Positions 1-64,000 of a DNA stretch of 64,000 bases are shown in pieces. The first letter of the stretch is position 1. The number at the start of each line of letters is the position of its first letter. The stretch lies in assembly GCA_944323505.1 (NCBI GenBank), contig CALUST010000008.1, positions 1 through 64,000 of the forward strand. Reading direction: 5' to 3'. The translations under genes and the position numbers were made by a program. Under the pieces are notes generated by a model. The model was not told the DNA's origin. It did no database searches and worked only from the letters and a program-made list of their open reading frames with translations. Source of the stretch: an uncultured Bacteroidales bacterium (GTDB lineage Bacteria; Bacteroidota; Bacteroidia; Bacteroidales; UBA932).

Positions 1-926
1 ACACGAAGGTTCTGAGGCTTGTCAAGATAGTCCGAGAAGAGCACCACCTGTGAGGAGAATGCGAAATTGTCGTTGATATTGACCTTGAAGTCAACCTTCA
101 GCTGGGCACCGAACTCGAATTTCGCCGCCTTGTAGACGCTGCCGTCGATATTCCCGTCAGCATCCTTTGGCAGGTCCGCATCTGCGACCTTCTCCCACTC
201 CTTCTTCAGCGGCTGTCCGTAGGACTTGCGCAGGAACGGGTCGTCCACAATCACGAAACCTCCTGTGACAGGGGCGAAGTTGACCGTAAGCCATTTCAGA
301 GGCTTGTAGTCAAGACCGAGTGCCAGGTTGGTATACGCAGCAGAAAGAAGCCCTGATTTCAGCACCCTTGCAGCCTTCCAGTCAGCAGCGTTGTATTCCT
401 CTCCTTTAGGCAAGGCCGAACCGTCCGCCCTTGAAGACGGTGTCGGGAAATCGTATGTGTTCGAGAACTGCGACCTGAAACTGAACTCCGCTGAATAGTA
501 GAGGTTCTTGGTGGCGGTATATCCCCATTTGCTCTCAAGATAGATCCTGTCGTCAGTCTTCTGGAGAATCGGCTTGTCGGCAGAATAAAGGAAACCATAG
601 TCCAGCTGGAGGCGGTTGTTCCAGAACATCTCATCTTTGCTGTAATTGGCATTGGCATCAATGAATGTCTTGAGCGACACCGTATTATATCCGCCGGCAG
701 CCCAGTTGGTAAGGGACGTCTGCCCGAGGTCAAGCTTCGTCTGGAGTGAAGTCTTCCAGTATTTCGCCACAGGCTCTGCAGGCTTCTCAGGCTCCGGAGC
801 CTGATCGATGGCAACCGCAGCCTCTGCTGCGACTTTCTGGGTGTCGGTAAGTTCTTCCTGTGCCTTCATGGCAAGATTTCCTGCACAAAAGGCAAGGATG
901 ACGGTCAGAATGATTTTTCTTGTCAT
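1..926 (-). CDS. DUF3078 outer-membrane protein (3' end beyond window)
   Basis: The frame is open from an ATG at 926 on the minus strand to the left edge, so the C-terminus is missing. The protein begins with a signal peptide (MTRKIILTVILAFCAG...), has an Ala/Glu/Pro-rich linker, then alternating aromatic/polar beta-strand sequence such as LGQTSLTNWAAGGYN and LQLDYGFLYS, which is typical of the DUF3078 family of Bacteroidota beta-barrels. Function of the family is unknown; an outer-membrane location is inferred. It lies 31 bases downstream of proS on the same strand, so it probably shares its transcript. The start is chosen because the signal peptide follows directly. Confidence 0.8.
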   Translation of the reverse strand, partial: MTRKIILTVILAFCAGNLAMKAQEELTDTQKVAAEAAVAIDQAPEPEKPAEPVAKYWKTSLQTKLDLGQTSLTNWAAGGYNTVSLKTFIDANANYSKDEMFWNNRLQLDYGFLYSADKPILQKTDDRIYLESKWGYTATKNLYYSAEFSFRSQFSNTYDFPTPSSRADGSALPKGEEYNAADWKAARVLKSGLLSAAYTNLALGLDYKPLKWLTVNFAPVTGGFVIVDDPFLRKSYGQPLKKEWEKVADADLPKDADGNIDGSVYKAAKFEFGAQLKVDFKVNINDNFAFSSQVVLFSDYLDKPQNLR

Positions 927-957
927 GACAACAATAATTAGGTTTGTATTGAATTGA

Positions 958-2436
958 TTAATATGAGCGGGCAAACAGCACTCTTCTGTGCGACGGTCTG
1001 CCTGAATATATGCATTTCCCTTCCTCTTCGCAGACAGCGCTGTCGATAGGGATACACCTTATGGTGGCCTTGGTCTCCTCCTTTATCCTCTCCTCGGTCT
1101 CGGTGGTGCCGTCCCAATGGCAAAGGAGGAAACCACCGTTCTCTATCTTCTCCTTGAAATCTTCCCACGTATCCACCTTTATGATGCTTTCATCACGGAA
1201 CTTGAGAGCCTTGGCATAGATGTTCGCCTGTATCTCCTCAAGCAGGTCCTCGATTCGCTTCCCGAGCCCTTCCTGCGGCACTTGGCATTTCTCCAGGGTA
1301 TCCCTGCGGGCGAGTTCCACCTCCCCGTTCTGAAGATCGCGCGGGCCGATTGCGATACGCACCGGCACTCCTTTCAGTTCCCACTCGGCGAATTTGAATC
1401 CCGGACGAAGGGTGTCCCTGTCATCGATCTTCACTGTATGCCCGTGAGCCTCCAGCTCCCTCTTAAGCTCATCCATCTTGTCAAGAATGGCGTTCCTCTC
1501 CTCCTCGCTCTTGTAGATAGGCACCATGACCACCTGGATAGGGGCGAGCCTCGGCGGAAGGACAAGACCGTTGTCATCACCGTGAGCCATCACAAGGGCA
1601 CCCATCAGACGGGTGGACACGCCCCACGATGTGGCCCACACATACTCCTGCTTCCCTTCCTTGCTGGTGTACTGCACATCGAACGCCTTTGCGAAATTCT
1701 GTCCGAGGAAATGAGACGTCCCTGCCTGGAGAGCCTTACCGTCCTGCATCAGAGCCTCGATACAAAGGGTGTCAAGTGCACCGGCAAATCTCTCGTTAGG
1801 ACTCTTGTGCCCTACTACCACAGGCAATGCGAGAGTGTTCCTTGCAAAGTCGGCATAGACATTTATCATCTTCATTGCCTCTGCCTCTGCCTCCTCCCTT
1901 GTGGCATGGGCCGTATGCCCCTCCTGCCAGAGGAATTCAGCGGTACGGAGGAACAGCCTCGTCCTCATCTCCCATCTCACCACATTGGCCCACTGGTTGC
2001 ACAGGATAGGGAGATCCCTCCACGATGTGATCCAGTTCTTGTATGTATTCCAGATGATTGTCTCGGAAGTAGGTCTGACCACAAGCTCCTCCTCAAGCCT
2101 TGCGGAAGGATCCACCACCACTCCCGGCCCGTCAGGGTTGGTCATAAGCCTGTGATGGGTGACCACCGCGCACTCCTTGGCAAATCCTTCGACATGCTCG
2201 GCCTCCCTGCTCAGGAATGACTTCGGGATAAAGAGCGGGAAATAGGCATTCACGTGCCCTGTATCCTTGAACATCTTGTCAAGTGTGTCATGCATCTTCT
2301 CCCAGATGGCATATCCGTATGGCTTGATGACCATACAGCCTCTCACAGCCGAACGCTCTGCAAGGTCCGCCTTCACGACCAGATCGTCGTACCACTGGGA
2401 ATAATTGTCCGCTCTTTTAGTAACCTCTTTAGCCAT
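958..2436 (-). CDS. proS: Prolyl-tRNA synthetase, eukaryote/archaeal-like type
   Basis: Class II aminoacyl-tRNA synthetase that charges tRNA-Pro with proline in the cytoplasm. The 492-residue length, the N-terminal [15 protein letters not shown] segment, the class II motif near RPTSETIIW, the motif 3 segment [15 protein letters not shown] and the C-terminus ending FARSY identify the short ProRS type (without the bacterial editing insertion) usual in Bacteroidota. An in-frame start exists 36 bases upstream, but the extra residues ([12 protein letters not shown]) are not conserved-looking; the ATG at 2436 gives the usual MAKE... N-terminus. The upstream leader contains a hairpin (2478-2501). 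Confidence 0.96.
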
Positions 2437-2477
2437 TTTATTATTGCTTTTGTTTCTTTTTATATTTAACATTGTGT

Positions 2478-2501
2478 ACCGTTCCGAATCTAAGGAACGG
2501 T
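2478..2501 (-). promoter_or_regulatory. Hairpin in the proS leader
   Basis: Perfect 8-bp inverted repeat ACCGTTCC / GGAACGGT with an 8-base loop, about 40 bases upstream of the proS start codon. A -7-like CGAAGGTA (TACCTTCG on the minus strand, 2523-2530) would place the hairpin inside the 5' leader. No T-run follows on the minus strand, so it is not an obvious terminator. A role in control of proS is inference only. Confidence 0.4.
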
Positions 2502-2562
2502 TATTGCTGGAATATCCGGCTGCGAAGGTACGAAATTATTGGAAATAATGGGAGATTCGGAT

Positions 2563-3855
2563 ATGAAAAAGAGATTTGTACTCCTGATTTCAGTTGCTGC
2601 CATCCTTTCTTCTTGCGGCACTGCTGCCCGCTATGCCTCATCAGGACAGAGATTCCAGGACGGAATCTACTACAGGCCTGAACCGACAGGCACGGGACTG
2701 GCTGTATCTGACGAGACGCTCGACAGGCTTGTGGCAAAGAGCGAGGAGACAAGCCTGATCCTTTTCGGCAACGGACGGGATACAATAGCCGTCAGCGGCG
2801 ACACCCCTGCAGCCGTCAGGGCAATCGGAGGCAACGGCGGGACGACAGTCACCATATCGACGGATGACCCGTTTGTCGATATCTATTACAACACTTATCC
2901 ATGGACTTACTACAGACCGGTGACTTTCACAAGTGTATGGTGGGACCCGTGGTATTACGGTAGATATTGGGGATATTACGACCCATGGTACTGGGGCGGA
3001 TACTATGACCCGTGGTATTGGGGTGTGACAAGCGTGTTCTGGGATCCTTGGTTCTGCAATCCTTGGTTCTGGGGTCCGCCGAGACTTCCGTACAATCCGT
3101 ATTATCACCACCATCACCACCATTATCATGACGGGGTATACTCGGGGAACGGATACTATTACGGACACAGGACCTCAGGAAGCCAGTCCATCAGGAAATA
3201 TGTCCAGAGAGGAGGCTCGGGCACGGTAAGCGGATCGCGGAGCGGGACTGTTGTCAGGCGTGGGACATCGGCGACCAAGTCCGGCACAGCCGTGGCATCA
3301 TCCTCTTCATACAGGCGTGGCTCGACATCAGGAAGACCGGCAGGAAGCACCATATCTCCTGTGCGCAGGTCCTCCTCATCGACATCCTCATCATCCGGGA
3401 CAGCATACACAGCCGGCACCGCAACATCAAGAAGGAGCGTCGCAGGAAGGGTGTCTTCATCGGGCTCTTCATATACAAGAGGCAACGGATACATAGCCTC
3501 TGGCTCGTCATCGGTACGGTCTTCTGTCAGCAACTACAGAAAACCGGCAAGCCGTCAGACTTCGGTGCCGTCAGGCAGCACAATGTATAACGGGAGCGGC
3601 ACCGCCACAAGGTCGGCAGGATACGGGAGAAGCACAAGCGGCTTCAGCACAAGATCCTCCGCATACGGCAGGAGTTCATCCTCATACGGCAGCGGCAGCA
3701 CATCCTCGTTCAACAGAAGTTCGTCATCCTACGACAGGAGTTCATCCTCGTTCAGCAGGAGTTCGTCATCCGTCAGCAGGAGTTCAGGCTTCAGCGGAGG
3801 CTCCTCGACCCGTTCAGGAGGTTCGCGCGGCGGAGGAGGCAGCTACAGGCGGTGA
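2563..3855 (+). CDS. Lipoprotein with Trp/Tyr-rich and Ser/Arg-rich low-complexity regions
   Basis: Not a family I can name. The ATG at 2563 starts a lipoprotein signal peptide with lipobox ILSSC (Cys18). A short folded-looking part (about residues 20-105) is followed by an aromatic stretch (about 110-175) with repeated WDPWYYG, YYDPWYWGG and FWDPWF units, then a His run (HHHHHHYHD). The C-terminal 240 residues are almost only Ser, Arg, Gly, Thr and Tyr and strongly basic, ending with four 7-residue units of the type xRSSSSx (DNA 3712-3795, 21-bp period) and a Gly/Arg tail. It is probably a surface or periplasmic lipoprotein; a binding role for anionic polymers is only a guess. An upstream TTG in frame (2539) was rejected because it would bury the signal peptide. 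Confidence 0.75.
   Translation: MKKRFVLLISVAAILSSCGTAARYASSGQRFQDGIYYRPEPTGTGLAVSDETLDRLVAKSEETSLILFGNGRDTIAVSGDTPAAVRAIGGNGGTTVTISTDDPFVDIYYNTYPWTYYRPVTFTSVWWDPWYYGRYWGYYDPWYWGGYYDPWYWGVTSVFWDPWFCNPWFWGPPRLPYNPYYHHHHHHYHDGVYSGNGYYYGHRTSGSQSIRKYVQRGGSGTVSGSRSGTVVRRGTSATKSGTAVASSSSYRRGSTSGRPAGSTISPVRRSSSSTSSSSGTAYTAGTATSRRSVAGRVSSSGSSYTRGNGYIASGSSSVRSSVSNYRKPASRQTSVPSGSTMYNGSGTATRSAGYGRSTSGFSTRSSAYGRSSSSYGSGSTSSFNRSSSSYDRSSSSFSRSSSSVSRSSGFSGGSSTRSGGSRGGGGSYRR
3712..3795 (+). repeat. Four 21-bp in-frame tandem repeats
   Basis: Units start at 3712, 3733, 3754 and 3775, each resembling agcaggagttcgtcatcc plus three variable bases, coding for xRSSSSx heptads near the C-terminus of the lipoprotein; the fourth unit is diverged. 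The 21-bp period keeps frame, so unit number can change without breaking the gene. Confidence 0.7.
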
Positions 3856-3904
3856 TTCCGTCCATAAGGATTCACTTCTATTATAAACAATAAAAACATT
3901 CATC

Positions 3905-5566
3905 ATGAAAAAGACAGCGATTTTACTTTTGCTGGCGTGTATTACGGCAAGTGCGGGAGCGCAGACTATGTATGATGCGTTCAATTACAGCAAAAGCAAT
4001 TATGTGGGGACAGCAAGGACAGCAGCCATGGGCAATGCCTTCACGGCTCTCGGAGGAGATATAGGGGCTGTCTCTATCAATCCGGCGGGCTCTGCAGTGG
4101 CAAGATACTCGCAGATATCCGTCACTCCCGGCATCAGCATCTCGACAAATACAGCCATGGGGACAAGCACGGACTGGTTCGAAAAGAATCTCAGGACGTC
4201 CATGACAAGATTCGCAATGCCTAATTTCGGATTCACCATCAATTTCGAGACGCCGAGGATATCCGGACTGAAGAACTGGAGCATCGGTTTTATCGGCACG
4301 CGCACTGACACATATCAGGATGACATGATGGCTTCAGGCAGCAACGCTAACACATCGTTTGCCGGTTCGCTGGCCACACTCGCAAACGGATACGATTCGG
4401 GAGTTCTTCTTGCAGATGACGCATACGACAACATCCCTGTCAATGACTGGAGGGCGATACTCGCCCACAGGACACATATCGCATCCCTCGTACCCCTGCT
4501 TCCGGGGCAGGACGAGAACAACGCCCCGACCAACGAATATATCGGCGTCACCGAGAATGCCTACCTCAATACCGATGAAGACGGGAATCAGTATTTCATC
4601 ATGAAGCAGGGAGGTCCCATCGACCAGACATTCGCCAGAAGGACGCTCGGAAGCAAATATGACTATGTCATCAATCTCGGGGGCAACTTCTCTGATGTGG
4701 TGTTCGTGGGAGCCAACCTCGGCATCACGTCTCTGAGATACAGCCACCAGTACTATATCAGGGAGACTGCGCAGGACCCGACTTTCTTCGAGACGGAGTT
4801 CGATTATCTGAAATACGGATATGGATATGACGCCACAGGCACTGCCGTATACGGGAAATTCGGGATAATAGTCACACCTGGGGCAGGGCTGCGCCTCGGA
4901 GCGGCCATCCAGACCCCTTCCTCCATCACCATCAACGAGTCATGGTCCATGTCAGCAGAACATAGCAGTTACAATTCAGAGGGAGGGAGCGAGACAAGCC
5001 CTGACGTAGAATACTCCTACCGTATACTGTCACCTTTCCGCTTCAATGTCGGGGCGGCTTTGACATTCGGAGACTTAGGTCTGATAAGCATAGACTACGA
5101 GAGATGTAACTACGGCTCCATGAGATTCTCAGAACTCCGCTCCAACGACAACACCGCATTTGAAGATGTCAATGCCGACATCAGGAATACAATGGGTGTA
5201 TCTCATGAAGTAAGAGCCGGAATCGAGGTCAAGCCTCTGCCGGAACTCGCAGTGAGAGCAGGCTACAGCCTCATCACGTCTGCCCTGCCGTCGGATGTGG
5301 ACTATCAGAACCAGTTCATCTGGGAACGTACAGACGGGGATATGCACAACTTCTCCCTCGGTCTGGGCTACAGTTCCAAAGGCTCATTCTTCGCCGACCT
5401 GGCAGTCAGACTTACCAAGTATGCGGACACATGGATATATCCATACGAATATTATGTATACGATGACGACTGGAACCAGTATGTGGATGCAAATGTCCTG
5501 ACACCGGAGATAATCAGCCGGAGGATGCTGTGGAATGTGATGCTGACACTCGGTCTCAGATTCTGA
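3905..5566 (+). CDS. FadL/OmpP1-like outer-membrane transport protein
   Basis: A 553-residue protein with a signal peptide (MKKTAILLLLACITASAGAQ, cleavage after AGAQ) and the N-terminal FadL-type signature NYVGTARTAAMGNAFTALGGD...INPAG found in Bacteroidota members of the OmpP1/FadL/TodX family, often annotated as hemin receptor. The remainder is long beta-strands with aromatic girdles and a C-terminal MLTLGLRF ending, as expected for an outer-membrane barrel. Family members move hydrophobic substrates across the outer membrane; the substrate here is unknown. It follows the lipoprotein gene by 49 bases on the same strand and may be cotranscribed. Confidence 0.85.
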   Translation: MKKTAILLLLACITASAGAQTMYDAFNYSKSNYVGTARTAAMGNAFTALGGDIGAVSINPAGSAVARYSQISVTPGISISTNTAMGTSTDWFEKNLRTSMTRFAMPNFGFTINFETPRISGLKNWSIGFIGTRTDTYQDDMMASGSNANTSFAGSLATLANGYDSGVLLADDAYDNIPVNDWRAILAHRTHIASLVPLLPGQDENNAPTNEYIGVTENAYLNTDEDGNQYFIMKQGGPIDQTFARRTLGSKYDYVINLGGNFSDVVFVGANLGITSLRYSHQYYIRETAQDPTFFETEFDYLKYGYGYDATGTAVYGKFGIIVTPGAGLRLGAAIQTPSSITINESWSMSAEHSSYNSEGGSETSPDVEYSYRILSPFRFNVGAALTFGDLGLISIDYERCNYGSMRFSELRSNDNTAFEDVNADIRNTMGVSHEVRAGIEVKPLPELAVRAGYSLITSALPSDVDYQNQFIWERTDGDMHNFSLGLGYSSKGSFFADLAVRLTKYADTWIYPYEYYVYDDDWNQYVDANVLTPEIISRRMLWNVMLTLGLRF

Positions 5567-5594
5567 CATCGCCCCGCCGCAATACGGCGACGCA

Positions 5595-6302
5595 TCAGAG
5601 CCTCTTGAGATAAAGGATTGAATCAGGGCCCTCGTTGAAAAGGAGATCCATGACAGAAAGATTCGGGATGAAGCCGTGCCTTCCGGAGAACACCTGGAAA
5701 TACGGCTCCCCGAGTCCAAGCCTGTCCATGATGTCATTGTCCCTTTTCGGATGGATGATTTCCCTCAGGTCACAACCATACTCACCAGTCTCAGGCAGTC
5801 CATGCCACGGGCTGCCGCTGTCTTCGCACATCTTTTCCGGCTCCGCAAAGACATCCGTCTCCCTCAGTTCGACAGGTATCCCTGTCTTCTCTATGAAAAA
5901 CCTGGTGAGAGCCATGTCGAGAGCAAAAAGCGTCTCCGGATGAGAGTCCATTATGGCAAAGAGATCATCCTTGTAATATTCGAAATAGGCCGAAGTCCTG
6001 TATGCGGACTCGATGGCCCGCTTATGCCGAATGACCCATTGCACAGAATAGTCTATCCTGATATCCCGCACAGGCAGTTTGTGGGTCCCACCGTCATGGC
6101 GCACCGGGAAATTGAGATATTGCGGCCCGGACTCAGCATAGAAGAGGCACCTGTTCCGCCATGACTGCTTCTGATAATTCTCGCAAGCCTCAATATAGAC
6201 AATAGACGGATTTACCCTGTCAGGTGACAGGGTAAATCCGGCCGACATCGCGGCAAAATATTCTATCGGCGGGAAATACGCCGCACTAAGCAGTACAGGC
6301 AC
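5595..6302 (-). CDS. WbqC-like family protein
   Basis: A 235-residue protein beginning VLLSAAYFPPIEYFAAM, with the family features of WbqC-like proteins: the early YFPP element, QSWRNRC in the first third, and LNFPV before a basic segment. The family is found in O-antigen and surface polysaccharide loci; its biochemical activity is not established to my knowledge. The start is GTG at 6302, which overlaps the lpxA stop codon by one base (TAGTG), indicating translational coupling to lpxA and hence expression with the lipid A genes. It converges with the FadL-like gene with a 28-base gap. Confidence 0.85.
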   Translation of the reverse strand: MPVLLSAAYFPPIEYFAAMSAGFTLSPDRVNPSIVYIEACENYQKQSWRNRCLFYAESGPQYLNFPVRHDGGTHKLPVRDIRIDYSVQWVIRHKRAIESAYRTSAYFEYYKDDLFAIMDSHPETLFALDMALTRFFIEKTGIPVELRETDVFAEPEKMCEDSGSPWHGLPETGEYGCDLREIIHPKRDNDIMDRLGLGEPYFQVFSGRHGFIPNLSVMDLLFNEGPDSILYLKRL

Positions 6303-7114
6303 TACTCAATCTCCCCTTTGGAGTTGGAAGTCATTCCCCTTACGATACCTCTCTTGGAGTTTCTGATGAAGTCGAGGATGGTGTCCCTTTCTTCCGACTG
6401 TGGGAAACCGGCCTCAATCTTCGTGCAGGCATCGCTGAAATTGAATCCGGCATTGTAGACGATGTCATACATATCTTTGATGCTGCGGATCTGGTCAGGA
6501 GAGAAGCCCCTTCTGCGGAGACCTACGATATTGACCCCTGCATAAGAAAGAGGGTCACGGCCACAGAGAATGTATGGAGGCACATCCTTATTGACCTTGG
6601 AGCCGCCGCCTACCATTGCGTGCTTGCCGATTCTGGAGAACTGATGCGAAAGTGTGCCGCCACCGAGGATTGCCCAGTCATCGACACATGTCTCACCTGC
6701 AATGCCGGTGAAACTTACGAGAATGCAATGCTCTCCCACCGAGCAGTCATGAGCGATATGCACATAAGACATGATCAGAGTGTTGCTCCCGACCTTGGTG
6801 ACTCCCTTGCCGCTTGCCTTTGTCCCTCTGTTAATGGTCGCACATTCACGGATGTTGACATTATCCCCGATCTCCACATAGGTGATCTCCCCGTCGAATT
6901 TCAGGTCCTGCGGGATGGCGCCGATTACCGCGCCCGGGAATACGCTGCAGTTCTTCCCCATCTTGACATAGTTGAAAATCGTGGCATGGGGCAATATCCT
7001 GCAACCGTCCCCTATCTCTGTGAATTCATCAATGAAGGCGTATGGGCCTACTTCTATATTGTCTCCGAGCTTCGCATTCGGATGGACGGTGGCAAGAGGA
7101 TGTATCTTGTTCAT
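6302..7114 (-). CDS. lpxA: UDP-N-acetylglucosamine O-acyltransferase (LpxA)
   Basis: First enzyme of lipid A synthesis: transfers a 3-hydroxyacyl chain from ACP to UDP-GlcNAc. The 270 residues are mostly left-handed beta-helix hexapeptides (for example VHPNAKLGDNIEVG) with the catalytic His in the HIAHDCSVGE element (His122, matching His125 of the E. coli enzyme) and a helical C-terminal domain. It starts 10 bases downstream of the lpxC stop and overlaps the following WbqC gene, so lpxD-lpxC-lpxA-wbqC-like reads as one operon on the minus strand. Confidence 0.97.
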   Translation of the reverse strand: MNKIHPLATVHPNAKLGDNIEVGPYAFIDEFTEIGDGCRILPHATIFNYVKMGKNCSVFPGAVIGAIPQDLKFDGEITYVEIGDNVNIRECATINRGTKASGKGVTKVGSNTLIMSYVHIAHDCSVGEHCILVSFTGIAGETCVDDWAILGGGTLSHQFSRIGKHAMVGGGSKVNKDVPPYILCGRDPLSYAGVNIVGLRRRGFSPDQIRSIKDMYDIVYNAGFNFSDACTKIEAGFPQSEERDTILDFIRNSKRGIVRGMTSNSKGEIE

Positions 7115-7124
7115 GATTCTTTTG

Positions 7125-8042
7125 TTATTTTCTGTTCAACAGCAGTTCACGTACCGCACGTGCTGCCCTGGTATTAATCGAATGTCCTGACTTGACTGCC
7201 GACACCCTGACATTGAGGAAGCCTCCGACGAGCCTCAAATCGCCCATCAGATCAAGCAGTTTGTGCCTTGCACATTCATTTTCAAAACGTAGTCTGAGAT
7301 TGTTGAGATAGCCGTTGTCGCATATCTTGAGGGCCGGGACATTGAAAAGTCTGGACATGTGCTCGAGCTGTTCGTCCGAGACCGGATGCTCTACGATGAC
7401 AATTGCATTGTCCACATCCCCGCCTTTTATGAGATTGTTCTTGAAAAGATATTCAATTTCGTGGAAGAAGACGAATGTCCGGCATACGCCTATCTCTTCC
7501 GCATAAGTCAATGAAGGATCCCAATGTGCCGTCTGTACGCCGAGAACCTTGGAATTGAAGTCAATCTTGACATCGTACGAAGGACTGTCCGCCGGTTCGA
7601 TCCGGACAACGGAGCCGGTCTTCTCGTCACATATCTCCACAGGTTCGGGGATTTCGAGATATTTGCGCTGTGCATCCAGTCCTATGATACCGTCTTTCCA
7701 GATTGCATCGATATACGGTTTCGCACTGCCGTCGAGAATAGGCACCTCGATATTGTTGATCTCAATGAGGGCATTGTCAATGCCCATCCCTGTAAGAGCT
7801 GACATAAGGTGCTCGATTGTCATCACCGACACCCCGTCAGCTGAAGTGATGGTAGTGCTTCTGGCCGTGCTGGAGACATTCTCTGCAAGCGCCTCCACTG
7901 CCGCATCCCTGTCTATATCTGTTCTTACAAACCTGATTCCATAATCTGCAGGAGCCGGATTTACAGTGACTTTCGCCACCTTCCCTGTATGCAGTCCTTT
8001 TCCCTCAAAACTGTAACTCTTCCTGACTGTCTGTTGCTGCAT
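7125..8042 (-). CDS. lpxC: UDP-3-O-acyl-N-acetylglucosamine deacetylase (LpxC), without FabZ fusion
   Basis: Zinc deacetylase, committed step of lipid A synthesis. Visible motifs are GLHTG near the N-terminus, the zinc His in TIEHLMSAL, the zinc pair in ARHKLLDLMGD, and GHSIN near the C-terminus. From the ATG at 8042 the protein is 305 residues and aligns with the E. coli N-terminus (MIKQRTLK...); ATGs at 8051 and 8075 are alternatives. In Bacteroides and Porphyromonas LpxC is normally fused to the dehydratase FabZ (about 460 residues). Here the frame stops right after the LpxC domain and lpxA begins 10 bases later, so no FabZ remnant exists at this site. Confidence 0.96.
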   Translation of the reverse strand: MQQQTVRKSYSFEGKGLHTGKVAKVTVNPAPADYGIRFVRTDIDRDAAVEALAENVSSTARSTTITSADGVSVMTIEHLMSALTGMGIDNALIEINNIEVPILDGSAKPYIDAIWKDGIIGLDAQRKYLEIPEPVEICDEKTGSVVRIEPADSPSYDVKIDFNSKVLGVQTAHWDPSLTYAEEIGVCRTFVFFHEIEYLFKNNLIKGGDVDNAIVIVEHPVSDEQLEHMSRLFNVPALKICDNGYLNNLRLRFENECARHKLLDLMGDLRLVGGFLNVRVSAVKSGHSINTRAARAVRELLLNRK

Positions 8043-8099
8043 TTGTATCATTCTCAAAGTCAATTCGAAACGCAAAGATAATCAAAAAATCATTCTATC

Positions 8100-9095
8100 C
8101 TACTTTTTTTCTTCCGCCCCGCGCTTGAAGATGGCATAGCACTTAAGGTAGTCCTTGTAAGGGATTGCAGGGGTCCCGAGGAATGCCTGCCCCTCTTTAC
8201 GCACGTTTCCGAGCACGCCCGACTGCGCTCCGAAAGACGTATTGTCCGCAATTGTTATATGTCCGGCGATGCCGACCTGCCCGCCGAGGACACAGTGTCT
8301 TCCTATCTTGGTGGAACCGGCTATCCCGCTCTGCGCGGCAATGACCGTATTCTCCCCTATCTCCACGTTATGCGCAATCTGGCACAGATTGTCGATCTTG
8401 ACTCCCTTGCCTATGATTGTAGAGCCTATCTGGGACTTGTCGATGGTGGTATTGGCCCCTATCTCCACATCATCGCTGATGATGACATTGCCGGTATGCT
8501 CTATCTTCTTGTAGGTACCGTCCTCAAGCGGAGCGAAACCGAATCCGTCTGCCCCTATCACGGCATTGGAATGTATGATGACATTGTTGCCTATCACCAT
8601 CCCCGGATAGATACGCACGCCAGGATAGATTATGCACCTGCTGCCGATCTTCACATCATCACCTATATAGACATTCTCATAAATCCTGGTATAGTCTCCC
8701 ACGACCGTGCGCCTGCCTACATGGCTGAAATTCCCCAGATACACCTTGCGGCCCAGTCTCGTGGACAGGAACCTCTTTGACATCAGCCCGCGGTATCTCT
8801 TGTAGGATCTCCTCTTTGCAGTGACATATTCAAGAAGCCTCGCGATGGCAGCATACGCATCCTCCACTCTTATCATGGTGGCAGGCACCGGCTTCTGCGG
8901 CTCGAACGAATTGTTCACAATGATGATATCTGCCTTGCACTCATATACATAGTGCTCATATTTCGGATTTGCAAAAAAGCAAATTGCCCCCGGCTTCCCG
9001 TTTTCAATCCTTGCGAATGCCGAAACCCTGGCCTCCGGATTCCCTTCTACCGTCCCGTTCAGAATTTCAGCAATCTCTTTTGCCTTGAACTCCAT
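8100..9095 (-). CDS. lpxD: UDP-3-O-(3-hydroxyacyl)glucosamine N-acyltransferase (LpxD)
   Basis: Third enzyme of lipid A synthesis; adds the N-linked 3-hydroxyacyl chain. The 331-residue protein has the LpxD N-terminal uridine-binding domain (about residues 1-100, with the CFFANPKY element) followed by hexapeptide repeats and the signatures [13 protein letters not shown] and [10 protein letters not shown], which holds the catalytic His. It is the first gene of the lipid A operon, 57 bases upstream of lpxC, and is divergent from rimP-nusA-infB across a 203-base region. Confidence 0.97.
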
Positions 9096-9193
9096 ATTTT
9101 CAGAGATTATGTCCTGTTATCAAATTGCCTCCGGCATAAAAATCCCACAAAGTAAATACTTTTATATCTATTTATGAAATTAATGTCAAATTT

Positions 9194-9224
9194 TTTGTTA
9201 TTGCAAAAATACTTCGTACATTTG
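9194..9224 (+). promoter_or_regulatory. Promoter of rimP-nusA-infB
   Basis: TTTG (9194-9197), 19-base spacer, TACATTTG (9217-9224): an exact match to the Bacteroidota sigma-ABfr consensus TTTG-N19-TAnnTTTG. Transcription should begin near 9230, giving a leader of about 70 bases before the rimP ATG at 9299. Confidence 0.8.
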
Positions 9225-9241
9225 CGGCGTGAGCATGATTC

Positions 9242-9268
9242 CAGGGGACGGGCAGTCCCCTGTTTTTT
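9242..9268 (+). terminator. Terminator-like hairpin inside the rimP-nusA-infB leader
   Basis: Perfect 8-bp stem CAGGGGAC / GTCCCCTG (9242-9249 and 9255-9262) with a 5-base loop, followed directly by six T (9263-9268). It has the shape of an intrinsic terminator, yet lies about 10 bases after the predicted transcription start and 30 bases before rimP. No plus-strand gene precedes it (lpxD runs the other way), so it cannot serve an upstream transcript and is a candidate attenuator of the operon that encodes NusA itself. Confidence 0.65.
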
Positions 9269-9298
9269 GTTTAAATAAGTCAAATCCTGTCACGCATT

Positions 9299-9763
9299 AT
9301 GAATGCAATAGAAATTAGAGATGCAATAGAGCCCGCAATTGTTGCACGCGGACTGTTTATTGTGGAAATAAATGTCAGTGCGGACAATGACATCGAACTG
9401 GCAGTGGAGTCCGAAAAAGGAGAGGTGACTCTCGATGACTGCGTGGCTGTCAATGACTTGTTCGAGCAGAGATTCGACAGGGAGCAGGAGGATTACTCCC
9501 TTACCGTCACTTCGGCAGGACTCGACCGTCCGTTCAAGGTTCTCGGGCAGTTCGTCAAGGCCATAGGGACCAAGGTGGAGGTATCTCTCAAAGGAGGGAA
9601 AAGGTTCGTAGCCGAACTGACAGGTGCCGACGAGGATGGCATCAACGTGAGATATGATGCAAAGAAAGCCGTGGAAGGGAAAAGGAAGAAAGAACTTGTA
9701 CGGCATGACGAGAGGATTGCGATGGATATGGTGAATTCCGTCCGCCCGTTTCTTGAATTCTAA
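9299..9763 (+). CDS. rimP: Ribosome maturation factor RimP
   Basis: A 154-residue cytoplasmic protein needed for maturation of the 30S subunit. It has the two-domain RimP layout: an N-terminal alpha/beta domain with LTVTSAGLDRPFKV at its end (the conserved SPGxDRPL-like turn) and a C-terminal SH3-like barrel (FVAELTGADEDGINVRY). The order rimP-nusA-infB is conserved across bacteria; nusA follows after 19 bases. Confidence 0.95.
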   Translation: MNAIEIRDAIEPAIVARGLFIVEINVSADNDIELAVESEKGEVTLDDCVAVNDLFEQRFDREQEDYSLTVTSAGLDRPFKVLGQFVKAIGTKVEVSLKGGKRFVAELTGADEDGINVRYDAKKAVEGKRKKELVRHDERIAMDMVNSVRPFLEF

Positions 9764-9782
9764 AAAACAATAAATAAAATCA

Positions 9783-11030
9783 ATGGAAAAGACAGAGTTA
9801 AAAGATGCATTTTCAGAGTTCAAAGACCTGAAGAACATTGACAGGGCCACAATGATGGGAGTCCTTGAGGATGTATTCCGCACCCAACTGGCCAAGACAT
9901 ACGGCTCGGCCGACAATTTCGACATCATCATCAACATCGACAAGGGTGACTGCGAGATCTACTGGAACCGCGAAGTCGTGGACAAGGTCGAGGATCCGAA
10001 CACCCAGATCGCCCTCTCCGAAGTGAACAAGGAGGATGACGAATACGAGATCGGCGAGACATACGCGACAAAGGTCGACATGAAGAGTTTCGGAAGAAGG
10101 GGCATCCTGAACCTCAGGCAGAACCTTCAGGGAAGAATCATGGACATCGAGAAAGCCAACCTCTACAATAAATACAATGCCAAGATCGGTGAGATTTTCA
10201 CAGGCGAGGTGTACCAGACATGGGCAAAGGAAGTGCTCATCCTTGACGAGGACGGCAACGAACTGAGGCTGCCGAAGTCCGAGCAGATACCTGGAGAGCA
10301 TTTCAAGAAGAACGATACGGTGAGAGCCATCATCAAGAGTGTGGAGATGAAGAACAACACCACACCGTACATCGTCCTTTCAAGGACCTCCAACGAATTC
10401 CTTGAAAAACTCTTCGAGCAGGAAGTGCCGGAGATCTACGACGGGCTGATCACCATCAAGAAAGTGGTACGCATACCGGGTGAAAGGGCCAAGGTGGCTG
10501 TGGAGTCATACGACGAGAGGATTGACCCTATAGGAGCCTGCATCGGAGTGAAAGGTGCGAGAATCATCGGCATCGTCAGAGAACTCAGGAACGAGAACAT
10601 AGATGTGCTGCAGTGGACGAGCAACACCCAGCTGCTCATACAGAGGGCGCTCAACCCGGCCAAGATATCATCTGTGGATCTCGGGGACGGCACAGACAAG
10701 ATCAAGGTATATATGCAGCCTGACGAGGTGAAGAAAGGCATCGGCAAGGGCGGATGCAACATCAAGCTCGCAAGCATGCTGGTAGGAAGAGAGATAGAGG
10801 TATGGAGAGAGTTGCCTAAGCAGGAGGACGACGGAGAGGAAGATGTGCTCCTCAGCGAATTCAGCAACGAGATTGACCAGTGGATCATCGACAAGCTCGA
10901 ATCCATCGGATGCGATACCGCCAAAAGCGTACTCGCCCTTTCAGAAAGCGACATTGCCAAAAGGGCCGACCTCGAAGACGAGACAGTCGCCGAGGTATTC
11001 AGGATACTGCGTGCCGAGTTTGAGGACTGA
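9783..11030 (+). CDS. nusA: Transcription termination/antitermination factor NusA
   Basis: RNA polymerase-associated factor for pausing, termination and antitermination. At 415 residues it has the N-terminal polymerase-binding domain (about 1-125), the S1 domain (about 130-200, IGEIFTGEVYQ), KH1 (with RTSNEFLEKLFEQEVPEI before it and DPIGACIGVKGARI) and KH2 (KKGIGKGGCNIKLASML). It lacks the acidic C-terminal repeats of E. coli NusA, as usual outside Proteobacteria. The leader hairpin upstream of rimP would be a natural target for feedback by this protein. Confidence 0.97.
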   Translation: MEKTELKDAFSEFKDLKNIDRATMMGVLEDVFRTQLAKTYGSADNFDIIINIDKGDCEIYWNREVVDKVEDPNTQIALSEVNKEDDEYEIGETYATKVDMKSFGRRGILNLRQNLQGRIMDIEKANLYNKYNAKIGEIFTGEVYQTWAKEVLILDEDGNELRLPKSEQIPGEHFKKNDTVRAIIKSVEMKNNTTPYIVLSRTSNEFLEKLFEQEVPEIYDGLITIKKVVRIPGERAKVAVESYDERIDPIGACIGVKGARIIGIVRELRNENIDVLQWTSNTQLLIQRALNPAKISSVDLGDGTDKIKVYMQPDEVKKGIGKGGCNIKLASMLVGREIEVWRELPKQEDDGEEDVLLSEFSNEIDQWIIDKLESIGCDTAKSVLALSESDIAKRADLEDETVAEVFRILRAEFED

Positions 11031-11084
11031 TTGGAGGCGGCATCCGCGATTTAGAAAAGAAAAGGGGTTAATTAATATTTATTT

Positions 11085-13928
11085 ATGAGTGAAATAAGAC
11101 TAAGTAAACTTACAAAACAATTCAACATAGGACTGCAGACTCTGGTCGATTTTCTGAAAGAGAAAGGCGCCGATGTGGAAGTGAATCCGAATGCAAAGAT
11201 CTCGGACTCATATCTCCCTGCCATCGAGGCGAAGTTCGGTGAAGAGCAGAAACTCAAGCAGGACTCGGAAAAGGTGGCCATCAAACTCAAGGAAATAATC
11301 GAAATGGGCTCCAAAAAGAAGACTGTCGAAGAAGAAGAGGAGGATGAGGAGCCTGTAAAGGAGATAATCATCAAGAGCACCGGCATCACTGCCGTCCAGC
11401 AGGAGGAGAAGCAACCGGCAGAAGAGACGGCTGCGCCTGAGGCTGCTCCGGCCAAGGAAGAACGAGTGGAGAAGCCTTCGGAAGAACCGGTACAGAAGGA
11501 AGAGGCGGCAAAGGAAGAAGAGCATACAGGAGGTCTGAAGATTGTCGACAAGATCGACCTTTCCCGGTTCGACAAGAAGAAGCCTGAGCCGAGGCAGGAG
11601 GAGACGCCTCAGCCGCAAACAGAGCAGGCAGCCGTTGAAACCCCTGCGGCGACAGCCCTGACTGATGACGGCCGGAAGAGCGAGGCAGAGGAGGAGAAGC
11701 CGGAAGAGAGCAGACATGAACCTAGAGCAATAAAACTGGAAGTGGAAAAACTGCAAGGACCTAAGATTGTCGACAAGATCGACCTTTCCCAGTTCGACAG
11801 GAAGAAGAACAAGAAAAGGGAGAGAATATCCAAAGGAGGGAGCCAGAAAGTCGACGTCACAAAGGTCGGCAATGACCAGGACGCAGGACAAGGCTCCGGC
11901 AAGAAAGACAAGAACAAGAAAGACAAGAACCGCAAGGACTTCAGGCAGGATCAGGGCAGCGGCAAGAACCGCAACAAGCATGACCGCTTCAAGCCTGCAA
12001 TGACGGAGGCCGAAGAGGAGGAGATGCAGAAGGAGATCCAGAAGCAGATCAAGGAGACCTACGCCAAGATGAACGAGGGCAAGTCCAAGAACAACTTCGG
12101 AGCCAAGCACAGACGTGAAAAGAGGGAACTCGCATCACAGAAGATGCATGAGGAGATGGAGCAGCAGGAACTCGAGAAGACAATACTCAAAGTGACAGAA
12201 TTTGTCACTGCGAACGACCTTGCGACCCTCATGAATATCCCTGTGACCAAGGTAATTGCCTCATGTATGAGTCTCGGTCTCATGGTATCAATCAACCAGA
12301 GGCTCGATGCGGAGACAATCGTGCTGGTGGCCGAGGAATTCGGATACGAGGTGGAATTCGTCACTGCGGAACTGTCTGAGACCATCGAACAGGAGAGCGA
12401 TGACGAGCAGGACCTCGCACCGAGACCGCCAGTCATCACCGTGATGGGTCATGTCGACCACGGAAAGACATCCCTGCTCGACTACATCAGAAAGTCAAAC
12501 GTGATTGCCGGCGAGGCTGGTGGCATCACGCAGCACATCGGTGCATACAATGTAAAACTTCCGGACGGGAAGAGAATCACATTCCTCGACACCCCTGGAC
12601 ATGAGGCATTCACCGCCATGCGTGCCCGAGGTGCGAAGATGACGGACCTTGCCATCATCATCATCGCTGCTGACGATGCCATAATGCCGCAGACTGTGGA
12701 GGCCATCAACCATGCGCAGGCCGCAGGTGTCCCTATGGTATTTGCCATCAACAAGATTGACAAGCCGGGCGCCAATCCGGACAAGATCCGCGAGCAGCTC
12801 GCCAACATGAATCTCCTCGTGGAGGACTGGGGAGGAAAGTACCAGTGCCAGGAAATCTCTGCGAAGAAAGGCATCAATGTGGACAAGCTTCTTGACAAGG
12901 TGCTGCTTGAGGCAGAGCTTCTCGAACTGAAAGCCAATCCTAAGAGGCGCGCCACCGGAGCCGTCATCGAATCATCCCTCGACAAGGGACGCGGATACCT
13001 CGCGACTGTGCTTGTCCAGAACGGCACACTGCACATCGGAGACATCATGCTGAGCGGATGCTACACAGGCCGCGTGAAAGCCATGTTCAACGAGCGCGGA
13101 CAGAAAGTGGATGAGGCAGGTCCGTCAACTCCGGTATCCGTCCTCGGTCTCAACGGCGCACCTACTGCGGGTGAGACATTCAATGTGATGGCCGACGAGA
13201 AAGAGGCAAAGGACATTGCCAACAAGAGGGAGCAGCTGCTGCGCATCCAGGGCATCAAGACCCAGAAGCACATGACACTGGAGGAGATAGGGCGCAGGAT
13301 TGCCATAGGCAACTTCAAGGAACTGAACATCATCGTGAAAGGAGACGTGGACGGTTCGGTGGAGGCGCTTTCGGATTCACTCCTGAAACTCTCGACAGAG
13401 GAGGTACGTGTGAATGTGATACACAAGGCTGTCGGAGCCATTTCGGAATCCGACGTCCTGCTTGCCGCAGCATCCGATGCCATCATCGTCGGATTCCAGG
13501 TGAGACCGTCTTCGAATGCGCGAAGGCTGGCTGAGAAAGAGTCAATCGAGATCAGGCTCTACTCTGTCATCTATGACGCCATCAACGAGGTCAAGAGCGG
13601 TATCGAAGGTATGCTTGCCCCTGAGGAGAAGGAGGAAGTCACAGGTACAGCCGAGGTCAAGGAACTGTTCAAGATATCCAAGGTGGGTACGATTGCCGGA
13701 TGTCTTGTCAAGGAAGGCAAGCTGAACCGCACGTCAAAAGTACGTGTCATCCGCGACGGCATCGTGGTCTACACCGGGGAACTCGGTTCTCTCAAGAGGT
13801 TCAAAGATGATGTCAAGGAAGTGTCTATGGGTATGGACTGCGGTCTGAACATCACAGGATACAATGACATCAAGGTCGGCGATGTCGTGGAGGCATACAA
13901 CATCATTGAGGTCAAGAGGACTCTGTAA
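11085..13928 (+). CDS. infB: Translation initiation factor IF-2
   Basis: GTPase that brings initiator tRNA to the 30S subunit. The 947 residues comprise an IF2 N-terminal helical domain (1-50), a long charged Glu/Lys-rich linker (about 60-340), and the G domain with [24 protein letters not shown] and [11 protein letters not shown] (about residues 455-620), then domains II-IV. The linker holds two copies of a [15 protein letters not shown] motif (DNA about 11539-11583 and 11763-11807) that are also nearly identical as DNA. It is the last gene of the operon and is followed by a strong hairpin terminator. Confidence 0.98.
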
Positions 13929-13960
13929 CTGAGTCGGGGACTACATCCCAGACACTGATA

Positions 13961-14004
13961 AAAAGATGTGTGACTTGAAAGCAATTTCGGGTCACACATC
14001 TTTT
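13961..14004. terminator. Bidirectional terminator between infB and the HD gene
   Basis: Inverted repeat AAAAGATGTGTGAC / GTCACACATCTTTT (14 perfect pairs, 13961-13974 and 13991-14004). The inner bases extend it (two G-T pairs, then G-C and three A-T) to a GCAA tetraloop at 13981-13984. A-run and T-run on the two sides let it work on both strands, which fits convergent infB (+) and the HD hydrolase (-). Confidence 0.85.
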
Positions 14005-14080
14005 ATATTTAATCACATCATTTGCTATTTAATCGCTACCCGGGACCTTTCCGGTACAGGCATCAGTTATGTATGTGCCG

Positions 14081-14776
14081 TCATTGCAGGGCACGGAAGA
14101 TACGGCTGACTTCCGCACGGGTCGCATCATCGTCGGAAAGGAGCGTCTGCAGCCGGTCGAGACGGACAGCATTGCCGCTCCACGGTATCCATAGCCGCAG
14201 ATAACCTCCTGCCCCGTATTTTGCCTTGAGATGAGCCATGGCACGGGCAACCTGTTCCTCAGAAGACAGGGAAGGATAATTGGACATGCCGTATTGGAGT
14301 GTCCGTCTGATGATTGTCTCTGCATCAATCAGCCTGTCGGCCTCGGCGACAATCTTGCCATAGATGCTTCTCGGCTCTGACTTGGCGGATGCCCTGTGGT
14401 CCTCGGCAGCCTCTGCAACAATCTCTATCTGCTCTGATGAAAGCCATCTGCGAAGATGCCCATCCGCCCTTATCATCTTCCCGGAATCAATATGATGATT
14501 CTCCTTGCCGTTTATCCGTCCGAGATCATGGCATGCCGCAGCAACGAAAAGAATCTCAGGGTCAAGTCCGGATCTGATATCCTCCGGAGCGGTCCTGTAC
14601 AGTTCCATGGAGTTGTCTATCACTGCCAGTGCGTGATCCTGCCGGTGCGCAGGGTCAAAGAAAGCATATTTCGGAACCACCTCCTTGCAGATGTATTCCC
14701 GCAGTTCCTGTCTTATCTCTGGATATTCATTCATCTTCTCATTATTTCCAGTACAACATTTCATTTTATCTGTCAT
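14081..14776 (-). CDS. HD-domain phosphohydrolase
   Basis: A 231-residue cytoplasmic protein of the HD superfamily of metal-dependent phosphohydrolases. The HD pair is in VAAACHDLGRING (His83-Asp84), with upstream metal-type His residues in DPAHRQDHAL (His44, His48), a following ENHHIDSG element and a distal EADRLID Asp. The substrate cannot be told; relatives hydrolyse nucleotides or act on small phosphate esters. The start ATG overlaps the stop of the upstream beta-lactamase (TAATG), so the two are coupled. An internal ATG at residue 15 is an alternative start. Confidence 0.8.
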   Translation of the reverse strand: MTDKMKCCTGNNEKMNEYPEIRQELREYICKEVVPKYAFFDPAHRQDHALAVIDNSMELYRTAPEDIRSGLDPEILFVAAACHDLGRINGKENHHIDSGKMIRADGHLRRWLSSEQIEIVAEAAEDHRASAKSEPRSIYGKIVAEADRLIDAETIIRRTLQYGMSNYPSLSSEEQVARAMAHLKAKYGAGGYLRLWIPWSGNAVRLDRLQTLLSDDDATRAEVSRIFRALQ

Positions 14777-15783
14777 TATCCGGCGTATTCCTCAGCATAT
14801 TCAAGCAGCAGCCCGGCAATATCGGCAATCAGCGACTCACATTGAAGCATGGTACAGGCGGCATCGCAGACAAACACGGCCAAGGAGAAATGTCTTCCGT
14901 CCGGCAAGACCACAATGCCGATGTCATTGACCGCGGACACCCTGCCGTCAGACAGCATATCGCCTGTCCCTGTCTTATGGGCAATCGTCTGCACCCTGCC
15001 TGCAATCCTGCCCGGAATGCGCTCCTGCCCTGTCTCGCAACCGGACATCGTGTCCCAGACAAATCTGTGATACTCATCTGAATCCCTTCTGTCCCAAAAC
15101 ACCTCAAGAAGCCGCACGGCAGAAAGAGGTGTGGTCCAGTTGCGGAGACAGGCAGTCCGGTCCGAGTGCATCTCTGCCTCCGTACATGCTATCCTGAAGT
15201 CAGACAGCCCCAGCGAACGTATATACGAATCCACCGCATCCGGACCGCCGATACATCCGAAAAGGATGTCGCAGGCATTGTTGTCGCTCATGGCAAGGGA
15301 ATATGTCAGCAGTTCAGCATACGTGAACGCACCACCTTCGGGATGGACGTCCCTCAGAGGGCTCCATGTGTCGTCCTCCAGACTGTCTGCCGGCACGTCA
15401 ACTTCACTGTCCAGCGGTATCGAAGACCTCCTGAGAAAGTCACAGACCGCAAGAGCCTGATGAAACTTCATCACACTCATCATCGGAAAGCGCACATCCT
15501 CATCTCCGCATAAGGACAGCGACTCACCAGTCCCGGATGACGCTACGTTAGACCAGACAAGCGTATCCCCGGGACCGTACACAGCAGCCACGCCGATTCT
15601 TGCATCCACACTGGCCGCAATGGAATCAAGTCCCGCACAGAAATCTGACATCTCTTCATTTTCCGCAGGCACATGACCGTCACCATACAGATATTTATAA
15701 TACAGACCCACGATAATACCTATTGCCGCTGCAGCAGCAAGATTGAGGATTATCTGCACTATGGTCTTTCCCGAAATCGTCAT
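14776..15783 (-). CDS. Class A beta-lactamase, membrane-anchored, PER/CfxA/CepA-like subclass
   Basis: Serine beta-lactamase (penicillin/cephalosporin hydrolysis). All class A motifs are present: SVMK (Ser103, Lys106), SDN (166-168), the Glu166 equivalent in TEAEMH (Glu202), and KTGTGD (270-275). The TEAEMH ... RNWTTP omega-loop segment resembles subclass A2 enzymes (PER, CfxA, CepA, CblA), which have His instead of Asn at position 170. The N-terminus (about residues 7-28) is a hydrophobic helix followed by YYKYLYG without a clear cleavage site, so it may be an uncleaved inner-membrane anchor. No mobile element or unusual base composition adjoins it, so it looks chromosomal and resident. A D-Ala-D-Ala peptidase role is less likely given the intact Glu202. 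Confidence 0.87.
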   Translation of the reverse strand: MTISGKTIVQIILNLAAAAAIGIIVGLYYKYLYGDGHVPAENEEMSDFCAGLDSIAASVDARIGVAAVYGPGDTLVWSNVASSGTGESLSLCGDEDVRFPMMSVMKFHQALAVCDFLRRSSIPLDSEVDVPADSLEDDTWSPLRDVHPEGGAFTYAELLTYSLAMSDNNACDILFGCIGGPDAVDSYIRSLGLSDFRIACTEAEMHSDRTACLRNWTTPLSAVRLLEVFWDRRDSDEYHRFVWDTMSGCETGQERIPGRIAGRVQTIAHKTGTGDMLSDGRVSAVNDIGIVVLPDGRHFSLAVFVCDAACTMLQCESLIADIAGLLLEYAEEYAG

Positions 15784-15870
15784 ACAACCGGATTTTTTCG
15801 ATAAAAACGGTTAAAATTAACAAATAGATTGCCGTCCGGCAACTAAACTTTCATAATGGCAAATTTTTCT

Positions 15871-15878
15871 TAACTTTG
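15871..15878 (+). promoter_or_regulatory. -7 box of the HAD hydrolase gene
   Basis: TAACTTTG matches TAnnTTTG and lies 20 bases before the ATG at 15899. A CTTT 19 bases upstream is a weak -33 candidate. Confidence 0.5.
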
Positions 15879-15898
15879 GTCCGACGAAATCTGATGAA

Positions 15899-16738
15899 AT
15901 GAAAAAGACACCGATTGTCGCTCTCATCTATGACTTTGACGGGACACTCTCGCCCGGCAACATGCAGGAATTCGGGTTCATCCAGGCCATAGGGAAAAGT
16001 CCATCTGAATTCTGGACAATGAGCGACGAGATTGCCATAGGGCAAGACGCCAGCAACATCCTGAGTTACATGAAACTGATGTTTGACGAGGCCAGGAAGG
16101 CAGGCATAAGCCTGCAGCGGGAGAAATTCAGGAGTTTCGGCAAAAGCATAGAACTCTTCGACGGGGTGAAGGAATGGTTCGGCCTTGTAAATGAATACGG
16201 ACGCCGGCACGGTGTCATCGTGGAGCACTACATCAACTCTTCAGGACTTGCCGAGATGATAGAAGGAAGCCCGATTGCCGGGGAATTCAAACGCATCTTC
16301 GCCTGCTCTTTCCTGTACGACCAAAGCGGCAATGCAGTATGGCCGGGAGTGGCTGTCGACTACACGGCGAAGACCCAGTTCATATTCAAGATAAACAAAG
16401 GCATCCTGAGCATCAGGGACAACAAACTGGTCAACGAGAGCCAGTTGGAGGAGAACAAGAGAATCCCGTTCCCGCACATGATTTATTTCGGAGACGGTGA
16501 GACCGATGTGCCTTGCATGAAGATTGTCAAGATGTTCGGAGGACATTCGATAGCTGTCTACAACCCTCTTGTGCCTGGGAAGAAGGAGACGGCAAAGAAA
16601 CTTCTGAAGCAGAAACGTGTCAATTTCATCACCCCTGCCTGCTATACGGAAGACAGCAGGACATTCAAGGTGGTATGTTCAATCATCGACAAGATCAAGG
16701 CAGACCACGAACTGCAGATACTGTCCAAATTCAGATGA
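15899..16738 (+). CDS. HAD-family hydrolase
   Basis: A 279-residue haloacid-dehalogenase-superfamily protein. Motif I is YDFDGTLSP (nucleophile Asp12, Asp14), motif II is probably HYINSS, motif III Lys lies in the AKTQFIFKINKG region and motif IV is YFGDGETDVPC. The insertion between motifs I and II is helical (C1-type cap). It probably hydrolyses a phosphate ester; substrate unknown. It stands alone on the plus strand between a divergent beta-lactamase gene and a convergent PHP phosphatase gene. Confidence 0.88.
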   Translation: MKKTPIVALIYDFDGTLSPGNMQEFGFIQAIGKSPSEFWTMSDEIAIGQDASNILSYMKLMFDEARKAGISLQREKFRSFGKSIELFDGVKEWFGLVNEYGRRHGVIVEHYINSSGLAEMIEGSPIAGEFKRIFACSFLYDQSGNAVWPGVAVDYTAKTQFIFKINKGILSIRDNKLVNESQLEENKRIPFPHMIYFGDGETDVPCMKIVKMFGGHSIAVYNPLVPGKKETAKKLLKQKRVNFITPACYTEDSRTFKVVCSIIDKIKADHELQILSKFR

Positions 16739-16743
16739 TCCCG

Positions 16744-17508
16744 TCAGTCCAGGAACAGCTTCGTGGTATTGAGCATAATCCTCTCCAATTCAGGAACATG
16801 CCTCCTCCTGAATCTCATGCTGCGGAGCATGTCAATCTGTGCAAGGGAATGAAGGTCAGTACCTGCGAAAGAATAAAGGCCGCGCTCAAGTATGGCTCTT
16901 GCCTTGACAGCCGCACCCTTGCCGTAGAATCCGCCCAATGACAGGAGATTGAACTGAAGTTTACATCCCTTGTCCACAATCTCCCTTATCCTGACAAGGT
17001 CTGACGGATAGAAGAGATACCGCTCAGGATGAGCCAGGACAGGATTGTACCCCATACAGATGAGACGGAACACCGTCTCGTCCAGGTTGGCCGATTCATA
17101 GGCGTATGACATCTCTATCAGGATATGCTTCCCCGGCAGCAGGAGCATCTCACCTGAAAAAGTGTCCTCAAACCCTTCGTATACCATGTGTTCGCCTCCC
17201 GGCAGGAAATTTATTCCCGAGGCTTCACGAAGACTGTCCTTCACCTCACCGAATTTTGAGACTATCGTCCCGTAACTGTTCCCGGGATAGAGTTCGGGAT
17301 ATATGTGAGGGGTGAGTATCATATTCCTCACCCCCATTTCTGCCAGACGAGAGACCGCCTCACAAGAATGTTCCAAAGACCTGAAGCCGTCATCCACCCC
17401 GGGAAGCACGTGGGAATGCATATCCGTCTCGAAAGGCAGCTGATCCAGGGAGACGTCTTTCGCAAACAGTGACGCCCAGAATCCATTGGAGGACTTCATA
17501 CGGTTCAT
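16744..17508 (-). CDS. CpsB/CapC-type PHP-family tyrosine phosphatase
   Basis: A 254-residue metal-dependent phosphatase of the PHP fold. Metal-binding motifs are DMHSHVLPGVDDG at residues 28-40, LTPHIYPELY, and a C-terminal AGTDLHS. The family (CpsB, YwqE, Wzb analogues of Gram-positives) dephosphorylates tyrosine kinases that control capsule export. No polysaccharide operon or BY-kinase is visible in the window, so its partner is elsewhere or the role differs. It follows purT by 10 bases on the same strand. Confidence 0.88.
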   Translation of the reverse strand: MNRMKSSNGFWASLFAKDVSLDQLPFETDMHSHVLPGVDDGFRSLEHSCEAVSRLAEMGVRNMILTPHIYPELYPGNSYGTIVSKFGEVKDSLREASGINFLPGGEHMVYEGFEDTFSGEMLLLPGKHILIEMSYAYESANLDETVFRLICMGYNPVLAHPERYLFYPSDLVRIREIVDKGCKLQFNLLSLGGFYGKGAAVKARAILERGLYSFAGTDLHSLAQIDMLRSMRFRRRHVPELERIMLNTTKLFLD

Positions 17509-17518
17509 CGTCCTGACG

Positions 17519-18703
17519 TCAATATACTTTTACCGAGAGTTTCGCATAAGCCCTTTCGGCTTTGGCGCGAGCCTCCTCGACAGTGTCCGCAGTGGCAAGG
17601 ATGACACCGAGGCGACGATGTCCCGCAATCTCAGGCTTGCCGAATATCCTCAACTGGACACCTGGCTCCTCAAGCACCTTCTCAAGGTCGCAGAACTCGT
17701 ATTCGCGGGTATTGCCCTCGACTACAACCGCCTTTGATGCAGACGGCCCGAAGAATCTGACTTCAGGGACAGGAAGACCGAGCACCGCCCTCGCATGGAG
17801 GGCAAACTCCGACATATCCTGTGAAATCATGGTCACCATACCTGTGTCATGAGGACGCGGAGACACTTCGCTGAATATGACATCATCGCCCTTGACAAAG
17901 AGTTCCACTCCGAAAATGCCATATCCTCCGAGAGCCGCTGTTATCTCGCCTGCGATATGCTCGGCCTTGGCAAGGGCTTCCGGAGACATGGCCTGGGGCT
18001 GCCAGGATTCACGATAGTCCCCGTCCACCTGATGATGTCCCACAGGCTTCAGGAATGTGGTACCGGCACAATGGCGGACAGTGAGCAGGGTAATCTCATA
18101 GTCAAAGTCCACAAACCCTTCCACAATCACCTTCCCGCTTCCTGCCCTTCCGCCTTCCTGTGATATATGCCATGCCTTGTCGACATCAGCCTCAGACCGG
18201 AGCATACTCTGACCGTGTCCAGAGGAACTCATGACCGGCTTGACTATGCACGGGAACCCGATCTCCTTCACAGCCTCGTCAAACTCTTCCCTCGTAGCGG
18301 CAAAACGGTATTTGGAAGTAGGGAGACCGAGAGTCTCTGCCGCAAGACGACGGATGCCCTCGCGGTTCATGGTGATTTGTGCAGCCTTGGCTGTAGGAAT
18401 GACATTGAAGCCTTCATTCTCAAGTTCGACCAGCCTGTCTGTGGCTATTGCCTCTATCTCCGGAATGATATAGTCCGGCTTCTCCTCCTCGATGATCTCT
18501 TTCAATGCCGCCCCGTCAAGCATTGAGATGACATGATGCGAATGTGCGACGTGCATTGCAGGGGCATTCTCATATTTGTCCACAGCCACCACCTGCACGC
18601 CGTATCTCTGAAGTTCGATGGCGACTTCCTTGCCGAGTTCGCCTGAGCCGCAAAGCAGAGCCTTCTTGCCGTACTTTGTGAATGTTGTACCTATATTTGC
18701 CAT
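17519..18703 (-). CDS. purT: Formate-dependent phosphoribosylglycinamide formyltransferase 2
   Basis: ATP-grasp enzyme that formylates GAR with formate and ATP in purine synthesis, a folate-free alternative to PurN. The 394 residues show the N-terminal [17 protein letters not shown] dinucleotide-like loop, a [17 protein letters not shown] segment, ATP-grasp motifs ([25 protein letters not shown]) and [11 protein letters not shown]. The ATG at 18703 (MANIG...) is chosen; a longer start at 18748 would add an unconserved stretch. purB lies elsewhere in the window on the other strand. Confidence 0.96.
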
Positions 18704-18760
18704 TGTACTCACTGGTTTTAGTTTTTCTGATATACCGTCATCAGCCAATGCTGCAGATTA

Positions 18761-19645
18761 TTATTTTCCGTATCTCTTCAGGATGTCTCCGTATGCGTCA
18801 ATCCTGCGGTCCCTGAAGAACGGCCATCCTCTCCTCACATACTCAGTCCTGTCCAGGTCAATATCAACTACCCTGACGCCTTCCTCATCTTTGCCGAACT
18901 GGGCCAGAATCTCCCCCTGAGGTCCCGTTGCAAACGAATTTCCCCAGAAATCCAGCCCTATGGTATTGCCGGAAGGGTCATCCTCATGTCCTGTCCTGTT
19001 TACAGTGACCACAGGCAGACCGTTGGCCACGGAATGTCCTTTCTGGACAAGTTTCCACGCGTCACACTGGACCTTCTGCTCCTCCGCCGGGTCTGTCCCG
19101 ACGCCTCCTATCGCTGTCGGATAGATGAGAATCTGCGCACCGTTCAATGCCATGAGCCTGGCAGCCTCGGGATACCACTGGTCCCAGCATACGAGGACTC
19201 CCAACGTCCCGACGGATGTCTCTATCGGCTTGAAACCGATGTCTCCCGGGGTGAAGTAGAACTTCTCGTAGTAGCAAGGGTCGTCAGGTATGTGCATCTT
19301 CCTGTACTTTCCGGCTATCGAACCGTCTTTCTCTATGACTACGGCGGTATTGTGATAGATGCCGGCAGTGCGGCGTTCAAAAAGCGAAAGCACCAGGACT
19401 ATGCCGAGTTCCCGCGCCAATGCGCCGAATGTCTCGGTAGAAGGACCCGGTATAGGCTCCGCAAGGTCACAGAGTGCCGCATTCTCCGTCTGGCAAAAAT
19501 ACACTGAATTGTGCAATTCCTGAAGCACCACCAGTTGCGCGCCTTCAGAAGCGCACTTTCTTATATTGCTCTTGAGTTTTTCGACATTGGCAGCGATATC
19601 GGTCCCGCAAGACTGCTGCACCATTCCTACTTTCAATATATTCAT
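18761..19645 (-). CDS. aguB: N-carbamoylputrescine amidase
   Basis: Nitrilase-superfamily enzyme converting N-carbamoylputrescine to putrescine, CO2 and ammonia. The Glu-Lys-Cys triad is visible in VVLQELHNSVYF, GKYRKMHIPDDP and GVLVCWDQWYPEAAR, and the tail FFRDRRIDAYGDILKRYGK is characteristic of the AguB/CPA group. It lies directly after aguA (agmatine deiminase), which settles the substrate. Start at ATG 19645; ATG 19654 is possible. Confidence 0.94.
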   Translation of the reverse strand: MNILKVGMVQQSCGTDIAANVEKLKSNIRKCASEGAQLVVLQELHNSVYFCQTENAALCDLAEPIPGPSTETFGALARELGIVLVLSLFERRTAGIYHNTAVVIEKDGSIAGKYRKMHIPDDPCYYEKFYFTPGDIGFKPIETSVGTLGVLVCWDQWYPEAARLMALNGAQILIYPTAIGGVGTDPAEEQKVQCDAWKLVQKGHSVANGLPVVTVNRTGHEDDPSGNTIGLDFWGNSFATGPQGEILAQFGKDEEGVRVVDIDLDRTEYVRRGWPFFRDRRIDAYGDILKRYGK

Positions 19646-19670
19646 GTCTGTCATCTGTTATTTGTCCATA

Positions 19671-20717
19671 TCATTCAGTCCTCAGATACCCCTCCGGGAA
19701 CTGCATCGTGACACAATGCAGAGAGCCGTGCCCGGAAAGCAATGCCCTGCAGTCAATCACCCTGACCTCCCTGTCGGGGAACACCTCCTGAAGTCTCTGA
19801 CGTGCGATGTCATCCTTTGGCGAACCAGCCCCCGGAACAAGGACGCCCCCGTTGACTATCAAGAAATTGGCATAGGATGCAGGCAACCTGTAGTCATCGA
19901 GCCACAACGGGTCAGGCAACGGAAGCGGGACAAGCCTGTAAGGGCGTCCGTCCGCAGTCCTGAACGTCATCAGCTGTTTCTCCATGGCATCCAGTTCCGC
20001 GAAATTGTCATCTTCCGGATTGTCGCAGCGGGTATAGGCTATCGTATCCGGAGAGCAGAACCTTGCAAGGATATCCACATGGCTGTCCGTGTCGTCCCCT
20101 ATTATGCCCCCGTGGTCAAGCCAGAGAATCCTGTCAAGCCCGAAAGCCCCCTTGAGTTCGTCTTCAATCTCCTCCCGCGACAGGTACTCGTTCCTGTTGA
20201 CGGAGCACAGGCATGATGACGTGGTCAGCATGGTCCCGCACCCGTCCGTGTCTATGCTGCCTCCCTCCAGGACATAAGGGCGCATATCCACCCCGAGCAC
20301 GTCATCATTGAACACACCCTGGTCGAAAATCCGCCTTGTCAACCGGTTGTCAAGATCCGAGGCGAACTTCAGCCCCCAACCGTTGAACACGAAGTCGTAG
20401 AGGTACTTCTCCCCGTTGTTCCCGAACACCGAGATGCCGCCATGGTCCCTCGCCCATGTATCATTGAGAGGAGCCTCGCAGAAACGGATCCTGTCAGTAT
20501 CAAGAGTCATCCCTGTCCTGGCGCAGACTTCCACGATATCCGTCTTCGCCTCATCGATGTCCCTCGCGACAATCATCAGCGGCTCGAAATCAATTATGTT
20601 ACGCGCTATGTCCACATAGCACTCCAGAACCTTGTCAATCTGATACCACTCGGTATCCCTGTGCGGCCATGTGAGCTGTACGCCGCTCTGACTCTCCCAT
20701 TCTGCAGGTATTCTCAT
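19671..20717 (-). CDS. aguA: Agmatine deiminase
   Basis: Guanidino-modifying enzyme that converts agmatine to N-carbamoylputrescine. At 348 residues it has MRIPAEWESQSGVQLTWPH at the N-terminus, the substrate-binding RDHGGISVF and EGGSIDTDGCGTMLTT elements, DHGGIIGDDTDSHVD with catalytic Asp/His, and the nucleophile Cys in GHGSLHCVTMQ near the C-terminus. With aguB it forms the agmatine-to-putrescine route. A 9-bp hairpin lies in its leader. Confidence 0.96.
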   Translation of the reverse strand: MRIPAEWESQSGVQLTWPHRDTEWYQIDKVLECYVDIARNIIDFEPLMIVARDIDEAKTDIVEVCARTGMTLDTDRIRFCEAPLNDTWARDHGGISVFGNNGEKYLYDFVFNGWGLKFASDLDNRLTRRIFDQGVFNDDVLGVDMRPYVLEGGSIDTDGCGTMLTTSSCLCSVNRNEYLSREEIEDELKGAFGLDRILWLDHGGIIGDDTDSHVDILARFCSPDTIAYTRCDNPEDDNFAELDAMEKQLMTFRTADGRPYRLVPLPLPDPLWLDDYRLPASYANFLIVNGGVLVPGAGSPKDDIARQRLQEVFPDREVRVIDCRALLSGHGSLHCVTMQFPEGYLRTE

Positions 20718-20743
20718 CTTTTCTCAAATTCATCATAAAACGA

Positions 20744-20765
20744 GGCCAACCAGCAATGGTCAGCC
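20744..20765 (-). promoter_or_regulatory. Hairpin in the aguA leader
   Basis: Stem GGCTGACCA / TGGTTGGCC on the minus strand (9 pairs including two G-U) with a 4-base loop, 26 bases upstream of the aguA ATG and downstream of a -7 box. It is followed on the minus strand by TCGTTTTATG, a short T-run. Regulatory function is inferred only. Confidence 0.4.
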
Positions 20766-20819
20766 CCTCCCGAAAAGTTTACGGTCAAAATCATAGTTAA
20801 GCATATCGCGACCGCAGTG

Positions 20820-20827
20820 CAAATATA
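20820..20827 (-). promoter_or_regulatory. -7 box of aguA
   Basis: CAAATATA on the plus strand reads TATATTTG on the minus strand, matching TAnnTTTG, about 100 bases upstream of the aguA start. No clear -33 box at 19-base spacing. Confidence 0.5.
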
Positions 20828-20891
20828 TGCACTTTTGATGCCAATATGAAATTTTATTCGACAAATATCGGTCTGTCCTATGACAGGAGAC

Positions 20892-21284
20892 TTAAATTCC
20901 GGCAATATTACGGATTATCCACCATGCCACTACAACCGCAAACACAGTCCATGCGGCAGTCGCGCTGTTGACCTTGGCATAGAACCCGGGGAACCGGCTT
21001 TTCAATATCAGGGCAGCCAGGAGAACCCCCATGAAAGGCACGGCAAGCACAAGAAGAGCATTATACCTCACCGCATCGGCGACATGAAGATGCAGCAGCG
21101 AATGCAACGCCCGCTGAGTCCCGCATCCCGGACATTCCAGCCCTGTCAGCATCAGAAACGGGCATTTCGGGAAAAAGACGGAGCCGGCCGGATCGAATAT
21201 GAGATAAACGGCAGCGGCAACAACTGCCGCCGCCACGACCGCAACCGTCAGGAGGCCCTTTGAACGGCCGCCTAAGGCAGCCAT
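20892..21284 (-). CDS. DUF2752 membrane protein
   Basis: A 130-residue protein with three predicted membrane helices (about 10-30, 75-95, 105-126) and the DUF2752 signature CPFLMLTGLECPGCGTQRA (Cys41, Cys51, Cys54) followed by HSLLHL. Function unknown. Its start overlaps the end of the upstream CD225-type gene by 13 bases, and the TM2 gene precedes both, so the three form one transcription unit. Confidence 0.88.
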   Translation of the reverse strand: MAALGGRSKGLLTVAVVAAAVVAAAVYLIFDPAGSVFFPKCPFLMLTGLECPGCGTQRALHSLLHLHVADAVRYNALLVLAVPFMGVLLAALILKSRFPGFYAKVNSATAAWTVFAVVVAWWIIRNIAGI

Positions 21285-21682
21285 GTCAGATAAGTGTCAT
21301 ATCCGTCCCACCAGGCTGCCCAGGATATCCCCAAGGCGAGCAGGATGATGTAGGCTATCCATAAGCCTGCTGTCAGGAATATTCCCCAAAGACACCAGTT
21401 CCTTGCCTTGCGGGAGAACATGATGGCATCCTCCTCCTTGCCGGCATTCCAGCACGAATCGACTTTTGAGGCATACACAATGCCGACTATCCCGAACGGA
21501 ACACAGCAGAATATCAGGACGAGGATGGAGAGCACAAGATAACTTGCCGGTCTTGTACGCCCGGATGTACGGGTGTTGTGATATTGCGGCATCTGACCGC
21601 CTGCAGCAGCCAGGTCACATCCGCAATTGGTACAGAACCTGGAATCATCCGGCAGTTCCGCACCGCAGTTCCTGCAAAACAT
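21272..21682 (-). CDS. Zinc-ribbon CD225/dispanin-like membrane protein
   Basis: A 136-residue protein: an N-terminal zinc ribbon (Cys3, Cys6, Cys17, Cys20 in FCRNCGAEL and RFCTNCG), a polar linker, then two membrane helices. The first helix plus loop (VLIFCCVPFGIVGIVYASKVDS ... G..EDA..FSRKARNW) carries the CD225/dispanin pattern known from interferon-induced transmembrane proteins. In bacteria these are of unknown function. It sits between the TM2 gene and the DUF2752 gene. Confidence 0.85.
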   Translation of the reverse strand: MFCRNCGAELPDDSRFCTNCGCDLAAAGGQMPQYHNTRTSGRTRPASYLVLSILVLIFCCVPFGIVGIVYASKVDSCWNAGKEEDAIMFSRKARNWCLWGIFLTAGLWIAYIILLALGISWAAWWDGYDTYLTWLP

Positions 21683-21700
21683 GTCTTTATCTTTTTGTTA

Positions 21701-22117
21701 TCAGAAAAGAGGGAACGTCCTGTCGTTCTCCACATACTTGGCATTGAAGTCCTCGTCGGACATGGTCAGCATCAGGATGCCCTGGATAAACATGACAAGA
21801 GTCCAGATGTAGCAAGAGAAAAGGCTTATGACAATCGTAAGGACACCGGCAGTGGTCTTTCCGAGATAGAAATAATGTATGCCCAGACCTCCAAGAAAAA
21901 TGGCGAGAAGACCGGCCACGACTTTGTCTTTCTTGCCAGTCACATCACAAGGCGCGACGCCCTCCCCGCAATTCGGACAATATCTTGTATTCTCCGGAAT
22001 CCTGGTGCCGCAATGAGAGCAATATATATCCTTCACGACAGGAGCCCCGCAATGAGGGCATACGGAAGCGGCATCAGAGATCTGCTGCCCGCATTCCTTG
22101 CAATTAATAAGAGCCAT
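21701..22117 (-). CDS. Double zinc-ribbon TM2-domain protein
   Basis: A 138-residue protein with two zinc ribbons (Cys6/9/20/23 and Cys33/36/47/50; CKECG, CPHCG, CSHCG, CPNCG) followed by a TM2 domain (about 62-115): KDKVVAGLLAIFLGGLGIHYFYLGK and a second helix. TM2 proteins are small two-helix membrane proteins with unclear function. First gene of the TM2-CD225-DUF2752 group; 18 bases separate it from the next gene. Confidence 0.88.
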   Translation of the reverse strand: MALINCKECGQQISDAASVCPHCGAPVVKDIYCSHCGTRIPENTRYCPNCGEGVAPCDVTGKKDKVVAGLLAIFLGGLGIHYFYLGKTTAGVLTIVISLFSCYIWTLVMFIQGILMLTMSDEDFNAKYVENDRTFPLF

Positions 22118-22174
22118 AGCACATAATTTTACAACAACGGGGCTAATTTACGATTTTTTTGCGCATAAAAATCA

Positions 22175-22182
22175 TATTTTTG
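22175..22182 (+). promoter_or_regulatory. -7 box of the sugar O-acetyltransferase gene
   Basis: TATTTTTG matches TAnnTTTG, 19 bases before the ATG at 22202. The nearest upstream TTTG (22158-22161) has a spacing of only 13 bases, so the -33 part is doubtful. Confidence 0.4.
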
Positions 22183-22201
22183 CACAAATTCACAGACAGA
22201 C

Positions 22202-22756
22202 ATGACAGAAAAGGAAAAAGCCGCGGCAGGAATGCTGTATGATGCCAACAATGATCCGACCCTGCTTGCAGAGATGGCTGCAAGCGGGGAGAAATGCTTT
22301 GCACTCAACTCCCTGCCTCCGTCAAAGGCTGCTGAACGGAAAGCCGCGATACGGGCTCTGCTCGGCAGGACCGGAGATAATTTCGAGATACGCTCCCCGT
22401 TCTACTGCGACTACGGCTATAATATAGAAATCGGGGAGAATTTCTTCATGAATGTCAACTGCGTCATCCTCGACGGGGCGAAGGTGACATTCGGAGACAA
22501 TGTCTTCATCGCTCCTGGATGCGGGTTCTATACCGCCGGGCATCCGCTTGATGCTGCACAGCGCAACCTTGGGCTTGAATATGCCCGCCCCATCAGAATC
22601 GGCAGCAATGTCTGGATCGGAGGGAATGTCATCGTGCTGCCCGGCGTGACCATCGGGGACAACTGCGTCATCGGCGCGGGCAGTGTCGTCACAAAGGACA
22701 TCCCGTCAGGAGTCGTCGCCGCCGGCAACCCGTGCCGTATCATGAAGAAAATCTAA
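22202..22756 (+). CDS. Sugar O-acetyltransferase (Maa/LacA-like)
   Basis: A 184-residue hexapeptide-repeat acetyltransferase. It shows the maltose/galactoside transacetylase layout: N-terminal Mac domain (KEKAAAGMLYDANNDPTL), then PFYCDYGYNIEIGENFFMNVNCVILD, the catalytic His in FYTAGHPLD and the end IGAGSVVTKDIPSGVVAAGNPCR. It transfers an acetyl group from acetyl-CoA to a sugar hydroxyl; the acceptor is unknown. folP follows after 11 bases. Confidence 0.93.
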   Translation: MTEKEKAAAGMLYDANNDPTLLAEMAASGEKCFALNSLPPSKAAERKAAIRALLGRTGDNFEIRSPFYCDYGYNIEIGENFFMNVNCVILDGAKVTFGDNVFIAPGCGFYTAGHPLDAAQRNLGLEYARPIRIGSNVWIGGNVIVLPGVTIGDNCVIGAGSVVTKDIPSGVVAAGNPCRIMKKI

Positions 22757-22767
22757 TCTGATACAGA

Positions 22768-23592
22768 ATGGCTGCAGACAGGAAGATACAGATAATGGGG
22801 ATTGTCAACATCACGGACAATTCATATTTTGCCGCCAGCAGATGCCTCGGCGCTGACGGCAGGCCCGACATACAGGCTGTGACGTGCAGGGTCGGAAAGA
22901 TGCTGGAAGAGGGGGCTGACATCATAGACATCGGGGCCTGCTCCACGAGACCTGGAGCGGAAGCCGTCGGGGAGGATGAGGAATGGAGAAGACTCGCCCC
23001 AGTACTGCGGGCTGTCAGAAAGGCATATCCGGAAGCCGCCATTTCCATTGACACATATTGGAGCAGTGTCGTCAGGAAAGCCCATGAAGAGATAGGAGAC
23101 TTCATCGTGAACGACATTTCCGCAGGAGAGGATGATCCTGAGATGCTGCATACCGTGGGCAGGCTCGGGCTGCAGTATGTGGCCATGCACAAAAGAGGTA
23201 CGCCGTCAACCATGCAGTCCATGTGCGACTATGACGACGTGACCAAGGAGGTGTCGGAATATTTCAGGGATTTCGGGGAAAAGGCCTCGAAGGCAGGCAT
23301 CAGGGACTGGATTCTGGACCCGGGATTCGGATTTGCCAAGACGCCGGAGCAGAACTGGCAGATGCTGAGGGAGCTGGACAGGTTCGCCGGACACGGGCAT
23401 AAGATACTTGTAGGCGTATCCCGGAAAAGCATGATATACAAGACATTCGGCATCACGCCGGAAGAATCCCTGCCACAGACACAGGTTCTGCATTTCGCGG
23501 CACTGGAGAGAGGGGCTGACATCCTGCGCGTGCACGATGTCGCCGAAGCCGCAAGGACGGTCCGGGCATGGAGACTTCTCTCTCTTCAATGA
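22768..23592 (+). CDS. folP: Dihydropteroate synthase
   Basis: Condenses pABA with dihydropterin pyrophosphate in folate synthesis; target of sulfonamides. The 274-residue TIM barrel shows MGIVNITDNSYF (family: GILNVTPDSF), DIGACSTRPGAE, SIDTYWSSVV, VNDISAGEDD, DPGFGFAKTPEQN, VGVSRKSM and a final RVHDVAEAART. The pterin/phosphate-binding loop differs slightly from the usual TPDSFSDGG (here TDNSYFAAS). Confidence 0.96.
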   Translation: MAADRKIQIMGIVNITDNSYFAASRCLGADGRPDIQAVTCRVGKMLEEGADIIDIGACSTRPGAEAVGEDEEWRRLAPVLRAVRKAYPEAAISIDTYWSSVVRKAHEEIGDFIVNDISAGEDDPEMLHTVGRLGLQYVAMHKRGTPSTMQSMCDYDDVTKEVSEYFRDFGEKASKAGIRDWILDPGFGFAKTPEQNWQMLRELDRFAGHGHKILVGVSRKSMIYKTFGITPEESLPQTQVLHFAALERGADILRVHDVAEAARTVRAWRLLSLQ

Positions 23593-23595
23593 AAG

Positions 23596-23627
23596 ATTGG
23601 AATTGACGCAAGTTCTGAATATATTTG
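23596..23627 (+). promoter_or_regulatory. Promoter of purB
   Basis: TATATTTG (23620-23627) matches the -7 box; ATTGG about 20 bases upstream is an imperfect -33. The -7 box ends 21 bases before the purB ATG at 23649, giving a leader of roughly 15 bases. Confidence 0.5.
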
Positions 23628-23648
23628 CAGACTGATAACATAACATAT

Positions 23649-24989
23649 ATGGACAATCATGCACTTTTGGCTGTCTCCCCAATCGATGGAAGATATGCCC
23701 GCCAGACGGAGATTCTTAGGAACTATTTCAGTGAATATGCCCTGATACGCTACAGGGTACGGGTCGAAATCGAATACTTCATCGCCCTGTGCGAGATCCC
23801 GCTGCCGCAACTGGCGGACTTCGACCACGGGAAGTTCGGGGCACTCAGGGACATCTACAGGAATCTGACACCTGAGGACGCAGCCAAAGTGAAGGACATA
23901 GAGCGCATCACCAACCATGATGTCAAGGCCGTGGAATATTTCATCAAAGAGAGATTCAAGGAAATGGACATCATGAAATGGGGGGAATTCGTGCATTTCG
24001 GACTCACCTCCCAGGACATCAACAACACTTCCGTCCCGCTCTCGCTAAAAGAGGCTGTCCACGAGGCATATCTGCCGCTGATGCAGGAAGTCCTGGGCAC
24101 AATCGCCGGCATGGCCGAAGAATGGAAGGACATCCCGATGCTCGCGAAGACACACGGGCAGCCGGCATCCCCCACAAGAGTAGGCAAGGAATTCAAAGTG
24201 TTCCAGGTAAGGATTGAGGAACAGCTGCGCCAGTTGGAGGCACTCTCCTACCCTGCAAAGTTCGGAGGTGCCACAGGCAATATGAATGCCCACAAGGTGG
24301 CCTATCCGGGCATAGACTGGGTCTCGTTCGGGGACAGGTTCGTCGCATCCCTCGGTCTGAGGAGATCGTTCCCGACCACACAGATAGAGCATTACGACAA
24401 CCTTGCCGCCATCTTCGACAACATCCGCAGGATAAATACCATACTCATAGACTTCTGCCGTGATATATGGACATACATATCCATGGAATACTTCAGACAG
24501 AAAGTGAACAAAAACGAAGTCGGCTCGTCCGCAATGCCGCATAAGGTCAACCCTATTGATTTCGAGAACGCGGAAGGCAACCTCGGGATGGCAGATGCGG
24601 TGTTCACACACCTGTCGATGAAACTCCCCGTGTCAAGACTCCAGAGAGACCTCACGGACTCCACAGTGCTCAGAAACATAGGCGTGCCCGTAGCCCATAC
24701 GATGATCGCGCTCAACTCCCTGAAAAAAGGACTCGGCAAGCTCATCCTGAATGAAAAGGCGATAGAGTCCGACCTTGAAAGGAACTGGGCTGTGGTGGCA
24801 GAGGCCCTGCAGACGATACTCAGAAGGGAAAACTACCCCAACCCTTACGAGACATTGAAGGCATTGACACGCACCGGGGCGGCCATCACACACGAGACCA
24901 TAGCGGATTTCATAGAAAGCCTCGACGTCAGCGAAAGTGTGAAAGAAGAAATGCGGGCAATCACACCGATGACTTACACCGGATTCTGA
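23649..24989 (+). CDS. purB: Adenylosuccinate lyase
   Basis: Catalyses fumarate elimination from SAICAR and adenylosuccinate in purine and AMP synthesis. The 446 residues contain HALLAVSPIDGRYARQT at the N-terminus, TNHDVKAVEYF, GLTSQDINNT, KTHGQPASPT and the superfamily signature GSSAMPHKVNPIDFENAEG with the catalytic Ser loop. The ATG at 23649 is preferred; an upstream TTG at 23625 lies inside the -7 box and would not be transcribed. Confidence 0.97.
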   Translation: MDNHALLAVSPIDGRYARQTEILRNYFSEYALIRYRVRVEIEYFIALCEIPLPQLADFDHGKFGALRDIYRNLTPEDAAKVKDIERITNHDVKAVEYFIKERFKEMDIMKWGEFVHFGLTSQDINNTSVPLSLKEAVHEAYLPLMQEVLGTIAGMAEEWKDIPMLAKTHGQPASPTRVGKEFKVFQVRIEEQLRQLEALSYPAKFGGATGNMNAHKVAYPGIDWVSFGDRFVASLGLRRSFPTTQIEHYDNLAAIFDNIRRINTILIDFCRDIWTYISMEYFRQKVNKNEVGSSAMPHKVNPIDFENAEGNLGMADAVFTHLSMKLPVSRLQRDLTDSTVLRNIGVPVAHTMIALNSLKKGLGKLILNEKAIESDLERNWAVVAEALQTILRRENYPNPYETLKALTRTGAAITHETIADFIESLDVSESVKEEMRAITPMTYTGF

Positions 24990-24996
24990 CAGACTG

Positions 24997-25299
24997 TCAT
25001 TCAACAATATAGACATCATCGCCAGGCTCAGCAAAATTGAATTGCTCCCTGGCGAATTTTTCAAGGGTATCCTTGTCGGATGTAAGCATCCTTATCCGCT
25101 CGTTCATCTCCCTGATCTTGTGACGGTAGTCCCTGATCTGCCTTTCCTGACGGGCAATCTCTACTTTCGCGCCTATCCAACGGATGACATTGTTCCCCGG
25201 CCAGAATACCATGATAAGAACAAATACGGCCAGAGTCCCGGCCACAAATTTGGCGAATCCTCCGTGCCTGCCCTTGAATATTTTACCTGCCCTGCCCAA
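24997..25299 (-). CDS. FtsB/DivIC-like septum formation initiator
   Basis: A 100-residue single-pass protein: short basic N-terminus, membrane helix (about 16-36), then a coiled coil (VEIARQERQIRDYRHKIREMN...) and the family tail KFAREQFNFAEPGDDVYIVE. Such proteins form the FtsQLB-type divisome complex. The only usable start in frame is TTG at 25299. It is convergent with purB (7-base gap) and divergent from the nucleotidyltransferase gene. Confidence 0.85.
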   Translation of the reverse strand: MGRAGKIFKGRHGGFAKFVAGTLAVFVLIMVFWPGNNVIRWIGAKVEIARQERQIRDYRHKIREMNERIRMLTSDKDTLEKFAREQFNFAEPGDDVYIVE

Positions 25300-25338
25300 A
25301 TTTTGATTGATTATAATGGATTTTCATGCAAAAATAAT

Positions 25339-25346
25339 TATTTTTG
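25339..25346 (+). promoter_or_regulatory. -7 box of the nucleotidyltransferase gene
   Basis: TATTTTTG, matching TAnnTTTG, 20 bases before the ATG at 25367. -33 box not clear. Confidence 0.45.
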
Positions 25347-25366
25347 GGAGATAAATAAAACCTCTA

Positions 25367-26296
25367 ATGATGAAACCTACACTTTTGGTCTTGGCTGCCG
25401 GCATGGGCAGCCGTTACGGCGGATTGAAACAGATGGACGGTCTCGGTCCGAACGGAGAAACAATCATCGACTATTCAATTTACGATGCGGTACAGGCCGG
25501 CTTCGGCAAGGTTGTCTACATCGTAAGGGAATATTTCAAACCTCAGTTCGAGGAACTTGTACAGAAGAAATACAGTCACGTGAAATGCACGGACGGCACT
25601 CCTCTCAAGTTTGAATTTGCCGTCCAGGAACTTGACAAGATTCCTGCAGGAATGACATACAATCCTGAAAGGCAGAAGCCTTGGGGCACAGCCCATGCAG
25701 TACTCATGGCAAAGGACATTGTCAAGGAGCCGTTTGCCGTCATCAACGGGGACGACTACTACGGCAAGGAGTCATTCGCCATCATCGCAGACTGGCTCAG
25801 GGCTCATGAGCATACAACAGGACATTACTGCATGGTAGGCTTCGAACTCGACCACACACTGTCCGAGTCCGGCGGAGTGTCAAGAGGTATCTGCTCGGCT
25901 GATGCAGGACATTTCCTCACCCATGTCGAGGAACATCACAACATCGCCAAGGCAGAGGACGGCAAAGTCTACGGGGACAACAGCAAGGGAGAGAAGGTAG
26001 AACTCGACGGAAAGGCCCTTGCCTCAATGAACATGTGGGGCTTCACACCTGATTATTTCGAGAAGAGCGAAGCCATCTTCAGGGACTTCATCGAGAAGAA
26101 CCGCAACGAACTCAAGGCTGAATTCTACATCCCGTATGCAATCGACTGCATGATAAAGGACAATTCAGCCAGGACAGAACTCCTCTCGACCCCGTCACAC
26201 TGGTTCGGAGTCACCTTCAAGGAGGACAGGCCGGGAGTGGTAGCCAAGTTCCAGGAATTTGCCGACAAGGGCATCTATCCTTCCCCACTGTACTAG
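25367..26296 (+). CDS. Sugar-nucleotide-type nucleotidyltransferase
   Basis: A 309-residue GT-A-fold nucleotidyltransferase. The NTP-binding loop is LVLAAGMGSRYGGLKQMDGLGPNGE and the metal site is in AVINGDDYYGKE. Related proteins are UTP/dTTP-glucose-1-phosphate transferases, but this group (long YGGLKQ loop, PHWFGVTFKEDRPGV-like end) lacks a firmly assigned substrate. Start ATG 25367 or the adjacent ATG 25370. A terminator hairpin follows the gene. Confidence 0.85.
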   Translation: MMKPTLLVLAAGMGSRYGGLKQMDGLGPNGETIIDYSIYDAVQAGFGKVVYIVREYFKPQFEELVQKKYSHVKCTDGTPLKFEFAVQELDKIPAGMTYNPERQKPWGTAHAVLMAKDIVKEPFAVINGDDYYGKESFAIIADWLRAHEHTTGHYCMVGFELDHTLSESGGVSRGICSADAGHFLTHVEEHHNIAKAEDGKVYGDNSKGEKVELDGKALASMNMWGFTPDYFEKSEAIFRDFIEKNRNELKAEFYIPYAIDCMIKDNSARTELLSTPSHWFGVTFKEDRPGVVAKFQEFADKGIYPSPLY

Positions 26297-26316
26297 AATC
26301 ACAAGAATCACATCAC

Positions 26317-26355
26317 GGGACTGACTGCGGCACACCCCAGCCGGTCCCTTTTTTT
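26317..26355 (+). terminator. Intrinsic terminator after the nucleotidyltransferase gene
   Basis: GGGACTGACTG (26317-26327) pairs with CAGCCGGTCCC (26338-26348), one mismatch and one G-T, followed by seven T (26349-26355). It lies 20 bases past the stop codon and 15 bases before the next gene. Confidence 0.75.
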
Positions 26356-26369
26356 ATCCACGACAGCAG

Positions 26370-27290
26370 ATGGCACCTTTTTTTCAGAAGACAAGAAAGA
26401 AATCATACGACCTCTTTTCAGGCTACCAATATTATCTGCCGGGAATATTGGGCACCATCATACTCATTCTCCTGCTGGCTGCAGGCAGTTTTCTGGGGGC
26501 GGCAGTGACAAGCGTCTTCACTATTTTCTTCGGGGCTGAGTCCGCCACGACCTACGGTATGCTGCTATCATATCCGGTGATGTTCGTTCCTCCTATGGTG
26601 TTCGCCTCATACATGAGCAGAAGAAATGAACTGTTCGACACGGGCTGCGCCCTGGACAGCACAAATTTCGGAAGAATCGGCGGATGGAAGATGGCCTTGA
26701 TGGTCTCTGTGGTGACTTTGGCGGCAGGCTTTCTCATGGACCCTGTCAACGCAGCCATGCCTCCGATGCCCGAGAAACTCAAGGAACTGATGGACAACCT
26801 GGTATCAGACTCCCCAGTGTGGGTGTCACTGCTCTCTGTATCGGTCCTGGCTCCGATATTTGAGGAATGGCTGTGCAGAGGCATGATTCTCAGAGGGCTG
26901 CTGCAGAGGATGCACCCTGTATGGGCAATGGTCATCTCATCCTTCTGCTTTGCCGTCATCCACCTCAACCCGTGGCAGGCCGTCCCTGCGTTCGTCCTCG
27001 GGATGCTCTTCGCCTATGTCTATTACAAGACCGGCTCCCTCAGGCTCACAATGCTTATGCACTGCGTAAACAATACGTTTGCTGTCATTGCAGGACAGTC
27101 AGACAGGCTTAAGGACGTGGATTTCTACTTCCAGATAATGGAGAAGTGGCAGTACATCTCGCTCCTTGCCTGCTGTCTGATACTGATAGTCATCTTCGTG
27201 GACATCGTGTGGAAGAACATTCCGATGAATTCGGCAAGAGGCAATGCCGACCGTGTGGCTGCAGAAGACCTGCTCAGGAAGGAGGACTGA
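26370..27290 (+). CDS. CPBP-family intramembrane glutamic endopeptidase
   Basis: A 306-residue polytopic membrane protein with about eight helices. The CPBP (CAAX protease/bacteriocin-processing) motifs are complete: EEWLCRG (Glu165, Glu166, Arg170), FAVIHLNPWQ (His198) and HCVNN (His231, Asn235). Members cleave prenylated or other membrane-embedded substrates; here the target is unknown. The start is only 15 bases past the upstream terminator's T-run. Confidence 0.9.
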   Translation: MAPFFQKTRKKSYDLFSGYQYYLPGILGTIILILLLAAGSFLGAAVTSVFTIFFGAESATTYGMLLSYPVMFVPPMVFASYMSRRNELFDTGCALDSTNFGRIGGWKMALMVSVVTLAAGFLMDPVNAAMPPMPEKLKELMDNLVSDSPVWVSLLSVSVLAPIFEEWLCRGMILRGLLQRMHPVWAMVISSFCFAVIHLNPWQAVPAFVLGMLFAYVYYKTGSLRLTMLMHCVNNTFAVIAGQSDRLKDVDFYFQIMEKWQYISLLACCLILIVIFVDIVWKNIPMNSARGNADRVAAEDLLRKED

Positions 27291-27302
27291 GTGCCTGAGG
27301 CA

Positions 27303-28094
27303 TCACAGCAGACTGCTGCACAATGCCTCGGCCTCCCGGAGTGACTGGAGTTTACCTACATCGACAAGATGCAGATTCCGGGCCTCCACTCCATATATGG
27401 GACAATCGGCGGCCACCTTGAGATAGAAGTCCATTATCGGAAACCGCTCTCCGAGAGGGTCAATACCCAAGGCCTCCGCTTCCCTGTCATACCGGTCCAT
27501 CACATCGAATATCCTGTCAGAGATGTGATGAATCCCTGAAAATGCAAGCCTGCGGCAGGAGTCGGGATCAAGCCCGCGATAAGGTGTCCTCACCTCACCT
27601 GTCGATACATTCTGCCATCCGACAAGTCTCATGTCCCTGTCAAAAAGCAGATAGCGGCTTGTCTTCCTGTCGCTTACAAGCAGGTTGGCGAGCGCGCCCT
27701 GACGACATTCTGAGGCAAACCACGCGAGGTCAAGATCAGAAATGATGTCTACGTTATGCACGAGGAAACTTCCATCTGCCATGCCGTGGCTCCCTTCCTC
27801 TTCAAGCCATTTTCTTGCATGGCGGATACCGCCTCCGGTCTCCCGCAGAAGATCCCTTTCGTCCGAAATGCTGACCTTCATACCGAAATTCCCTTCCTGC
27901 AAAAGATACTGCTCAATCATGTCGGCAAAATGATGGACATTGACCACGATCTCGTCATAGCCGAAAGACTTCAGCCTCATCATCACGTGATACAGGAGCG
28001 GCTTCCCGCACAACGGGACAAGAGCCTTCGGAAGAGAGTCCGTAAGTGGTCTGAGTCTTGTGCCGAGACCTGCAGCGAATATCATTGCTTTCAT
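27303..28094 (-). CDS. MurU-like sugar-1-phosphate nucleotidyltransferase
   Basis: A 263-residue GT-A nucleotidyltransferase: MKAMIFAAGLGTRLRPLTDSLPKALVPLCGKPL is the NTP-binding region and FLVHNVDIISDLDL the metal-binding Asp. It is closest in layout to MurNAc-alpha-1-phosphate uridylyltransferase (MurU) and to mannose-1-phosphate guanylyltransferases. The gene directly upstream in the same operon encodes an AmgK-type sugar kinase, which favours the MurU reading: kinase makes the sugar 1-phosphate, this enzyme makes the UDP-sugar for peptidoglycan recycling. Confidence 0.85.
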   Translation of the reverse strand: MKAMIFAAGLGTRLRPLTDSLPKALVPLCGKPLLYHVMMRLKSFGYDEIVVNVHHFADMIEQYLLQEGNFGMKVSISDERDLLRETGGGIRHARKWLEEEGSHGMADGSFLVHNVDIISDLDLAWFASECRQGALANLLVSDRKTSRYLLFDRDMRLVGWQNVSTGEVRTPYRGLDPDSCRRLAFSGIHHISDRIFDVMDRYDREAEALGIDPLGERFPIMDFYLKVAADCPIYGVEARNLHLVDVGKLQSLREAEALCSSLL

Positions 28095-28116
28095 AATGTA
28101 CCCTTGTTGCCAATGT

Positions 28117-29598
28117 TCAAAGCTCCCTTGTCACGCCCTGCTCCCTGTGCACCACAGTCACACGGACATCAAAGGCTGATGCTATATGCGCGGCTGTCCT
28201 CTCGGCGCAATATACCGAACGGTGCTGTCCTCCGGTACATCCGAAACATATCATCATGTGTGTGAAACCACGCTGCATAAATCTCTCCACATGGGCATCG
28301 GCAAGGTCCCATACATGTCCGAGAAATACAGGTACCTCCTCCTTGTCGGCAAAGAAATCAATCACTTCGGCATCCATGCCATTGTACTGCCGGTAATATT
28401 CGTATTTCCCCGGGTTCGGCAATGCCCTGCAGTCGAAGACATAACCGCCACCGTTCCCTGACGGGTCATCGGGGAGACCTTTCTTGTAGGAGAAACTGCA
28501 CACAAGCACGTGAAGCCTGTGACTTTCATGACCGTCGGAGGATTCAGTACCGGCAGGCGCCTGCTGTCCCTGATACTGCGGCAGCGAAGAGAGATCTCTC
28601 AGCAACGGCACAAGATAGGCATAACCGGCCGGAGGCTCTTCAAGAAGCCTGCGGAGATTGGCCATCGCATACGGTATGCTCTGCAGGAAATGCAGTTTCC
28701 TCTCGAAGTTGCCGCGGAATCCGTACGCCCCGAGCACCTGCAGCGTCCTGAACAGCACGAAAAGCCTGAGCCTCTCCTTGAACAGGCCCCTGTCAATCCG
28801 CGCATATTCTCCTGCGGCATCGAGCCACGCATCAACAAGCCTGTCCTTCAGTCTTTCCGGATAACCCGCCTTCGCCTGCCAGACGAACGAGGCGACATCA
28901 TAATACACCGGACCTTTTCTCCCCCCTTGGAAATCTATGAAATACGGGACGCCGTCCTTGAGCATCACGTTGCGAGCCTGGAAGTCCCTGTACATGAACT
29001 GCCGGAAGTCTTCCGACATGAGGTCGGACGCGAAGAGTCCGAAATCCCTGTCAAGGGCGGACTCATTATATCCTATTCCTGACGGTTTCAGAAGACAGAA
29101 TTTGAAATAATTGAGATCCGACATCACAAGCCTGCGGCCGAAAGCCGGTTCGGGATAGCAGAGGTTGAAATCAAGGCCTTCCGCTCCGGCATACTGGATC
29201 TCAGGCAGAGCAGAGACAGCCTCTGTCAGAAGAGATTCCTCGTCTTCGGAATACTCCCCTGCAGCCCGCCCCGATGACACTGCATCGAACAGGGAGATGT
29301 CTCCGAGGTCCTCCTGTATATATGACATCCCGTCCTGACTGACAGCGAACACTTCCGGGACATTCACACCCTTGCCCCTGAAATGTCTGTCCAAAGCAAC
29401 AAACGCCGCATTCTCATTCCTGTCTGTCCCGGCGCAGCCAATATATGAGCCATGCCCGTCTGTCATACGGAAATACCTCCTGTTGCTGCCTGAAGTGGAG
29501 AGCGGTGTCATGCTTTCCGGCTCATGGCCGTAAAATGACTTGAAAAGGGATGCAAGGGCATCTTCTCCTGTCCTCAAAGTATCTTTATCAAATGTCAT
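28117..29598 (-). CDS. AmgK-like sugar kinase fused to RapZ C-terminal domain
   Basis: A 493-residue two-domain protein. Residues about 15-330 are an aminoglycoside-phosphotransferase-fold kinase resembling AmgK (anomeric MurNAc/GlcNAc kinase): STSGSNRRYFRM ATP loop, catalytic loop FMYRDFQARNVM (Asp205, Asn210; the usual first His is Tyr203) and metal Asp222 in FIDFQGG. Residues about 362-485 match the C-terminal domain of RapZ: CSFSYKKG, FDCRALPNP, IGCTGGQHRSVY-type motif at 452-463, VVHREQ. RapZ's P-loop N-terminal domain is absent. In E. coli the RapZ C-domain senses glucosamine-6-phosphate; here it is joined to a cell-wall sugar kinase. The MurU-like gene follows after 22 bases. Start ATG 29598. 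Confidence 0.87.
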   Translation of the reverse strand: MTFDKDTLRTGEDALASLFKSFYGHEPESMTPLSTSGSNRRYFRMTDGHGSYIGCAGTDRNENAAFVALDRHFRGKGVNVPEVFAVSQDGMSYIQEDLGDISLFDAVSSGRAAGEYSEDEESLLTEAVSALPEIQYAGAEGLDFNLCYPEPAFGRRLVMSDLNYFKFCLLKPSGIGYNESALDRDFGLFASDLMSEDFRQFMYRDFQARNVMLKDGVPYFIDFQGGRKGPVYYDVASFVWQAKAGYPERLKDRLVDAWLDAAGEYARIDRGLFKERLRLFVLFRTLQVLGAYGFRGNFERKLHFLQSIPYAMANLRRLLEEPPAGYAYLVPLLRDLSSLPQYQGQQAPAGTESSDGHESHRLHVLVCSFSYKKGLPDDPSGNGGGYVFDCRALPNPGKYEYYRQYNGMDAEVIDFFADKEEVPVFLGHVWDLADAHVERFMQRGFTHMMICFGCTGGQHRSVYCAERTAAHIASAFDVRVTVVHREQGVTREL

Positions 29599-29644
29599 CT
29601 GTTTCAATTTTTGTCCGGAAGACAAAATTACTAAGAAAAAAGAC

Positions 29645-29652
29645 TACATTTG
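29645..29652 (+). promoter_or_regulatory. -7 box of pncB-pncA
   Basis: TACATTTG, exact TAnnTTTG match, 19 bases before the pncB ATG at 29672. No good -33 at the standard spacing. Confidence 0.5.
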
Positions 29653-29671
29653 TATAAATATATCTCTTATT

Positions 29672-31159
29672 ATGCTTGAAATCGCATATTGTTCCGACAA
29701 GTACCAATATACAATGGGAAAGTCATTCTATGAAAGCGGGATGAAAGACAAGACCGCCATCTTCAATCTTTTCTACAGGAAAGCCCCGGAGAACAACAAC
29801 TGGGCAGTCGTGAGCGGCGTTGAGGAAGTGATTGAAATGATAAGGAATCTGGGCACGATGCCTGAAGAGTTCTATGAGAAGTTCCTGCCTGGTGAGGAAT
29901 ATGCCGGATTCAGGAGGTATCTCTCGTCCATGAGATTCACCGGGAACGTCTACGCGATGAGAGAGGGAGAGATAGCGTTCCCTTCCCAACCTGTGATAAT
30001 AGTAGAGGCCCCGATGATAGAGGCGCAGGTGCTTGAGACACCGATGCTCTGCATTATGAACCACCAGATGGCAGTGGCCACAAAGGCATCCAGAGTGTGC
30101 CGTGCCACCAACAGGCCGGTAAGCGAGTTCGGCTCCAGGCGGGCGCACGGGCCATGGGCGGCGACATACGGGGCCAAAGCAGCCATCATTGCCGGATGCA
30201 GCAACACATCAAACATCCTGACAGGAGTGATGTTCGGCTGCGGGTCCACAGGGACTATGGCCCACAGTTACGTGACATCTTTCGGATGCTCTGTCGAAGG
30301 CGAGTTCCATGCATTCGACACATACATCAAGACCCATATAGGCGAGCCGCTGATTCTTCTGATAGATACATACGACTCCCTCAAATGCGGCATTCTGAAT
30401 GCCATAAGGGCATACAAGGCCAACGGCATCGACAATTCCTACGGGCCGGGGTACGGCATCAGGCTCGACAGCGGCGACCTCGCATACCTGTCATGCGAAT
30501 GCCGGAAGATACTGGACAGGAACGGATTCGACGGATGCCGGATCTTCGCGACCAACTCACTTGACGAGTATCTGATTTCAGACCTCGAACGGCAGGGCGC
30601 CTGCATTGACTCCTACGGTGTCGGGGACGCCATCGCCACCAGCAAGGCCAACCCATGTTTCGGCAATGTCTACAAACTGGTGCAGATTGACGGCCAGCCT
30701 GTGCTCAAACGTTCTGAAGACAAGGCCAAACTGATCAATCCAGGGTTCCAGATTACATACAGGATCACGAAGAACAGCCCGGACAAAGGTGAAATCTTCA
30801 AGGCTGACGTCACCTGCCTGAGAGGAGATGACCTTGCCCTCAAGATAGAGAACGGGGAGACATTCACCGTCTATGACGAGAACGACAGGTACAAGTTCAA
30901 GACCTTCGAGGCAGGGGAATATTCCGCCAAGCCTCTCCAGCACCAGGTCATCCGCAACGGGGAAAGATGCGTGCCGGAGCACACTCTCATGGAGAAGAAG
31001 GCCTACTACGACAACACTCTGAGGCATTTCAGCCCGAGCGAGAAAAGGCTCATCAATCCACATTATTATAAAGTGGACATATCGGACTCCCTTTATGACC
31101 TGAAGATGGAGATCATCAACAGGCTCACAAGGGAAATCAACGGATTCAATCTCAGATAA
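29672..31159 (+). CDS. pncB: Nicotinate phosphoribosyltransferase
   Basis: Makes nicotinate mononucleotide from nicotinate and PRPP in NAD salvage. The 495-residue protein has CSDKYQYTMGKSFYESGMKD and NLFYRKAP at the N-terminus, the active-site SEFGSRRAHGP (catalytic His region), a TSFGCSVEGEFHAFDTY segment, and GIRLDSGDLAYLS for phosphate binding. The ATG at 29672 is used because the -7 box lies just upstream; longer in-frame reading overlaps the promoter and the divergent kinase gene. pncA follows after 2 bases. Confidence 0.95.
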   Translation: MLEIAYCSDKYQYTMGKSFYESGMKDKTAIFNLFYRKAPENNNWAVVSGVEEVIEMIRNLGTMPEEFYEKFLPGEEYAGFRRYLSSMRFTGNVYAMREGEIAFPSQPVIIVEAPMIEAQVLETPMLCIMNHQMAVATKASRVCRATNRPVSEFGSRRAHGPWAATYGAKAAIIAGCSNTSNILTGVMFGCGSTGTMAHSYVTSFGCSVEGEFHAFDTYIKTHIGEPLILLIDTYDSLKCGILNAIRAYKANGIDNSYGPGYGIRLDSGDLAYLSCECRKILDRNGFDGCRIFATNSLDEYLISDLERQGACIDSYGVGDAIATSKANPCFGNVYKLVQIDGQPVLKRSEDKAKLINPGFQITYRITKNSPDKGEIFKADVTCLRGDDLALKIENGETFTVYDENDRYKFKTFEAGEYSAKPLQHQVIRNGERCVPEHTLMEKKAYYDNTLRHFSPSEKRLINPHYYKVDISDSLYDLKMEIINRLTREINGFNLR

Positions 31160-31161
31160 CG

Positions 31162-31752
31162 ATGAAAAATTCTGCACTGGTAGTCGTGGACATGCTGTAC
31201 GACTTCATTGACGGCTCCCTCGCATGTCACAATTCAGAAAATGCTGTAAACGAGGCTGTCAGGTTCATCGACAGGATGACTTCAGGACAGGAGGGGGACG
31301 GAAATGAGGAGATACTTGACACATTCCCTATTCTTTTCGTATGTGACCATCACCCTTCAGATCATTCCTCATTCAGGGAATATGGAGGGACATGGCCTCC
31401 GCACTGCGTGGCAGGGACACATGGAGGGGCAATCCATGAGGCGCTGCAGCCATACGCACAGGAGGAACTCACATTTCTGAAAGGATGTGACAGGGAGAGG
31501 GAGCAATACTCAGGTCTTGATGCAGTCAACGGTGCAGGACAGACTCTCGGGGACATCCTCTGCCTGCTCGATACCACCGATGTGTATGTGTGCGGGATAG
31601 CCACCGAATACTGCGTCCGGTCAACATGTGAGGACCTGATGAAGACAGGGATGAAAGTGCATCTCGTCTCTCCGGCTCTTGCCTACGTCGATGAGTCCGG
31701 ACACCGCAAGGCTCTCAAGGAAATGGCTGCAGAAGGAATCTCCATAGAGTGA
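31162..31752 (+). CDS. pncA: Nicotinamidase
   Basis: Hydrolyses nicotinamide to nicotinate, feeding PncB. The isochorismatase-fold protein of 196 residues shows catalytic Asp in VVDMLYDF, metal-binding CDHHPSDHSSF, WPPHCVAGT, and nucleophile Cys in GIATEYCVRST. The gene starts two bases after the pncB stop, so both are cotranscribed as a salvage pair. Confidence 0.96.
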   Translation: MKNSALVVVDMLYDFIDGSLACHNSENAVNEAVRFIDRMTSGQEGDGNEEILDTFPILFVCDHHPSDHSSFREYGGTWPPHCVAGTHGGAIHEALQPYAQEELTFLKGCDREREQYSGLDAVNGAGQTLGDILCLLDTTDVYVCGIATEYCVRSTCEDLMKTGMKVHLVSPALAYVDESGHRKALKEMAAEGISIE

Positions 31753-31815
31753 CATCCCGGCAGACCCGTGATGGCTGCCTATCAGCCTTGGCAATGCACT
31801 GGCGACACCCCTCAT

Positions 31816-31846
31816 TTTGAATTTTGCCTAATTATCCGTACCTTTG
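31816..31846 (+). promoter_or_regulatory. Promoter of the Porin_10 gene
   Basis: TTTG (31816-31819), 19-base spacer, TACCTTTG (31839-31846): full consensus. The -7 box ends only 9 bases before the ATG at 31856, so the 5' leader would be only a few bases. Confidence 0.75.
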
Positions 31847-31855
31847 CAGGTTCGT

Positions 31856-34633
31856 ATGAGAAACGTGTTATCCAAAATATGGATTCCTGCTCTGCTCATT
31901 GCCGCAGCAGCAGTCCAATCCTACGGGATAGACGCCGGGAGAATGCGAAATTCTGCCGCATGGCCGTATTTCAGTGACAGCACATCTGCAGTCACCGATT
32001 CCACGTACCTTTCCATACCTGACACAGTGATAGCGGAAGACACACTCCCGCATGCCGTTGCCGATTCGGCACAAGAGACCGATTCCCTGACACTTGTCAT
32101 GGCAGACTCACTCATGACTGCAGCGGATTCCGTCACATTCATCCCGGCACGGGACACCATCACCATCCCGGATTCTCTCAAGGACACGGATCCTTTCAGA
32201 TACAGATATTACGTGGAACTGAAGGACTCGCTGACACGGCTCCATACCCGTGACTCGCTCAGAAACATAGGAGACTCCCTGGAACTGCACAAGTTGGACT
32301 CGCTGATCTTCAAGGACTCCTCCGAGACGGCATACAGGGATTCAATTGCATGGTTCAATTCCCTGTCAAGACGTGAGAGGAAGAAATATCTTGCAGAAAT
32401 CAACCTGCCGAAAATGATGGCGCGCGTTGACAGCATCCTGAACGCCAAGGACAGCATACGGGCATACAAAGACAGCGTCATCTCAGCGACTCCGAGAATC
32501 CTCGAGACATACGCCGTACCGGACTCCATGCAGTACAAGAGACTGATAACATGGACACACGACAGGTACTTCAACAATGTCGAACTGCATGAGCAGGACA
32601 CATCGTACAACTACCATTTCAATGACTACCCTTTCTTCAAGACGGACATCAACGCATCCTACCTGGGTGTGATAGGCTCTCCTGTCCAGACGTACAATTT
32701 CTTCAGGAGGGATGATGAGGAAAACGTGGTATTCTACACCCCTTACAGGATGTACAACTATTCCCCTGAGAGCCTGCCGATGTTCAATACCAAGACACCG
32801 TACACGGAACTGGCATATTGGGGTACATTGTTCGCAAATGACGAGAAAGAGGAGACTAACATCAAGGTACTGACGACTCAGAACATACTTCCTGAACTGA
32901 ATATCACCCTCGAATATCACAGATACGGCTCAAACGGGATGCTCCAGAACGAGGCGACCGACAACAGGACGTTCGTGGCCGCAACCAATTATATGGGGAA
33001 AAGGTATCTGATGCACGCCGGATACATATACAACAAGGTGGAAAGGAGCGAAAACGGAGGTATCATCGACAACATGTGGATCAGGGATACGACAGTGGAT
33101 GCAAGGGAGATAGCAGTACACCTGACCAACGCCACCAACAAGATCAAGAAGAATACAGTGTTCCTGGACCAGTCATACAGGATTCCTTTTGACTTCATAT
33201 ATGATATAGGCAAAGGAAAGCGCAAGGCCCGCAAGGCCGAGGAGGCAAGGAGAGACAGCATACTGGCATCCGGGGACAGCACCGCAATCGCGGAAATGTA
33301 CAGGCTCGATGCGGAGAAGGCTGCAAAGGCTGCTGCTGATGCCGGCTCGGATACGGTGGACAACAGGATAACCACCGCATTCATCGGGCACAGTTCAGAA
33401 TATTCCGCATTCACAAAATACTATACGGATGAGATTGGCCTCAACGATGAGGCAGGACGTGGTTTCTACAATGACAGGTTCTACCTGCACCCTACCAACT
33501 CCGCTGACTCGATGCGTGTCATGAAACTGGAGAACAGGATATACCTGAGACTCCAACCATGGGCGGATGACGGCATTGTATCCAAACTCGATGTGGGCAT
33601 AGGGGACAAGCTGCTCAACTACTATGACGTGGTGAATACCAACAGTTACCTCAACAGAGGCAAGAATGTGGTAAGGAACTCCATGTACCTCTACGCCGGA
33701 GCACAGGGACAATACAAGAAGTATCTGAACTGGGATGCCATGGGCAGATATACGTTCCTGGGCTCTGAAATCAACGATTTCGGGGTGAACGCCAACATCT
33801 CAATGAATTTCTACCCGTTCAGGAGGGACAGGAACAGCCCGCTGTCAATCATCGGGAGGTTCGAGACCACCCTTAAGGAGCCGGACTACTATCAGGAGCA
33901 TTTCCACTCCAACCATCACTGGTGGGACAGCGATTTCGGCAAGATTTCGACAACAAGAGTAGAGGCGGGGGTAAGCATCCCGAGATGGAGATTCAATGCC
34001 GGATTCGGATACTCGCTTCTCAGCAACAACATATATTATGATTATCAAGGCATAGCACGACAGAATGTCACTCCTATGAGTGTCATGTCGGCGTATGCAA
34101 GGAAAGACTTCAGGGTCTGGAAGTTCCATTTTGACAATATGGCACTTTTCCAGCTGTCATCAAACGGGTCTGTACTGCCGTTGCCTATGCTGGCACTCAA
34201 TTTGAGATACTATCTGCAGTTTGACGTGGTGAAGAAAGTGATGCAGATGCAGATAGGCGCCAACGCGACCTATACGACCAAATGGTTTGCACCAGGCTAC
34301 AGCCCTGACTCCGGAGTATTCCACAATCAGAATGACGAACTCTACGGCAACAGCCCTTATATAGACGTATTCGTCAATATACAGTGGAAGCGTGCCTGCA
34401 TATTCGTCAAGGCTGTCAACCTCGGAATGGGCTGGCCGGACAATGCGGTCGACTATTTCAGTGCAGACGGCTACATACGGTCGCAGAGAGCCATAAAATT
34501 CGGCATTTTCTGGCCTTTCTACGTCCAGTCAAAGAAAAATTCAAGCGTAGGAGGATCCTCAACGTCGGGAATTGACGGAGCGGGATCCCGAGGGCTCAGT
34601 CCCGGTACGGTGGCAAACACCGGCCTGCGCTAA
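31856..34633 (+). CDS. Putative porin (Porin_10-type outer-membrane beta-barrel)
   Basis: A 925-residue secreted protein. A signal peptide (MRNVLSKIWIPALLIAAAAVQSYG) is followed by about 190 residues rich in regularly spaced Asp-Ser pairs (MADSLM, AADSVT, PDSLKD, KDSLTR, RDSLRN, GDSLE, LDSLIF), then a barrel domain with TYNFFRRDDEEN, many aromatic beta-strands and the end IKFGIFWPFYVQ. This matches the large Bacteroidota family called putative porin. Transport function is inferred from fold only. The ATG at 31856 is used because the promoter ends at 31846. Confidence 0.85.
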   Translation: MRNVLSKIWIPALLIAAAAVQSYGIDAGRMRNSAAWPYFSDSTSAVTDSTYLSIPDTVIAEDTLPHAVADSAQETDSLTLVMADSLMTAADSVTFIPARDTITIPDSLKDTDPFRYRYYVELKDSLTRLHTRDSLRNIGDSLELHKLDSLIFKDSSETAYRDSIAWFNSLSRRERKKYLAEINLPKMMARVDSILNAKDSIRAYKDSVISATPRILETYAVPDSMQYKRLITWTHDRYFNNVELHEQDTSYNYHFNDYPFFKTDINASYLGVIGSPVQTYNFFRRDDEENVVFYTPYRMYNYSPESLPMFNTKTPYTELAYWGTLFANDEKEETNIKVLTTQNILPELNITLEYHRYGSNGMLQNEATDNRTFVAATNYMGKRYLMHAGYIYNKVERSENGGIIDNMWIRDTTVDAREIAVHLTNATNKIKKNTVFLDQSYRIPFDFIYDIGKGKRKARKAEEARRDSILASGDSTAIAEMYRLDAEKAAKAAADAGSDTVDNRITTAFIGHSSEYSAFTKYYTDEIGLNDEAGRGFYNDRFYLHPTNSADSMRVMKLENRIYLRLQPWADDGIVSKLDVGIGDKLLNYYDVVNTNSYLNRGKNVVRNSMYLYAGAQGQYKKYLNWDAMGRYTFLGSEINDFGVNANISMNFYPFRRDRNSPLSIIGRFETTLKEPDYYQEHFHSNHHWWDSDFGKISTTRVEAGVSIPRWRFNAGFGYSLLSNNIYYDYQGIARQNVTPMSVMSAYARKDFRVWKFHFDNMALFQLSSNGSVLPLPMLALNLRYYLQFDVVKKVMQMQIGANATYTTKWFAPGYSPDSGVFHNQNDELYGNSPYIDVFVNIQWKRACIFVKAVNLGMGWPDNAVDYFSADGYIRSQRAIKFGIFWPFYVQSKKNSSVGGSSTSGIDGAGSRGLSPGTVANTGLR

Positions 34634-34644
34634 AAAACAATATT

Positions 34645-35760
34645 ATGGTTAGTTTAAAACAGATTTTTAGCAGTAAGAAAAAGAAAGACACCAGGACCCG
34701 AAATGAAAAAACTTTTACTATTCTCAGGTATCTGACCGCCACTGTCCTGGTATTTGCTGTCGTCACATTCTCACAACGTTCCATCGCTGTGGATGCAATT
34801 GACACGACAGGTGACACATTCGCCGGAGATTCAATAAGATGCGCTATCGCTACCGGCGATGACATGTACTCGAAAGACCTCATGACAGGGTTCAACTATG
34901 AACTGCTGGAGGCATTTGCAGGGACGGACAGATGTTCAATGACAATTGTCCAGGCCCATGAGGGGGAGAACTATGTGGATTCCCTTCTGAACGGAAGCAT
35001 TGACCTGGTCGTACTGCCGTACAGAGATACGGTCATCGCGGGAATCACTGTATCCAAGCCTGTGGAAGGCAACGTTTGGGCTGTCAGGTCAGGAAAATTC
35101 TCCCATATCAAGGAGATAAACCTGTGGCTCGGGCATTATATGAGCCTGCCGGAATACGACTCGCTGAAAGACAGGTTCTTCAGGTCATACAATCCCTACC
35201 CGAAAGCCGAGCATGGTATCAGGACCAGGAGAATCAGCCCATACGACAGTCTGATTCGCAAATATGCGGCGACAATGGGATGGGACTGGAGAATGCTGGC
35301 TGCCGTCATATACCAGGAGTCCCGATTCTCAATCAACTCGATGTCATCAAGAGGTGCGGCCGGACTCATGCAGGTAATGCCGTCCACGGCTTCACACTAT
35401 GAAGTGTCCGACCTGCTTGACCCTGAACAGAACATAATGGCAGGGACAGAACATCTGAAAAGGCTGCAGCGCAGATACAGGAACTCCGACATCAGCCCGG
35501 AAGAGCAGATAAAATTCGTCCTCGGAGCCTATAATGCAGGCGAAGGCAGGATAGATGACTGCAGGTCCTTTGCCGCAGGAATCAATCTTGACAACACAAA
35601 ATGGGACGACATCGTAAAGGCCATCCCTGAAATGAGAAAACCTGAACTTGTACAATCCTCATCACTGCGGTTCGGCTGCTTCAACGGCACTGAGACAATC
35701 AGATACGTTGACAGCGTCCTTGACCACTACAAAGCGTTCTGCGAGATATGTCCGGCATGA
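34645..35760 (+). CDS. MltF-like lytic transglycosylase with shortened solute-binding domain
   Basis: Membrane-bound murein hydrolase candidate, 371 residues. A membrane helix (about 26-45) is followed by a short solute-binding-like segment (about 65-180), then an SLT domain: catalytic Glu in AVIYQESRFSINSMSSRGAAGLMQ, MPSTA, and FVLGAYNAGEGRI. E. coli MltF has about 230 residues of solute-binding domain; here about 115 remain, roughly one lobe. It cleaves the MurNAc-GlcNAc bond if active. It follows the porin gene by 11 bases and abuts the convergent permease gene with no gap. Confidence 0.88.
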   Translation: MVSLKQIFSSKKKKDTRTRNEKTFTILRYLTATVLVFAVVTFSQRSIAVDAIDTTGDTFAGDSIRCAIATGDDMYSKDLMTGFNYELLEAFAGTDRCSMTIVQAHEGENYVDSLLNGSIDLVVLPYRDTVIAGITVSKPVEGNVWAVRSGKFSHIKEINLWLGHYMSLPEYDSLKDRFFRSYNPYPKAEHGIRTRRISPYDSLIRKYAATMGWDWRMLAAVIYQESRFSINSMSSRGAAGLMQVMPSTASHYEVSDLLDPEQNIMAGTEHLKRLQRRYRNSDISPEEQIKFVLGAYNAGEGRIDDCRSFAAGINLDNTKWDDIVKAIPEMRKPELVQSSSLRFGCFNGTETIRYVDSVLDHYKAFCEICPA

Positions 35761-36927
35761 CTATCCGACTCTGACAGTCCTGGCCGGATCAATCCCTGAG
35801 ATGAACATCGAAGGGATGAGAAGAAGGAGCATAATCACAAGATATGCAAGCAGATCAGCCAGCAGAATCGGCAGGATATCAACATGGACAGGCACGAATG
35901 AGACGAAATAATTCTGCGGATCCAGCCGCAGAATCCTTGTCGTGCCCTGGACAAGACAGAAAAGAAGGGCAATGCCATTGCCTATAGCCATTCCTTTCAG
36001 CACCACTGAAGACGATGCTGAAAGGAATATTTTTGCTATCTGCCTGTCTTTCATTCCGAGAGATTTCAACGTGCCGATGACCGGGATATTCTCGAAAAGC
36101 ACTATCAGCAGCCCCGAAATCATATTGAACCCGGCAACGACTGTCATCAGCACCAGCACGAAAAAGACATTGAAATCGATAAGGTTGAGCCAGTCGAACA
36201 GTTGGGGATACCTCGACACGGATGAAGAGGCGACTACTGGAGGCTCGTCCTCCGTTGAATACAGCAGGGATATGTCCCCTGCCTCGTATGCAGCCTCCTC
36301 AAGCCCGGACACAGTCCTGCGTGAGGGCATGAGGCTTATCTCCAGTGCAGATGCGCTGCCGCTGTCCCAGCCGTTCACCCGCTGCATGTCTGACAGGGAG
36401 GCGTATATGACCGGGCTTTCACTTGCATCAAGCACCCCCTGGTACGTGGACACCAGGCGGAACTTGCGGACTTTTACCCTGTCTCCCACAAAATACGCCG
36501 TGACATCATCACCTTGGACTATGCCGAGCTGCCCAGCCATGCTTTCAGGCATGGATATGCCCAGTCCTGCCAATGATGTATCCCTGTCCGTGCCCTTGAA
36601 CAGCACACCGTGGATGTTCTCACCGGCCTTGATGATACCGGCGCGGTAGACGACAGGTTCTATGCCTCTAACATAAGGTATCCCTGCAAGCCTGTCATAA
36701 TATGAAGGTCTGCATGGGACAGGAGAATCCTCCCCTGTCCAGTCCTGACCGACTGACACCAGCTGCACATCGCCTGCAGCATACGAAATGCCGTCGCGTA
36801 TCTCATGCCGGAAACCGGAAGACACTGCAACGGCAATTATCATGACAAGGAAACTGATTGCGATGGAAACCATCGCAATGTTTCCTCTGAATCTTATCCT
36901 TCTGGCTATAAAATGCGATACATCCAT
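35761..36927 (-). CDS. LolC/LolE-like ABC transporter permease
   Basis: A 388-residue inner-membrane protein: N-terminal helix after FIARRIRFRGNIAMVSIAISFLVMIIAVAVSSGFRHEI, a large periplasmic domain, and three C-terminal helices of the FtsX fold (NVFFVLVLMTVVAGFNMISGLLIVLF, ENIPVIGTLKSLGM coupling helix). This matches lipoprotein-releasing system permeases that move lipoproteins from the inner membrane. No LolD-type ATPase is adjacent. The M13 peptidase gene lies upstream by 12 bases. Confidence 0.88.
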   Translation of the reverse strand: MDVSHFIARRIRFRGNIAMVSIAISFLVMIIAVAVSSGFRHEIRDGISYAAGDVQLVSVGQDWTGEDSPVPCRPSYYDRLAGIPYVRGIEPVVYRAGIIKAGENIHGVLFKGTDRDTSLAGLGISMPESMAGQLGIVQGDDVTAYFVGDRVKVRKFRLVSTYQGVLDASESPVIYASLSDMQRVNGWDSGSASALEISLMPSRRTVSGLEEAAYEAGDISLLYSTEDEPPVVASSSVSRYPQLFDWLNLIDFNVFFVLVLMTVVAGFNMISGLLIVLFENIPVIGTLKSLGMKDRQIAKIFLSASSSVVLKGMAIGNGIALLFCLVQGTTRILRLDPQNYFVSFVPVHVDILPILLADLLAYLVIMLLLLIPSMFISGIDPARTVRVG

Positions 36928-36939
36928 CAGGCGGATGGG

Positions 36940-38949
36940 TTACCAGATCACCACCCTCTCGTTCTCAGGACGGAACATCGCATCTCCCTCCTCCACGTCA
37001 AATGCGGAGAAGAACGTGTCGATATTCCTGAGAGTGACATTGACCCTGTTCTCACCGAGAGAATGCACATCAAGCTTGGTAAGCCTTGCCTTCTCTTCAT
37101 CAGTGATGTTCTGTGCCCAAAGGGTCGCATAGGAGAGATAGAAACGCTGCTCGGCAGTGAATCCGTCTACCGGCTCCGGATGTGTGTCCCCGAACGAATT
37201 CTGCATTGCCGTATATGAGATTCTCAGACCTCCCTGGTCTGCGATATTCTCTCCGAGGCACAATGCCCCGTTGGCATGAAGTCCAGGAAGAATCTCCACT
37301 TCGTCGAACTGCTCCACAAGACGCGCAGTCTTTGTCTTGAACGCCTCTGCATCGGCTTCTGTCCACCAGTTGTTCATATTGCCGTCCTTGTCAAAATTGC
37401 GTCCCTGGTCATCGAAACCGTGGGTCATCTCATGACTTATGACCACGCCGATACCACCATAGTTGACAGCGTCATCGGCCTCAGGATTGTAGAACGGAGG
37501 CTGGAGAATGGCCGCAGGGAAACAGATCTCGTTTGTCGTAGGATTGTAGTAGGCATTGACAGTCTGCGGGCTCATGTGCCACTCCGTCCTGTCCACAGGC
37601 TTGCCGAGCCTGGAGAAATTGTCTGCCACATACCATCTGGCGGCATTGCTGATATTCTCGAAATAACTGAGGGACGGATTGATGATAAGGGAGGAATAAT
37701 CCTTCCATTTGTCAGGATAGCCTATCTTGACGACAAAGGCATTGAGTTTCTCATGAGCCTTTGCCTTGGTGGAGTCGCTCATCCAGTCAAGGGCATCGAC
37801 ATGCTCCCCGAGAGCCTTCCTGATATTCCCGACCATATTCAGTACCTTCTCCTTATCCTCATGGGAGAAATATTTCGCAACATACATTTTTCCCACGGCC
37901 TCGGAAAGAAGGTTGTCAGGTACAGCCATGGCACGTTTCCAGCGAGGTTTCTGCTCCTGCACTCCTGACATCTGCCTCTCGAAGAAATCGAAATACGCCT
38001 GATAGAAATCATCGCTGAGCGAGCCGCAGGCTCCCTGTATGAACTGCCCGAGAATATAGTTCTTCATCATGCCCAGATCGGCGGTCGAGAACAATGTGTC
38101 CAAAGAGGAGAAATATGACGGCTGCCCGACTACCAGCTTGTCCTGGTCACTTATGCCGAGAGCCCTGAAATATACAGAGAAATCAAGGTCCGGATACTGC
38201 TTCACAAGGTCGGCAGTGCTCATCGGATTGTACAGTCTCTGCACATCCCTGAGCTCCACACTCGACCATGATGCTTCTGCGATGGCATCCTCAACTGCGA
38301 GCGCATCGGAAGCCGCCTTCTCAGGCGACTCAATGCCTGACAGGGCGAATATCCTTGAGAGGAATTCCTTATATCCTGCCTTGAGTTCCGCATTCGCAGT
38401 ATCGACATAATAGTCCCTGTCACCCATTCCGAGCCCCGACTGGGTGAGATAGAGTATCTGGTTATTGCTGTCAATCAGGTCAGAAGACACATAGGTGCCG
38501 AAAAACGGATAGTCCGAAGAAGAATGCAGGTCAGCAATCACTTCAACGAGCCCTCTCCTGTCCTTGGCTGCAAGAATCTTGGCGATGCCCGGCTTCAGAG
38601 GAGCGGCGCCTTCGTTGTTCAGCCTGACGGAATCAAGTCCCATCTTGTACAGGTCGGAAATCTTCTGCTCGACACTGCCCGGCATCACGGTCTCATTGTC
38701 AAGACCCGCGAACAGGTCATTGAGACGTTTCTGGTTGTTCTCCCTCAGCACATCGAACGTCCCGAAACGGGAGAATTCCGGTTTCAGGGGATTGTTCTTC
38801 TGCCATCCTCCGGTAGCATACCGGTAGAAATCCTCAGCAGGAGATACGGTTGTGTCAAAATTCGCAGGATCTATCGCATGATAGGCCTGTGGTGTCTCAT
38901 TGCAGGCCACCGCCAGCGCAGGAACCATAATCAGCAATAATTTTCTCAT
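36940..38949 (-). CDS. M13-family (neprilysin/PepO-like) metallopeptidase lipoprotein
   Basis: A 669-residue zinc endopeptidase. The ATG at 38949 begins a lipoprotein signal peptide with Cys16 (ALAVAC). The catalytic motif is VISHEMTHGFDDQG (HExxH), the third zinc ligand is in LGENIADQGGL, and the NAYYNPTTNEICFPAAILQPPF substrate-binding element is conserved. Predicted to degrade peptides outside the inner membrane. Two upstream in-frame Met codons (to 39000) would put extra residues before the signal peptide and overlap the promoter. Confidence 0.94.
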   Translation of the reverse strand: MRKLLLIMVPALAVACNETPQAYHAIDPANFDTTVSPAEDFYRYATGGWQKNNPLKPEFSRFGTFDVLRENNQKRLNDLFAGLDNETVMPGSVEQKISDLYKMGLDSVRLNNEGAAPLKPGIAKILAAKDRRGLVEVIADLHSSSDYPFFGTYVSSDLIDSNNQILYLTQSGLGMGDRDYYVDTANAELKAGYKEFLSRIFALSGIESPEKAASDALAVEDAIAEASWSSVELRDVQRLYNPMSTADLVKQYPDLDFSVYFRALGISDQDKLVVGQPSYFSSLDTLFSTADLGMMKNYILGQFIQGACGSLSDDFYQAYFDFFERQMSGVQEQKPRWKRAMAVPDNLLSEAVGKMYVAKYFSHEDKEKVLNMVGNIRKALGEHVDALDWMSDSTKAKAHEKLNAFVVKIGYPDKWKDYSSLIINPSLSYFENISNAARWYVADNFSRLGKPVDRTEWHMSPQTVNAYYNPTTNEICFPAAILQPPFYNPEADDAVNYGGIGVVISHEMTHGFDDQGRNFDKDGNMNNWWTEADAEAFKTKTARLVEQFDEVEILPGLHANGALCLGENIADQGGLRISYTAMQNSFGDTHPEPVDGFTAEQRFYLSYATLWAQNITDEEKARLTKLDVHSLGENRVNVTLRNIDTFFSAFDVEEGDAMFRPENERVVIW

Positions 38950-38981
38950 CAGTCCTAAATTTATTCTAAACATATATCCTG

Positions 38982-38989
38982 CAAATTTA
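38982..38989 (-). promoter_or_regulatory. -7 box of the M13 peptidase gene
   Basis: CAAATTTA reads TAAATTTG on the minus strand, 32 bases upstream of the start at 38949. No clear -33. Confidence 0.45.
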
Positions 38990-39071
38990 AGTAAATTCAT
39001 CGGGAAAGCACCTCAGTTTAATGAAAAAATTGCATATTTGCAGTGATATGGATTTAAGAATACCTGATAAA

Positions 39072-40010
39072 ATGAGAATCTCATCACCATATATGCTGCC
39101 GGTTGCATTGGCAGCCTCTTTTTTCTGCACAGCCGAAGCACAGGAACCGTCAACGGAACGTTTTGCCGAAAGATACTCTCTCCTGGTCTCCAGACTGGGT
39201 GCCGACGGGGTCGGGATAGAGACGCTCCTTAACGCATGGGAGGCTGAAGACTCGTCTGACGTGAGGCTCTATACGGCAAGATTCAATTACTACTTCGCCA
39301 AGTCAAGGTCATCATCCGTCGTGACAAAGCCGGAAAGAAAATATCTCGGCACCGATCCGGTGCTCCATCTCAAAGATTCAACCGGTGCCGATGTCTACTA
39401 TTTCCAGGAATATTCCTATGATGACTCGCTGTTCTCGATGGCGGCAACTGCCATAGACAAGGCCATAAGGATGCACCCGGAAAGACTGGACATACGGCTT
39501 ATGAAGGCCGACGGGCTGTATTGCTACGAGAAAGGCAGCCCTGACATGACGTATGCTCTGCTCGCAGGCCTAATCGATGAATACTATTCAGGGAAGACTG
39601 CATGGCAGTATCCTGACAACGAAGTCAATGACGAATTCTTCAAGTCCCTGGTACAGCAATACTGCGCCATGTTCTTCAACCTCGGGACAGCAAATGCATA
39701 CGACGCATTCCGGATGCTGTCTGAAAAGATGCTGGAGTATGAGAAGAACGACACCACTTTCATGGCCAATCTCGGCTCCTATATGCTTGTGGCAGAGAAA
39801 AACTACAAGGGCGCGCTGAAATGGTACAACAAGGTATTGAAAATCAATCCGTCTGACTATGCCGCCCTGAAAAACTGCATCATCACCTCAAGACAGTTCA
39901 GGAATACGAAACTGGAGAAGAAATACCTGTCAATGATGGCATCAAACGGGCCTGAGAGCGAAAGGCAGAGCGCCCGTATCCGCCTCAATGCCCTGGAAAA
40001 GAACTATTGA
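39072..40010 (+). CDS. Secreted TPR-like protein of unknown function
   Basis: From ATG 39072 the protein has 312 residues with a signal peptide (MRISSPYMLPVALAASFFCTAEAQ). The body is helical; FMANLGSYMLVAEKNYKGALKWYNKVLKINPSDYAALKN is a clear TPR-like helix pair at about residues 240-280, and an IDKAIRMHPERLDIRLMKADGLY pair occurs earlier. It is likely a periplasmic scaffold; no enzymatic motif is seen. A near-consensus -7 box CATATTTG at 39033-39040 excludes the more upstream starts. Its last 26 bases overlap the convergent dprA. Confidence 0.75.
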   Translation: MRISSPYMLPVALAASFFCTAEAQEPSTERFAERYSLLVSRLGADGVGIETLLNAWEAEDSSDVRLYTARFNYYFAKSRSSSVVTKPERKYLGTDPVLHLKDSTGADVYYFQEYSYDDSLFSMAATAIDKAIRMHPERLDIRLMKADGLYCYEKGSPDMTYALLAGLIDEYYSGKTAWQYPDNEVNDEFFKSLVQQYCAMFFNLGTANAYDAFRMLSEKMLEYEKNDTTFMANLGSYMLVAEKNYKGALKWYNKVLKINPSDYAALKNCIITSRQFRNTKLEKKYLSMMASNGPESERQSARIRLNALEKNY

Positions 40011-41154
40011 TGCTGCAGCGCTGGAGAAGGTCGACGGTGACGAGGCCGTCGCATTCCAGCATGGCGACATTCTCCCGGACCTCCCGCCACGGCAGCCCTG
40101 ACAAGGAGGACAATTCATCCACTGTAATCCCCCTGTGCCTTCTTATCAATGATATGATTGAGGACAGCATCCCGATTCTGTCTACATCGACCCTGCCGGC
40201 AAAAGACGTCCTCACGGCTTCTTCCGGACTCCGTTTCCTTTTGGCGGCATAGCCTTTCATCCCAAGGCCGGACACAAGGTCTTCACATGAATAAATCGCC
40301 TCGGCCATCTTGCTCCTGATCAACCAGTTGCATCCCGCTGACCGGATATCGTCAGCACGCCCCGGCAGAGCATACAGATCCCGTCCGTAAGACGATGCAA
40401 GCCCTGCAGTCACCATCCCCCCTCCCTTTCTCCTCGACTCCACGACAATCACAGCCTTGCACATCCCGGCTATAATCCTGTTCCTGCGCAGGAAATTGAC
40501 TTTGACAGGAGATGTCCCGAGCGGGAAATCAGTCACGAGTGCCCCTTCTGCGGCAATCTCCTCCGCCAATGCCTTATGACGCCATGGATACACAGAGTCT
40601 ATACCTGTCGCCATGACGGCGACTGTGACAATGTCCTCGTCAAGAGCCTGCCGGTGTGCCGCACAGTCAACCCCGAATGCCAGTCCGCTCACTATAGGAG
40701 ACGGAGAGTCCGTTGAAGAAATGGCAGTCACTATACTCCCCGCCCATTCCCTGCCGTATGGAGAGACATCCCTCGTACCGACAACGGCTATCATATTGCC
40801 GGAAGACAGCACCTTCCTGACATCCTGCCCGGTCTTCACATAAAGACCTGCCGGGGCATCCTCGCACTCTTTCAGCAAGACAGGATAGTCTTCTCCGGTG
40901 AGCCCTATGAACCGGCATCCCATATCCGACACACGGGACAGTTCCCGCTCAGCCTCATCCAAAGCCCGTTCAGTTATTTTCGCAGCATGTCTTGAATACG
41001 GGCCGAAGACGGCATCCAGCCCTTCCTTGTCAAGCCCGAACACGGCAGATGCACTCCCCAGGGTGTCCAGAAGCGCCTTCGAAATCTTCGGTTCGTACCC
41101 GAATATCATATTCAGGGCACAACAGCACAGTGTCTCGTCATATTTTCCGTTCAT
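39985..41154 (-). CDS. dprA: DNA-processing protein DprA
   Basis: Loads RecA on incoming single-stranded DNA in natural transformation. The 389 residues include an N-terminal HhH/SAM-like part, the Rossmann core with IAVVGTRDVSPYG, VSGLAFGVDCAAHRQAL, DFPLGTSPVKVNFLRRNRIIAGM and GRDLYALPG, and a C-terminal winged helix (GITVDELSSLSGLPWREVRENVAML). Start ATG 41154 gives the usual N-terminus; a longer frame exists to 41238 but crosses the queA terminator. It overlaps the end of the TPR-like gene by 26 bases tail to tail. Confidence 0.95.
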   Translation of the reverse strand: MNGKYDETLCCCALNMIFGYEPKISKALLDTLGSASAVFGLDKEGLDAVFGPYSRHAAKITERALDEAERELSRVSDMGCRFIGLTGEDYPVLLKECEDAPAGLYVKTGQDVRKVLSSGNMIAVVGTRDVSPYGREWAGSIVTAISSTDSPSPIVSGLAFGVDCAAHRQALDEDIVTVAVMATGIDSVYPWRHKALAEEIAAEGALVTDFPLGTSPVKVNFLRRNRIIAGMCKAVIVVESRRKGGGMVTAGLASSYGRDLYALPGRADDIRSAGCNWLIRSKMAEAIYSCEDLVSGLGMKGYAAKRKRSPEEAVRTSFAGRVDVDRIGMLSSIISLIRRHRGITVDELSSLSGLPWREVRENVAMLECDGLVTVDLLQRCSINSSFPGH

Positions 41155-41204
41155 ACAGTCATCGCTTGTCCCGCAAATATGACTGAACGGTATGTGAATA
41201 CATA

Positions 41205-41244
41205 AAAAATGTGGCGAATCCGTAACAGAATCCGCCACATTTTT
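41205..41244. terminator. Terminator hairpin after queA
   Basis: AAAAATGTGGCG / CGCCACATTTTT, 12 perfect pairs (41205-41216 and 41233-41244), 16-base loop. On the minus strand it ends in a T-run, fitting termination of queA (stop at 41274) before dprA. It is symmetric and could work on both strands. Confidence 0.8.
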
Positions 41245-41273
41245 CTCTTTTTATATGAAATTTCTTTTTCTTG

Positions 41274-42323
41274 TCAGATGATAAGGAGCGCATCTCCGTA
41301 AGGGCCGAACATATAGTCCTCCTTGAGAGCCGTCTCGTATGCTTTCATCACATTCTCATAGCCGCCGAACGCCGCCACCGACATGAGCATAGTGGAGCAC
41401 GGCAGATGGAAGTTCGACACAATGGCATCAGGGACTGCAAACCTGTATGGCGGGAAAATGAACTTGTTTGTCCATCCGTCATAGGCATTCACCTCGTCAT
41501 TGGTGGTGACATAGGTCTCAAGTCCGCGCATCACCGTCACCCCCACGGCAAGTACCTTGTGCCTGTCCCGCTTTGTCCTGTTGATGATGTCCGCCGTCTC
41601 CTCAGTGATGATGAGCCGTTCAGAGTCCATCTTGTGCTTCGACAGGTCCTCGACATCCACCGACCGGAAATGGCCGATACCCATGTGAAGGGTGATGAAA
41701 GCCTTGTTGATATCCTTGAGAATCATCCTGTTGAAAAGTTCACGGCTGAAGTGGAGACCGGCAGCAGGCGCAGATACCGCACCTTCATGTGCGGCGAAGA
41801 TGGTCTGGAAATTCTCCGTATCCTCCGGGGTCACATGCTCCTTGACCCATTTTGGGACAGGTATCTCCCCGAGACTGAAAAGAGTGCTCTTGAAGTCCTC
41901 GTAACTCCCGTCATACAGGAATCTCAGCGTCCTTCCTCTGGAGGTGGTGTTGTCTATGACCTCGGCAACGAGACTGCCGTCCTCGCCGAAATACAGCTTG
42001 TTGCCTATCCTTATCTTCCTGGCAGGGTCCACAATCACATCCCAAAGCCGCTGCTCCCTGTTCAGTTCCCTCAGCAGGAAGACCTCTATGTCTGCCCCTG
42101 TCTTCTCTTTCTTGCCGTAAAGCCTTGCAGGAAAGACCTTGGTGTCATTCAGCACAAAAGTGTCCCCTTTGCCGAAATAGTCTATGATATTCTTGAAAAG
42201 CTTATGTTCGATCTCGCCCGTCTTTCTGTCAAGGACCATCATCTTGCATTCATCGCGCCATCTCGGCGGCTCTGATGCGATCCTGTTCTTGGACAGGTTG
42301 AATTGGAATTGCGATAGTTTCAT
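41274..42323 (-). CDS. queA: tRNA preQ1(34) S-adenosylmethionine ribosyltransferase-isomerase
   Basis: Builds epoxyqueuosine in the wobble position of GUN-anticodon tRNAs. The 349-residue protein has the family signatures [15 protein letters not shown] (family: FDYxLPxxLIAxxP), [44 protein letters not shown] (family: HVGxGTF) and [18 protein letters not shown] strong terminator follows. Confidence 0.96.
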
Positions 42324-42435
42324 TTTCTCCGGTCTTCAGTTCATTTTACACACAGTCTATTATACGATTTCCGCAGGATTTTGTTTCACATCAAAAGAGA
42401 TATTTTCTGAAAAATTTTTATTATATTGAAAATTT

Positions 42436-43050
42436 TCAGATTATCCCGGCCGCACGGAACACTTCAACAATGGACGGATATGTATTCAGCAGGAACGGAG
42501 TAAGGCTTGATTTGGCCACCCACGCCGCCTTGGAGATATCCTCCTCTCTCTGCGGAGTGAGATCCAACGGATTGTCATAAAGCATATCGAACCACCAGGT
42601 GTGCTTCAGATGCCATTTCCCGTCTCTCCTGTAACAGTGGTCCGTGACACATATCAGATCCCGCAGCCGCAGGTCATCCACACCGGTCTCCTCTTGTACC
42701 TCCCGCAAAGATGTCGTCCTGATGTCCTCGCCCTTCTCCTGATGACCTTTCGGCAGATCCCAAAGCCCGTTCCTGTTGATGAGAAGGTAGTCCCCCCTCC
42801 TGTTCGACACGAGCCCGCCGCCCGCATTGACTTCCACGAATTCACCGCAGATGGCCTTGTAGGCGGCTTCGACATCATCGACAGGGATGTATATCCTGTG
42901 AAGCGAATCCGAACTTTCGAACATATTGATGAGGCTGTGCACGGATTCACTTCCCGCAAGCCTGAATCCTATGGCATTCGGGTCCGACAGGACCTCCTCG
43001 GTTGGAGGGCAGATGATTATACATCGCTTTTCAAGATATATCTTGTGCAT
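42436..43050 (-). CDS. NUDIX hydrolase
   Basis: A 204-residue protein; the Nudix box is GHQEKGEDIRTTSLREVQEETGV (positions about 115-137), preceded by LINRNGLWDLPKG. Nudix enzymes hydrolyse nucleoside diphosphates linked to another group; substrate unknown. The N-terminal 80 residues are an extra region without recognised motif. It is divergent from pyrE, and the -7 boxes of the two genes face each other in an inverted repeat. Confidence 0.9.
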   Translation of the reverse strand: MHKIYLEKRCIIICPPTEEVLSDPNAIGFRLAGSESVHSLINMFESSDSLHRIYIPVDDVEAAYKAICGEFVEVNAGGGLVSNRRGDYLLINRNGLWDLPKGHQEKGEDIRTTSLREVQEETGVDDLRLRDLICVTDHCYRRDGKWHLKHTWWFDMLYDNPLDLTPQREEDISKAAWVAKSSLTPFLLNTYPSIVEVFRAAGII

Positions 43051-43066
43051 TTGGATGTTAATTTAT

Positions 43067-43074
43067 TATCTTTG
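43067..43074 (+). promoter_or_regulatory. -7 box of pyrE
   Basis: TATCTTTG, consensus TAnnTTTG, 53 bases before the pyrE ATG. It is one arm of a 10-bp inverted repeat whose other arm is the -7 box for the opposite gene. Confidence 0.55.
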
Positions 43075-43089
43075 CAAGATTGCAGCCTG

Positions 43090-43097
43090 CAAAGATA
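43090..43097 (-). promoter_or_regulatory. -7 box of the NUDIX gene
   Basis: CAAAGATA reads TATCTTTG on the minus strand, 39 bases upstream of the NUDIX start at 43050. It mirrors the pyrE box at 43067-43074: TATCTTTGCA, 11 bases, TGCAAAGATA. Confidence 0.5.
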
Positions 43098-43127
43098 CGC
43101 AGAACAAGTGAAATATTATAAGATAAA

Positions 43128-43775
43128 ATGAACAGTATGGAATCTATTGACAGAAAAGTCGCGAAAGCCCTTCTTGACATCAAGGCGGTGATGCTGAGAC
43201 CGGACGAGCCTTTCAAATGGGCGTCAGGATGGCTTTCACCTATCTATTGTGACAACAGGAGAATCCTCTCATACCCTGAACTCAGGGAGAACGTCTGCAG
43301 ATGGATGGCAGACATCATATCCGAGAAATACCCGGAGGTCGAGACCATAGCCGGCGTAGCCACCGGGGCCATTGCACACGGGATGCTGATTGCCCACCTG
43401 CTCAAGAAGCCGTTCATCTATGTGCGTCCGAAGCCGAAGGATCACGGCACAGGCTCCCAGATTGAGGGCTATGCCGAGAAAGGGTCAAAGGTTGTCGTAG
43501 TGGAAGACCTCATCTCGACAGGGTCAAGCAGCCTTTCAGCCACTGATGCCCTCATACATTCAGGGCTCGACGTACTCGGCATGACAGCCATATTCTCATA
43601 CAATTTCAATCAGGCAAGAAGAGCCTTCGAAGTAGCCGACATTGAACTCACCACCTTGACCAACTATGACACCCTCATAGAAGTGGCACACGACACAGGC
43701 TACATCAAGGACTCTGACATCGAGATGCTGAAAGAATGGAGATTCTCCCCATCCACATGGGGCAAAAATGAATAG
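43128..43775 (+). CDS. pyrE: Orotate phosphoribosyltransferase
   Basis: Makes OMP from orotate and PRPP in pyrimidine synthesis. The 215 residues show FKWASGWLSPIYCDNRR, IAGVATGAIAHGM, YVRPKPKDHGTGSQIEG (flexible loop) and the PRPP-binding VVVVEDLISTGSSS. ATG 43128 is used; ATG 43137 is also possible. The SRPBCC gene follows after 2 bases, a pairing often seen in Bacteroidota. Confidence 0.96.
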   Translation: MNSMESIDRKVAKALLDIKAVMLRPDEPFKWASGWLSPIYCDNRRILSYPELRENVCRWMADIISEKYPEVETIAGVATGAIAHGMLIAHLLKKPFIYVRPKPKDHGTGSQIEGYAEKGSKVVVVEDLISTGSSSLSATDALIHSGLDVLGMTAIFSYNFNQARRAFEVADIELTTLTNYDTLIEVAHDTGYIKDSDIEMLKEWRFSPSTWGKNE

Positions 43776-43777
43776 TC

Positions 43778-44248
43778 ATGGCCACAGTCATAAAAAGCAG
43801 GCACGCCACGGTATCAAAGCCGCCATATATGCTTTATATGGCTTTTACCGATATGAGCAATTTCGTCAGATTCCTGCCCGAGGACAAGAAAAAGGACGTG
43901 ACGGCGGACTATGACTCGATAAAGGCGGTAGTACAGGGATTCAACATCGGGATAAGAATCTCCGAACGGGTCCCGTACTCAAGGATAGAAATGAAGGATG
44001 ACGGGGCGCCATTCTCATTTACCATAACCATGTTCTTCGATGCCGCAGGAGGAGACCCTGACAAGACGGACTTCCATATCGAACTGTCGGCAGAACTGAA
44101 CATGGTGATGAAAATGATGCTCGGCTCCAAGATTCAGGAGGCTCTCGACAAGATAGTGGATGCCCTTGCAGCAGTATCGGAGGGAAGAGTGCCCGAGGGG
44201 ATTGACCCGGACATCCTGAAAAATGCCGGTCAAGGGAACTTCAACTGA
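43778..44248 (+). CDS. SRPBCC-fold protein
   Basis: A 156-residue protein with the layout of the START/polyketide-cyclase (SRPBCC) fold: N-terminal strand and helices (VSKPPYMLYMAFTDMSNFVRFLP), antiparallel strands (ISERVPYSRIEMKDDGAPFSFTITMFFD) and a long C-terminal helix (MVMKMMLGSKIQEALDKIVDAL). Such proteins bind a hydrophobic ligand; none can be named. It is immediately downstream of pyrE. Confidence 0.75.
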   Translation: MATVIKSRHATVSKPPYMLYMAFTDMSNFVRFLPEDKKKDVTADYDSIKAVVQGFNIGIRISERVPYSRIEMKDDGAPFSFTITMFFDAAGGDPDKTDFHIELSAELNMVMKMMLGSKIQEALDKIVDALAAVSEGRVPEGIDPDILKNAGQGNFN

Positions 44249-44263
44249 TTTCATATTGAGGAT

Positions 44264-45709
44264 ATGATTCCGGACAGGGTTTTCATGGGATATCTTGAAG
44301 AAGCGATCGGGAAAGACAATGCCCGTATCGCTTTTTCTGCATTTGAGGAAGAACCCGCCACATCTGTCAGGCTCAACCCGTTCAAGCCGGGGGCGGACTT
44401 CGGATGCGGCAGCACGCAGGTACCATGGAGCAGATACGGACTGATGCTGGACAGCCGGCCCAGATTCACCCTTGACCCGATGCTGCATGCCGGAGGGTAC
44501 TATGTGCAGGACTCGTCGGCGATGTTTCCGGGATATATTTTCAGGAAAATCCTGCAGAAGATGCAGTTGCCGGGAGACAGGCCGCTCAGGGTGCTGGACT
44601 TATGCGCAGCACCGGGAGGCAAGACAACAGATCTCGCGGCATCGCTCAGGCTCGCGGCTGGAGAGAGGTTCCTGCTTGTGGCCAATGAGGTGATGAGGCA
44701 GCGGGCAGGCATCCTTGCAGACAATGTCAGGATATGGGGCGACCCTAATGTGATGGTGACATCCTCCGACCCGGAAGCGTTCGGAAGGCTGAAAGGATTT
44801 TTCGACATCATCCTTGCCGATGTCCCGTGCTCTGGGGAAGGCATGTTCAGGAAAGACCCTGAGGCGGTGGCACAATGGTCAGAAGAGACCGTCAACCTGT
44901 GCCAGGCGAGGCAGAAACGAATCATTGCTGATGTCTGGGATGCCCTTGCCGACGGAGGCATGATGATTTATTCCACCTGCACATTCAACCGGGCTGAAAA
45001 CGACATGAACATAGACTGGCTCCTCGGGAACTTCGTCGGGACTGTATTCTCCGAACCGCTGCCTGAAAGCGAGATGCCGGGAGTGATGAGGACGGAATAC
45101 GGATACCTGCTCGTACCGGGGCTTGTCAAAGGGGAAGGCCAATATTGCAGCGCCGTCATCAAATCCGGGAACAGGGATACACAACCTGCATCCCGCAGCA
45201 AGAGACGGGCTGAGAGCCGATCCGGCAATACCGCGGGCAGCGCGCTGAAGAAAATCATTCCGGAGAACATTTTCAACACCGGGGTCGTACTGAAAGAAAA
45301 GAACGGGGTCATAAAGGCCGTCCCGGCAGCGATTGCCGGAGACGAGGAGAGCGTGGCTGCAGCGACGGCCGTCCTGGTATCCGGATGCGCAGCAGGCACG
45401 GTGAAAGGGAAGGATCTTGTACCTTCTCCGGACCTGGCGTTGTCCCTGATACTCTCCGAGGGAGCATTCCCGTCAGCAGATGTCGACAGGCCGACTGCGC
45501 TCTCATATCTGCACAGGGACCAGATCAATCCGCCATGCCCAGCGAAAGGCCATAACATAGTCCGCTACGGCGGGCTGGCCCTGGGATTCATCAAGAACAT
45601 AGGGAACAGATGTAACAACCTCCATCCCATGTCACGGAGAATCAGGATGGACATAGACAGCCACGAAGACACTCCCGTTTCTCCGGGAGGGACAGACAGC
45701 AGGAGATGA
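44264..45709 (+). CDS. RsmB/RsmF-family rRNA cytosine-C5 methyltransferase
   Basis: S-adenosylmethionine-dependent m5C methyltransferase acting on rRNA (or tRNA). The 481 residues contain the SAM loop VLDLCAAPGGKTTDLA, the catalytic ADVPCSGEGMFRKDP and IYSTCTFNRAENDMNIDWLL (second Cys), and a C-terminal extension (about 290-465) with a PUA-like ending (GLALGFIKNIGNRCNNLHP), as in RsmF. Exact target base cannot be told. It overlaps the tatD start by 4 bases (ATGA). Confidence 0.92.
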   Translation: MIPDRVFMGYLEEAIGKDNARIAFSAFEEEPATSVRLNPFKPGADFGCGSTQVPWSRYGLMLDSRPRFTLDPMLHAGGYYVQDSSAMFPGYIFRKILQKMQLPGDRPLRVLDLCAAPGGKTTDLAASLRLAAGERFLLVANEVMRQRAGILADNVRIWGDPNVMVTSSDPEAFGRLKGFFDIILADVPCSGEGMFRKDPEAVAQWSEETVNLCQARQKRIIADVWDALADGGMMIYSTCTFNRAENDMNIDWLLGNFVGTVFSEPLPESEMPGVMRTEYGYLLVPGLVKGEGQYCSAVIKSGNRDTQPASRSKRRAESRSGNTAGSALKKIIPENIFNTGVVLKEKNGVIKAVPAAIAGDEESVAAATAVLVSGCAAGTVKGKDLVPSPDLALSLILSEGAFPSADVDRPTALSYLHRDQINPPCPAKGHNIVRYGGLALGFIKNIGNRCNNLHPMSRRIRMDIDSHEDTPVSPGGTDSRR

Positions 45710-46485
45710 CGTTTATGACAGAATATACGGATACGCACACACATCTATATGATGAGGCTTTTGCCGGGGAATACGACAATACCATCGGAAGGGCGACGGA
45801 TGCCGGGGTGACACGTATGGTCTTCCCTGACATCGACAGCAACAGCAGGGAGGCGATGTTCGCACTTGCAGAGAGGCATGAGGGCACGGTATTCCCATGC
45901 CTCGGTCTGCACCCGACTTCCGTAGACGGCAACTGGAAGACGGAATACGGGAAGATGGAGGCATGGACAGGGAAAAAGATCTGTGCCATCGGGGAAATCG
46001 GCATGGACTGCTACTGGTCAAAGGAGTTCGTCGAAGAGCAGAAGACGGTATTCAGAATGCAGCTGGAACTCGCACACGAAATGAACCTGCCTGTCATAAT
46101 CCATTCCCGCGAATCCACATCACTCATCCTCGACATACTGGAGCGATGCCGGCACCTCGGACTGAGGGGAGTATTCCACGCATTCAGCGGAAGCATCGAG
46201 ACATTCAGGAGTCTCAGCCGCTACGGGGACTGGTATGTCGGCATCGGAGGAGTACTGACATACAAGAAGGCATCGATTGCAGAGACCGTCAAGGAAATCC
46301 CGCTGGAAAGGATAGTGCTCGAGACCGATTCGCCGTATCTGACACCCGTCCCGAAAAGAGGGACACGGAACGAAAGCGCGTATATCCCTCTTATTGCAGA
46401 GAAACTGGCATTGCAGAAAGGCGTGGACACAGAAGAAATCGCAGCAGTCACCACGACCAATGCGAGGTCGCTTTTCGGGATATAG
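45706..46485 (+). CDS. TatD-family metal-dependent hydrolase
   Basis: A 259-residue TIM-barrel DNase-type hydrolase. Metal-binding motifs are DTHTHLYD, GEIGMDCYW, VIIHSRES, GVFHAFSGS and LETDSPYLTP. TatD proteins are 3'-5' exonucleases or related hydrolases. The ATG overlaps the methyltransferase stop (ATGA), so translation is probably coupled. Confidence 0.94.
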   Translation: MTFMTEYTDTHTHLYDEAFAGEYDNTIGRATDAGVTRMVFPDIDSNSREAMFALAERHEGTVFPCLGLHPTSVDGNWKTEYGKMEAWTGKKICAIGEIGMDCYWSKEFVEEQKTVFRMQLELAHEMNLPVIIHSRESTSLILDILERCRHLGLRGVFHAFSGSIETFRSLSRYGDWYVGIGGVLTYKKASIAETVKEIPLERIVLETDSPYLTPVPKRGTRNESAYIPLIAEKLALQKGVDTEEIAAVTTTNARSLFGI

Positions 46486-46520
46486 GACATGAGGAGACAA
46501 CACATCAAGCATACATATAT

Positions 46521-47570
46521 ATGGAAATGACAGATTGCACCAAGGCTTCGCTCCTGCTCATCTACACCGGAGGGACAATCGGCATGAAACAGGACCCGTC
46601 AGACATGACTCTCAAGCCGTTCAACTTCGGACAGATATTGGAGGAGGTGCCGGAGCTTTCCAAATTCGCATACAGGATCGACTCCTTCTCTTTCGACCCT
46701 ATCATCGACTCGTCAGACATCGAGCCTGAATCATGGAAAGAACTCGCCACTCTCATATATGAGAAATACGATGAATATGACGGGTTCATAGTCCTGCACG
46801 GCACTGACACCATGTCATATTCGGCATCCGCCCTCAGTTTCATGCTTGAAGGCCTGACAAAACCTGTGATCTTCACAGGCAGCCAACTGCCGATCGGAGT
46901 CCCGAGGACCGACGGCAAGGAGAACCTCATCTCCGCCGTGGAAATCGCAGCCGCCAAAGACGCTGACGGCCATGCCAGAGTCCCCGAAGTCTGCATCTGC
47001 TTCGACAATATGCTGATGAGAGGCAACCGCACCACCAAGGTGAACGCCGACAACTTCAGGGCATTCCGGTCAGAGAACCTTCCACCGCTTGCGGAAGCGG
47101 GCATCTACATCCGGTACAATGACGGACTCATCAGGAAGCCAGCCGACTGGGACAGGAAGCCCGTCCTGCATCTGGATTTGGACACAAGGGTGTCGATTCT
47201 CAAGATACACCCAGGCATCACCCCACAGGTAGTGGAGAACATCCTCTGCGGGAAAGAGACGAGGGCCGTTATCATCGAGACCTACGGCTCCGGCAACGCC
47301 CCGTCAAGGCCATGGTTCATAGAACTCATCGGCAAGGCCGTCAGAATGGGGAAGATACTCGTCAATGTGACGCAATGCCTGGCCGGCTCCGTGAACATGG
47401 ACATCTACGCCAACGGGAAGACCCTGAAAAAAGCCGGTGTGGCAAGCGGGTATGACAGCACTACCGAGAGCGCGCTGGCGAAACTGTTCCACCTGATGGG
47501 AAAGACACAGGACAACGGCAAGGTGACAGAAATGCTTGATGCCGACCTCTGCGGTGAAATATCAAAATAA
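46521..47570 (+). CDS. ansA: Type I (cytoplasmic) L-asparaginase
   Basis: Hydrolyses asparagine to aspartate and ammonia. The 349-residue protein carries both threonine motifs, LIYTGGTIGMKQ (Thr near residue 16) and VLHGTDTMSYSAS, plus FTGSQLPIG and the C-terminal domain ETYGSGNAP...NVTQCLAGSVNMD. No signal peptide, hence cytoplasmic. The frame is open 208 codons upstream through tatD, but only the ATG at 46521 gives the family N-terminus. Confidence 0.95.
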   Translation: MEMTDCTKASLLLIYTGGTIGMKQDPSDMTLKPFNFGQILEEVPELSKFAYRIDSFSFDPIIDSSDIEPESWKELATLIYEKYDEYDGFIVLHGTDTMSYSASALSFMLEGLTKPVIFTGSQLPIGVPRTDGKENLISAVEIAAAKDADGHARVPEVCICFDNMLMRGNRTTKVNADNFRAFRSENLPPLAEAGIYIRYNDGLIRKPADWDRKPVLHLDLDTRVSILKIHPGITPQVVENILCGKETRAVIIETYGSGNAPSRPWFIELIGKAVRMGKILVNVTQCLAGSVNMDIYANGKTLKKAGVASGYDSTTESALAKLFHLMGKTQDNGKVTEMLDADLCGEISK

Positions 47571-47695
47571 TTTATTGTCAAATGAAAATTAATTGCTAAA
47601 TTGCACCGGTTTTAGAATTGGAATCGAGGATAGACCAAGTTCTTTGATTAATATAACGATTTGATACATTATTAATTAAACACACAAAAACAATT

Positions 47696-48499
47696 ATGAA
47701 AAAAATTTTCATGTTTTTGGCAGTAATCGGCGTTATGGCCTTTACTGCACAATACGCAGCAGCACAGGATCAGGCTGCCGCTGAAGACACTACCGCTGCT
47801 GAGACAGTTGCTCCGGCAGAGGCCGGCTCACTCGCAGACCTCGTTGCTGCAACATCCCAGGATATTCCTCTTCACCAGCAGTTGAAGACCAAATTCATCG
47901 AAGGAGGTCCTGGCTTCATGGCCCTCATCGTTCTGTGTCTTATCCTCGGTCTTGCTGTCTGCGTAGAGAGAATCATCTACCTCAGCCTTTCCAAGACCAA
48001 CACCAAGAAACTTCTCGCCAAAATCGAGGAAGCACTCAAGACTGGCGGTCCTGAGGCAGCGAAAGAAGTATGCCGCAATACCCGCGGACCTATCGCAAGC
48101 ATCTTCTACCAGGGATTCCTCCGCATGGATCAGGGCGTTGAAGTCGTTGAGAAGACCATCGTATCCTACGGTTCAGTACAGATGAGCCTTATGGAAAACG
48201 GCCTCTCATGGATCGGCCTCTTCATCTCTGTAGGACCTTCTCTCGGATTCCTTGGAACAGTCGTCGGTATGGTGCAGGCATTCGATGCCATCCAGGTTGC
48301 AGGTGACATTTCACCTAACGTCGTTGCCGGCGGTATGAAAGTGGCCTTGATCACGACAGTCGGTGGTCTTATCGTCGCCATCATACTCCAGATTTTCTAC
48401 AACTACATCGTATCAAGGATTGATGCCATCTCCATCGAAATGGAAGACACTTCAATCTCGCTTGTAGATATGTTGGCAAAATATCAGGAGAAAAAATAA
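47696..48499 (+). CDS. exbB: MotA/TolQ/ExbB proton-channel protein
   Basis: Proton-channel subunit that energises a TonB or TolA partner. The 267-residue protein has a signal-peptide-like N-terminus (MKKIFMFLAVIGVMAFTAQYAAAQ), an Ala/Glu-rich periplasmic segment, then three helices with the family core GLSWIGLFISVGPSLGFLGTVVGMVQAF and GGMKVALITTVGGLIVAIILQIFYN. It is first of a four-gene operon ExbB-X-ExbD-ExbD. Confidence 0.93.
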   Translation: MKKIFMFLAVIGVMAFTAQYAAAQDQAAAEDTTAAETVAPAEAGSLADLVAATSQDIPLHQQLKTKFIEGGPGFMALIVLCLILGLAVCVERIIYLSLSKTNTKKLLAKIEEALKTGGPEAAKEVCRNTRGPIASIFYQGFLRMDQGVEVVEKTIVSYGSVQMSLMENGLSWIGLFISVGPSLGFLGTVVGMVQAFDAIQVAGDISPNVVAGGMKVALITTVGGLIVAIILQIFYNYIVSRIDAISIEMEDTSISLVDMLAKYQEKK

Positions 48500-48508
48500 T
48501 TTATCAAG

Positions 48509-48937
48509 ATGGGATACTCTAAATTAGTAAAAATCATACTTTGGGTGCTGATGGTGATCGGCGTAGCCGTCGGAGTATGGGGATTTGTGGCAGATTTCAA
48601 TGACGCATCTGTCAACGCCCTCCTCAGATGGGGCTATGTGATGGTTGTAGCCGGAGTTGCAGTGGCAGTCTTCCTTGGTCTTGCAATCGCCATCATCAAC
48701 AACCCTAAGAGCCTTATCAAGATGCTTGCATATCTTGTGGGCTGTGCTATTATCGTCGGGGCAGCATACTTTGCAGCCAGCGGAGATCCGGCAATGGGCT
48801 ATGTAGGTGTCCAGCCTGCCGAGAGTACACTGAAGATGACCGATACGATTCTGAATCTTGCTTATGTAGCTTGTATTGCTGCTGTTGCCGCAATCATTTT
48901 CGGAGCCTGCTTCACTGCGTATCGTAACAGCAAATAA
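48509..48937 (+). CDS. Four-helix membrane protein within the ExbB/ExbD operon
   Basis: A 142-residue protein with four predicted helices (about 7-27, 40-62, 68-90, 112-134) and little else; LVGCAIIVGAAYFAASGDP and the end FGACFTAYRNSK are notable. I do not recognise a named family, but an equivalent gene sits between exbB and exbD in many Bacteroidota. Nine bases after exbB, 12 before the first exbD, so it is probably an accessory of the complex. Confidence 0.75.
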   Translation: MGYSKLVKIILWVLMVIGVAVGVWGFVADFNDASVNALLRWGYVMVVAGVAVAVFLGLAIAIINNPKSLIKMLAYLVGCAIIVGAAYFAASGDPAMGYVGVQPAESTLKMTDTILNLAYVACIAAVAAIIFGACFTAYRNSK

Positions 48938-48949
48938 CAAAATATCAAT

Positions 48950-49525
48950 ATGGCAAAGAAATTACCAGAGATTAATTCAAGTTCAACAGCCGATATCGCG
49001 TTCCTGCTGCTGTCATTCTTCCTTATGACATCAAATATGGAGCAGAATTCGGGGTTGCAGCGTCGTCTGCCTCCTATGCCAGACGAAAACCAGAAAGTCC
49101 AGAATCAGAAGATCAACAGGCGTAACATCATCGTCGTGAAGATCAACTCTGCCGACAGACTTATGGCTGGGAATGAGCCTATTGATGTGAGCATGCTGAA
49201 ATTCAAGATCAAGGAATTCCTTATCAACGCAAACAATGATCCGAAACTCCCGGAAAAGGAGAACAAGACCATTGAAGGGTATGGTGATTATATGGTCTCC
49301 AAGGGAGTCATTTCCCTGCAGAACGACCGCGGTACAAGTTACCAGGCCTATATTGCAGTCCAGAACGAAATCGTGAAGGCCATTGACGAACTTCGCGACG
49401 ACTTCTCGAAAGCAAACTACGGCAAGCCATATCTCAGCCTTGATGAGGACCATCAGAAAATAGTTAGAGAGGCTATTCCGCAGAACATTTCTGAGGCCGA
49501 GCCTAAGGATGTAAGCAAAAATTAA
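48950..49525 (+). CDS. exbD: ExbD/TolR biopolymer transport protein, first copy
   Basis: A 191-residue single-pass protein. The N-terminal helix has the family pattern INSSSTADIAFLLLSFFLMTS with the proton-carrying Asp in STADIAF, followed by a periplasmic domain with PPMPDENQKVQNQKINRRNIIVVKINS and TSYQAYIAVQNEIVKAIDELR. Works with ExbB; the next gene encodes a second, shorter copy. Confidence 0.92.
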   Translation: MAKKLPEINSSSTADIAFLLLSFFLMTSNMEQNSGLQRRLPPMPDENQKVQNQKINRRNIIVVKINSADRLMAGNEPIDVSMLKFKIKEFLINANNDPKLPEKENKTIEGYGDYMVSKGVISLQNDRGTSYQAYIAVQNEIVKAIDELRDDFSKANYGKPYLSLDEDHQKIVREAIPQNISEAEPKDVSKN

Positions 49526-49538
49526 ACGGAGGTAAGAA

Positions 49539-50009
49539 ATGGCTAAATTCGGAAGAAGCGGGAAAAAGGAAGTTCCAGGACTGACCACAGCGTCAATGTC
49601 TGATATTGTCTTCATGTTGCTGTTCTTCTTCATGGTGACAACCCAGTTGAGGGAGACGGAAAACAAAGTCATGGTCAAACTTCCTGAGGCATCCCAGTCC
49701 GCAAAACTTGAGAGGAAAGACCTCGCTGCTTATATCAACGTTGGTCCTCCTGTTCAGCACCTGCAGGCACAGTATGGTAACGACGCCCGTATACAGCTCA
49801 ACGATTCATTCAGGACAGTAGATGACATCCGAGATTTCATCGCTACTGAAAGGGAGTCAAAGAGCGAGGCCGACAGACAGTTTATGACAGTGGCTATCAG
49901 AGCCGATGAAAATGTGAGAATGGGTATCATAACAGATATCAAACAGGAGTTGAGACGATGCTCAGCACTGAAAATCATGTATTCGGCAAGAAAACCGTCA
50001 GCTGACTGA
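49539..50009 (+). CDS. exbD: ExbD/TolR biopolymer transport protein, second copy
   Basis: A 156-residue single-pass protein with the proton-binding Asp in TTASMSDIVFMLLFFFMVTT and a periplasmic domain ending DIKQELRRCSALKIMYSARK. Two different ExbD proteins in one operon are common in Bacteroidota. A terminator hairpin follows 22 bases after the stop. Confidence 0.92.
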   Translation: MAKFGRSGKKEVPGLTTASMSDIVFMLLFFFMVTTQLRETENKVMVKLPEASQSAKLERKDLAAYINVGPPVQHLQAQYGNDARIQLNDSFRTVDDIRDFIATERESKSEADRQFMTVAIRADENVRMGIITDIKQELRRCSALKIMYSARKPSAD

Positions 50010-50030
50010 CAAGACTGACATACAATTAGA

Positions 50031-50061
50031 AAAAAGCAACCCTGCATGGGTTGCTTTTTTT
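50031..50061 (+). terminator. Intrinsic terminator of the ExbB/ExbD operon
   Basis: AAAAAGCAACCC / GGGTTGCTTTTT (50031-50042 and 50048-50059), 12 perfect pairs, 5-base loop, followed by further T. Confidence 0.88.
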
Positions 50062-50106
50062 ATGCTATTTAATATTCCAAGAGAGACAGATACAGGAAAA
50101 AATGAG

Positions 50107-50114
50107 TATTTTTG
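50107..50114 (+). promoter_or_regulatory. -7 box of the alkaline phosphatase gene
   Basis: TATTTTTG, 24 bases before the ATG at 50139. It would drive phosphatase-asnS-udk-TonB-like, which are 14-27 bases apart. No clear -33. Confidence 0.5.
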
Positions 50115-50138
50115 CAGGTTGGATAATCAAGATATGAA

Positions 50139-51365
50139 ATGAAAAGGAAACTTATCATCAAGGCACTCGCCGCATTTACGGCAATAGGCACATTAGTTGC
50201 ATTCAACTCATGCTGCGGAAACAGAGCATCCGGAGACAACGGACGGGCAAAATACATCTTCGTATTCATCGGGGACGGAATGGGGGCTGGACATGCAGCA
50301 GTCGCAGAATCATACCTCTCTCACAAGGAAGGAAAACTCGGAGGAGAACAACTGTGCTTCACAGGATTTCCTGTACTCGGCCTGTGCACCACTTACTCGG
50401 CAGACCATCATGTGACCTGCTCATCAGCATCCGGTACCGCCATTGCCTGCGGGACAAAGACAAACAACGGTTTCCTCGGAATAGATCCGGAAGGGAACAG
50501 GCTGAAAAGCATTGCATACGACCTGAAGGAAGACGGCTACAAGATTGGCATCATGTCATCAGTACCTGTCAATCATGCCACGCCTGCATCCTTCTACGCT
50601 CACAATACTGACAGGGAAGACTACTACAGCATCAGCATGGAGATTCCGGAGACAGGATTTGACTTTTTCGGAGGCTCAGGATTCCTGCAGTACAACGGCA
50701 AGGACGGCAAGAGCGAGCCTACGCCACAGGTCCTTGAGGATGAAGGCTACAATGTATGCTTCGGAGAGGCCGAATTCAGGGATAAGATGGACTCGACCGC
50801 ACATATCGTATTCATCCAGCCGAGCGGAAAGCAGGAAAACGCTGACAATTATGAGGTTGAAGGTCTTGAGGAAAACGACTCAAGGCTTGCAGAGATGCTG
50901 CAGATGAGCCTTGACTTCCTTGGAGACGAGAATCCATTCTTCATAATGTGCGAAGGAGGCGAGATTGACTGGGCGGCCCACAGTAATATGACAATGCCGA
51001 TGATAGATGCAATACTCAGGTTCGACGAGGCAGTTGCGACTGCATACGACTTTTACAAGGAACACCCTGATGAGACCCTGATCATCGTCACTGCAGACCA
51101 TGAGACAGGAGGTATCACTCTTGGAAGCAAAGGCTCATATTCAGTGGACTGGGACATATATGAGAAGGCTTCAAAAGACGGCAAGAAGATGTCAGCCGCA
51201 GAGAACATCAAACTCAATGACGCAGGACACATAGGATGGACAACCGACAACCATACAGGGGCCCCTGTGCCGGTCTACGCTATCGGTAAAGGTGCAGAAA
51301 GATTTGCCGGAAGAATCGACAACACCGAGATCAAAGGAAAGATTCTCGGCGAGGAGATCAGATAA
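50139..51365 (+). CDS. Alkaline phosphatase, probable lipoprotein
   Basis: A 408-residue zinc-dependent phosphomonoesterase. The N-terminus (MKRKLIIKALAAFTAIGTLV...NSC) looks like a lipoprotein signal with Cys25. Metal ligands appear in VFIGDGMGAGH, EGGEIDWAAHSN, VTADHETGG and TTDNHTGAPVP. The nucleophile region reads VTCSSASGTAIACGTKT, where E. coli PhoA has TDSAASATA, so the residue before the catalytic Ser is Cys instead of Asp; that Asp is not a metal ligand and the change need not abolish activity. asnS follows after 27 bases. Confidence 0.92.
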   Translation: MKRKLIIKALAAFTAIGTLVAFNSCCGNRASGDNGRAKYIFVFIGDGMGAGHAAVAESYLSHKEGKLGGEQLCFTGFPVLGLCTTYSADHHVTCSSASGTAIACGTKTNNGFLGIDPEGNRLKSIAYDLKEDGYKIGIMSSVPVNHATPASFYAHNTDREDYYSISMEIPETGFDFFGGSGFLQYNGKDGKSEPTPQVLEDEGYNVCFGEAEFRDKMDSTAHIVFIQPSGKQENADNYEVEGLEENDSRLAEMLQMSLDFLGDENPFFIMCEGGEIDWAAHSNMTMPMIDAILRFDEAVATAYDFYKEHPDETLIIVTADHETGGITLGSKGSYSVDWDIYEKASKDGKKMSAAENIKLNDAGHIGWTTDNHTGAPVPVYAIGKGAERFAGRIDNTEIKGKILGEEIR

Positions 51366-51392
51366 ATAATTGAACAATAAAACAAGACAATA

Positions 51393-52787
51393 ATGGAACA
51401 CGCAGGAAGAACCAAAGTAAAGGAGTTGCTGAAATGCGCTCCAGGACAGGAAGTTACAGCGAAAGGTTGGGTCAGGACAAGAAGAGGCAACAAGAACGTG
51501 TCTTTCATTGCCCTTAACGATGGTTCTACAATAAACAACATACAGATAGTGGTGGACATGGGCTCGTTTGACGAAGAGATGCTCAAAAAAATCACCACAG
51601 GGGCCTGCATCTGTGTAAAAGGCTCACTTGTAGAATCAATGGGAAGCGGACAGGCTGTAGAAATCCAGGCAAAGGAAATCACCATATACGGTGAGGCGGA
51701 TCCTGCCACCTATCCACTCCAGAAGAAAGGGCACACTCTTGAATTTCTGAGAAGCATTGCGCATCTCAGACCGAGGACGAACACTTTCGGAGCCGTATTG
51801 AGAATCCGTCACGCAATGGCATTCGCAATACACAAGTATTTCAATGACAAAGGTTTCGTATATCTGCACACCCCGCTTGTGACAGCATCCGACTGCGAAG
51901 GAGCAGGAGAGATGTTCCAGGTGACCACTCTCGATCTCAACAATCCGCCAAGAAAAGAGGACGGAAGCATCGACTACAGCCAGGATTTCTTCGGGAAGCA
52001 GACAAGCCTCACAGTCAGCGGACAATTGGAAGGCGAACTCGGCGCCATGGCTCTCGGCGAGATATACACTTTCGGACCGACATTCAGGGCTGAGAACTCC
52101 AACACTCCGAGACATCTTGCCGAATTCTGGATGATAGAGCCTGAAATGGCATTCTACGAGATAGAAGACAATATGGACCTCGCCGAGGATTTCATCAAAT
52201 ATCTTGTCAGATACGCACTGGAGAACTGCGGGGATGACCTCAAATTCCTGAACGACATGTTCGACAAGGAATTGATCCAGAGACTTGAAAGTGTGGTCAA
52301 CACGAAGTTCGTCCGGCTCACCTACACCGAGGGCATCAAGATACTTGAAGAATCCGGTGAGAAGTTCGAATTCCCTGTCAGCTGGGGAGTCGACCTTCAG
52401 AGCGAGCATGAAAGATACCTTGTCGAGAGACATTTCGGCAAGCCGGTCATAATGACGGACTACCCTAAGGACATCAAAGCCTTCTACATGAAGCAGAATG
52501 ATGACGGAAAGACCGTAAGAGGAATGGATGTACTCTTCCCTAAGATAGGCGAGATCATCGGAGGCTCTGAAAGGGAATCCTCACTGGAGAAACTGGAGAC
52601 CCGCATCAAGGAACTCGGGATGAAGAAAGACACTCTTGAGTGGTATCTTGACACCAGAAGATTCGGGTCAGCCCCGCACAGCGGATTCGGGCTCGGGTTT
52701 GAAAGGCTTCTGCTTTTCGTGACCGGAATGGCGAATATCCGTGATGTCATCCCGTTCCCGAGGACTCCTAAGAATGCCGAATATTGA
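51393..52787 (+). CDS. asnS: Asparaginyl-tRNA synthetase
   Basis: Class IIb synthetase charging tRNA-Asn. The 464 residues comprise an OB-fold anticodon-binding domain (about 1-115, [21 protein letters not shown]) and the catalytic core with motif 2 [24 protein letters not shown] and motif 3 [21 protein letters not shown]. The presence of an AsnRS suggests direct charging rather than only tRNA-dependent amidation. udk follows after 23 bases. Confidence 0.97.
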
Positions 52788-52810
52788 TCTGACCATCAAA
52801 CCAATCGACT

Positions 52811-53428
52811 ATGCTGGTAATAGGAATAGCCGGAGGCTCAGGTTCCGGAAAGACTACAGTGGTGAAAGCCCTGACAGAGCAACTGAAAGAAAAGGTAGTT
52901 GTCCTGCCTCAGGACTCATACTACAAGGATTCGAGCCATCTTCCGCTCGAAGAGAGGCAGAAAGTCAACTTCGACCATCCTGACTCGATTGACTTTCCGC
53001 TGCTCATCAGCCAATTGGAACAACTTAAGGCCGGCAGGACCGTCGAACAGCCGGTGTATTCCTATCTTACCTGTTCACGCTCAAAGACAGAGACAATAAC
53101 TGTCACCCCGGCCGATGTCATCATTATAGAAGGGATATTGATCTTCACATGTGCAGAGCTGCGGAACCAGATGGACATCAAGATTTTCGTAGATGCGGAT
53201 GATGATGACAGGCTTATGAGGGTGATGACAAGGGACATCAGGGAGCGAGGACGAGACATGATGGCTGTCATAGAACGGTACAACCGCATAGTCAAGCCCA
53301 TGTACCTCCAGTTCATCGAGCCGAGCAAACGGTATGCTGACATCATCATTCCGCAAGGAGGACACAATAAGGTGGCTATAGAGATAATAGCGGCCACCAT
53401 CGAAAAAGAACTGAAACAGAAACAATAG
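52811..53428 (+). CDS. udk: Uridine kinase
   Basis: Phosphorylates uridine/cytidine for pyrimidine salvage. The 205-residue protein has the P-loop GIAGGSGSGKTTVV, QDSYYKDSSHLP, NFDHPDSIDFPLL, IIEGILIFT and RVMTRDIRERGRD, all signatures of the Udk family. It sits 14 bases upstream of the TonB-like gene. Confidence 0.96.
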   Translation: MLVIGIAGGSGSGKTTVVKALTEQLKEKVVVLPQDSYYKDSSHLPLEERQKVNFDHPDSIDFPLLISQLEQLKAGRTVEQPVYSYLTCSRSKTETITVTPADVIIIEGILIFTCAELRNQMDIKIFVDADDDDRLMRVMTRDIRERGRDMMAVIERYNRIVKPMYLQFIEPSKRYADIIIPQGGHNKVAIEIIAATIEKELKQKQ

Positions 53429-53442
53429 TCTGAAGTCTCGGT

Positions 53443-54285
53443 TTGGGGAAAAGGGAAATCATATCCTTTCTCAGGTTGATTGCCGGTTCCGCAGGCAGGA
53501 TTGCCCGCAGGACCGGAAGGATAATCTGTATATCAGCCGCACGGATAAAGTCCAGGACAAAAACCGAAGACAGGGCCGGCCTGTACGTCACAGTAATATT
53601 TCATCTTGTCATCATCATAGTTATGCTCGCCGGCACTGTAAGTTCGGCGATAAGCGGGGATTCCTCCTACCTGTTTGACTTTTCACATCAGGAGGAGGCA
53701 GAAAGGCTTGAGGAGGAAGAGGCATTCAAGGATGAGATCAGCAGACGGCTTGACAGGCTGCTCAATGACGCGGGGGATGTGGATCTCCCGCCTGTCCCTG
53801 ATGTAAGGAACATCGCGGTCGAGTCTTCTTCACTCACTGACGACAGGAATACAGATGCCGAAAAACTGTATGCAGACGCGGCAAGACTGCAGGCGGAACT
53901 GCAGAACGGCTACAGGCAGGATTTCGCGGTACAGGACATGAGTGACGAGACTGTTGATACAGGAGACACACAGGAGGACGCCTCCGAAAAGAAACCTGTC
54001 TACAAAGGCCCATCGGTGGCATCGTGGACACTTGACGGCAGAAAGCCCGTTACACTCAACATACCGGCATACAGATGCATCGGAGGAGGAGAAGTGTCTG
54101 TAATAATAACTGTCGACAATTCAGGCAGGGTGGTAAACGCCAGAATCATGGACGACATATCTTCTGATGATGAATGTCTCAGGAAATATGCCGTGCGGGC
54201 CGCAAGACTGTCAAGATTCACGGCATCCTCCTCGGCCCCGTCAAGACAGACAGGGGAAATCGTCTACAAGTTTATTGCGCAGTGA
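53443..54285 (+). CDS. TonB-like single-pass protein
   Basis: A 280-residue protein: basic N-terminus, one membrane helix (about 48-70, LYVTVIFHLVIIIVMLAGTV), a charged periplasmic linker with EEAERLEEEEAFKDE, and a C-terminal domain GGGEVSVIITVDNSGRVVNARI...RQTGEIVYKFIAQ resembling the TonB C-terminal fold. The only start before the helix is TTG at 53443; a stop codon lies 12 bases upstream in frame and no ATG precedes the helix. It may partner the ExbB/ExbD complex. The last 14 bases overlap the convergent ctpA. Confidence 0.72.
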   Translation: MGKREIISFLRLIAGSAGRIARRTGRIICISAARIKSRTKTEDRAGLYVTVIFHLVIIIVMLAGTVSSAISGDSSYLFDFSHQEEAERLEEEEAFKDEISRRLDRLLNDAGDVDLPPVPDVRNIAVESSSLTDDRNTDAEKLYADAARLQAELQNGYRQDFAVQDMSDETVDTGDTQEDASEKKPVYKGPSVASWTLDGRKPVTLNIPAYRCIGGGEVSVIITVDNSGRVVNARIMDDISSDDECLRKYAVRAARLSRFTASSSAPSRQTGEIVYKFIAQ

Positions 54286-55870
54286 CCTGCCCGACAAATC
54301 CGGGGGCATCCAAGGCAGCCTTTACCGTCTCATCTATCTCGATATAGAATCTGTAGAAAGCCTCGTCATCCAGCCTTGAATACCGGCCGACAAGAGCATA
54401 TAACTGAGGCATAAGATACTCCTCAGTCTTCGCCCACTCCCCTTTTTCCGGTCTGATCCCGTCTACCTCTGCGGCATATTCAAGGAATTTCGCACCGAGA
54501 TCCAGCGAATCAAGATAGCCTTCCAAAGCACGGAAATCATCTATCGGGGCAAGCGAATCCTTATACCGGTCGAACATCGCCGAAGCAAACCTCATCTGCG
54601 TCGCCTTGCGGTTGCATTTCAGATAGAACCCCGTAGCCTTTGTCGTATCCATAGGTACGAATATGTCAGGGATTATGCCGCCACCGCCATATACAACCCG
54701 GCCTGAGGCCGTATGGTACTCTATGCTCTTGTCAACCTTCATACTGTCGGCATCGGTAAACTCCCCATGCATATAACGCTCATAGATATCGTAGGCATAG
54801 TCTTCTGAATACGGCTTCTGGATACACCTGCCTGACGGAGTATAGAATCTTGCCACAGTAAGCCTGATGCCTGAGCCGTCAGTGAAATTGATCGGCTCCT
54901 GGACAAGCCCTTTTCCGAATGTACGCCTGCCTATTATGACACCTCTGTCATTATCCTGTATTGCACCCGAGAATATCTCACTCGATGACGCAGTCGACTC
55001 GTCCGTGAGGACAGACACCTCTATATCCTTCAATGAACCTCGCCCGTCAGCATTGTAGTCCTGACGCGCCCTGTGAAGCCCCTCCATATACACGATAGGC
55101 TCGCCTTTCTCAAGAAACTCGTTGCACAGCAGCAAAGCCTGGTCAAAATACCCGCCTGTATTGCCTCTCAGGTCGAATATCAGCCTGTTCATACCCTGGG
55201 AAAGGAGCCTGTCCCTCGCCTCTGTGAACTCCTTGAACGTCGTCCTGGTAAATTTAGACAGTCTGATATATCCCGTGGTATCATTAATCATGAACGCGGC
55301 ATCCACACAATGGACAGGAATCTTGCCACGGGTGATCTCAAACGGGATATCTGTGCCGTCGCGACTGACCGTTATCATGACCTTGGTGCCCGACGGGCCT
55401 TTCATCAGGCCTACCATAGTATCCTGAGGTGTCTTGCTGCCGGCTATCACACGGTCATCCACCTTGATGATCCTGTCACCCTGCAGAAGCCCTGCCTTTT
55501 CTGACGGGCCCCCGGGAATGACACTGAGGACAATAGCCGTATCGTTAGGCACATTGAACTGTATGCCTATCCCGTCAAAATTCCCGGCGAGTTCTGTCTC
55601 TGATGCCTCCAGATCCACAGGAGGAAGATACATTGAATGTGGGTCGAGTTGCGACAATGCGGCTGTGACGGCAGCATCTGTCATTTTCTTCATGTCGATG
55701 GTATCGACATAGTTCTCCTGTACCTGTTCGAGGATAAGATTCAGCTTGCGCCATCTGTCATAATCCCCGTCGAACTGTCTGGATGTGCCCGACACTCTGT
55801 TCACGACCATCGTCACAAGCACACCTATGACAATCCCGAATACCGCTATTACAAGATTCTCCCTTTTCAT
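54272..55870 (-). CDS. S41-family C-terminal processing peptidase
   Basis: A 532-residue CtpA/Tsp-type serine protease: N-terminal anchor helix (MKRENLVIAVFGIVIGVLVTMVV), N-domain (NYVDTIDMKKMTDAAV...LDPHSMYLPP), PDZ domain (IGIQFNVPNDTAIVLSVIPGGPSEKAGLLQGDRI), and the protease core with catalytic Ser in DESTASSSEIFSGA and Lys in GRRTFGKGLVQ. Cleaves proteins near their C-termini in the periplasm. Start ATG 55870; ATG 55891 is an alternative. The dCMP deaminase gene is 15-36 bases upstream. Confidence 0.95.
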   Translation of the reverse strand: MKRENLVIAVFGIVIGVLVTMVVNRVSGTSRQFDGDYDRWRKLNLILEQVQENYVDTIDMKKMTDAAVTAALSQLDPHSMYLPPVDLEASETELAGNFDGIGIQFNVPNDTAIVLSVIPGGPSEKAGLLQGDRIIKVDDRVIAGSKTPQDTMVGLMKGPSGTKVMITVSRDGTDIPFEITRGKIPVHCVDAAFMINDTTGYIRLSKFTRTTFKEFTEARDRLLSQGMNRLIFDLRGNTGGYFDQALLLCNEFLEKGEPIVYMEGLHRARQDYNADGRGSLKDIEVSVLTDESTASSSEIFSGAIQDNDRGVIIGRRTFGKGLVQEPINFTDGSGIRLTVARFYTPSGRCIQKPYSEDYAYDIYERYMHGEFTDADSMKVDKSIEYHTASGRVVYGGGGIIPDIFVPMDTTKATGFYLKCNRKATQMRFASAMFDRYKDSLAPIDDFRALEGYLDSLDLGAKFLEYAAEVDGIRPEKGEWAKTEEYLMPQLYALVGRYSRLDDEAFYRFYIEIDETVKAALDAPGFVGQVTAQ

Positions 55871-55906
55871 TCCGCACTGGACTACCGTCATTCCGACGGA
55901 TTAATG

Positions 55907-56311
55907 TTAATCGACTTTCTCTACTTCAATCCCGGCAGCCTTGAGCAGGTCCACACCGTCAGTAAGCCGGTATTCATCCCTGTAGACAACCCTTGTTATG
56001 CCTGCCTGGATAATGAGTTTGGAGCACTCCAGACATGGGGCGGCAGTCACATATAATGTGGCCCCGAGACTGCTGTTGCCTGACTTTGCCACTTTTGTGA
56101 TGGCATTGGCCTCGGCGTGGAGAACATACGGCCGTGTGACCCCGTTCTCATCCTCGCAGATATTCTCAAACCCGGACGGCGTACCGTTGTACCCGTCAGA
56201 GATGATCATATTGTCCTTGACGAGAATCGCACCGACCTGTCTGCGCTTGCAATATGAGTTTCTCGCCCATACCGAAGCCATCTCAATATAACTCTGATCG
56301 AATTTCTGCAT
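55907..56311 (-). CDS. dCMP deaminase
   Basis: Converts dCMP to dUMP for dTTP synthesis. The 134-residue zinc enzyme has the ligands and catalytic Glu in VLHAEANAI (HAE) and TAAPCLECSKLI (PCxxC), and the dCMP-deaminase segment GYNGTPSGFENICE that binds the nucleotide. It starts one base inside the stop of the acyl-CoA ligase gene (TAATG), so the two are translationally coupled. Confidence 0.95.
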   Translation of the reverse strand: MQKFDQSYIEMASVWARNSYCKRRQVGAILVKDNMIISDGYNGTPSGFENICEDENGVTRPYVLHAEANAITKVAKSGNSSLGATLYVTAAPCLECSKLIIQAGITRVVYRDEYRLTDGVDLLKAAGIEVEKVD

Positions 56312-57972
56312 TATGAATTTCTCTGGTAAAGATACCTCTTTATGCTCCTCTTAGGAGTACGCTCAAAGTCTTCAGGCATGATTTCTATACCCTTGATTCT
56401 TGCGTAATTCGGAAGTTCATGGTTCGCTGCTACAAGAGATTCCTCTATGTTGGCTTTCAGAGCCTCCGGTGACAGTCCGTCAAGTTCGCCCTGATGGAAG
56501 TCCGGATAGATCAGAGCGGTCAGTGCGCCCTTGTCCTCGATGACAAGAGAATCCACGACGTAAGGCATATTATTCAGGACTGACTCAATCTCCTCCGGAT
56601 AGATGTTCTGGCCGGAAGGCCCGAGAATCATGCATTTGGATCTTCCGCGCAGATACAGATAGCCGTCCTTGTCCATCACACCCATATCTCCTGTCCTGAA
56701 CCATCCGTCCTTGGTGAAGGCTGCCTCAGTGGCCTCCTCATTCTTATAGTAGCCGAGGAAAACGTTCATTCCTTTTACAAGGACCTCTCCAGGGACATTC
56801 TCAGGGTCATCGGAATCTATCTTGATCTCCATGTTAGGGGCAACCTTGCCGCAAGAATAGAGCCTTGCCGTCTTCCAGTCGTCATAAGAGATGATAGGGG
56901 CGCATTCCGTCATCCCATATCCCACCGTGAACGGGAAGCCTATCTTCTTGAAGAACGCCTCTACCTCCTTGTTGAATGCCGCTCCTCCGATTATAATCTC
57001 CTCAAACCTGCCACCGAATGCTGTGACAAGTTCATTGCATATCTTTTTCATGACCATGTGGTCAAGTACAGGCAATTTCATCAGGAACTTGATGCCGTTC
57101 TTCTCAAGAATCGGCTTCAGTTTGCTCTTGTACACCTTCTCTATGATGAGAGGCACGGCTATCACCACATCCGGCTTCACCTCAGCAAGCGCCTGCATGA
57201 TAATCTTCGGGCTCGGCACTCTCGTAAGGAAATGCACATGCGTACCCACCGCCAGTTCGAAAAGCAGCTCGAACATCATCCCGTACATGTGGGCTGACGG
57301 CAGCATAGCCACGATATTGGATGTCTCGTTAAGCATCGGGAGCACCTTCTTCGCAAAGAAGATGTTTGAATACAGTGCCCTGTACGGAATCATCACACCC
57401 TTTGAGAATCCTGATGTCCCGGATGTATAGTTTATGAGAGCCAGTTCATCCGGCTTGTCCTCATAGTAACTGATGCTTTCCGGTGTGAAATTCATAGGAT
57501 ACTTCTTCCCGAACAGTTCATTGAGATGTTCACGGACCTCAGTGATACGTCTTGTCCTGGCATAAAGAAGATGGAAAGTGTTTATCTGGACGACAGCCTG
57601 GAGATTAGGCATCTCACCTTCGGAAAGCCCTTCCCACACGACGTCATCGACAAAAAGTATCTTCGCCTCTGAATGGTTTACAAGATGGTGGATGTTCCCT
57701 GCCTTGAATTCATGAAGAATCGGCACAGGCACTGCCCCGTATGTCAACGCCGACAGGAAAGCCACACCCCAGTTAGCCTGGTTCCTTGAACATATCGCCA
57801 CCTTGTCCCCTCTGACCAGGCCGCACTGCTCATACATGATGTGCATCTTGGCGATTCTTCTTGCCACATCCCTGAAATGAAGAGTGACTCCCTGATAATT
57901 GGACAATGCAGGCCTGTCCCAATTTTCCCTGAAACTTTTTTCGTAAAGTTTATTTACCGATTGAAATTCCAT
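56311..57972 (-). CDS. Long-chain fatty acid-CoA ligase-type AMP-binding enzyme
   Basis: A 553-residue ANL-superfamily enzyme that activates a carboxylic acid with ATP. Motifs: INYTSGTSGFSKGVMIPYRAL (P-loop), GYGMTECAPIISYDDW (A5), WFRTGDMGVMDKDGYLYLRGRSKCMI (A7-A8 hinge) and the C-terminal Lys in RTPKRSIKRYL. Length and the ending point to fatty acyl-CoA synthetases; substrate chain length is unknown. Downstream dCMP deaminase is coupled by a 1-base overlap, an odd functional pairing. Confidence 0.92.
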   Translation of the reverse strand: MEFQSVNKLYEKSFRENWDRPALSNYQGVTLHFRDVARRIAKMHIMYEQCGLVRGDKVAICSRNQANWGVAFLSALTYGAVPVPILHEFKAGNIHHLVNHSEAKILFVDDVVWEGLSEGEMPNLQAVVQINTFHLLYARTRRITEVREHLNELFGKKYPMNFTPESISYYEDKPDELALINYTSGTSGFSKGVMIPYRALYSNIFFAKKVLPMLNETSNIVAMLPSAHMYGMMFELLFELAVGTHVHFLTRVPSPKIIMQALAEVKPDVVIAVPLIIEKVYKSKLKPILEKNGIKFLMKLPVLDHMVMKKICNELVTAFGGRFEEIIIGGAAFNKEVEAFFKKIGFPFTVGYGMTECAPIISYDDWKTARLYSCGKVAPNMEIKIDSDDPENVPGEVLVKGMNVFLGYYKNEEATEAAFTKDGWFRTGDMGVMDKDGYLYLRGRSKCMILGPSGQNIYPEEIESVLNNMPYVVDSLVIEDKGALTALIYPDFHQGELDGLSPEALKANIEESLVAANHELPNYARIKGIEIMPEDFERTPKRSIKRYLYQRNS

Positions 57973-58013
57973 AATTTTCTCAGTTAAAAATCCTTCGTCA
58001 ATAGTATATTATA

Positions 58014-60272
58014 TTACAATTTAATACGATGCTCCTTCCCGTCATAACAGGTGACCGTGACGGAACTGCCGTCAGACGGGACAACCTTGCTGTCCGTCCT
58101 GATCATCTTGTCACCTGTGTCCGGAGTAAGAGATTCCCCGCCGTAGAACGGGAAAATCAATGTCCGTATGGACGTCCTGACCACCCAGTATGTCCTGCCT
58201 CCGACCTTTACCGGCTCAGGCAGATTCTTGATAGTCTCTTCCGCAGTGATTCCCTTCCATTGCAGAGGCTTCTGCCCCTGAAGATTGTACATGTCAATGG
58301 TATTGTCCGTATGCAATACCATCACATTGTACCTCCTGCTGTCGTTGAAATCATATATGTCCGGACCCAGCAATATGTTCTTCCCGAGATCTATCGGGAA
58401 CGGATTGACGAAGCGTCCGAGCCTGTCGATCAGATAAAGCTTGCGTCCTGAGGCAAACAATATCTGCAACTTGCCGTTTGCAAAATAGTCGATTGTGCCG
58501 GCACGTCCGCAGATCGGGGCATCGAACGGTGCGCCCCAGATACCTTTCCCGGACTCTTCCTGCAGACAGAGATACATATTGTCCTGCTGATAGAAGAGAT
58601 TCATCCTGCCGGTGCCTGAATTCTTCACCCGGAACGGGCCTTTCGGTACCTCAATCAATGTATCACGTTCAAATACAGGAGGTTTGCTTTTTCTCACCGT
58701 CACCTTGTCAAGTTCAAGGGATATTTCCGCAGATGACTTTACCGCCCCGACAGACAGGGTGACAGGCTCATAAGAGATGCCCTCCGCAGATGCGGACAAC
58801 GATGCTGCAAAGTCGCTTGAGAAAATCCTTGCGAGTGCGTCATCGCTCTCGGTAACGGAGAAATATGAGACGAAAAGCCTGTCCTTGCCCGAGAGCCTGT
58901 CCGGAAGACCGGCATCCTGCATATATGCCTTCAACGTGTTCTCCAAGGCCCTGCCGGAGACGTATTCCCCTACAGCGACTGCGCTTCCGGAAATCACCCA
59001 TCCGTCAATAAACGTAAAGCAGGTCTCGTCTTCAAGCGAATACATCGGACCGAAGAGCGAGGCCGCATAACCCTGGTACTTATATTCGTGTACTCTCGGA
59101 GCATACTGTCTCACAGAGAGAGAGTCGCCGAACAGGAACTGGTATGCCTTTTTCGGCTCAGTGCGCACCATTATCACCTGCTCCAGATCGGTCCCGGCAT
59201 AGAACGATGCCACAGACACCTCCCTAATATTCAGTGAGGCCGCCCAATCCTCCGGACTTGTCCCTGTACGCTTCCTGAGAGTATTCTGCCTTGACTCAAG
59301 CCTTGCAGTCCCGGAGCGGGCATCCAGAAACCTCTCATAGGCGGCTGCATACGCCTGCCAGTCAGACATGGGCACAGAGGCAGCGAACACCGTATAAGAC
59401 GGAAGCACAGAAGACACCTCAGACGCTGCAGGCTGAAGCGAGGACAGCAGGTTCATGAAATCGGCATCCCCGTCCACACAGGATGATGCGCCTTTGAGAT
59501 AGATATGCGACCCCCCGTAAGAATATATTGAAAATGCGTTCCAGTCAGCCACATCAGCCAGAAATGAGGAATATCTCCTGTACTTACGGCTCATGAGACG
59601 GTCTGTGATCTTGTCGATATTCTTGCCTGAGACAAAAAGAAGATTGTCTCCTTCCACACTCTGAGCAGCCCTCTGGAATCCTTCAGAGCCGGTTATCGAG
59701 ATATTTCTGGCAAGATGTCTCTGGGCAGACTTCGCGATAAGGTCAGACGGGGAAAGAATGAGGACGCTGCGCCTGTCAATCCGCGAGTTATGCGAGAGAT
59801 TGTCCGAGCAGTCCACAAATACGGAATACATGTCCGTACTGTCCGCCATGTCCATGATCAAGTCGGCTTCTTCCGATATGCCGGAGCCGGCACGGCCGGC
59901 ATCAATCACAAGCAGCGGTATCAGATTCCCGTTATAATGCAGGGACAAAGCGGTCCCGGATGACGACAAAGGCATCCTGGCGGACGACTTCAGCAGCATG
60001 ATGAATCTTTTCAGGGGCTCTGCCGTGCCAGACTCAAGAAACGGCGCGACAGGCATATCCGCTGACAGTATATCCGTCATCTTCTCCAGATCATCAAATC
60101 TCATCACCGCCACCGCATCGGACGGTACTGCATGAAAAAGTGCATATCTCGAATCATCAATACTGCCCTTGCCTGCACCTGTGCCGGAATAAAGCACCGA
60201 GACAGCGGCGGCCACCCCAATAAGCAGGATGACTATCACAGATACGCAGATGAGTATGGCTTTCTTACTCAT
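58014..60272 (-). CDS. Large membrane-anchored protein of unknown function (DUF3352-like N-terminal part)
   Basis: A 752-residue protein with an N-terminal anchor helix (MSKKAILICVSVIVILLIGVAAAVSVLY). Residues about 40-500 start ALFHAVPSDAVAVMRFDDL, reminiscent of DUF3352, and alternate short strands and helices, with two similar halves of the kind AVAVMRF / TVFAASVP. Residues about 530-750 look like beta-propeller blades (for example GKLQILFASGRKLYLIDRLGRFV). No catalytic motif is seen. It stands as a single gene with its own promoter, between the acyl-CoA ligase and ridA. Confidence 0.65.
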   Translation of the reverse strand: MSKKAILICVSVIVILLIGVAAAVSVLYSGTGAGKGSIDDSRYALFHAVPSDAVAVMRFDDLEKMTDILSADMPVAPFLESGTAEPLKRFIMLLKSSARMPLSSSGTALSLHYNGNLIPLLVIDAGRAGSGISEEADLIMDMADSTDMYSVFVDCSDNLSHNSRIDRRSVLILSPSDLIAKSAQRHLARNISITGSEGFQRAAQSVEGDNLLFVSGKNIDKITDRLMSRKYRRYSSFLADVADWNAFSIYSYGGSHIYLKGASSCVDGDADFMNLLSSLQPAASEVSSVLPSYTVFAASVPMSDWQAYAAAYERFLDARSGTARLESRQNTLRKRTGTSPEDWAASLNIREVSVASFYAGTDLEQVIMVRTEPKKAYQFLFGDSLSVRQYAPRVHEYKYQGYAASLFGPMYSLEDETCFTFIDGWVISGSAVAVGEYVSGRALENTLKAYMQDAGLPDRLSGKDRLFVSYFSVTESDDALARIFSSDFAASLSASAEGISYEPVTLSVGAVKSSAEISLELDKVTVRKSKPPVFERDTLIEVPKGPFRVKNSGTGRMNLFYQQDNMYLCLQEESGKGIWGAPFDAPICGRAGTIDYFANGKLQILFASGRKLYLIDRLGRFVNPFPIDLGKNILLGPDIYDFNDSRRYNVMVLHTDNTIDMYNLQGQKPLQWKGITAEETIKNLPEPVKVGGRTYWVVRTSIRTLIFPFYGGESLTPDTGDKMIRTDSKVVPSDGSSVTVTCYDGKEHRIKL

Positions 60273-60300
60273 AATATCCTACGAAACTGACTTTAACGTA

Positions 60301-60332
60301 CAAAGATACGAAATTAATGCAGACCGGACAAA
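60301..60332 (-). promoter_or_regulatory. Promoter of the 752-residue protein gene
   Basis: CAAAGATA (60301-60308; TATCTTTG on the minus strand) with CAAA (60329-60332; TTTG) 20 bases away. The start codon lies 28 bases downstream. Confidence 0.6.
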
Positions 60333-60425
60333 TATGAAAAATATGACCGGGGCAATCCTGCCGGCCACATGCCGACCGTTGCTCCCGGTCATCCTTCCAA
60401 GTCTGATCCGACATCCGGACAGGCT

Positions 60426-60803
60426 TCACTTTCTTACTGCCACAGCCTCGATTTCCACCTTGACTCCCATTGGCAGGGCAGCAACCTGGAAACAGGCTCT
60501 TGCCGGCTTGTCCTCCGTGAAGAACTCGGCATAGACAGAGTTCATTGCAGAGAAATCAGCAATATCATTCAGCAGGACAGTGGTCTTGACTACATCCGAA
60601 TAGGACATGCCTGCCTCAGCAAGAATCGCCCCGACATTTTTAAAGGCCTGCCTTGACTGGTCTTCAATAGACTCCGGAACTGTCCCGTCAGCCGGATTGA
60701 CCGGTATCTGACCTGATACATAAAGAGTCCCGTTGACCTCAATCGCCTGCGAATAAGGACCTACGGCCTTAGGCGCATTCTGTGTGGCTATTACTTTCTT
60801 CAT
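60426..60803 (-). CDS. ridA: RidA-family reactive intermediate deaminase
   Basis: Hydrolyses reactive 2-aminoacrylate/enamine intermediates. The 125-residue protein has PKAVGPYSQAIEVNGTLYVSGQIP, the substrate-binding Arg in KPARACFQVAALPMGVKVEIEAVAV and trimer-forming features of the family. Its start lies 16 bases after the 3' end of the tRNA-Arg gene on the same strand, leaving no room for a separate promoter. Confidence 0.95.
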   Translation of the reverse strand: MKKVIATQNAPKAVGPYSQAIEVNGTLYVSGQIPVNPADGTVPESIEDQSRQAFKNVGAILAEAGMSYSDVVKTTVLLNDIADFSAMNSVYAEFFTEDKPARACFQVAALPMGVKVEIEAVAVRK

Positions 60804-60819
60804 GATTGGAATTAAAGAG

Positions 60820-60891
60820 TAGTCCCGGGCAGAATCGAACTGCCATCTAAAGTTTAGGAAACTTCCATTCTATCCGTTGAACTACGGGACC
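60820..60891 (-). tRNA. tRNA-Arg, anticodon CCU
   Basis: A 72-base cloverleaf on the minus strand: acceptor GGTCCCG / CGGGACT (with a G1-U72 wobble), U8-A9, D-arm GTTC-AACGGATA-GAAT, anticodon arm GAAGT-TTCCTAA-ACTTT with CCU at 34-36, four-base variable loop, T-arm GGCAG-TTCGAAT-CTGCC, discriminator A, no encoded CCA. It reads AGG, a codon that is frequent in the genes of this window. It lies 15 bases after rpmF and 16 before ridA. Confidence 0.93.
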
Positions 60892-60906
60892 ATGTGCAGA
60901 AAAGAC

Positions 60907-61089
60907 CTACTCGGCGCTTTTCTGGATAATCTGACGGCCTCTGTAATATCCGCACTCAGGGCATACCCTATGGTACATTACAGTAGCACCACAATTTGAG
61001 CATGTTGCCAATGTCGGAACCACAGCCTTGTCATGTGTTCTTCTCTTGTCTCTTCTCTGTTTTGAGACTCTGTGTTTCGGATGTGCCAT
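60907..61089 (-). CDS. rpmF: 50S ribosomal protein L32
   Basis: A 60-residue zinc-ribbon ribosomal protein: MAHPKHRVSKQRRDKRRTHD at the basic N-terminus and CSNCGATVMYHRVCPECGYYRG with four Cys. It follows the DUF177 gene after 62 bases, the classic yceD-rpmF pairing, and is followed by tRNA-Arg. Confidence 0.97.
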   Translation of the reverse strand: MAHPKHRVSKQRRDKRRTHDKAVVPTLATCSNCGATVMYHRVCPECGYYRGRQIIQKSAE

Positions 61090-61151
61090 TGTTCAATTAT
61101 TTTTAATTATTTATTGTCAAATCCATTTCCCCGTCATAGACGGGAGCCGTT

Positions 61152-61688
61152 TCAGTCTCCTGAAAAAACATCCTTCAATGCCGAAAAAGGATTCCCTTGC
61201 ACCTCTGTCCCTTCTACCCTTATCCCGTCCTTCAGCCTGGTCATAGCGACCGGATTGCATTTGCCGTCCTCGTGGAACCTCTGCATCGGCAGAGACAGAC
61301 ATACATAGTCGTACACAATCTGCCCCATGTCAAGACAGGATTCAACCGGATCTACATATAATGTCTCCCTTTCCCCGCCATCATCTTCCGTCTCATCCTG
61401 AGGAGCCTCTCCATACCTGACATCAAACCCGGCTTCAACGTCCACAGGCATCACGAGTTCGTCCATGCATCTGTCACACAGGACCGTCACCGAGCCTGAC
61501 ATGTGACAGTCAACCTTCAGATCATGTCCTGACTTCTCGACTGTCGCACTGACGTCAATATCAGCATCAAGTATTTCAGTATTGCCGAAACTGCCAAAGA
61601 ACTTCCCGTCGGCTCCCCATCGGAATTCCGTCCTGCCGGAAGCCAATCCATTTAAAGGTATCAAAAACCCGACATCCTCCATAAACAA
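61152..61688 (-). CDS. DUF177 (YceD-like) protein
   Basis: A 178-residue cytoplasmic protein of the YceD/DUF177 family, implicated in 23S rRNA or ribosome maturation in other bacteria and plants. The core is SGSVTVLCDRCMDELVMPVDVEAGFDVRYG with the family Cys pair, followed by an acidic stretch and DPVESCLDMGQIVYDYVCLSLPMQRFH. Start ATG 61688 or the ATG two codons downstream (61682). It precedes rpmF, as in most bacteria. Confidence 0.9.
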   Translation of the reverse strand: MFMEDVGFLIPLNGLASGRTEFRWGADGKFFGSFGNTEILDADIDVSATVEKSGHDLKVDCHMSGSVTVLCDRCMDELVMPVDVEAGFDVRYGEAPQDETEDDGGERETLYVDPVESCLDMGQIVYDYVCLSLPMQRFHEDGKCNPVAMTRLKDGIRVEGTEVQGNPFSALKDVFSGD

Positions 61689-61710
61689 CCTATAAACAGA
61701 TTTGAGCCTG

Positions 61711-61741
61711 CAAAGGTATAAAAAACTTTTGTAAAATCAAT
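61711..61741 (-). promoter_or_regulatory. Promoter of DUF177-rpmF-tRNA-ridA
   Basis: CAAAGGTA (61711-61718; TACCTTTG on the minus strand) and CAAT (61738-61741; ATTG) with a 19-base spacer. The -33 part lies within the last codons of typA, so the unit has its own promoter just inside the end of typA. Confidence 0.6.
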
Positions 61742-63542
61742 CCAAATTGCCACTTTTTCTTTTACGTTCTATTTCGTCAAGAATTATTTTCCTGATTCTC
61801 ATAGACTTAGGTGTAACCTCAACAAGTTCGTCCTCCTGGATATATTCCAGAGCCTCTTCAAGAGAGAACTTGATCGGAGGAGGAAGCATGACCTTGTCGT
61901 CACTTCCGGATGCCCTCATATTGGTCAGTTTCTTTGTCTTGCATATATTGATGTTGAGATCCCTCTCCCTCGTATGCTCTCCCACGACCTGTCCGGCATA
62001 TATCTCATCTCCCGGCTCTACAAAGAAACGCCCCCTGTCCTGAAGTTTGTCCATAGAATATGCAACGGCGACCCCTGTCTCCAGTGAGACCAGAGAACCG
62101 TTCGTCCTGCGCTCGATATCCCCCTTATACGGTTCATAGCCCTTGAACCTGTGGGCTACAACAGCCTCTCCCTGGGTGGCGGTAAGGAGATTGCTCCTCA
62201 ACCCCATAAGTCCCCTTGCCGGGATATCGAAGTCGAGATGCGTCCTGTCTCCCCGGCTCTCCATGTGGATCAGCGCACCCTTGCGCCTGGTGGTAATCTC
62301 AATCGCCTTCCCCACAAACTCTTCCGGAGCCTCTATGGTAAGGTTCTCTATTGGCTCGCAGCGTTCGCCGTTGATGGTCTTGTCAAGGACCTTAGGCTGT
62401 CCGACCTGGAGTTCGAACCCTTCCCTTCTCATGGTCTCAATAAGCACCGACAGGTGAAGGACTCCCCTTCCGTATACAATGAAGGAATCCGCATTCGGAC
62501 CCGGCTTGACCCTCAATGCCAGATTCTTCTCCAGTTCCTTTTCAAGACGCTCTTTCAGATGGCGGGAAGTGACGAACTTGCCTTCCCTGCCGAAGAACGG
62601 CGAATTGTTGATGCAGAAAAGCATGCTCATCGTCGGCTCGTCAACTGATATCGGAGGCAGCGGCTCAGGATTCTCGAAGTCTGCGACAGTGTCCCCGATT
62701 TCAAAGCCCTCAAGCCCCACAACTGCACAGATGTCTCCGCACTGCACGCTGTCGACCTTGGTCTTGCCGAGACCGTCAAACACCATGAGTTCCTTTATCT
62801 TCTGCTTCTGTACGATATCATACCGTTTGCACAGGCTTATGTTCATGCCGGACTCAAGCTGCCCCCTTGTCACTCTGCCGACAGCAATACGGCCGACATA
62901 CGGAGAGTATTCAAGCGAAGATATGAGCATCTGCGGAGTCCCCGGATTGTGCTCCGGCGCAGGTATCACCTCCAGTATCGTATCCAGAAGAGCCGTGATG
63001 TCATTTGTCGGCTTCCTCCAGTCCAGAGACATCCATCCCTGCTTCGCGCTACCGTACACAGTGCGGAAATCCAACTGGTCCTCTGTCGCATTGAGCGAGA
63101 ACATGAGGTCGAACACCTCTTCCTGCACCTCGTCCGGACGGCAGTTCTGCTTGTCAACCTTGTTTATCACGACAACGGGCTTCTTTCCCATCTCAATCGC
63201 TTTCTGCAGGACAAATCTCGTCTGAGGCATACACCCTTCAAAAGCATCCACAAGCAGGAGAACCCCGTCGGCCATATTGAGCACACGCTCCACTTCTCCA
63301 CCGAAATCGCTATGGCCCGGAGTATCTATTATATTGATTTTAACCCCTTTATAGATAACCGAGACATTTTTTGCAAGTATTGTGATACCTCTTTCTCTCT
63401 CAAGGTCATTATTGTCCAGAATCAATTCTCCCAATTTCTCCTGGTCCCTGACCAGCCGCGCCTGATAGATCATCCTGTCGACAAGTGTCGTCTTCCCGTG
63501 GTCGACGTGCGCGATAATTGCAATATTCCTAATTTCCTGCAT
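61737..63542 (-). CDS. typA: Ribosome-associated GTPase TypA/BipA
   Basis: A 601-residue translational GTPase needed for 50S assembly and stress adaptation. The G domain starts [24 protein letters not shown], with [21 protein letters not shown] and [11 protein letters not shown]; domains II, III and V follow and the BipA C-terminal domain ends [23 protein letters not shown] 63542 is chosen as the family start; the ATG at 63578 lies on top of the -7 box. Divergent from guaA. Confidence 0.97.
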
Positions 63543-63575
63543 AATCCGTCTGTAATATTCTCTCGAAATGCGCTG

Positions 63576-63583
63576 CAAAAATA
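63576..63583 (-). promoter_or_regulatory. -7 box of typA
   Basis: CAAAAATA reads TATTTTTG on the minus strand, 33 bases upstream of the start. TTTA at the expected -33 spacing (63603-63606). Confidence 0.5.
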
Positions 63584-63616
63584 TACAATTCTCCCGTCAT
63601 TATAAAGTTTTTATAT

Positions 63617-63624
63617 TATTTTTG
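63617..63624 (+). promoter_or_regulatory. -7 box of guaA
   Basis: TATTTTTG, consensus, 22 bases before the guaA ATG at 63647; -33 not clear. The typA -33 region (63603-63606) lies just upstream. Confidence 0.5.
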
Positions 63625-63646
63625 CCGAAATTATAAAATTCGGAAT

Positions 63647-64000
63647 ATGACAGAAAAAATTATCATTCTGGATTTCGGATCCCAGGTGACTCAACTTATC
63701 GGTCGCAGACTCAGAGAATTGAATGTCTACTGCGAAATCTGGCCGTTCAACAGGATTCCTGAAATCGGGGATGACGTCAAGGGAATCATTCTTTCGGGCA
63801 GCCCGTTCTCGGTAAGGGACAAGAATGCCCCGCAGGTGGACCTTTCAGGGATAAAGGGAAGGCTGCCGCTGCTCGGGATATGTTATGGGGCACAATACAT
63901 CGCCTATAGATACGGAGGAGACGTGAATGCCTCGATAGCGAGGGAATACGGAAGGGCCATGCTCGATGTCACGGCTCCGGACTCCCCGCTGTTCAAGGAT
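63647..64000 (+). CDS. guaA: GMP synthase (glutamine-hydrolysing), N-terminal part
   Basis: Converts XMP to GMP. Only the first 118 residues are in the window. They form the class I glutamine amidotransferase domain: [23 protein letters not shown] at the N-terminus, [11 protein letters not shown] and the nucleophile Cys in [18 protein letters not shown]. The frame is open to the right edge. Confidence 0.96.

Follow-up and report, generated by a model that had tools for sequence, protein, structure and literature searches.

The closest described relatives of the locus analysed here are the AmgK/MurU systems of Pseudomonas and Caulobacter type, in which AmgK serves as MurNAc/GlcNAc anomeric kinase. 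Salvage of MurNAc by AmgK and MurU bypasses the target of fosfomycin. To our knowledge, the AmgK proteins of this type carry no RapZ domain. AnmK makes MurNAc-6P, which in the absence of MurQ has to be dephosphorylated by a phosphatase before it can serve AmgK. The MurNAc-6P phosphatase of Pseudomonas is MupP, a HAD-family enzyme which was itself found by co-occurrence reasoning, and MurQ and AmgK are reported to be present on an either-or basis in beta- and gammaproteobacteria (PMC5371407; here and below, PMC numbers stand for excerpts of the respective papers). Tannerella forsythia, which has neither MurA nor MurB, is considered to build its wall by way of AmgK and MurU (excerpts of PMC7670621 and PMC5790795), and E. 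coli expressing AmgK and MurU of T. forsythia served as positive control for labelling with a MurNAc probe (excerpts of the preprint PMC13041923).

The second system of relevance is RapZ of E. coli, whose C-terminal domain is reported to bind GlcN6P (PMC9841335). Its pocket binds sulphate or malonate and represents the proposed GlcN6P site, and the C-terminal domains dimerise (PMC5737377, PMC9841335). Replacement of Cys247 by alanine or serine abolishes activity, and the authors propose that the thiol may be catalytic; the tested variants, C247 included, also fail to bind GlmZ (PMC9841335). In crystals with GlcN6P the density observed in the pocket resembled a transformed product (PMC9841335), and elsewhere the pocket has been likened to the loop of Cys-dependent phosphatases and hydrolysis of GlcN6P has been raised (PMC7199280). 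Moreover, seven basic residues have been named on the RNA path of the protein, and the K170A substitution inactivates it (PMC9841335). In the excerpts of the literature searched, we saw no measured activity of any RapZ C-terminal domain.

Here, we analysed a window of 64,000 nucleotides from an uncultured Bacteroidales bacterium, which contains a gene that joins an AmgK-like kinase to a RapZ C-terminal domain (RapZ_C), followed by a MurU-like gene (Table 1). The assignment of an APH-fold kinase and a RapZ C-terminal domain to one gene, made in a preceding sequence-only reading, is borne out by Pfam, since both cut-offs are passed within one frame of 493 amino acids (APH, PF01636: residues 30-266, 57 bits, cut-off 23.2; RapZ_C, PF22740: residues 362-486, 110-115 bits, cut-off 27). 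The start codon is an ATG at 29598, with an in-frame TTG upstream at 29625. The AlphaFold2 model of the fused protein shows a mean pLDDT of 92.1 and a pTM of 0.71, with the linker disordered at residues 348-358. The MurU-like gene had been placed 22 bases past the fused gene, and its start was indeed found 22 bases after the stop codon. A scan for consensus promoters and terminators was uninformative, yielding 3 and 4 sites, respectively, where shuffled sequence gave means of 2.2 and 1.9. A chance fusion or an assembly artefact can be ruled out, since the same fusion is present in further genera, named genomes among them.

Table 1. Features of the kinase-RapZ_C locus within the window.
Feature	Position	Strand	Basis
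Fused gene, AmgK-like kinase and RapZ C-terminal domain	28117..29598	(-)	single open frame, 493 aa plus stop
APH-fold kinase domain, residues ~1-335	28594..29598	(-)	Pfam PF01636, NCBIfam AmgK, AlphaFold2 and Foldseek
Catalytic loop YRDFQARN, residues 203-210	28969..28992	(-)	55-sequence alignment
Linker, residues 336-357, partly disordered	28528..28593	(-)	AlphaFold2 pLDDT <50 at residues 348-358
RapZ C-terminal domain, residues 358-493	28120..28527	(-)	PF22740, model, Foldseek
Phosphate-binding loop CTGGQHRS, residues 454-461 (E. coli 247-254)	28216..28239	(-)	61-sequence alignment and model
22-base gap, fused gene to MurU-like gene	28095..28116	.	ORF coordinates
MurU-like sugar-1-phosphate uridylyltransferase, 263 aa	27303..28094	(-)	NCBIfam MurU, Pfam PF00483

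The best NCBIfam kinase model for the N-terminal half is AmgK NF045759 (63 bits, E 2.5e-17). With 63 and 21 bits, the protein remains below the two AmgK equivalog cut-offs of 550 and 500, and it is therefore named AmgK-like and not AmgK. By sequence as well as by fold the top match is 3csv (Foldseek E 1.2e-12). The APH fold, the catalytic Asp and Asn and the metal-binding Asp are shared with AmgK of the Pseudomonas and Caulobacter type; in contrast, the fused kinase carries RapZ_C at its C-terminus, whereas the AmgK models of NCBIfam are only 324 and 360 positions long. Asp205, Asn210 and Asp222, pointed out from the sequence beforehand, are each invariant in all 55 fused sequences (that of the window included), and the same applies to Arg204, Phe206 and Arg209 of the catalytic loop. 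Tyr203, on the other hand, had been regarded as an oddity, which it is not: residue 203 is Tyr in 42, Phe in 10 and His in 3 of the 55 fused sequences. Tyr is thus the family norm, a special explanation is unneeded, and we discarded the idea of a functional peculiarity at this position.

For the downstream gene the top NCBIfam model is MurU NF045761, which scores 111 bits against a cut-off of 250, hence the label MurU-like. Its best solved relative is 4y7t (E 1.8e-19), a record titled nucleotidyl transferase, which we take to be MurU of Pseudomonas putida. To survey the neighbourhood in named genomes, we scanned with one domain pattern and one kinase pattern, a procedure that favours fused or adjacent matches, and kept the best 80 of at least 592 confirmed relatives (79 fused and one split, L156). 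Among these best 80, MurU is encoded on the same strand at a distance of up to 300 bases for 50 of the 79 fused genes and lies elsewhere in the stretch for 7; it is absent from the stretch for 22, 3 of which have little downstream sequence. The split locus also has MurU. No other neighbour is conserved among the best 80, the commonest cluster being found in just 7 loci. The adjacency to MurU, along with the alternation with MurQ described below, is shared with the AmgK/MurU systems of Pseudomonas and Caulobacter type. The coupling of an AmgK-like kinase to MurU, as initially claimed, thus stands at family level, given the best NCBIfam models and the adjacency, but does not reach the equivalog level for either protein. 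At this family level, an AmgK-type assignment of the kinase appears supported by its sequence.

With respect to the C-terminal half, RapZ NF003828 of NCBIfam is matched by this part of the protein only (98 bits, cut-off 244). A model of the isolated domain (pLDDT 94.9) aligns with E. coli RapZ (5o5q_A) in Foldseek with a TM of 0.86 and an rmsd of 1.6. Both share the fold, the CTGG-x-HRS loop and the residues Asp182, Arg184, Asn188 and Pro189 (E. coli numbering throughout). Compared to E. coli RapZ, however, the fused protein has the kinase in place of the RapZ N-domain, and its C-terminal domain shows an extra Gly-rich stretch before FVFD and a Gly for His190. The N-domain family (PF03668) has zero matches in the genome of origin, while 6 of 14 control genomes match. 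We aligned 61 RapZ_C domains, 55 of them fused (the one of the window included) and 6 separate. Hereby, CTGG and HRS of the loop are invariant in all 61, the position between them (251) being Gln in 56 and Arg in 5 domains, and Asp182, Arg184, Asn188 and Pro189 are likewise invariant. The sequence-only reading had called the RapZ motif set complete and had made its proposal depend on the ligand-binding residues. FDCRALPNP and GCTGGQHRSVY are both found in the fused protein and the phosphate loop is kept throughout; from the pocket set of H190, C247, T248, G249, H252 and R253, however, His190 is replaced by Gly in 61 of 61 domains. In a wider comparison of eight domains (two fused ones and those of E. 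coli, Azospirillum, Acetoanaerobium, Paracoccus, Streptomyces and Nocardiopsis), His190 and Thr248 are variable, while Cys247, Gly249, Gly250, His252, Arg253 and Ser254 are constant, and the pocket loop is therefore the common core of RapZ_C.

The motif C-x-x-G-x-x-R-S/T is the signature of Cys-dependent phosphatases. The RapZ_C loop conforms to this C-x(5)-R-S/T pattern and, in the domain model, is placed between a strand that ends at domain residue 97 and a helix that begins at 103. Thus, the loop is shared with PTP-like phosphatases, whereas the match of the whole fold is not significant: all 15 Foldseek matches with E values up to 0.001 are RapZ, and the dual-specificity phosphatase 2e0t is listed only at E 1.7. 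A global PTP fold was hence discarded, and we do not file RapZ_C as a member of the Cys-dependent phosphatases. A PHROGs scan of the domain returned a single weak match, annotated as ATPase. At the seven RNA-path positions, the aligned domains are basic at Lys170 (Lys or Arg, 59 of 61), Arg184 (61) and Arg196 (54), but mostly non-basic at Lys194 (basic in 6), Arg211 (8), Arg238 (0) and Lys251 (5); position 236, which is near the RNA in E. coli, is Arg in 58 of 61.

As had been suggested, we searched for the two-domain architecture across relatives and found that it recurs beyond the genus of origin, with named genomes among the carriers. In a first survey of 61 genomes, the genome of origin included, the kinase is present in 54 and RapZ_C in 44, with one match each. 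At the level of the phylum, RapZ_C was found in 24 of 198 genomes; in a sample of the order Bacteroidales, the kinase is present in 184 and RapZ_C in 172 of 218 genomes (both sets at least 95% complete, genome of origin excepted). None of the 172 RapZ_C genomes of the order sample lacks the kinase. Among the 150 RapZ_C matches listed, 140 reside in frames of 398-750 amino acids and 10 in frames of 132-161 amino acids. Separate forms arise in several ways: at three loci an in-register stop divides the kinase frame from the RapZ_C frame, at two others kinase, RapZ_C and MurU are three adjoining genes, and at four more the kinase and RapZ_C are split too. In these nine inspected loci and in L156 the separate RapZ_C directly follows the kinase; one additional locus (L080) has a stand-alone RapZ_C with the kinase absent from its stretch. 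Among the named genomes with the fusion are those of Phocaeicola plebeius, Parabacteroides chinchillae, Bacteroides timonensis, Alloprevotella rava, Hoylesella buccalis and Leyella lascolaii; in A. rava the fusion is present and MurU is absent from its stretch. The T. forsythia gene is not among the best 80 of at least 592 relatives, whereas a Tannerella sp. MAG (L165), with fusion and MurU, is; the latter suggests that AmgK of T. forsythia is of the fused form.

Kinases without RapZ_C were detected in 12 of the 218 order genomes and in six further genomes of the same genus as the genome of origin (72-95% complete), and a MurU-like frame adjoins the kinase in 4 of 10 inspected kinase-only loci of the order sample. 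Judging from these natural orthologues, RapZ_C appears to be dispensable for the kinase in some lineages. On a kinase tree of 107 hand-picked rows, of which 83 are fused, 6 are split and 18 have the kinase only, the RapZ state has to change 7 times; if only supported branches are counted, the required number is lower, namely 3 for the AnmK-less kinase-only group. Repeated loss of RapZ_C is thus likely, with the number of losses being soft.

If the module serves MurNAc salvage, kinase and MurQ should exclude each other. In the order sample, MurQ is indeed found in 30 of 184 genomes with the kinase compared to 23 of 34 without it (Fisher p 4e-9, uncorrected for kinship), an anticorrelation as expected for the AmgK/MurU route. 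The genomic evidence for an AmgK role is stronger than the sequence evidence, which remains at family level. AnmK was found in 134 of 172 RapZ_C genomes, 1 of 12 kinase-only and 8 of 34 kinase-less genomes of the same sample. Among families, at least half of the members have AnmK in 67 of 83 RapZ_C families and in 1 of 6 kinase-only families (Fisher p 0.0025). The 172 RapZ_C genomes comprise 117 with AnmK and without MurQ, 17 with both, 13 with MurQ only and 25 with neither. The genome of origin itself has MurB and lacks both AnmK and MurQ, and in a kinase-tree clade of 49 rows (support 93) 47 are AnmK-less, 39 of which have RapZ_C. AnmK is clustered on the tree and did not differ in most independent pairings; an independent-pairs test of AnmK against RapZ_C is not significant, with 3 pairs on supported branches and 7 in all. 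AnmK as a strict partner of RapZ_C was thus discarded for this clade around the genome of origin, where AnmK is mostly absent and RapZ_C is mostly kept. Overall, the association points to a link of RapZ_C to MurNAc-6P without proving it.

Our preferred reading, which is unproven and to which we assign a probability of roughly 0.38, is that the module performs anabolic MurNAc salvage with RapZ_C acting as a Cys-dependent sugar-6-phosphate phosphatase at the MupP step. Hereby, the loop C454-T-G-G-Q-H-R460-S would remove the 6-phosphate of MurNAc-6-phosphate or a related amino-sugar-6-phosphate, and the freed sugar would be passed on to the kinase half of the same polypeptide. As homology and gene order support, the AmgK-type kinase would then yield MurNAc-1-phosphate and the downstream MurU would convert it to UDP-MurNAc. 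RapZ_C would thus take the same pathway place before AmgK as MupP, whose HAD family is unrelated to RapZ_C, and one protein would turn a 6-phosphate into a 1-phosphate. In favour of a phosphatase count the constant company of the kinase in the order sample, the separate RapZ_C genes that mostly come right after it, the invariant phosphatase-like loop, and the reports on C247 and on the pocket density of E. coli RapZ (excerpts of PMC9841335). The prevalence of AnmK without MurQ is the pattern expected of a MupP substitute. Against it count the retention of RapZ_C in the genome of origin and the surrounding clade, which lack AnmK, the 25 genomes with neither AnmK nor MurQ, the independent-pairs result, the missing phosphatase fold match, the RNA-binding defect of the C247 variants in E. 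coli, and one genome (G377) that is kinase-only yet AnmK-positive. Something other than RapZ_C may fill the MurNAc-6P gap. A broader proposition, namely that RapZ C-terminal domains are unrecognised Cys-dependent amino-sugar-6-phosphate phosphatases and that the fusion is the missing MurNAc-6P phosphatase of Bacteroidales, is in our view possible but less likely than not.

The invariant loop also fits pure phosphate binding, and a catalytic role fits about as well as that of a sensor. A close rival, tentative in our view, is the one favoured by the sequence-only reading: RapZ_C would bind GlcN6P or another amino-sugar phosphate and switch the kinase on or off, providing feedback on recycling at the protein level. 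GlcN6P binding by the E. coli domain (excerpts of PMC9841335), the invariant phosphate loop and the constant presence of the kinase alongside RapZ_C in the order sample all agree with such a gate, which also accounts more readily than a MurNAc-6P phosphatase would for RapZ_C being kept in lineages that lack AnmK. The invariant Cys, however, is not obviously needed by a pure sensor, kinase-only orthologues occur, and the AnmK association would be accounted for only with MurNAc-6P as the ligand; the Gly at the pocket position His190 also counts against sensing, though this position varies in other RapZ_C domains too. It is unlikely that RapZ_C merely dimerises the kinase or docks MurU as a ligand-free scaffold. 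Dimers of the E. coli domain (excerpts of PMC5737377 and PMC9841335) and the recurring gene order of kinase, RapZ_C and MurU would suit this role, but the invariant columns mainly cover the loop, the Gly-rich turn and the motifs FDCR and NPG.

APH kinases are versatile. Together with scores that fall well short of the equivalog cut-offs for AmgK and MurU, this versatility would allow kinase and nucleotidyltransferase to act on another sugar, such as GlcNAc, GalNAc or a capsule sugar, so that the link to MurNAc would be wrong. We consider this less likely still, as AmgK and MurU are the best-scoring models, MurQ alternates with the kinase here as in the beta- and gammaproteobacteria (excerpts of PMC5371407), and the Tannerella sp. 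MAG combines fusion and MurU while AmgK and MurU of T. forsythia serve in E. coli (excerpts of PMC13041923). Finally, an RNA regulator as in E. coli is highly improbable: homology to an RNA-binding domain, the three RNA-path positions that stay basic, among them Lys170, whose substitution inactivates E. coli RapZ (excerpts of PMC9841335), and Arg at position 236 speak for it, but four of the seven positions are mostly non-basic and the N-domain family is absent from the genome of origin, so that the original view of a RapZ part acting without the RNA partners is supported in these two respects, weakened by the three basic positions, and an RNA role appears less likely from the alignment.

In conclusion, the variant of the AmgK/MurU module that carries RapZ_C is real, widespread and, as far as searched, undescribed, since a description of an AmgK-RapZ_C fusion was not found in the excerpts of open-access PMC literature searched. 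With sRNA, RNase E and two-component partners out of play, the fusion offers a simple system in which to study the function of the RapZ pocket and of its essential cysteine. If RapZ C-terminal domains in general are phosphatases, E. coli RapZ would represent such an enzyme that has been co-opted for regulation. If most Bacteroidales use a RapZ_C-bearing kinase, the job of this domain would be part of the order-wide handling of cell-wall sugars.

The fused gene, which encodes an AmgK-like kinase joined to a RapZ C-terminal domain (RapZ_C), and the adjacent MurU-like gene, together referred to as the module, also occur in ten loci labelled as lying outside the Bacteroidales among the best 80 of at least 592 confirmed relatives (L146, L147, L151-L153, L156-L158, L177 and L186; in L156 the kinase and RapZ_C are split). 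These metagenome-assembled genomes are labelled Ignavibacteriales, Sulfotelmatobacter, Acidobacteriaceae/Acidobacteriota, Calditrichaceae, Elusimicrobia and Delongbacteria; the module may have been transferred laterally or may reside on mis-binned contigs. A Phocaeicola massiliensis record labelled as a plasmid (L249, OY725990.1) carries a MurU-like gene and an intact fused gene, the latter 52% identical to that of the window; despite its label, this record may be a chromosomal piece.

RapZ_C is also found as a stand-alone protein (see table). According to the domain alignment, the phosphate-binding Cys loop is intact in both proteins from linear plasmids. The stretch of L080 holds neither a kinase nor a MurU gene besides its stand-alone gene. 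In the window, the NAD salvage pair is oriented divergently from the fused gene.

Stand-alone RapZ_C genes and further genes of the window
Feature	Location	Strand	Remarks
Stand-alone RapZ_C, 131 aa	L250 586-981		Streptomyces linear plasmid; annotated RNase adapter RapZ
Stand-alone RapZ_C, 125 aa	L251 595-972		Nocardiopsis linear plasmid; annotated pNPL.19
Stand-alone RapZ_C gene	L080 1486-1887		
NAD salvage pair: nicotinate phosphoribosyltransferase, then directly a nicotinamidase-like gene	window 29717-31752	+	Pfam, NCBIfam matches
Second sugar nucleotidyltransferase-like gene	window 25367-26296	+	weak matches to known families (Pfam, NCBIfam)

In many relatives, the MurQ search weakly matched a reading frame some 600-650 aa long, as would suit GlmS. 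The same search returned no match, not even a weak one, in the window's own genome (90% complete) and ten others of its genus. These eleven genomes possibly lack GlmS, or the gene may fall into assembly gaps.
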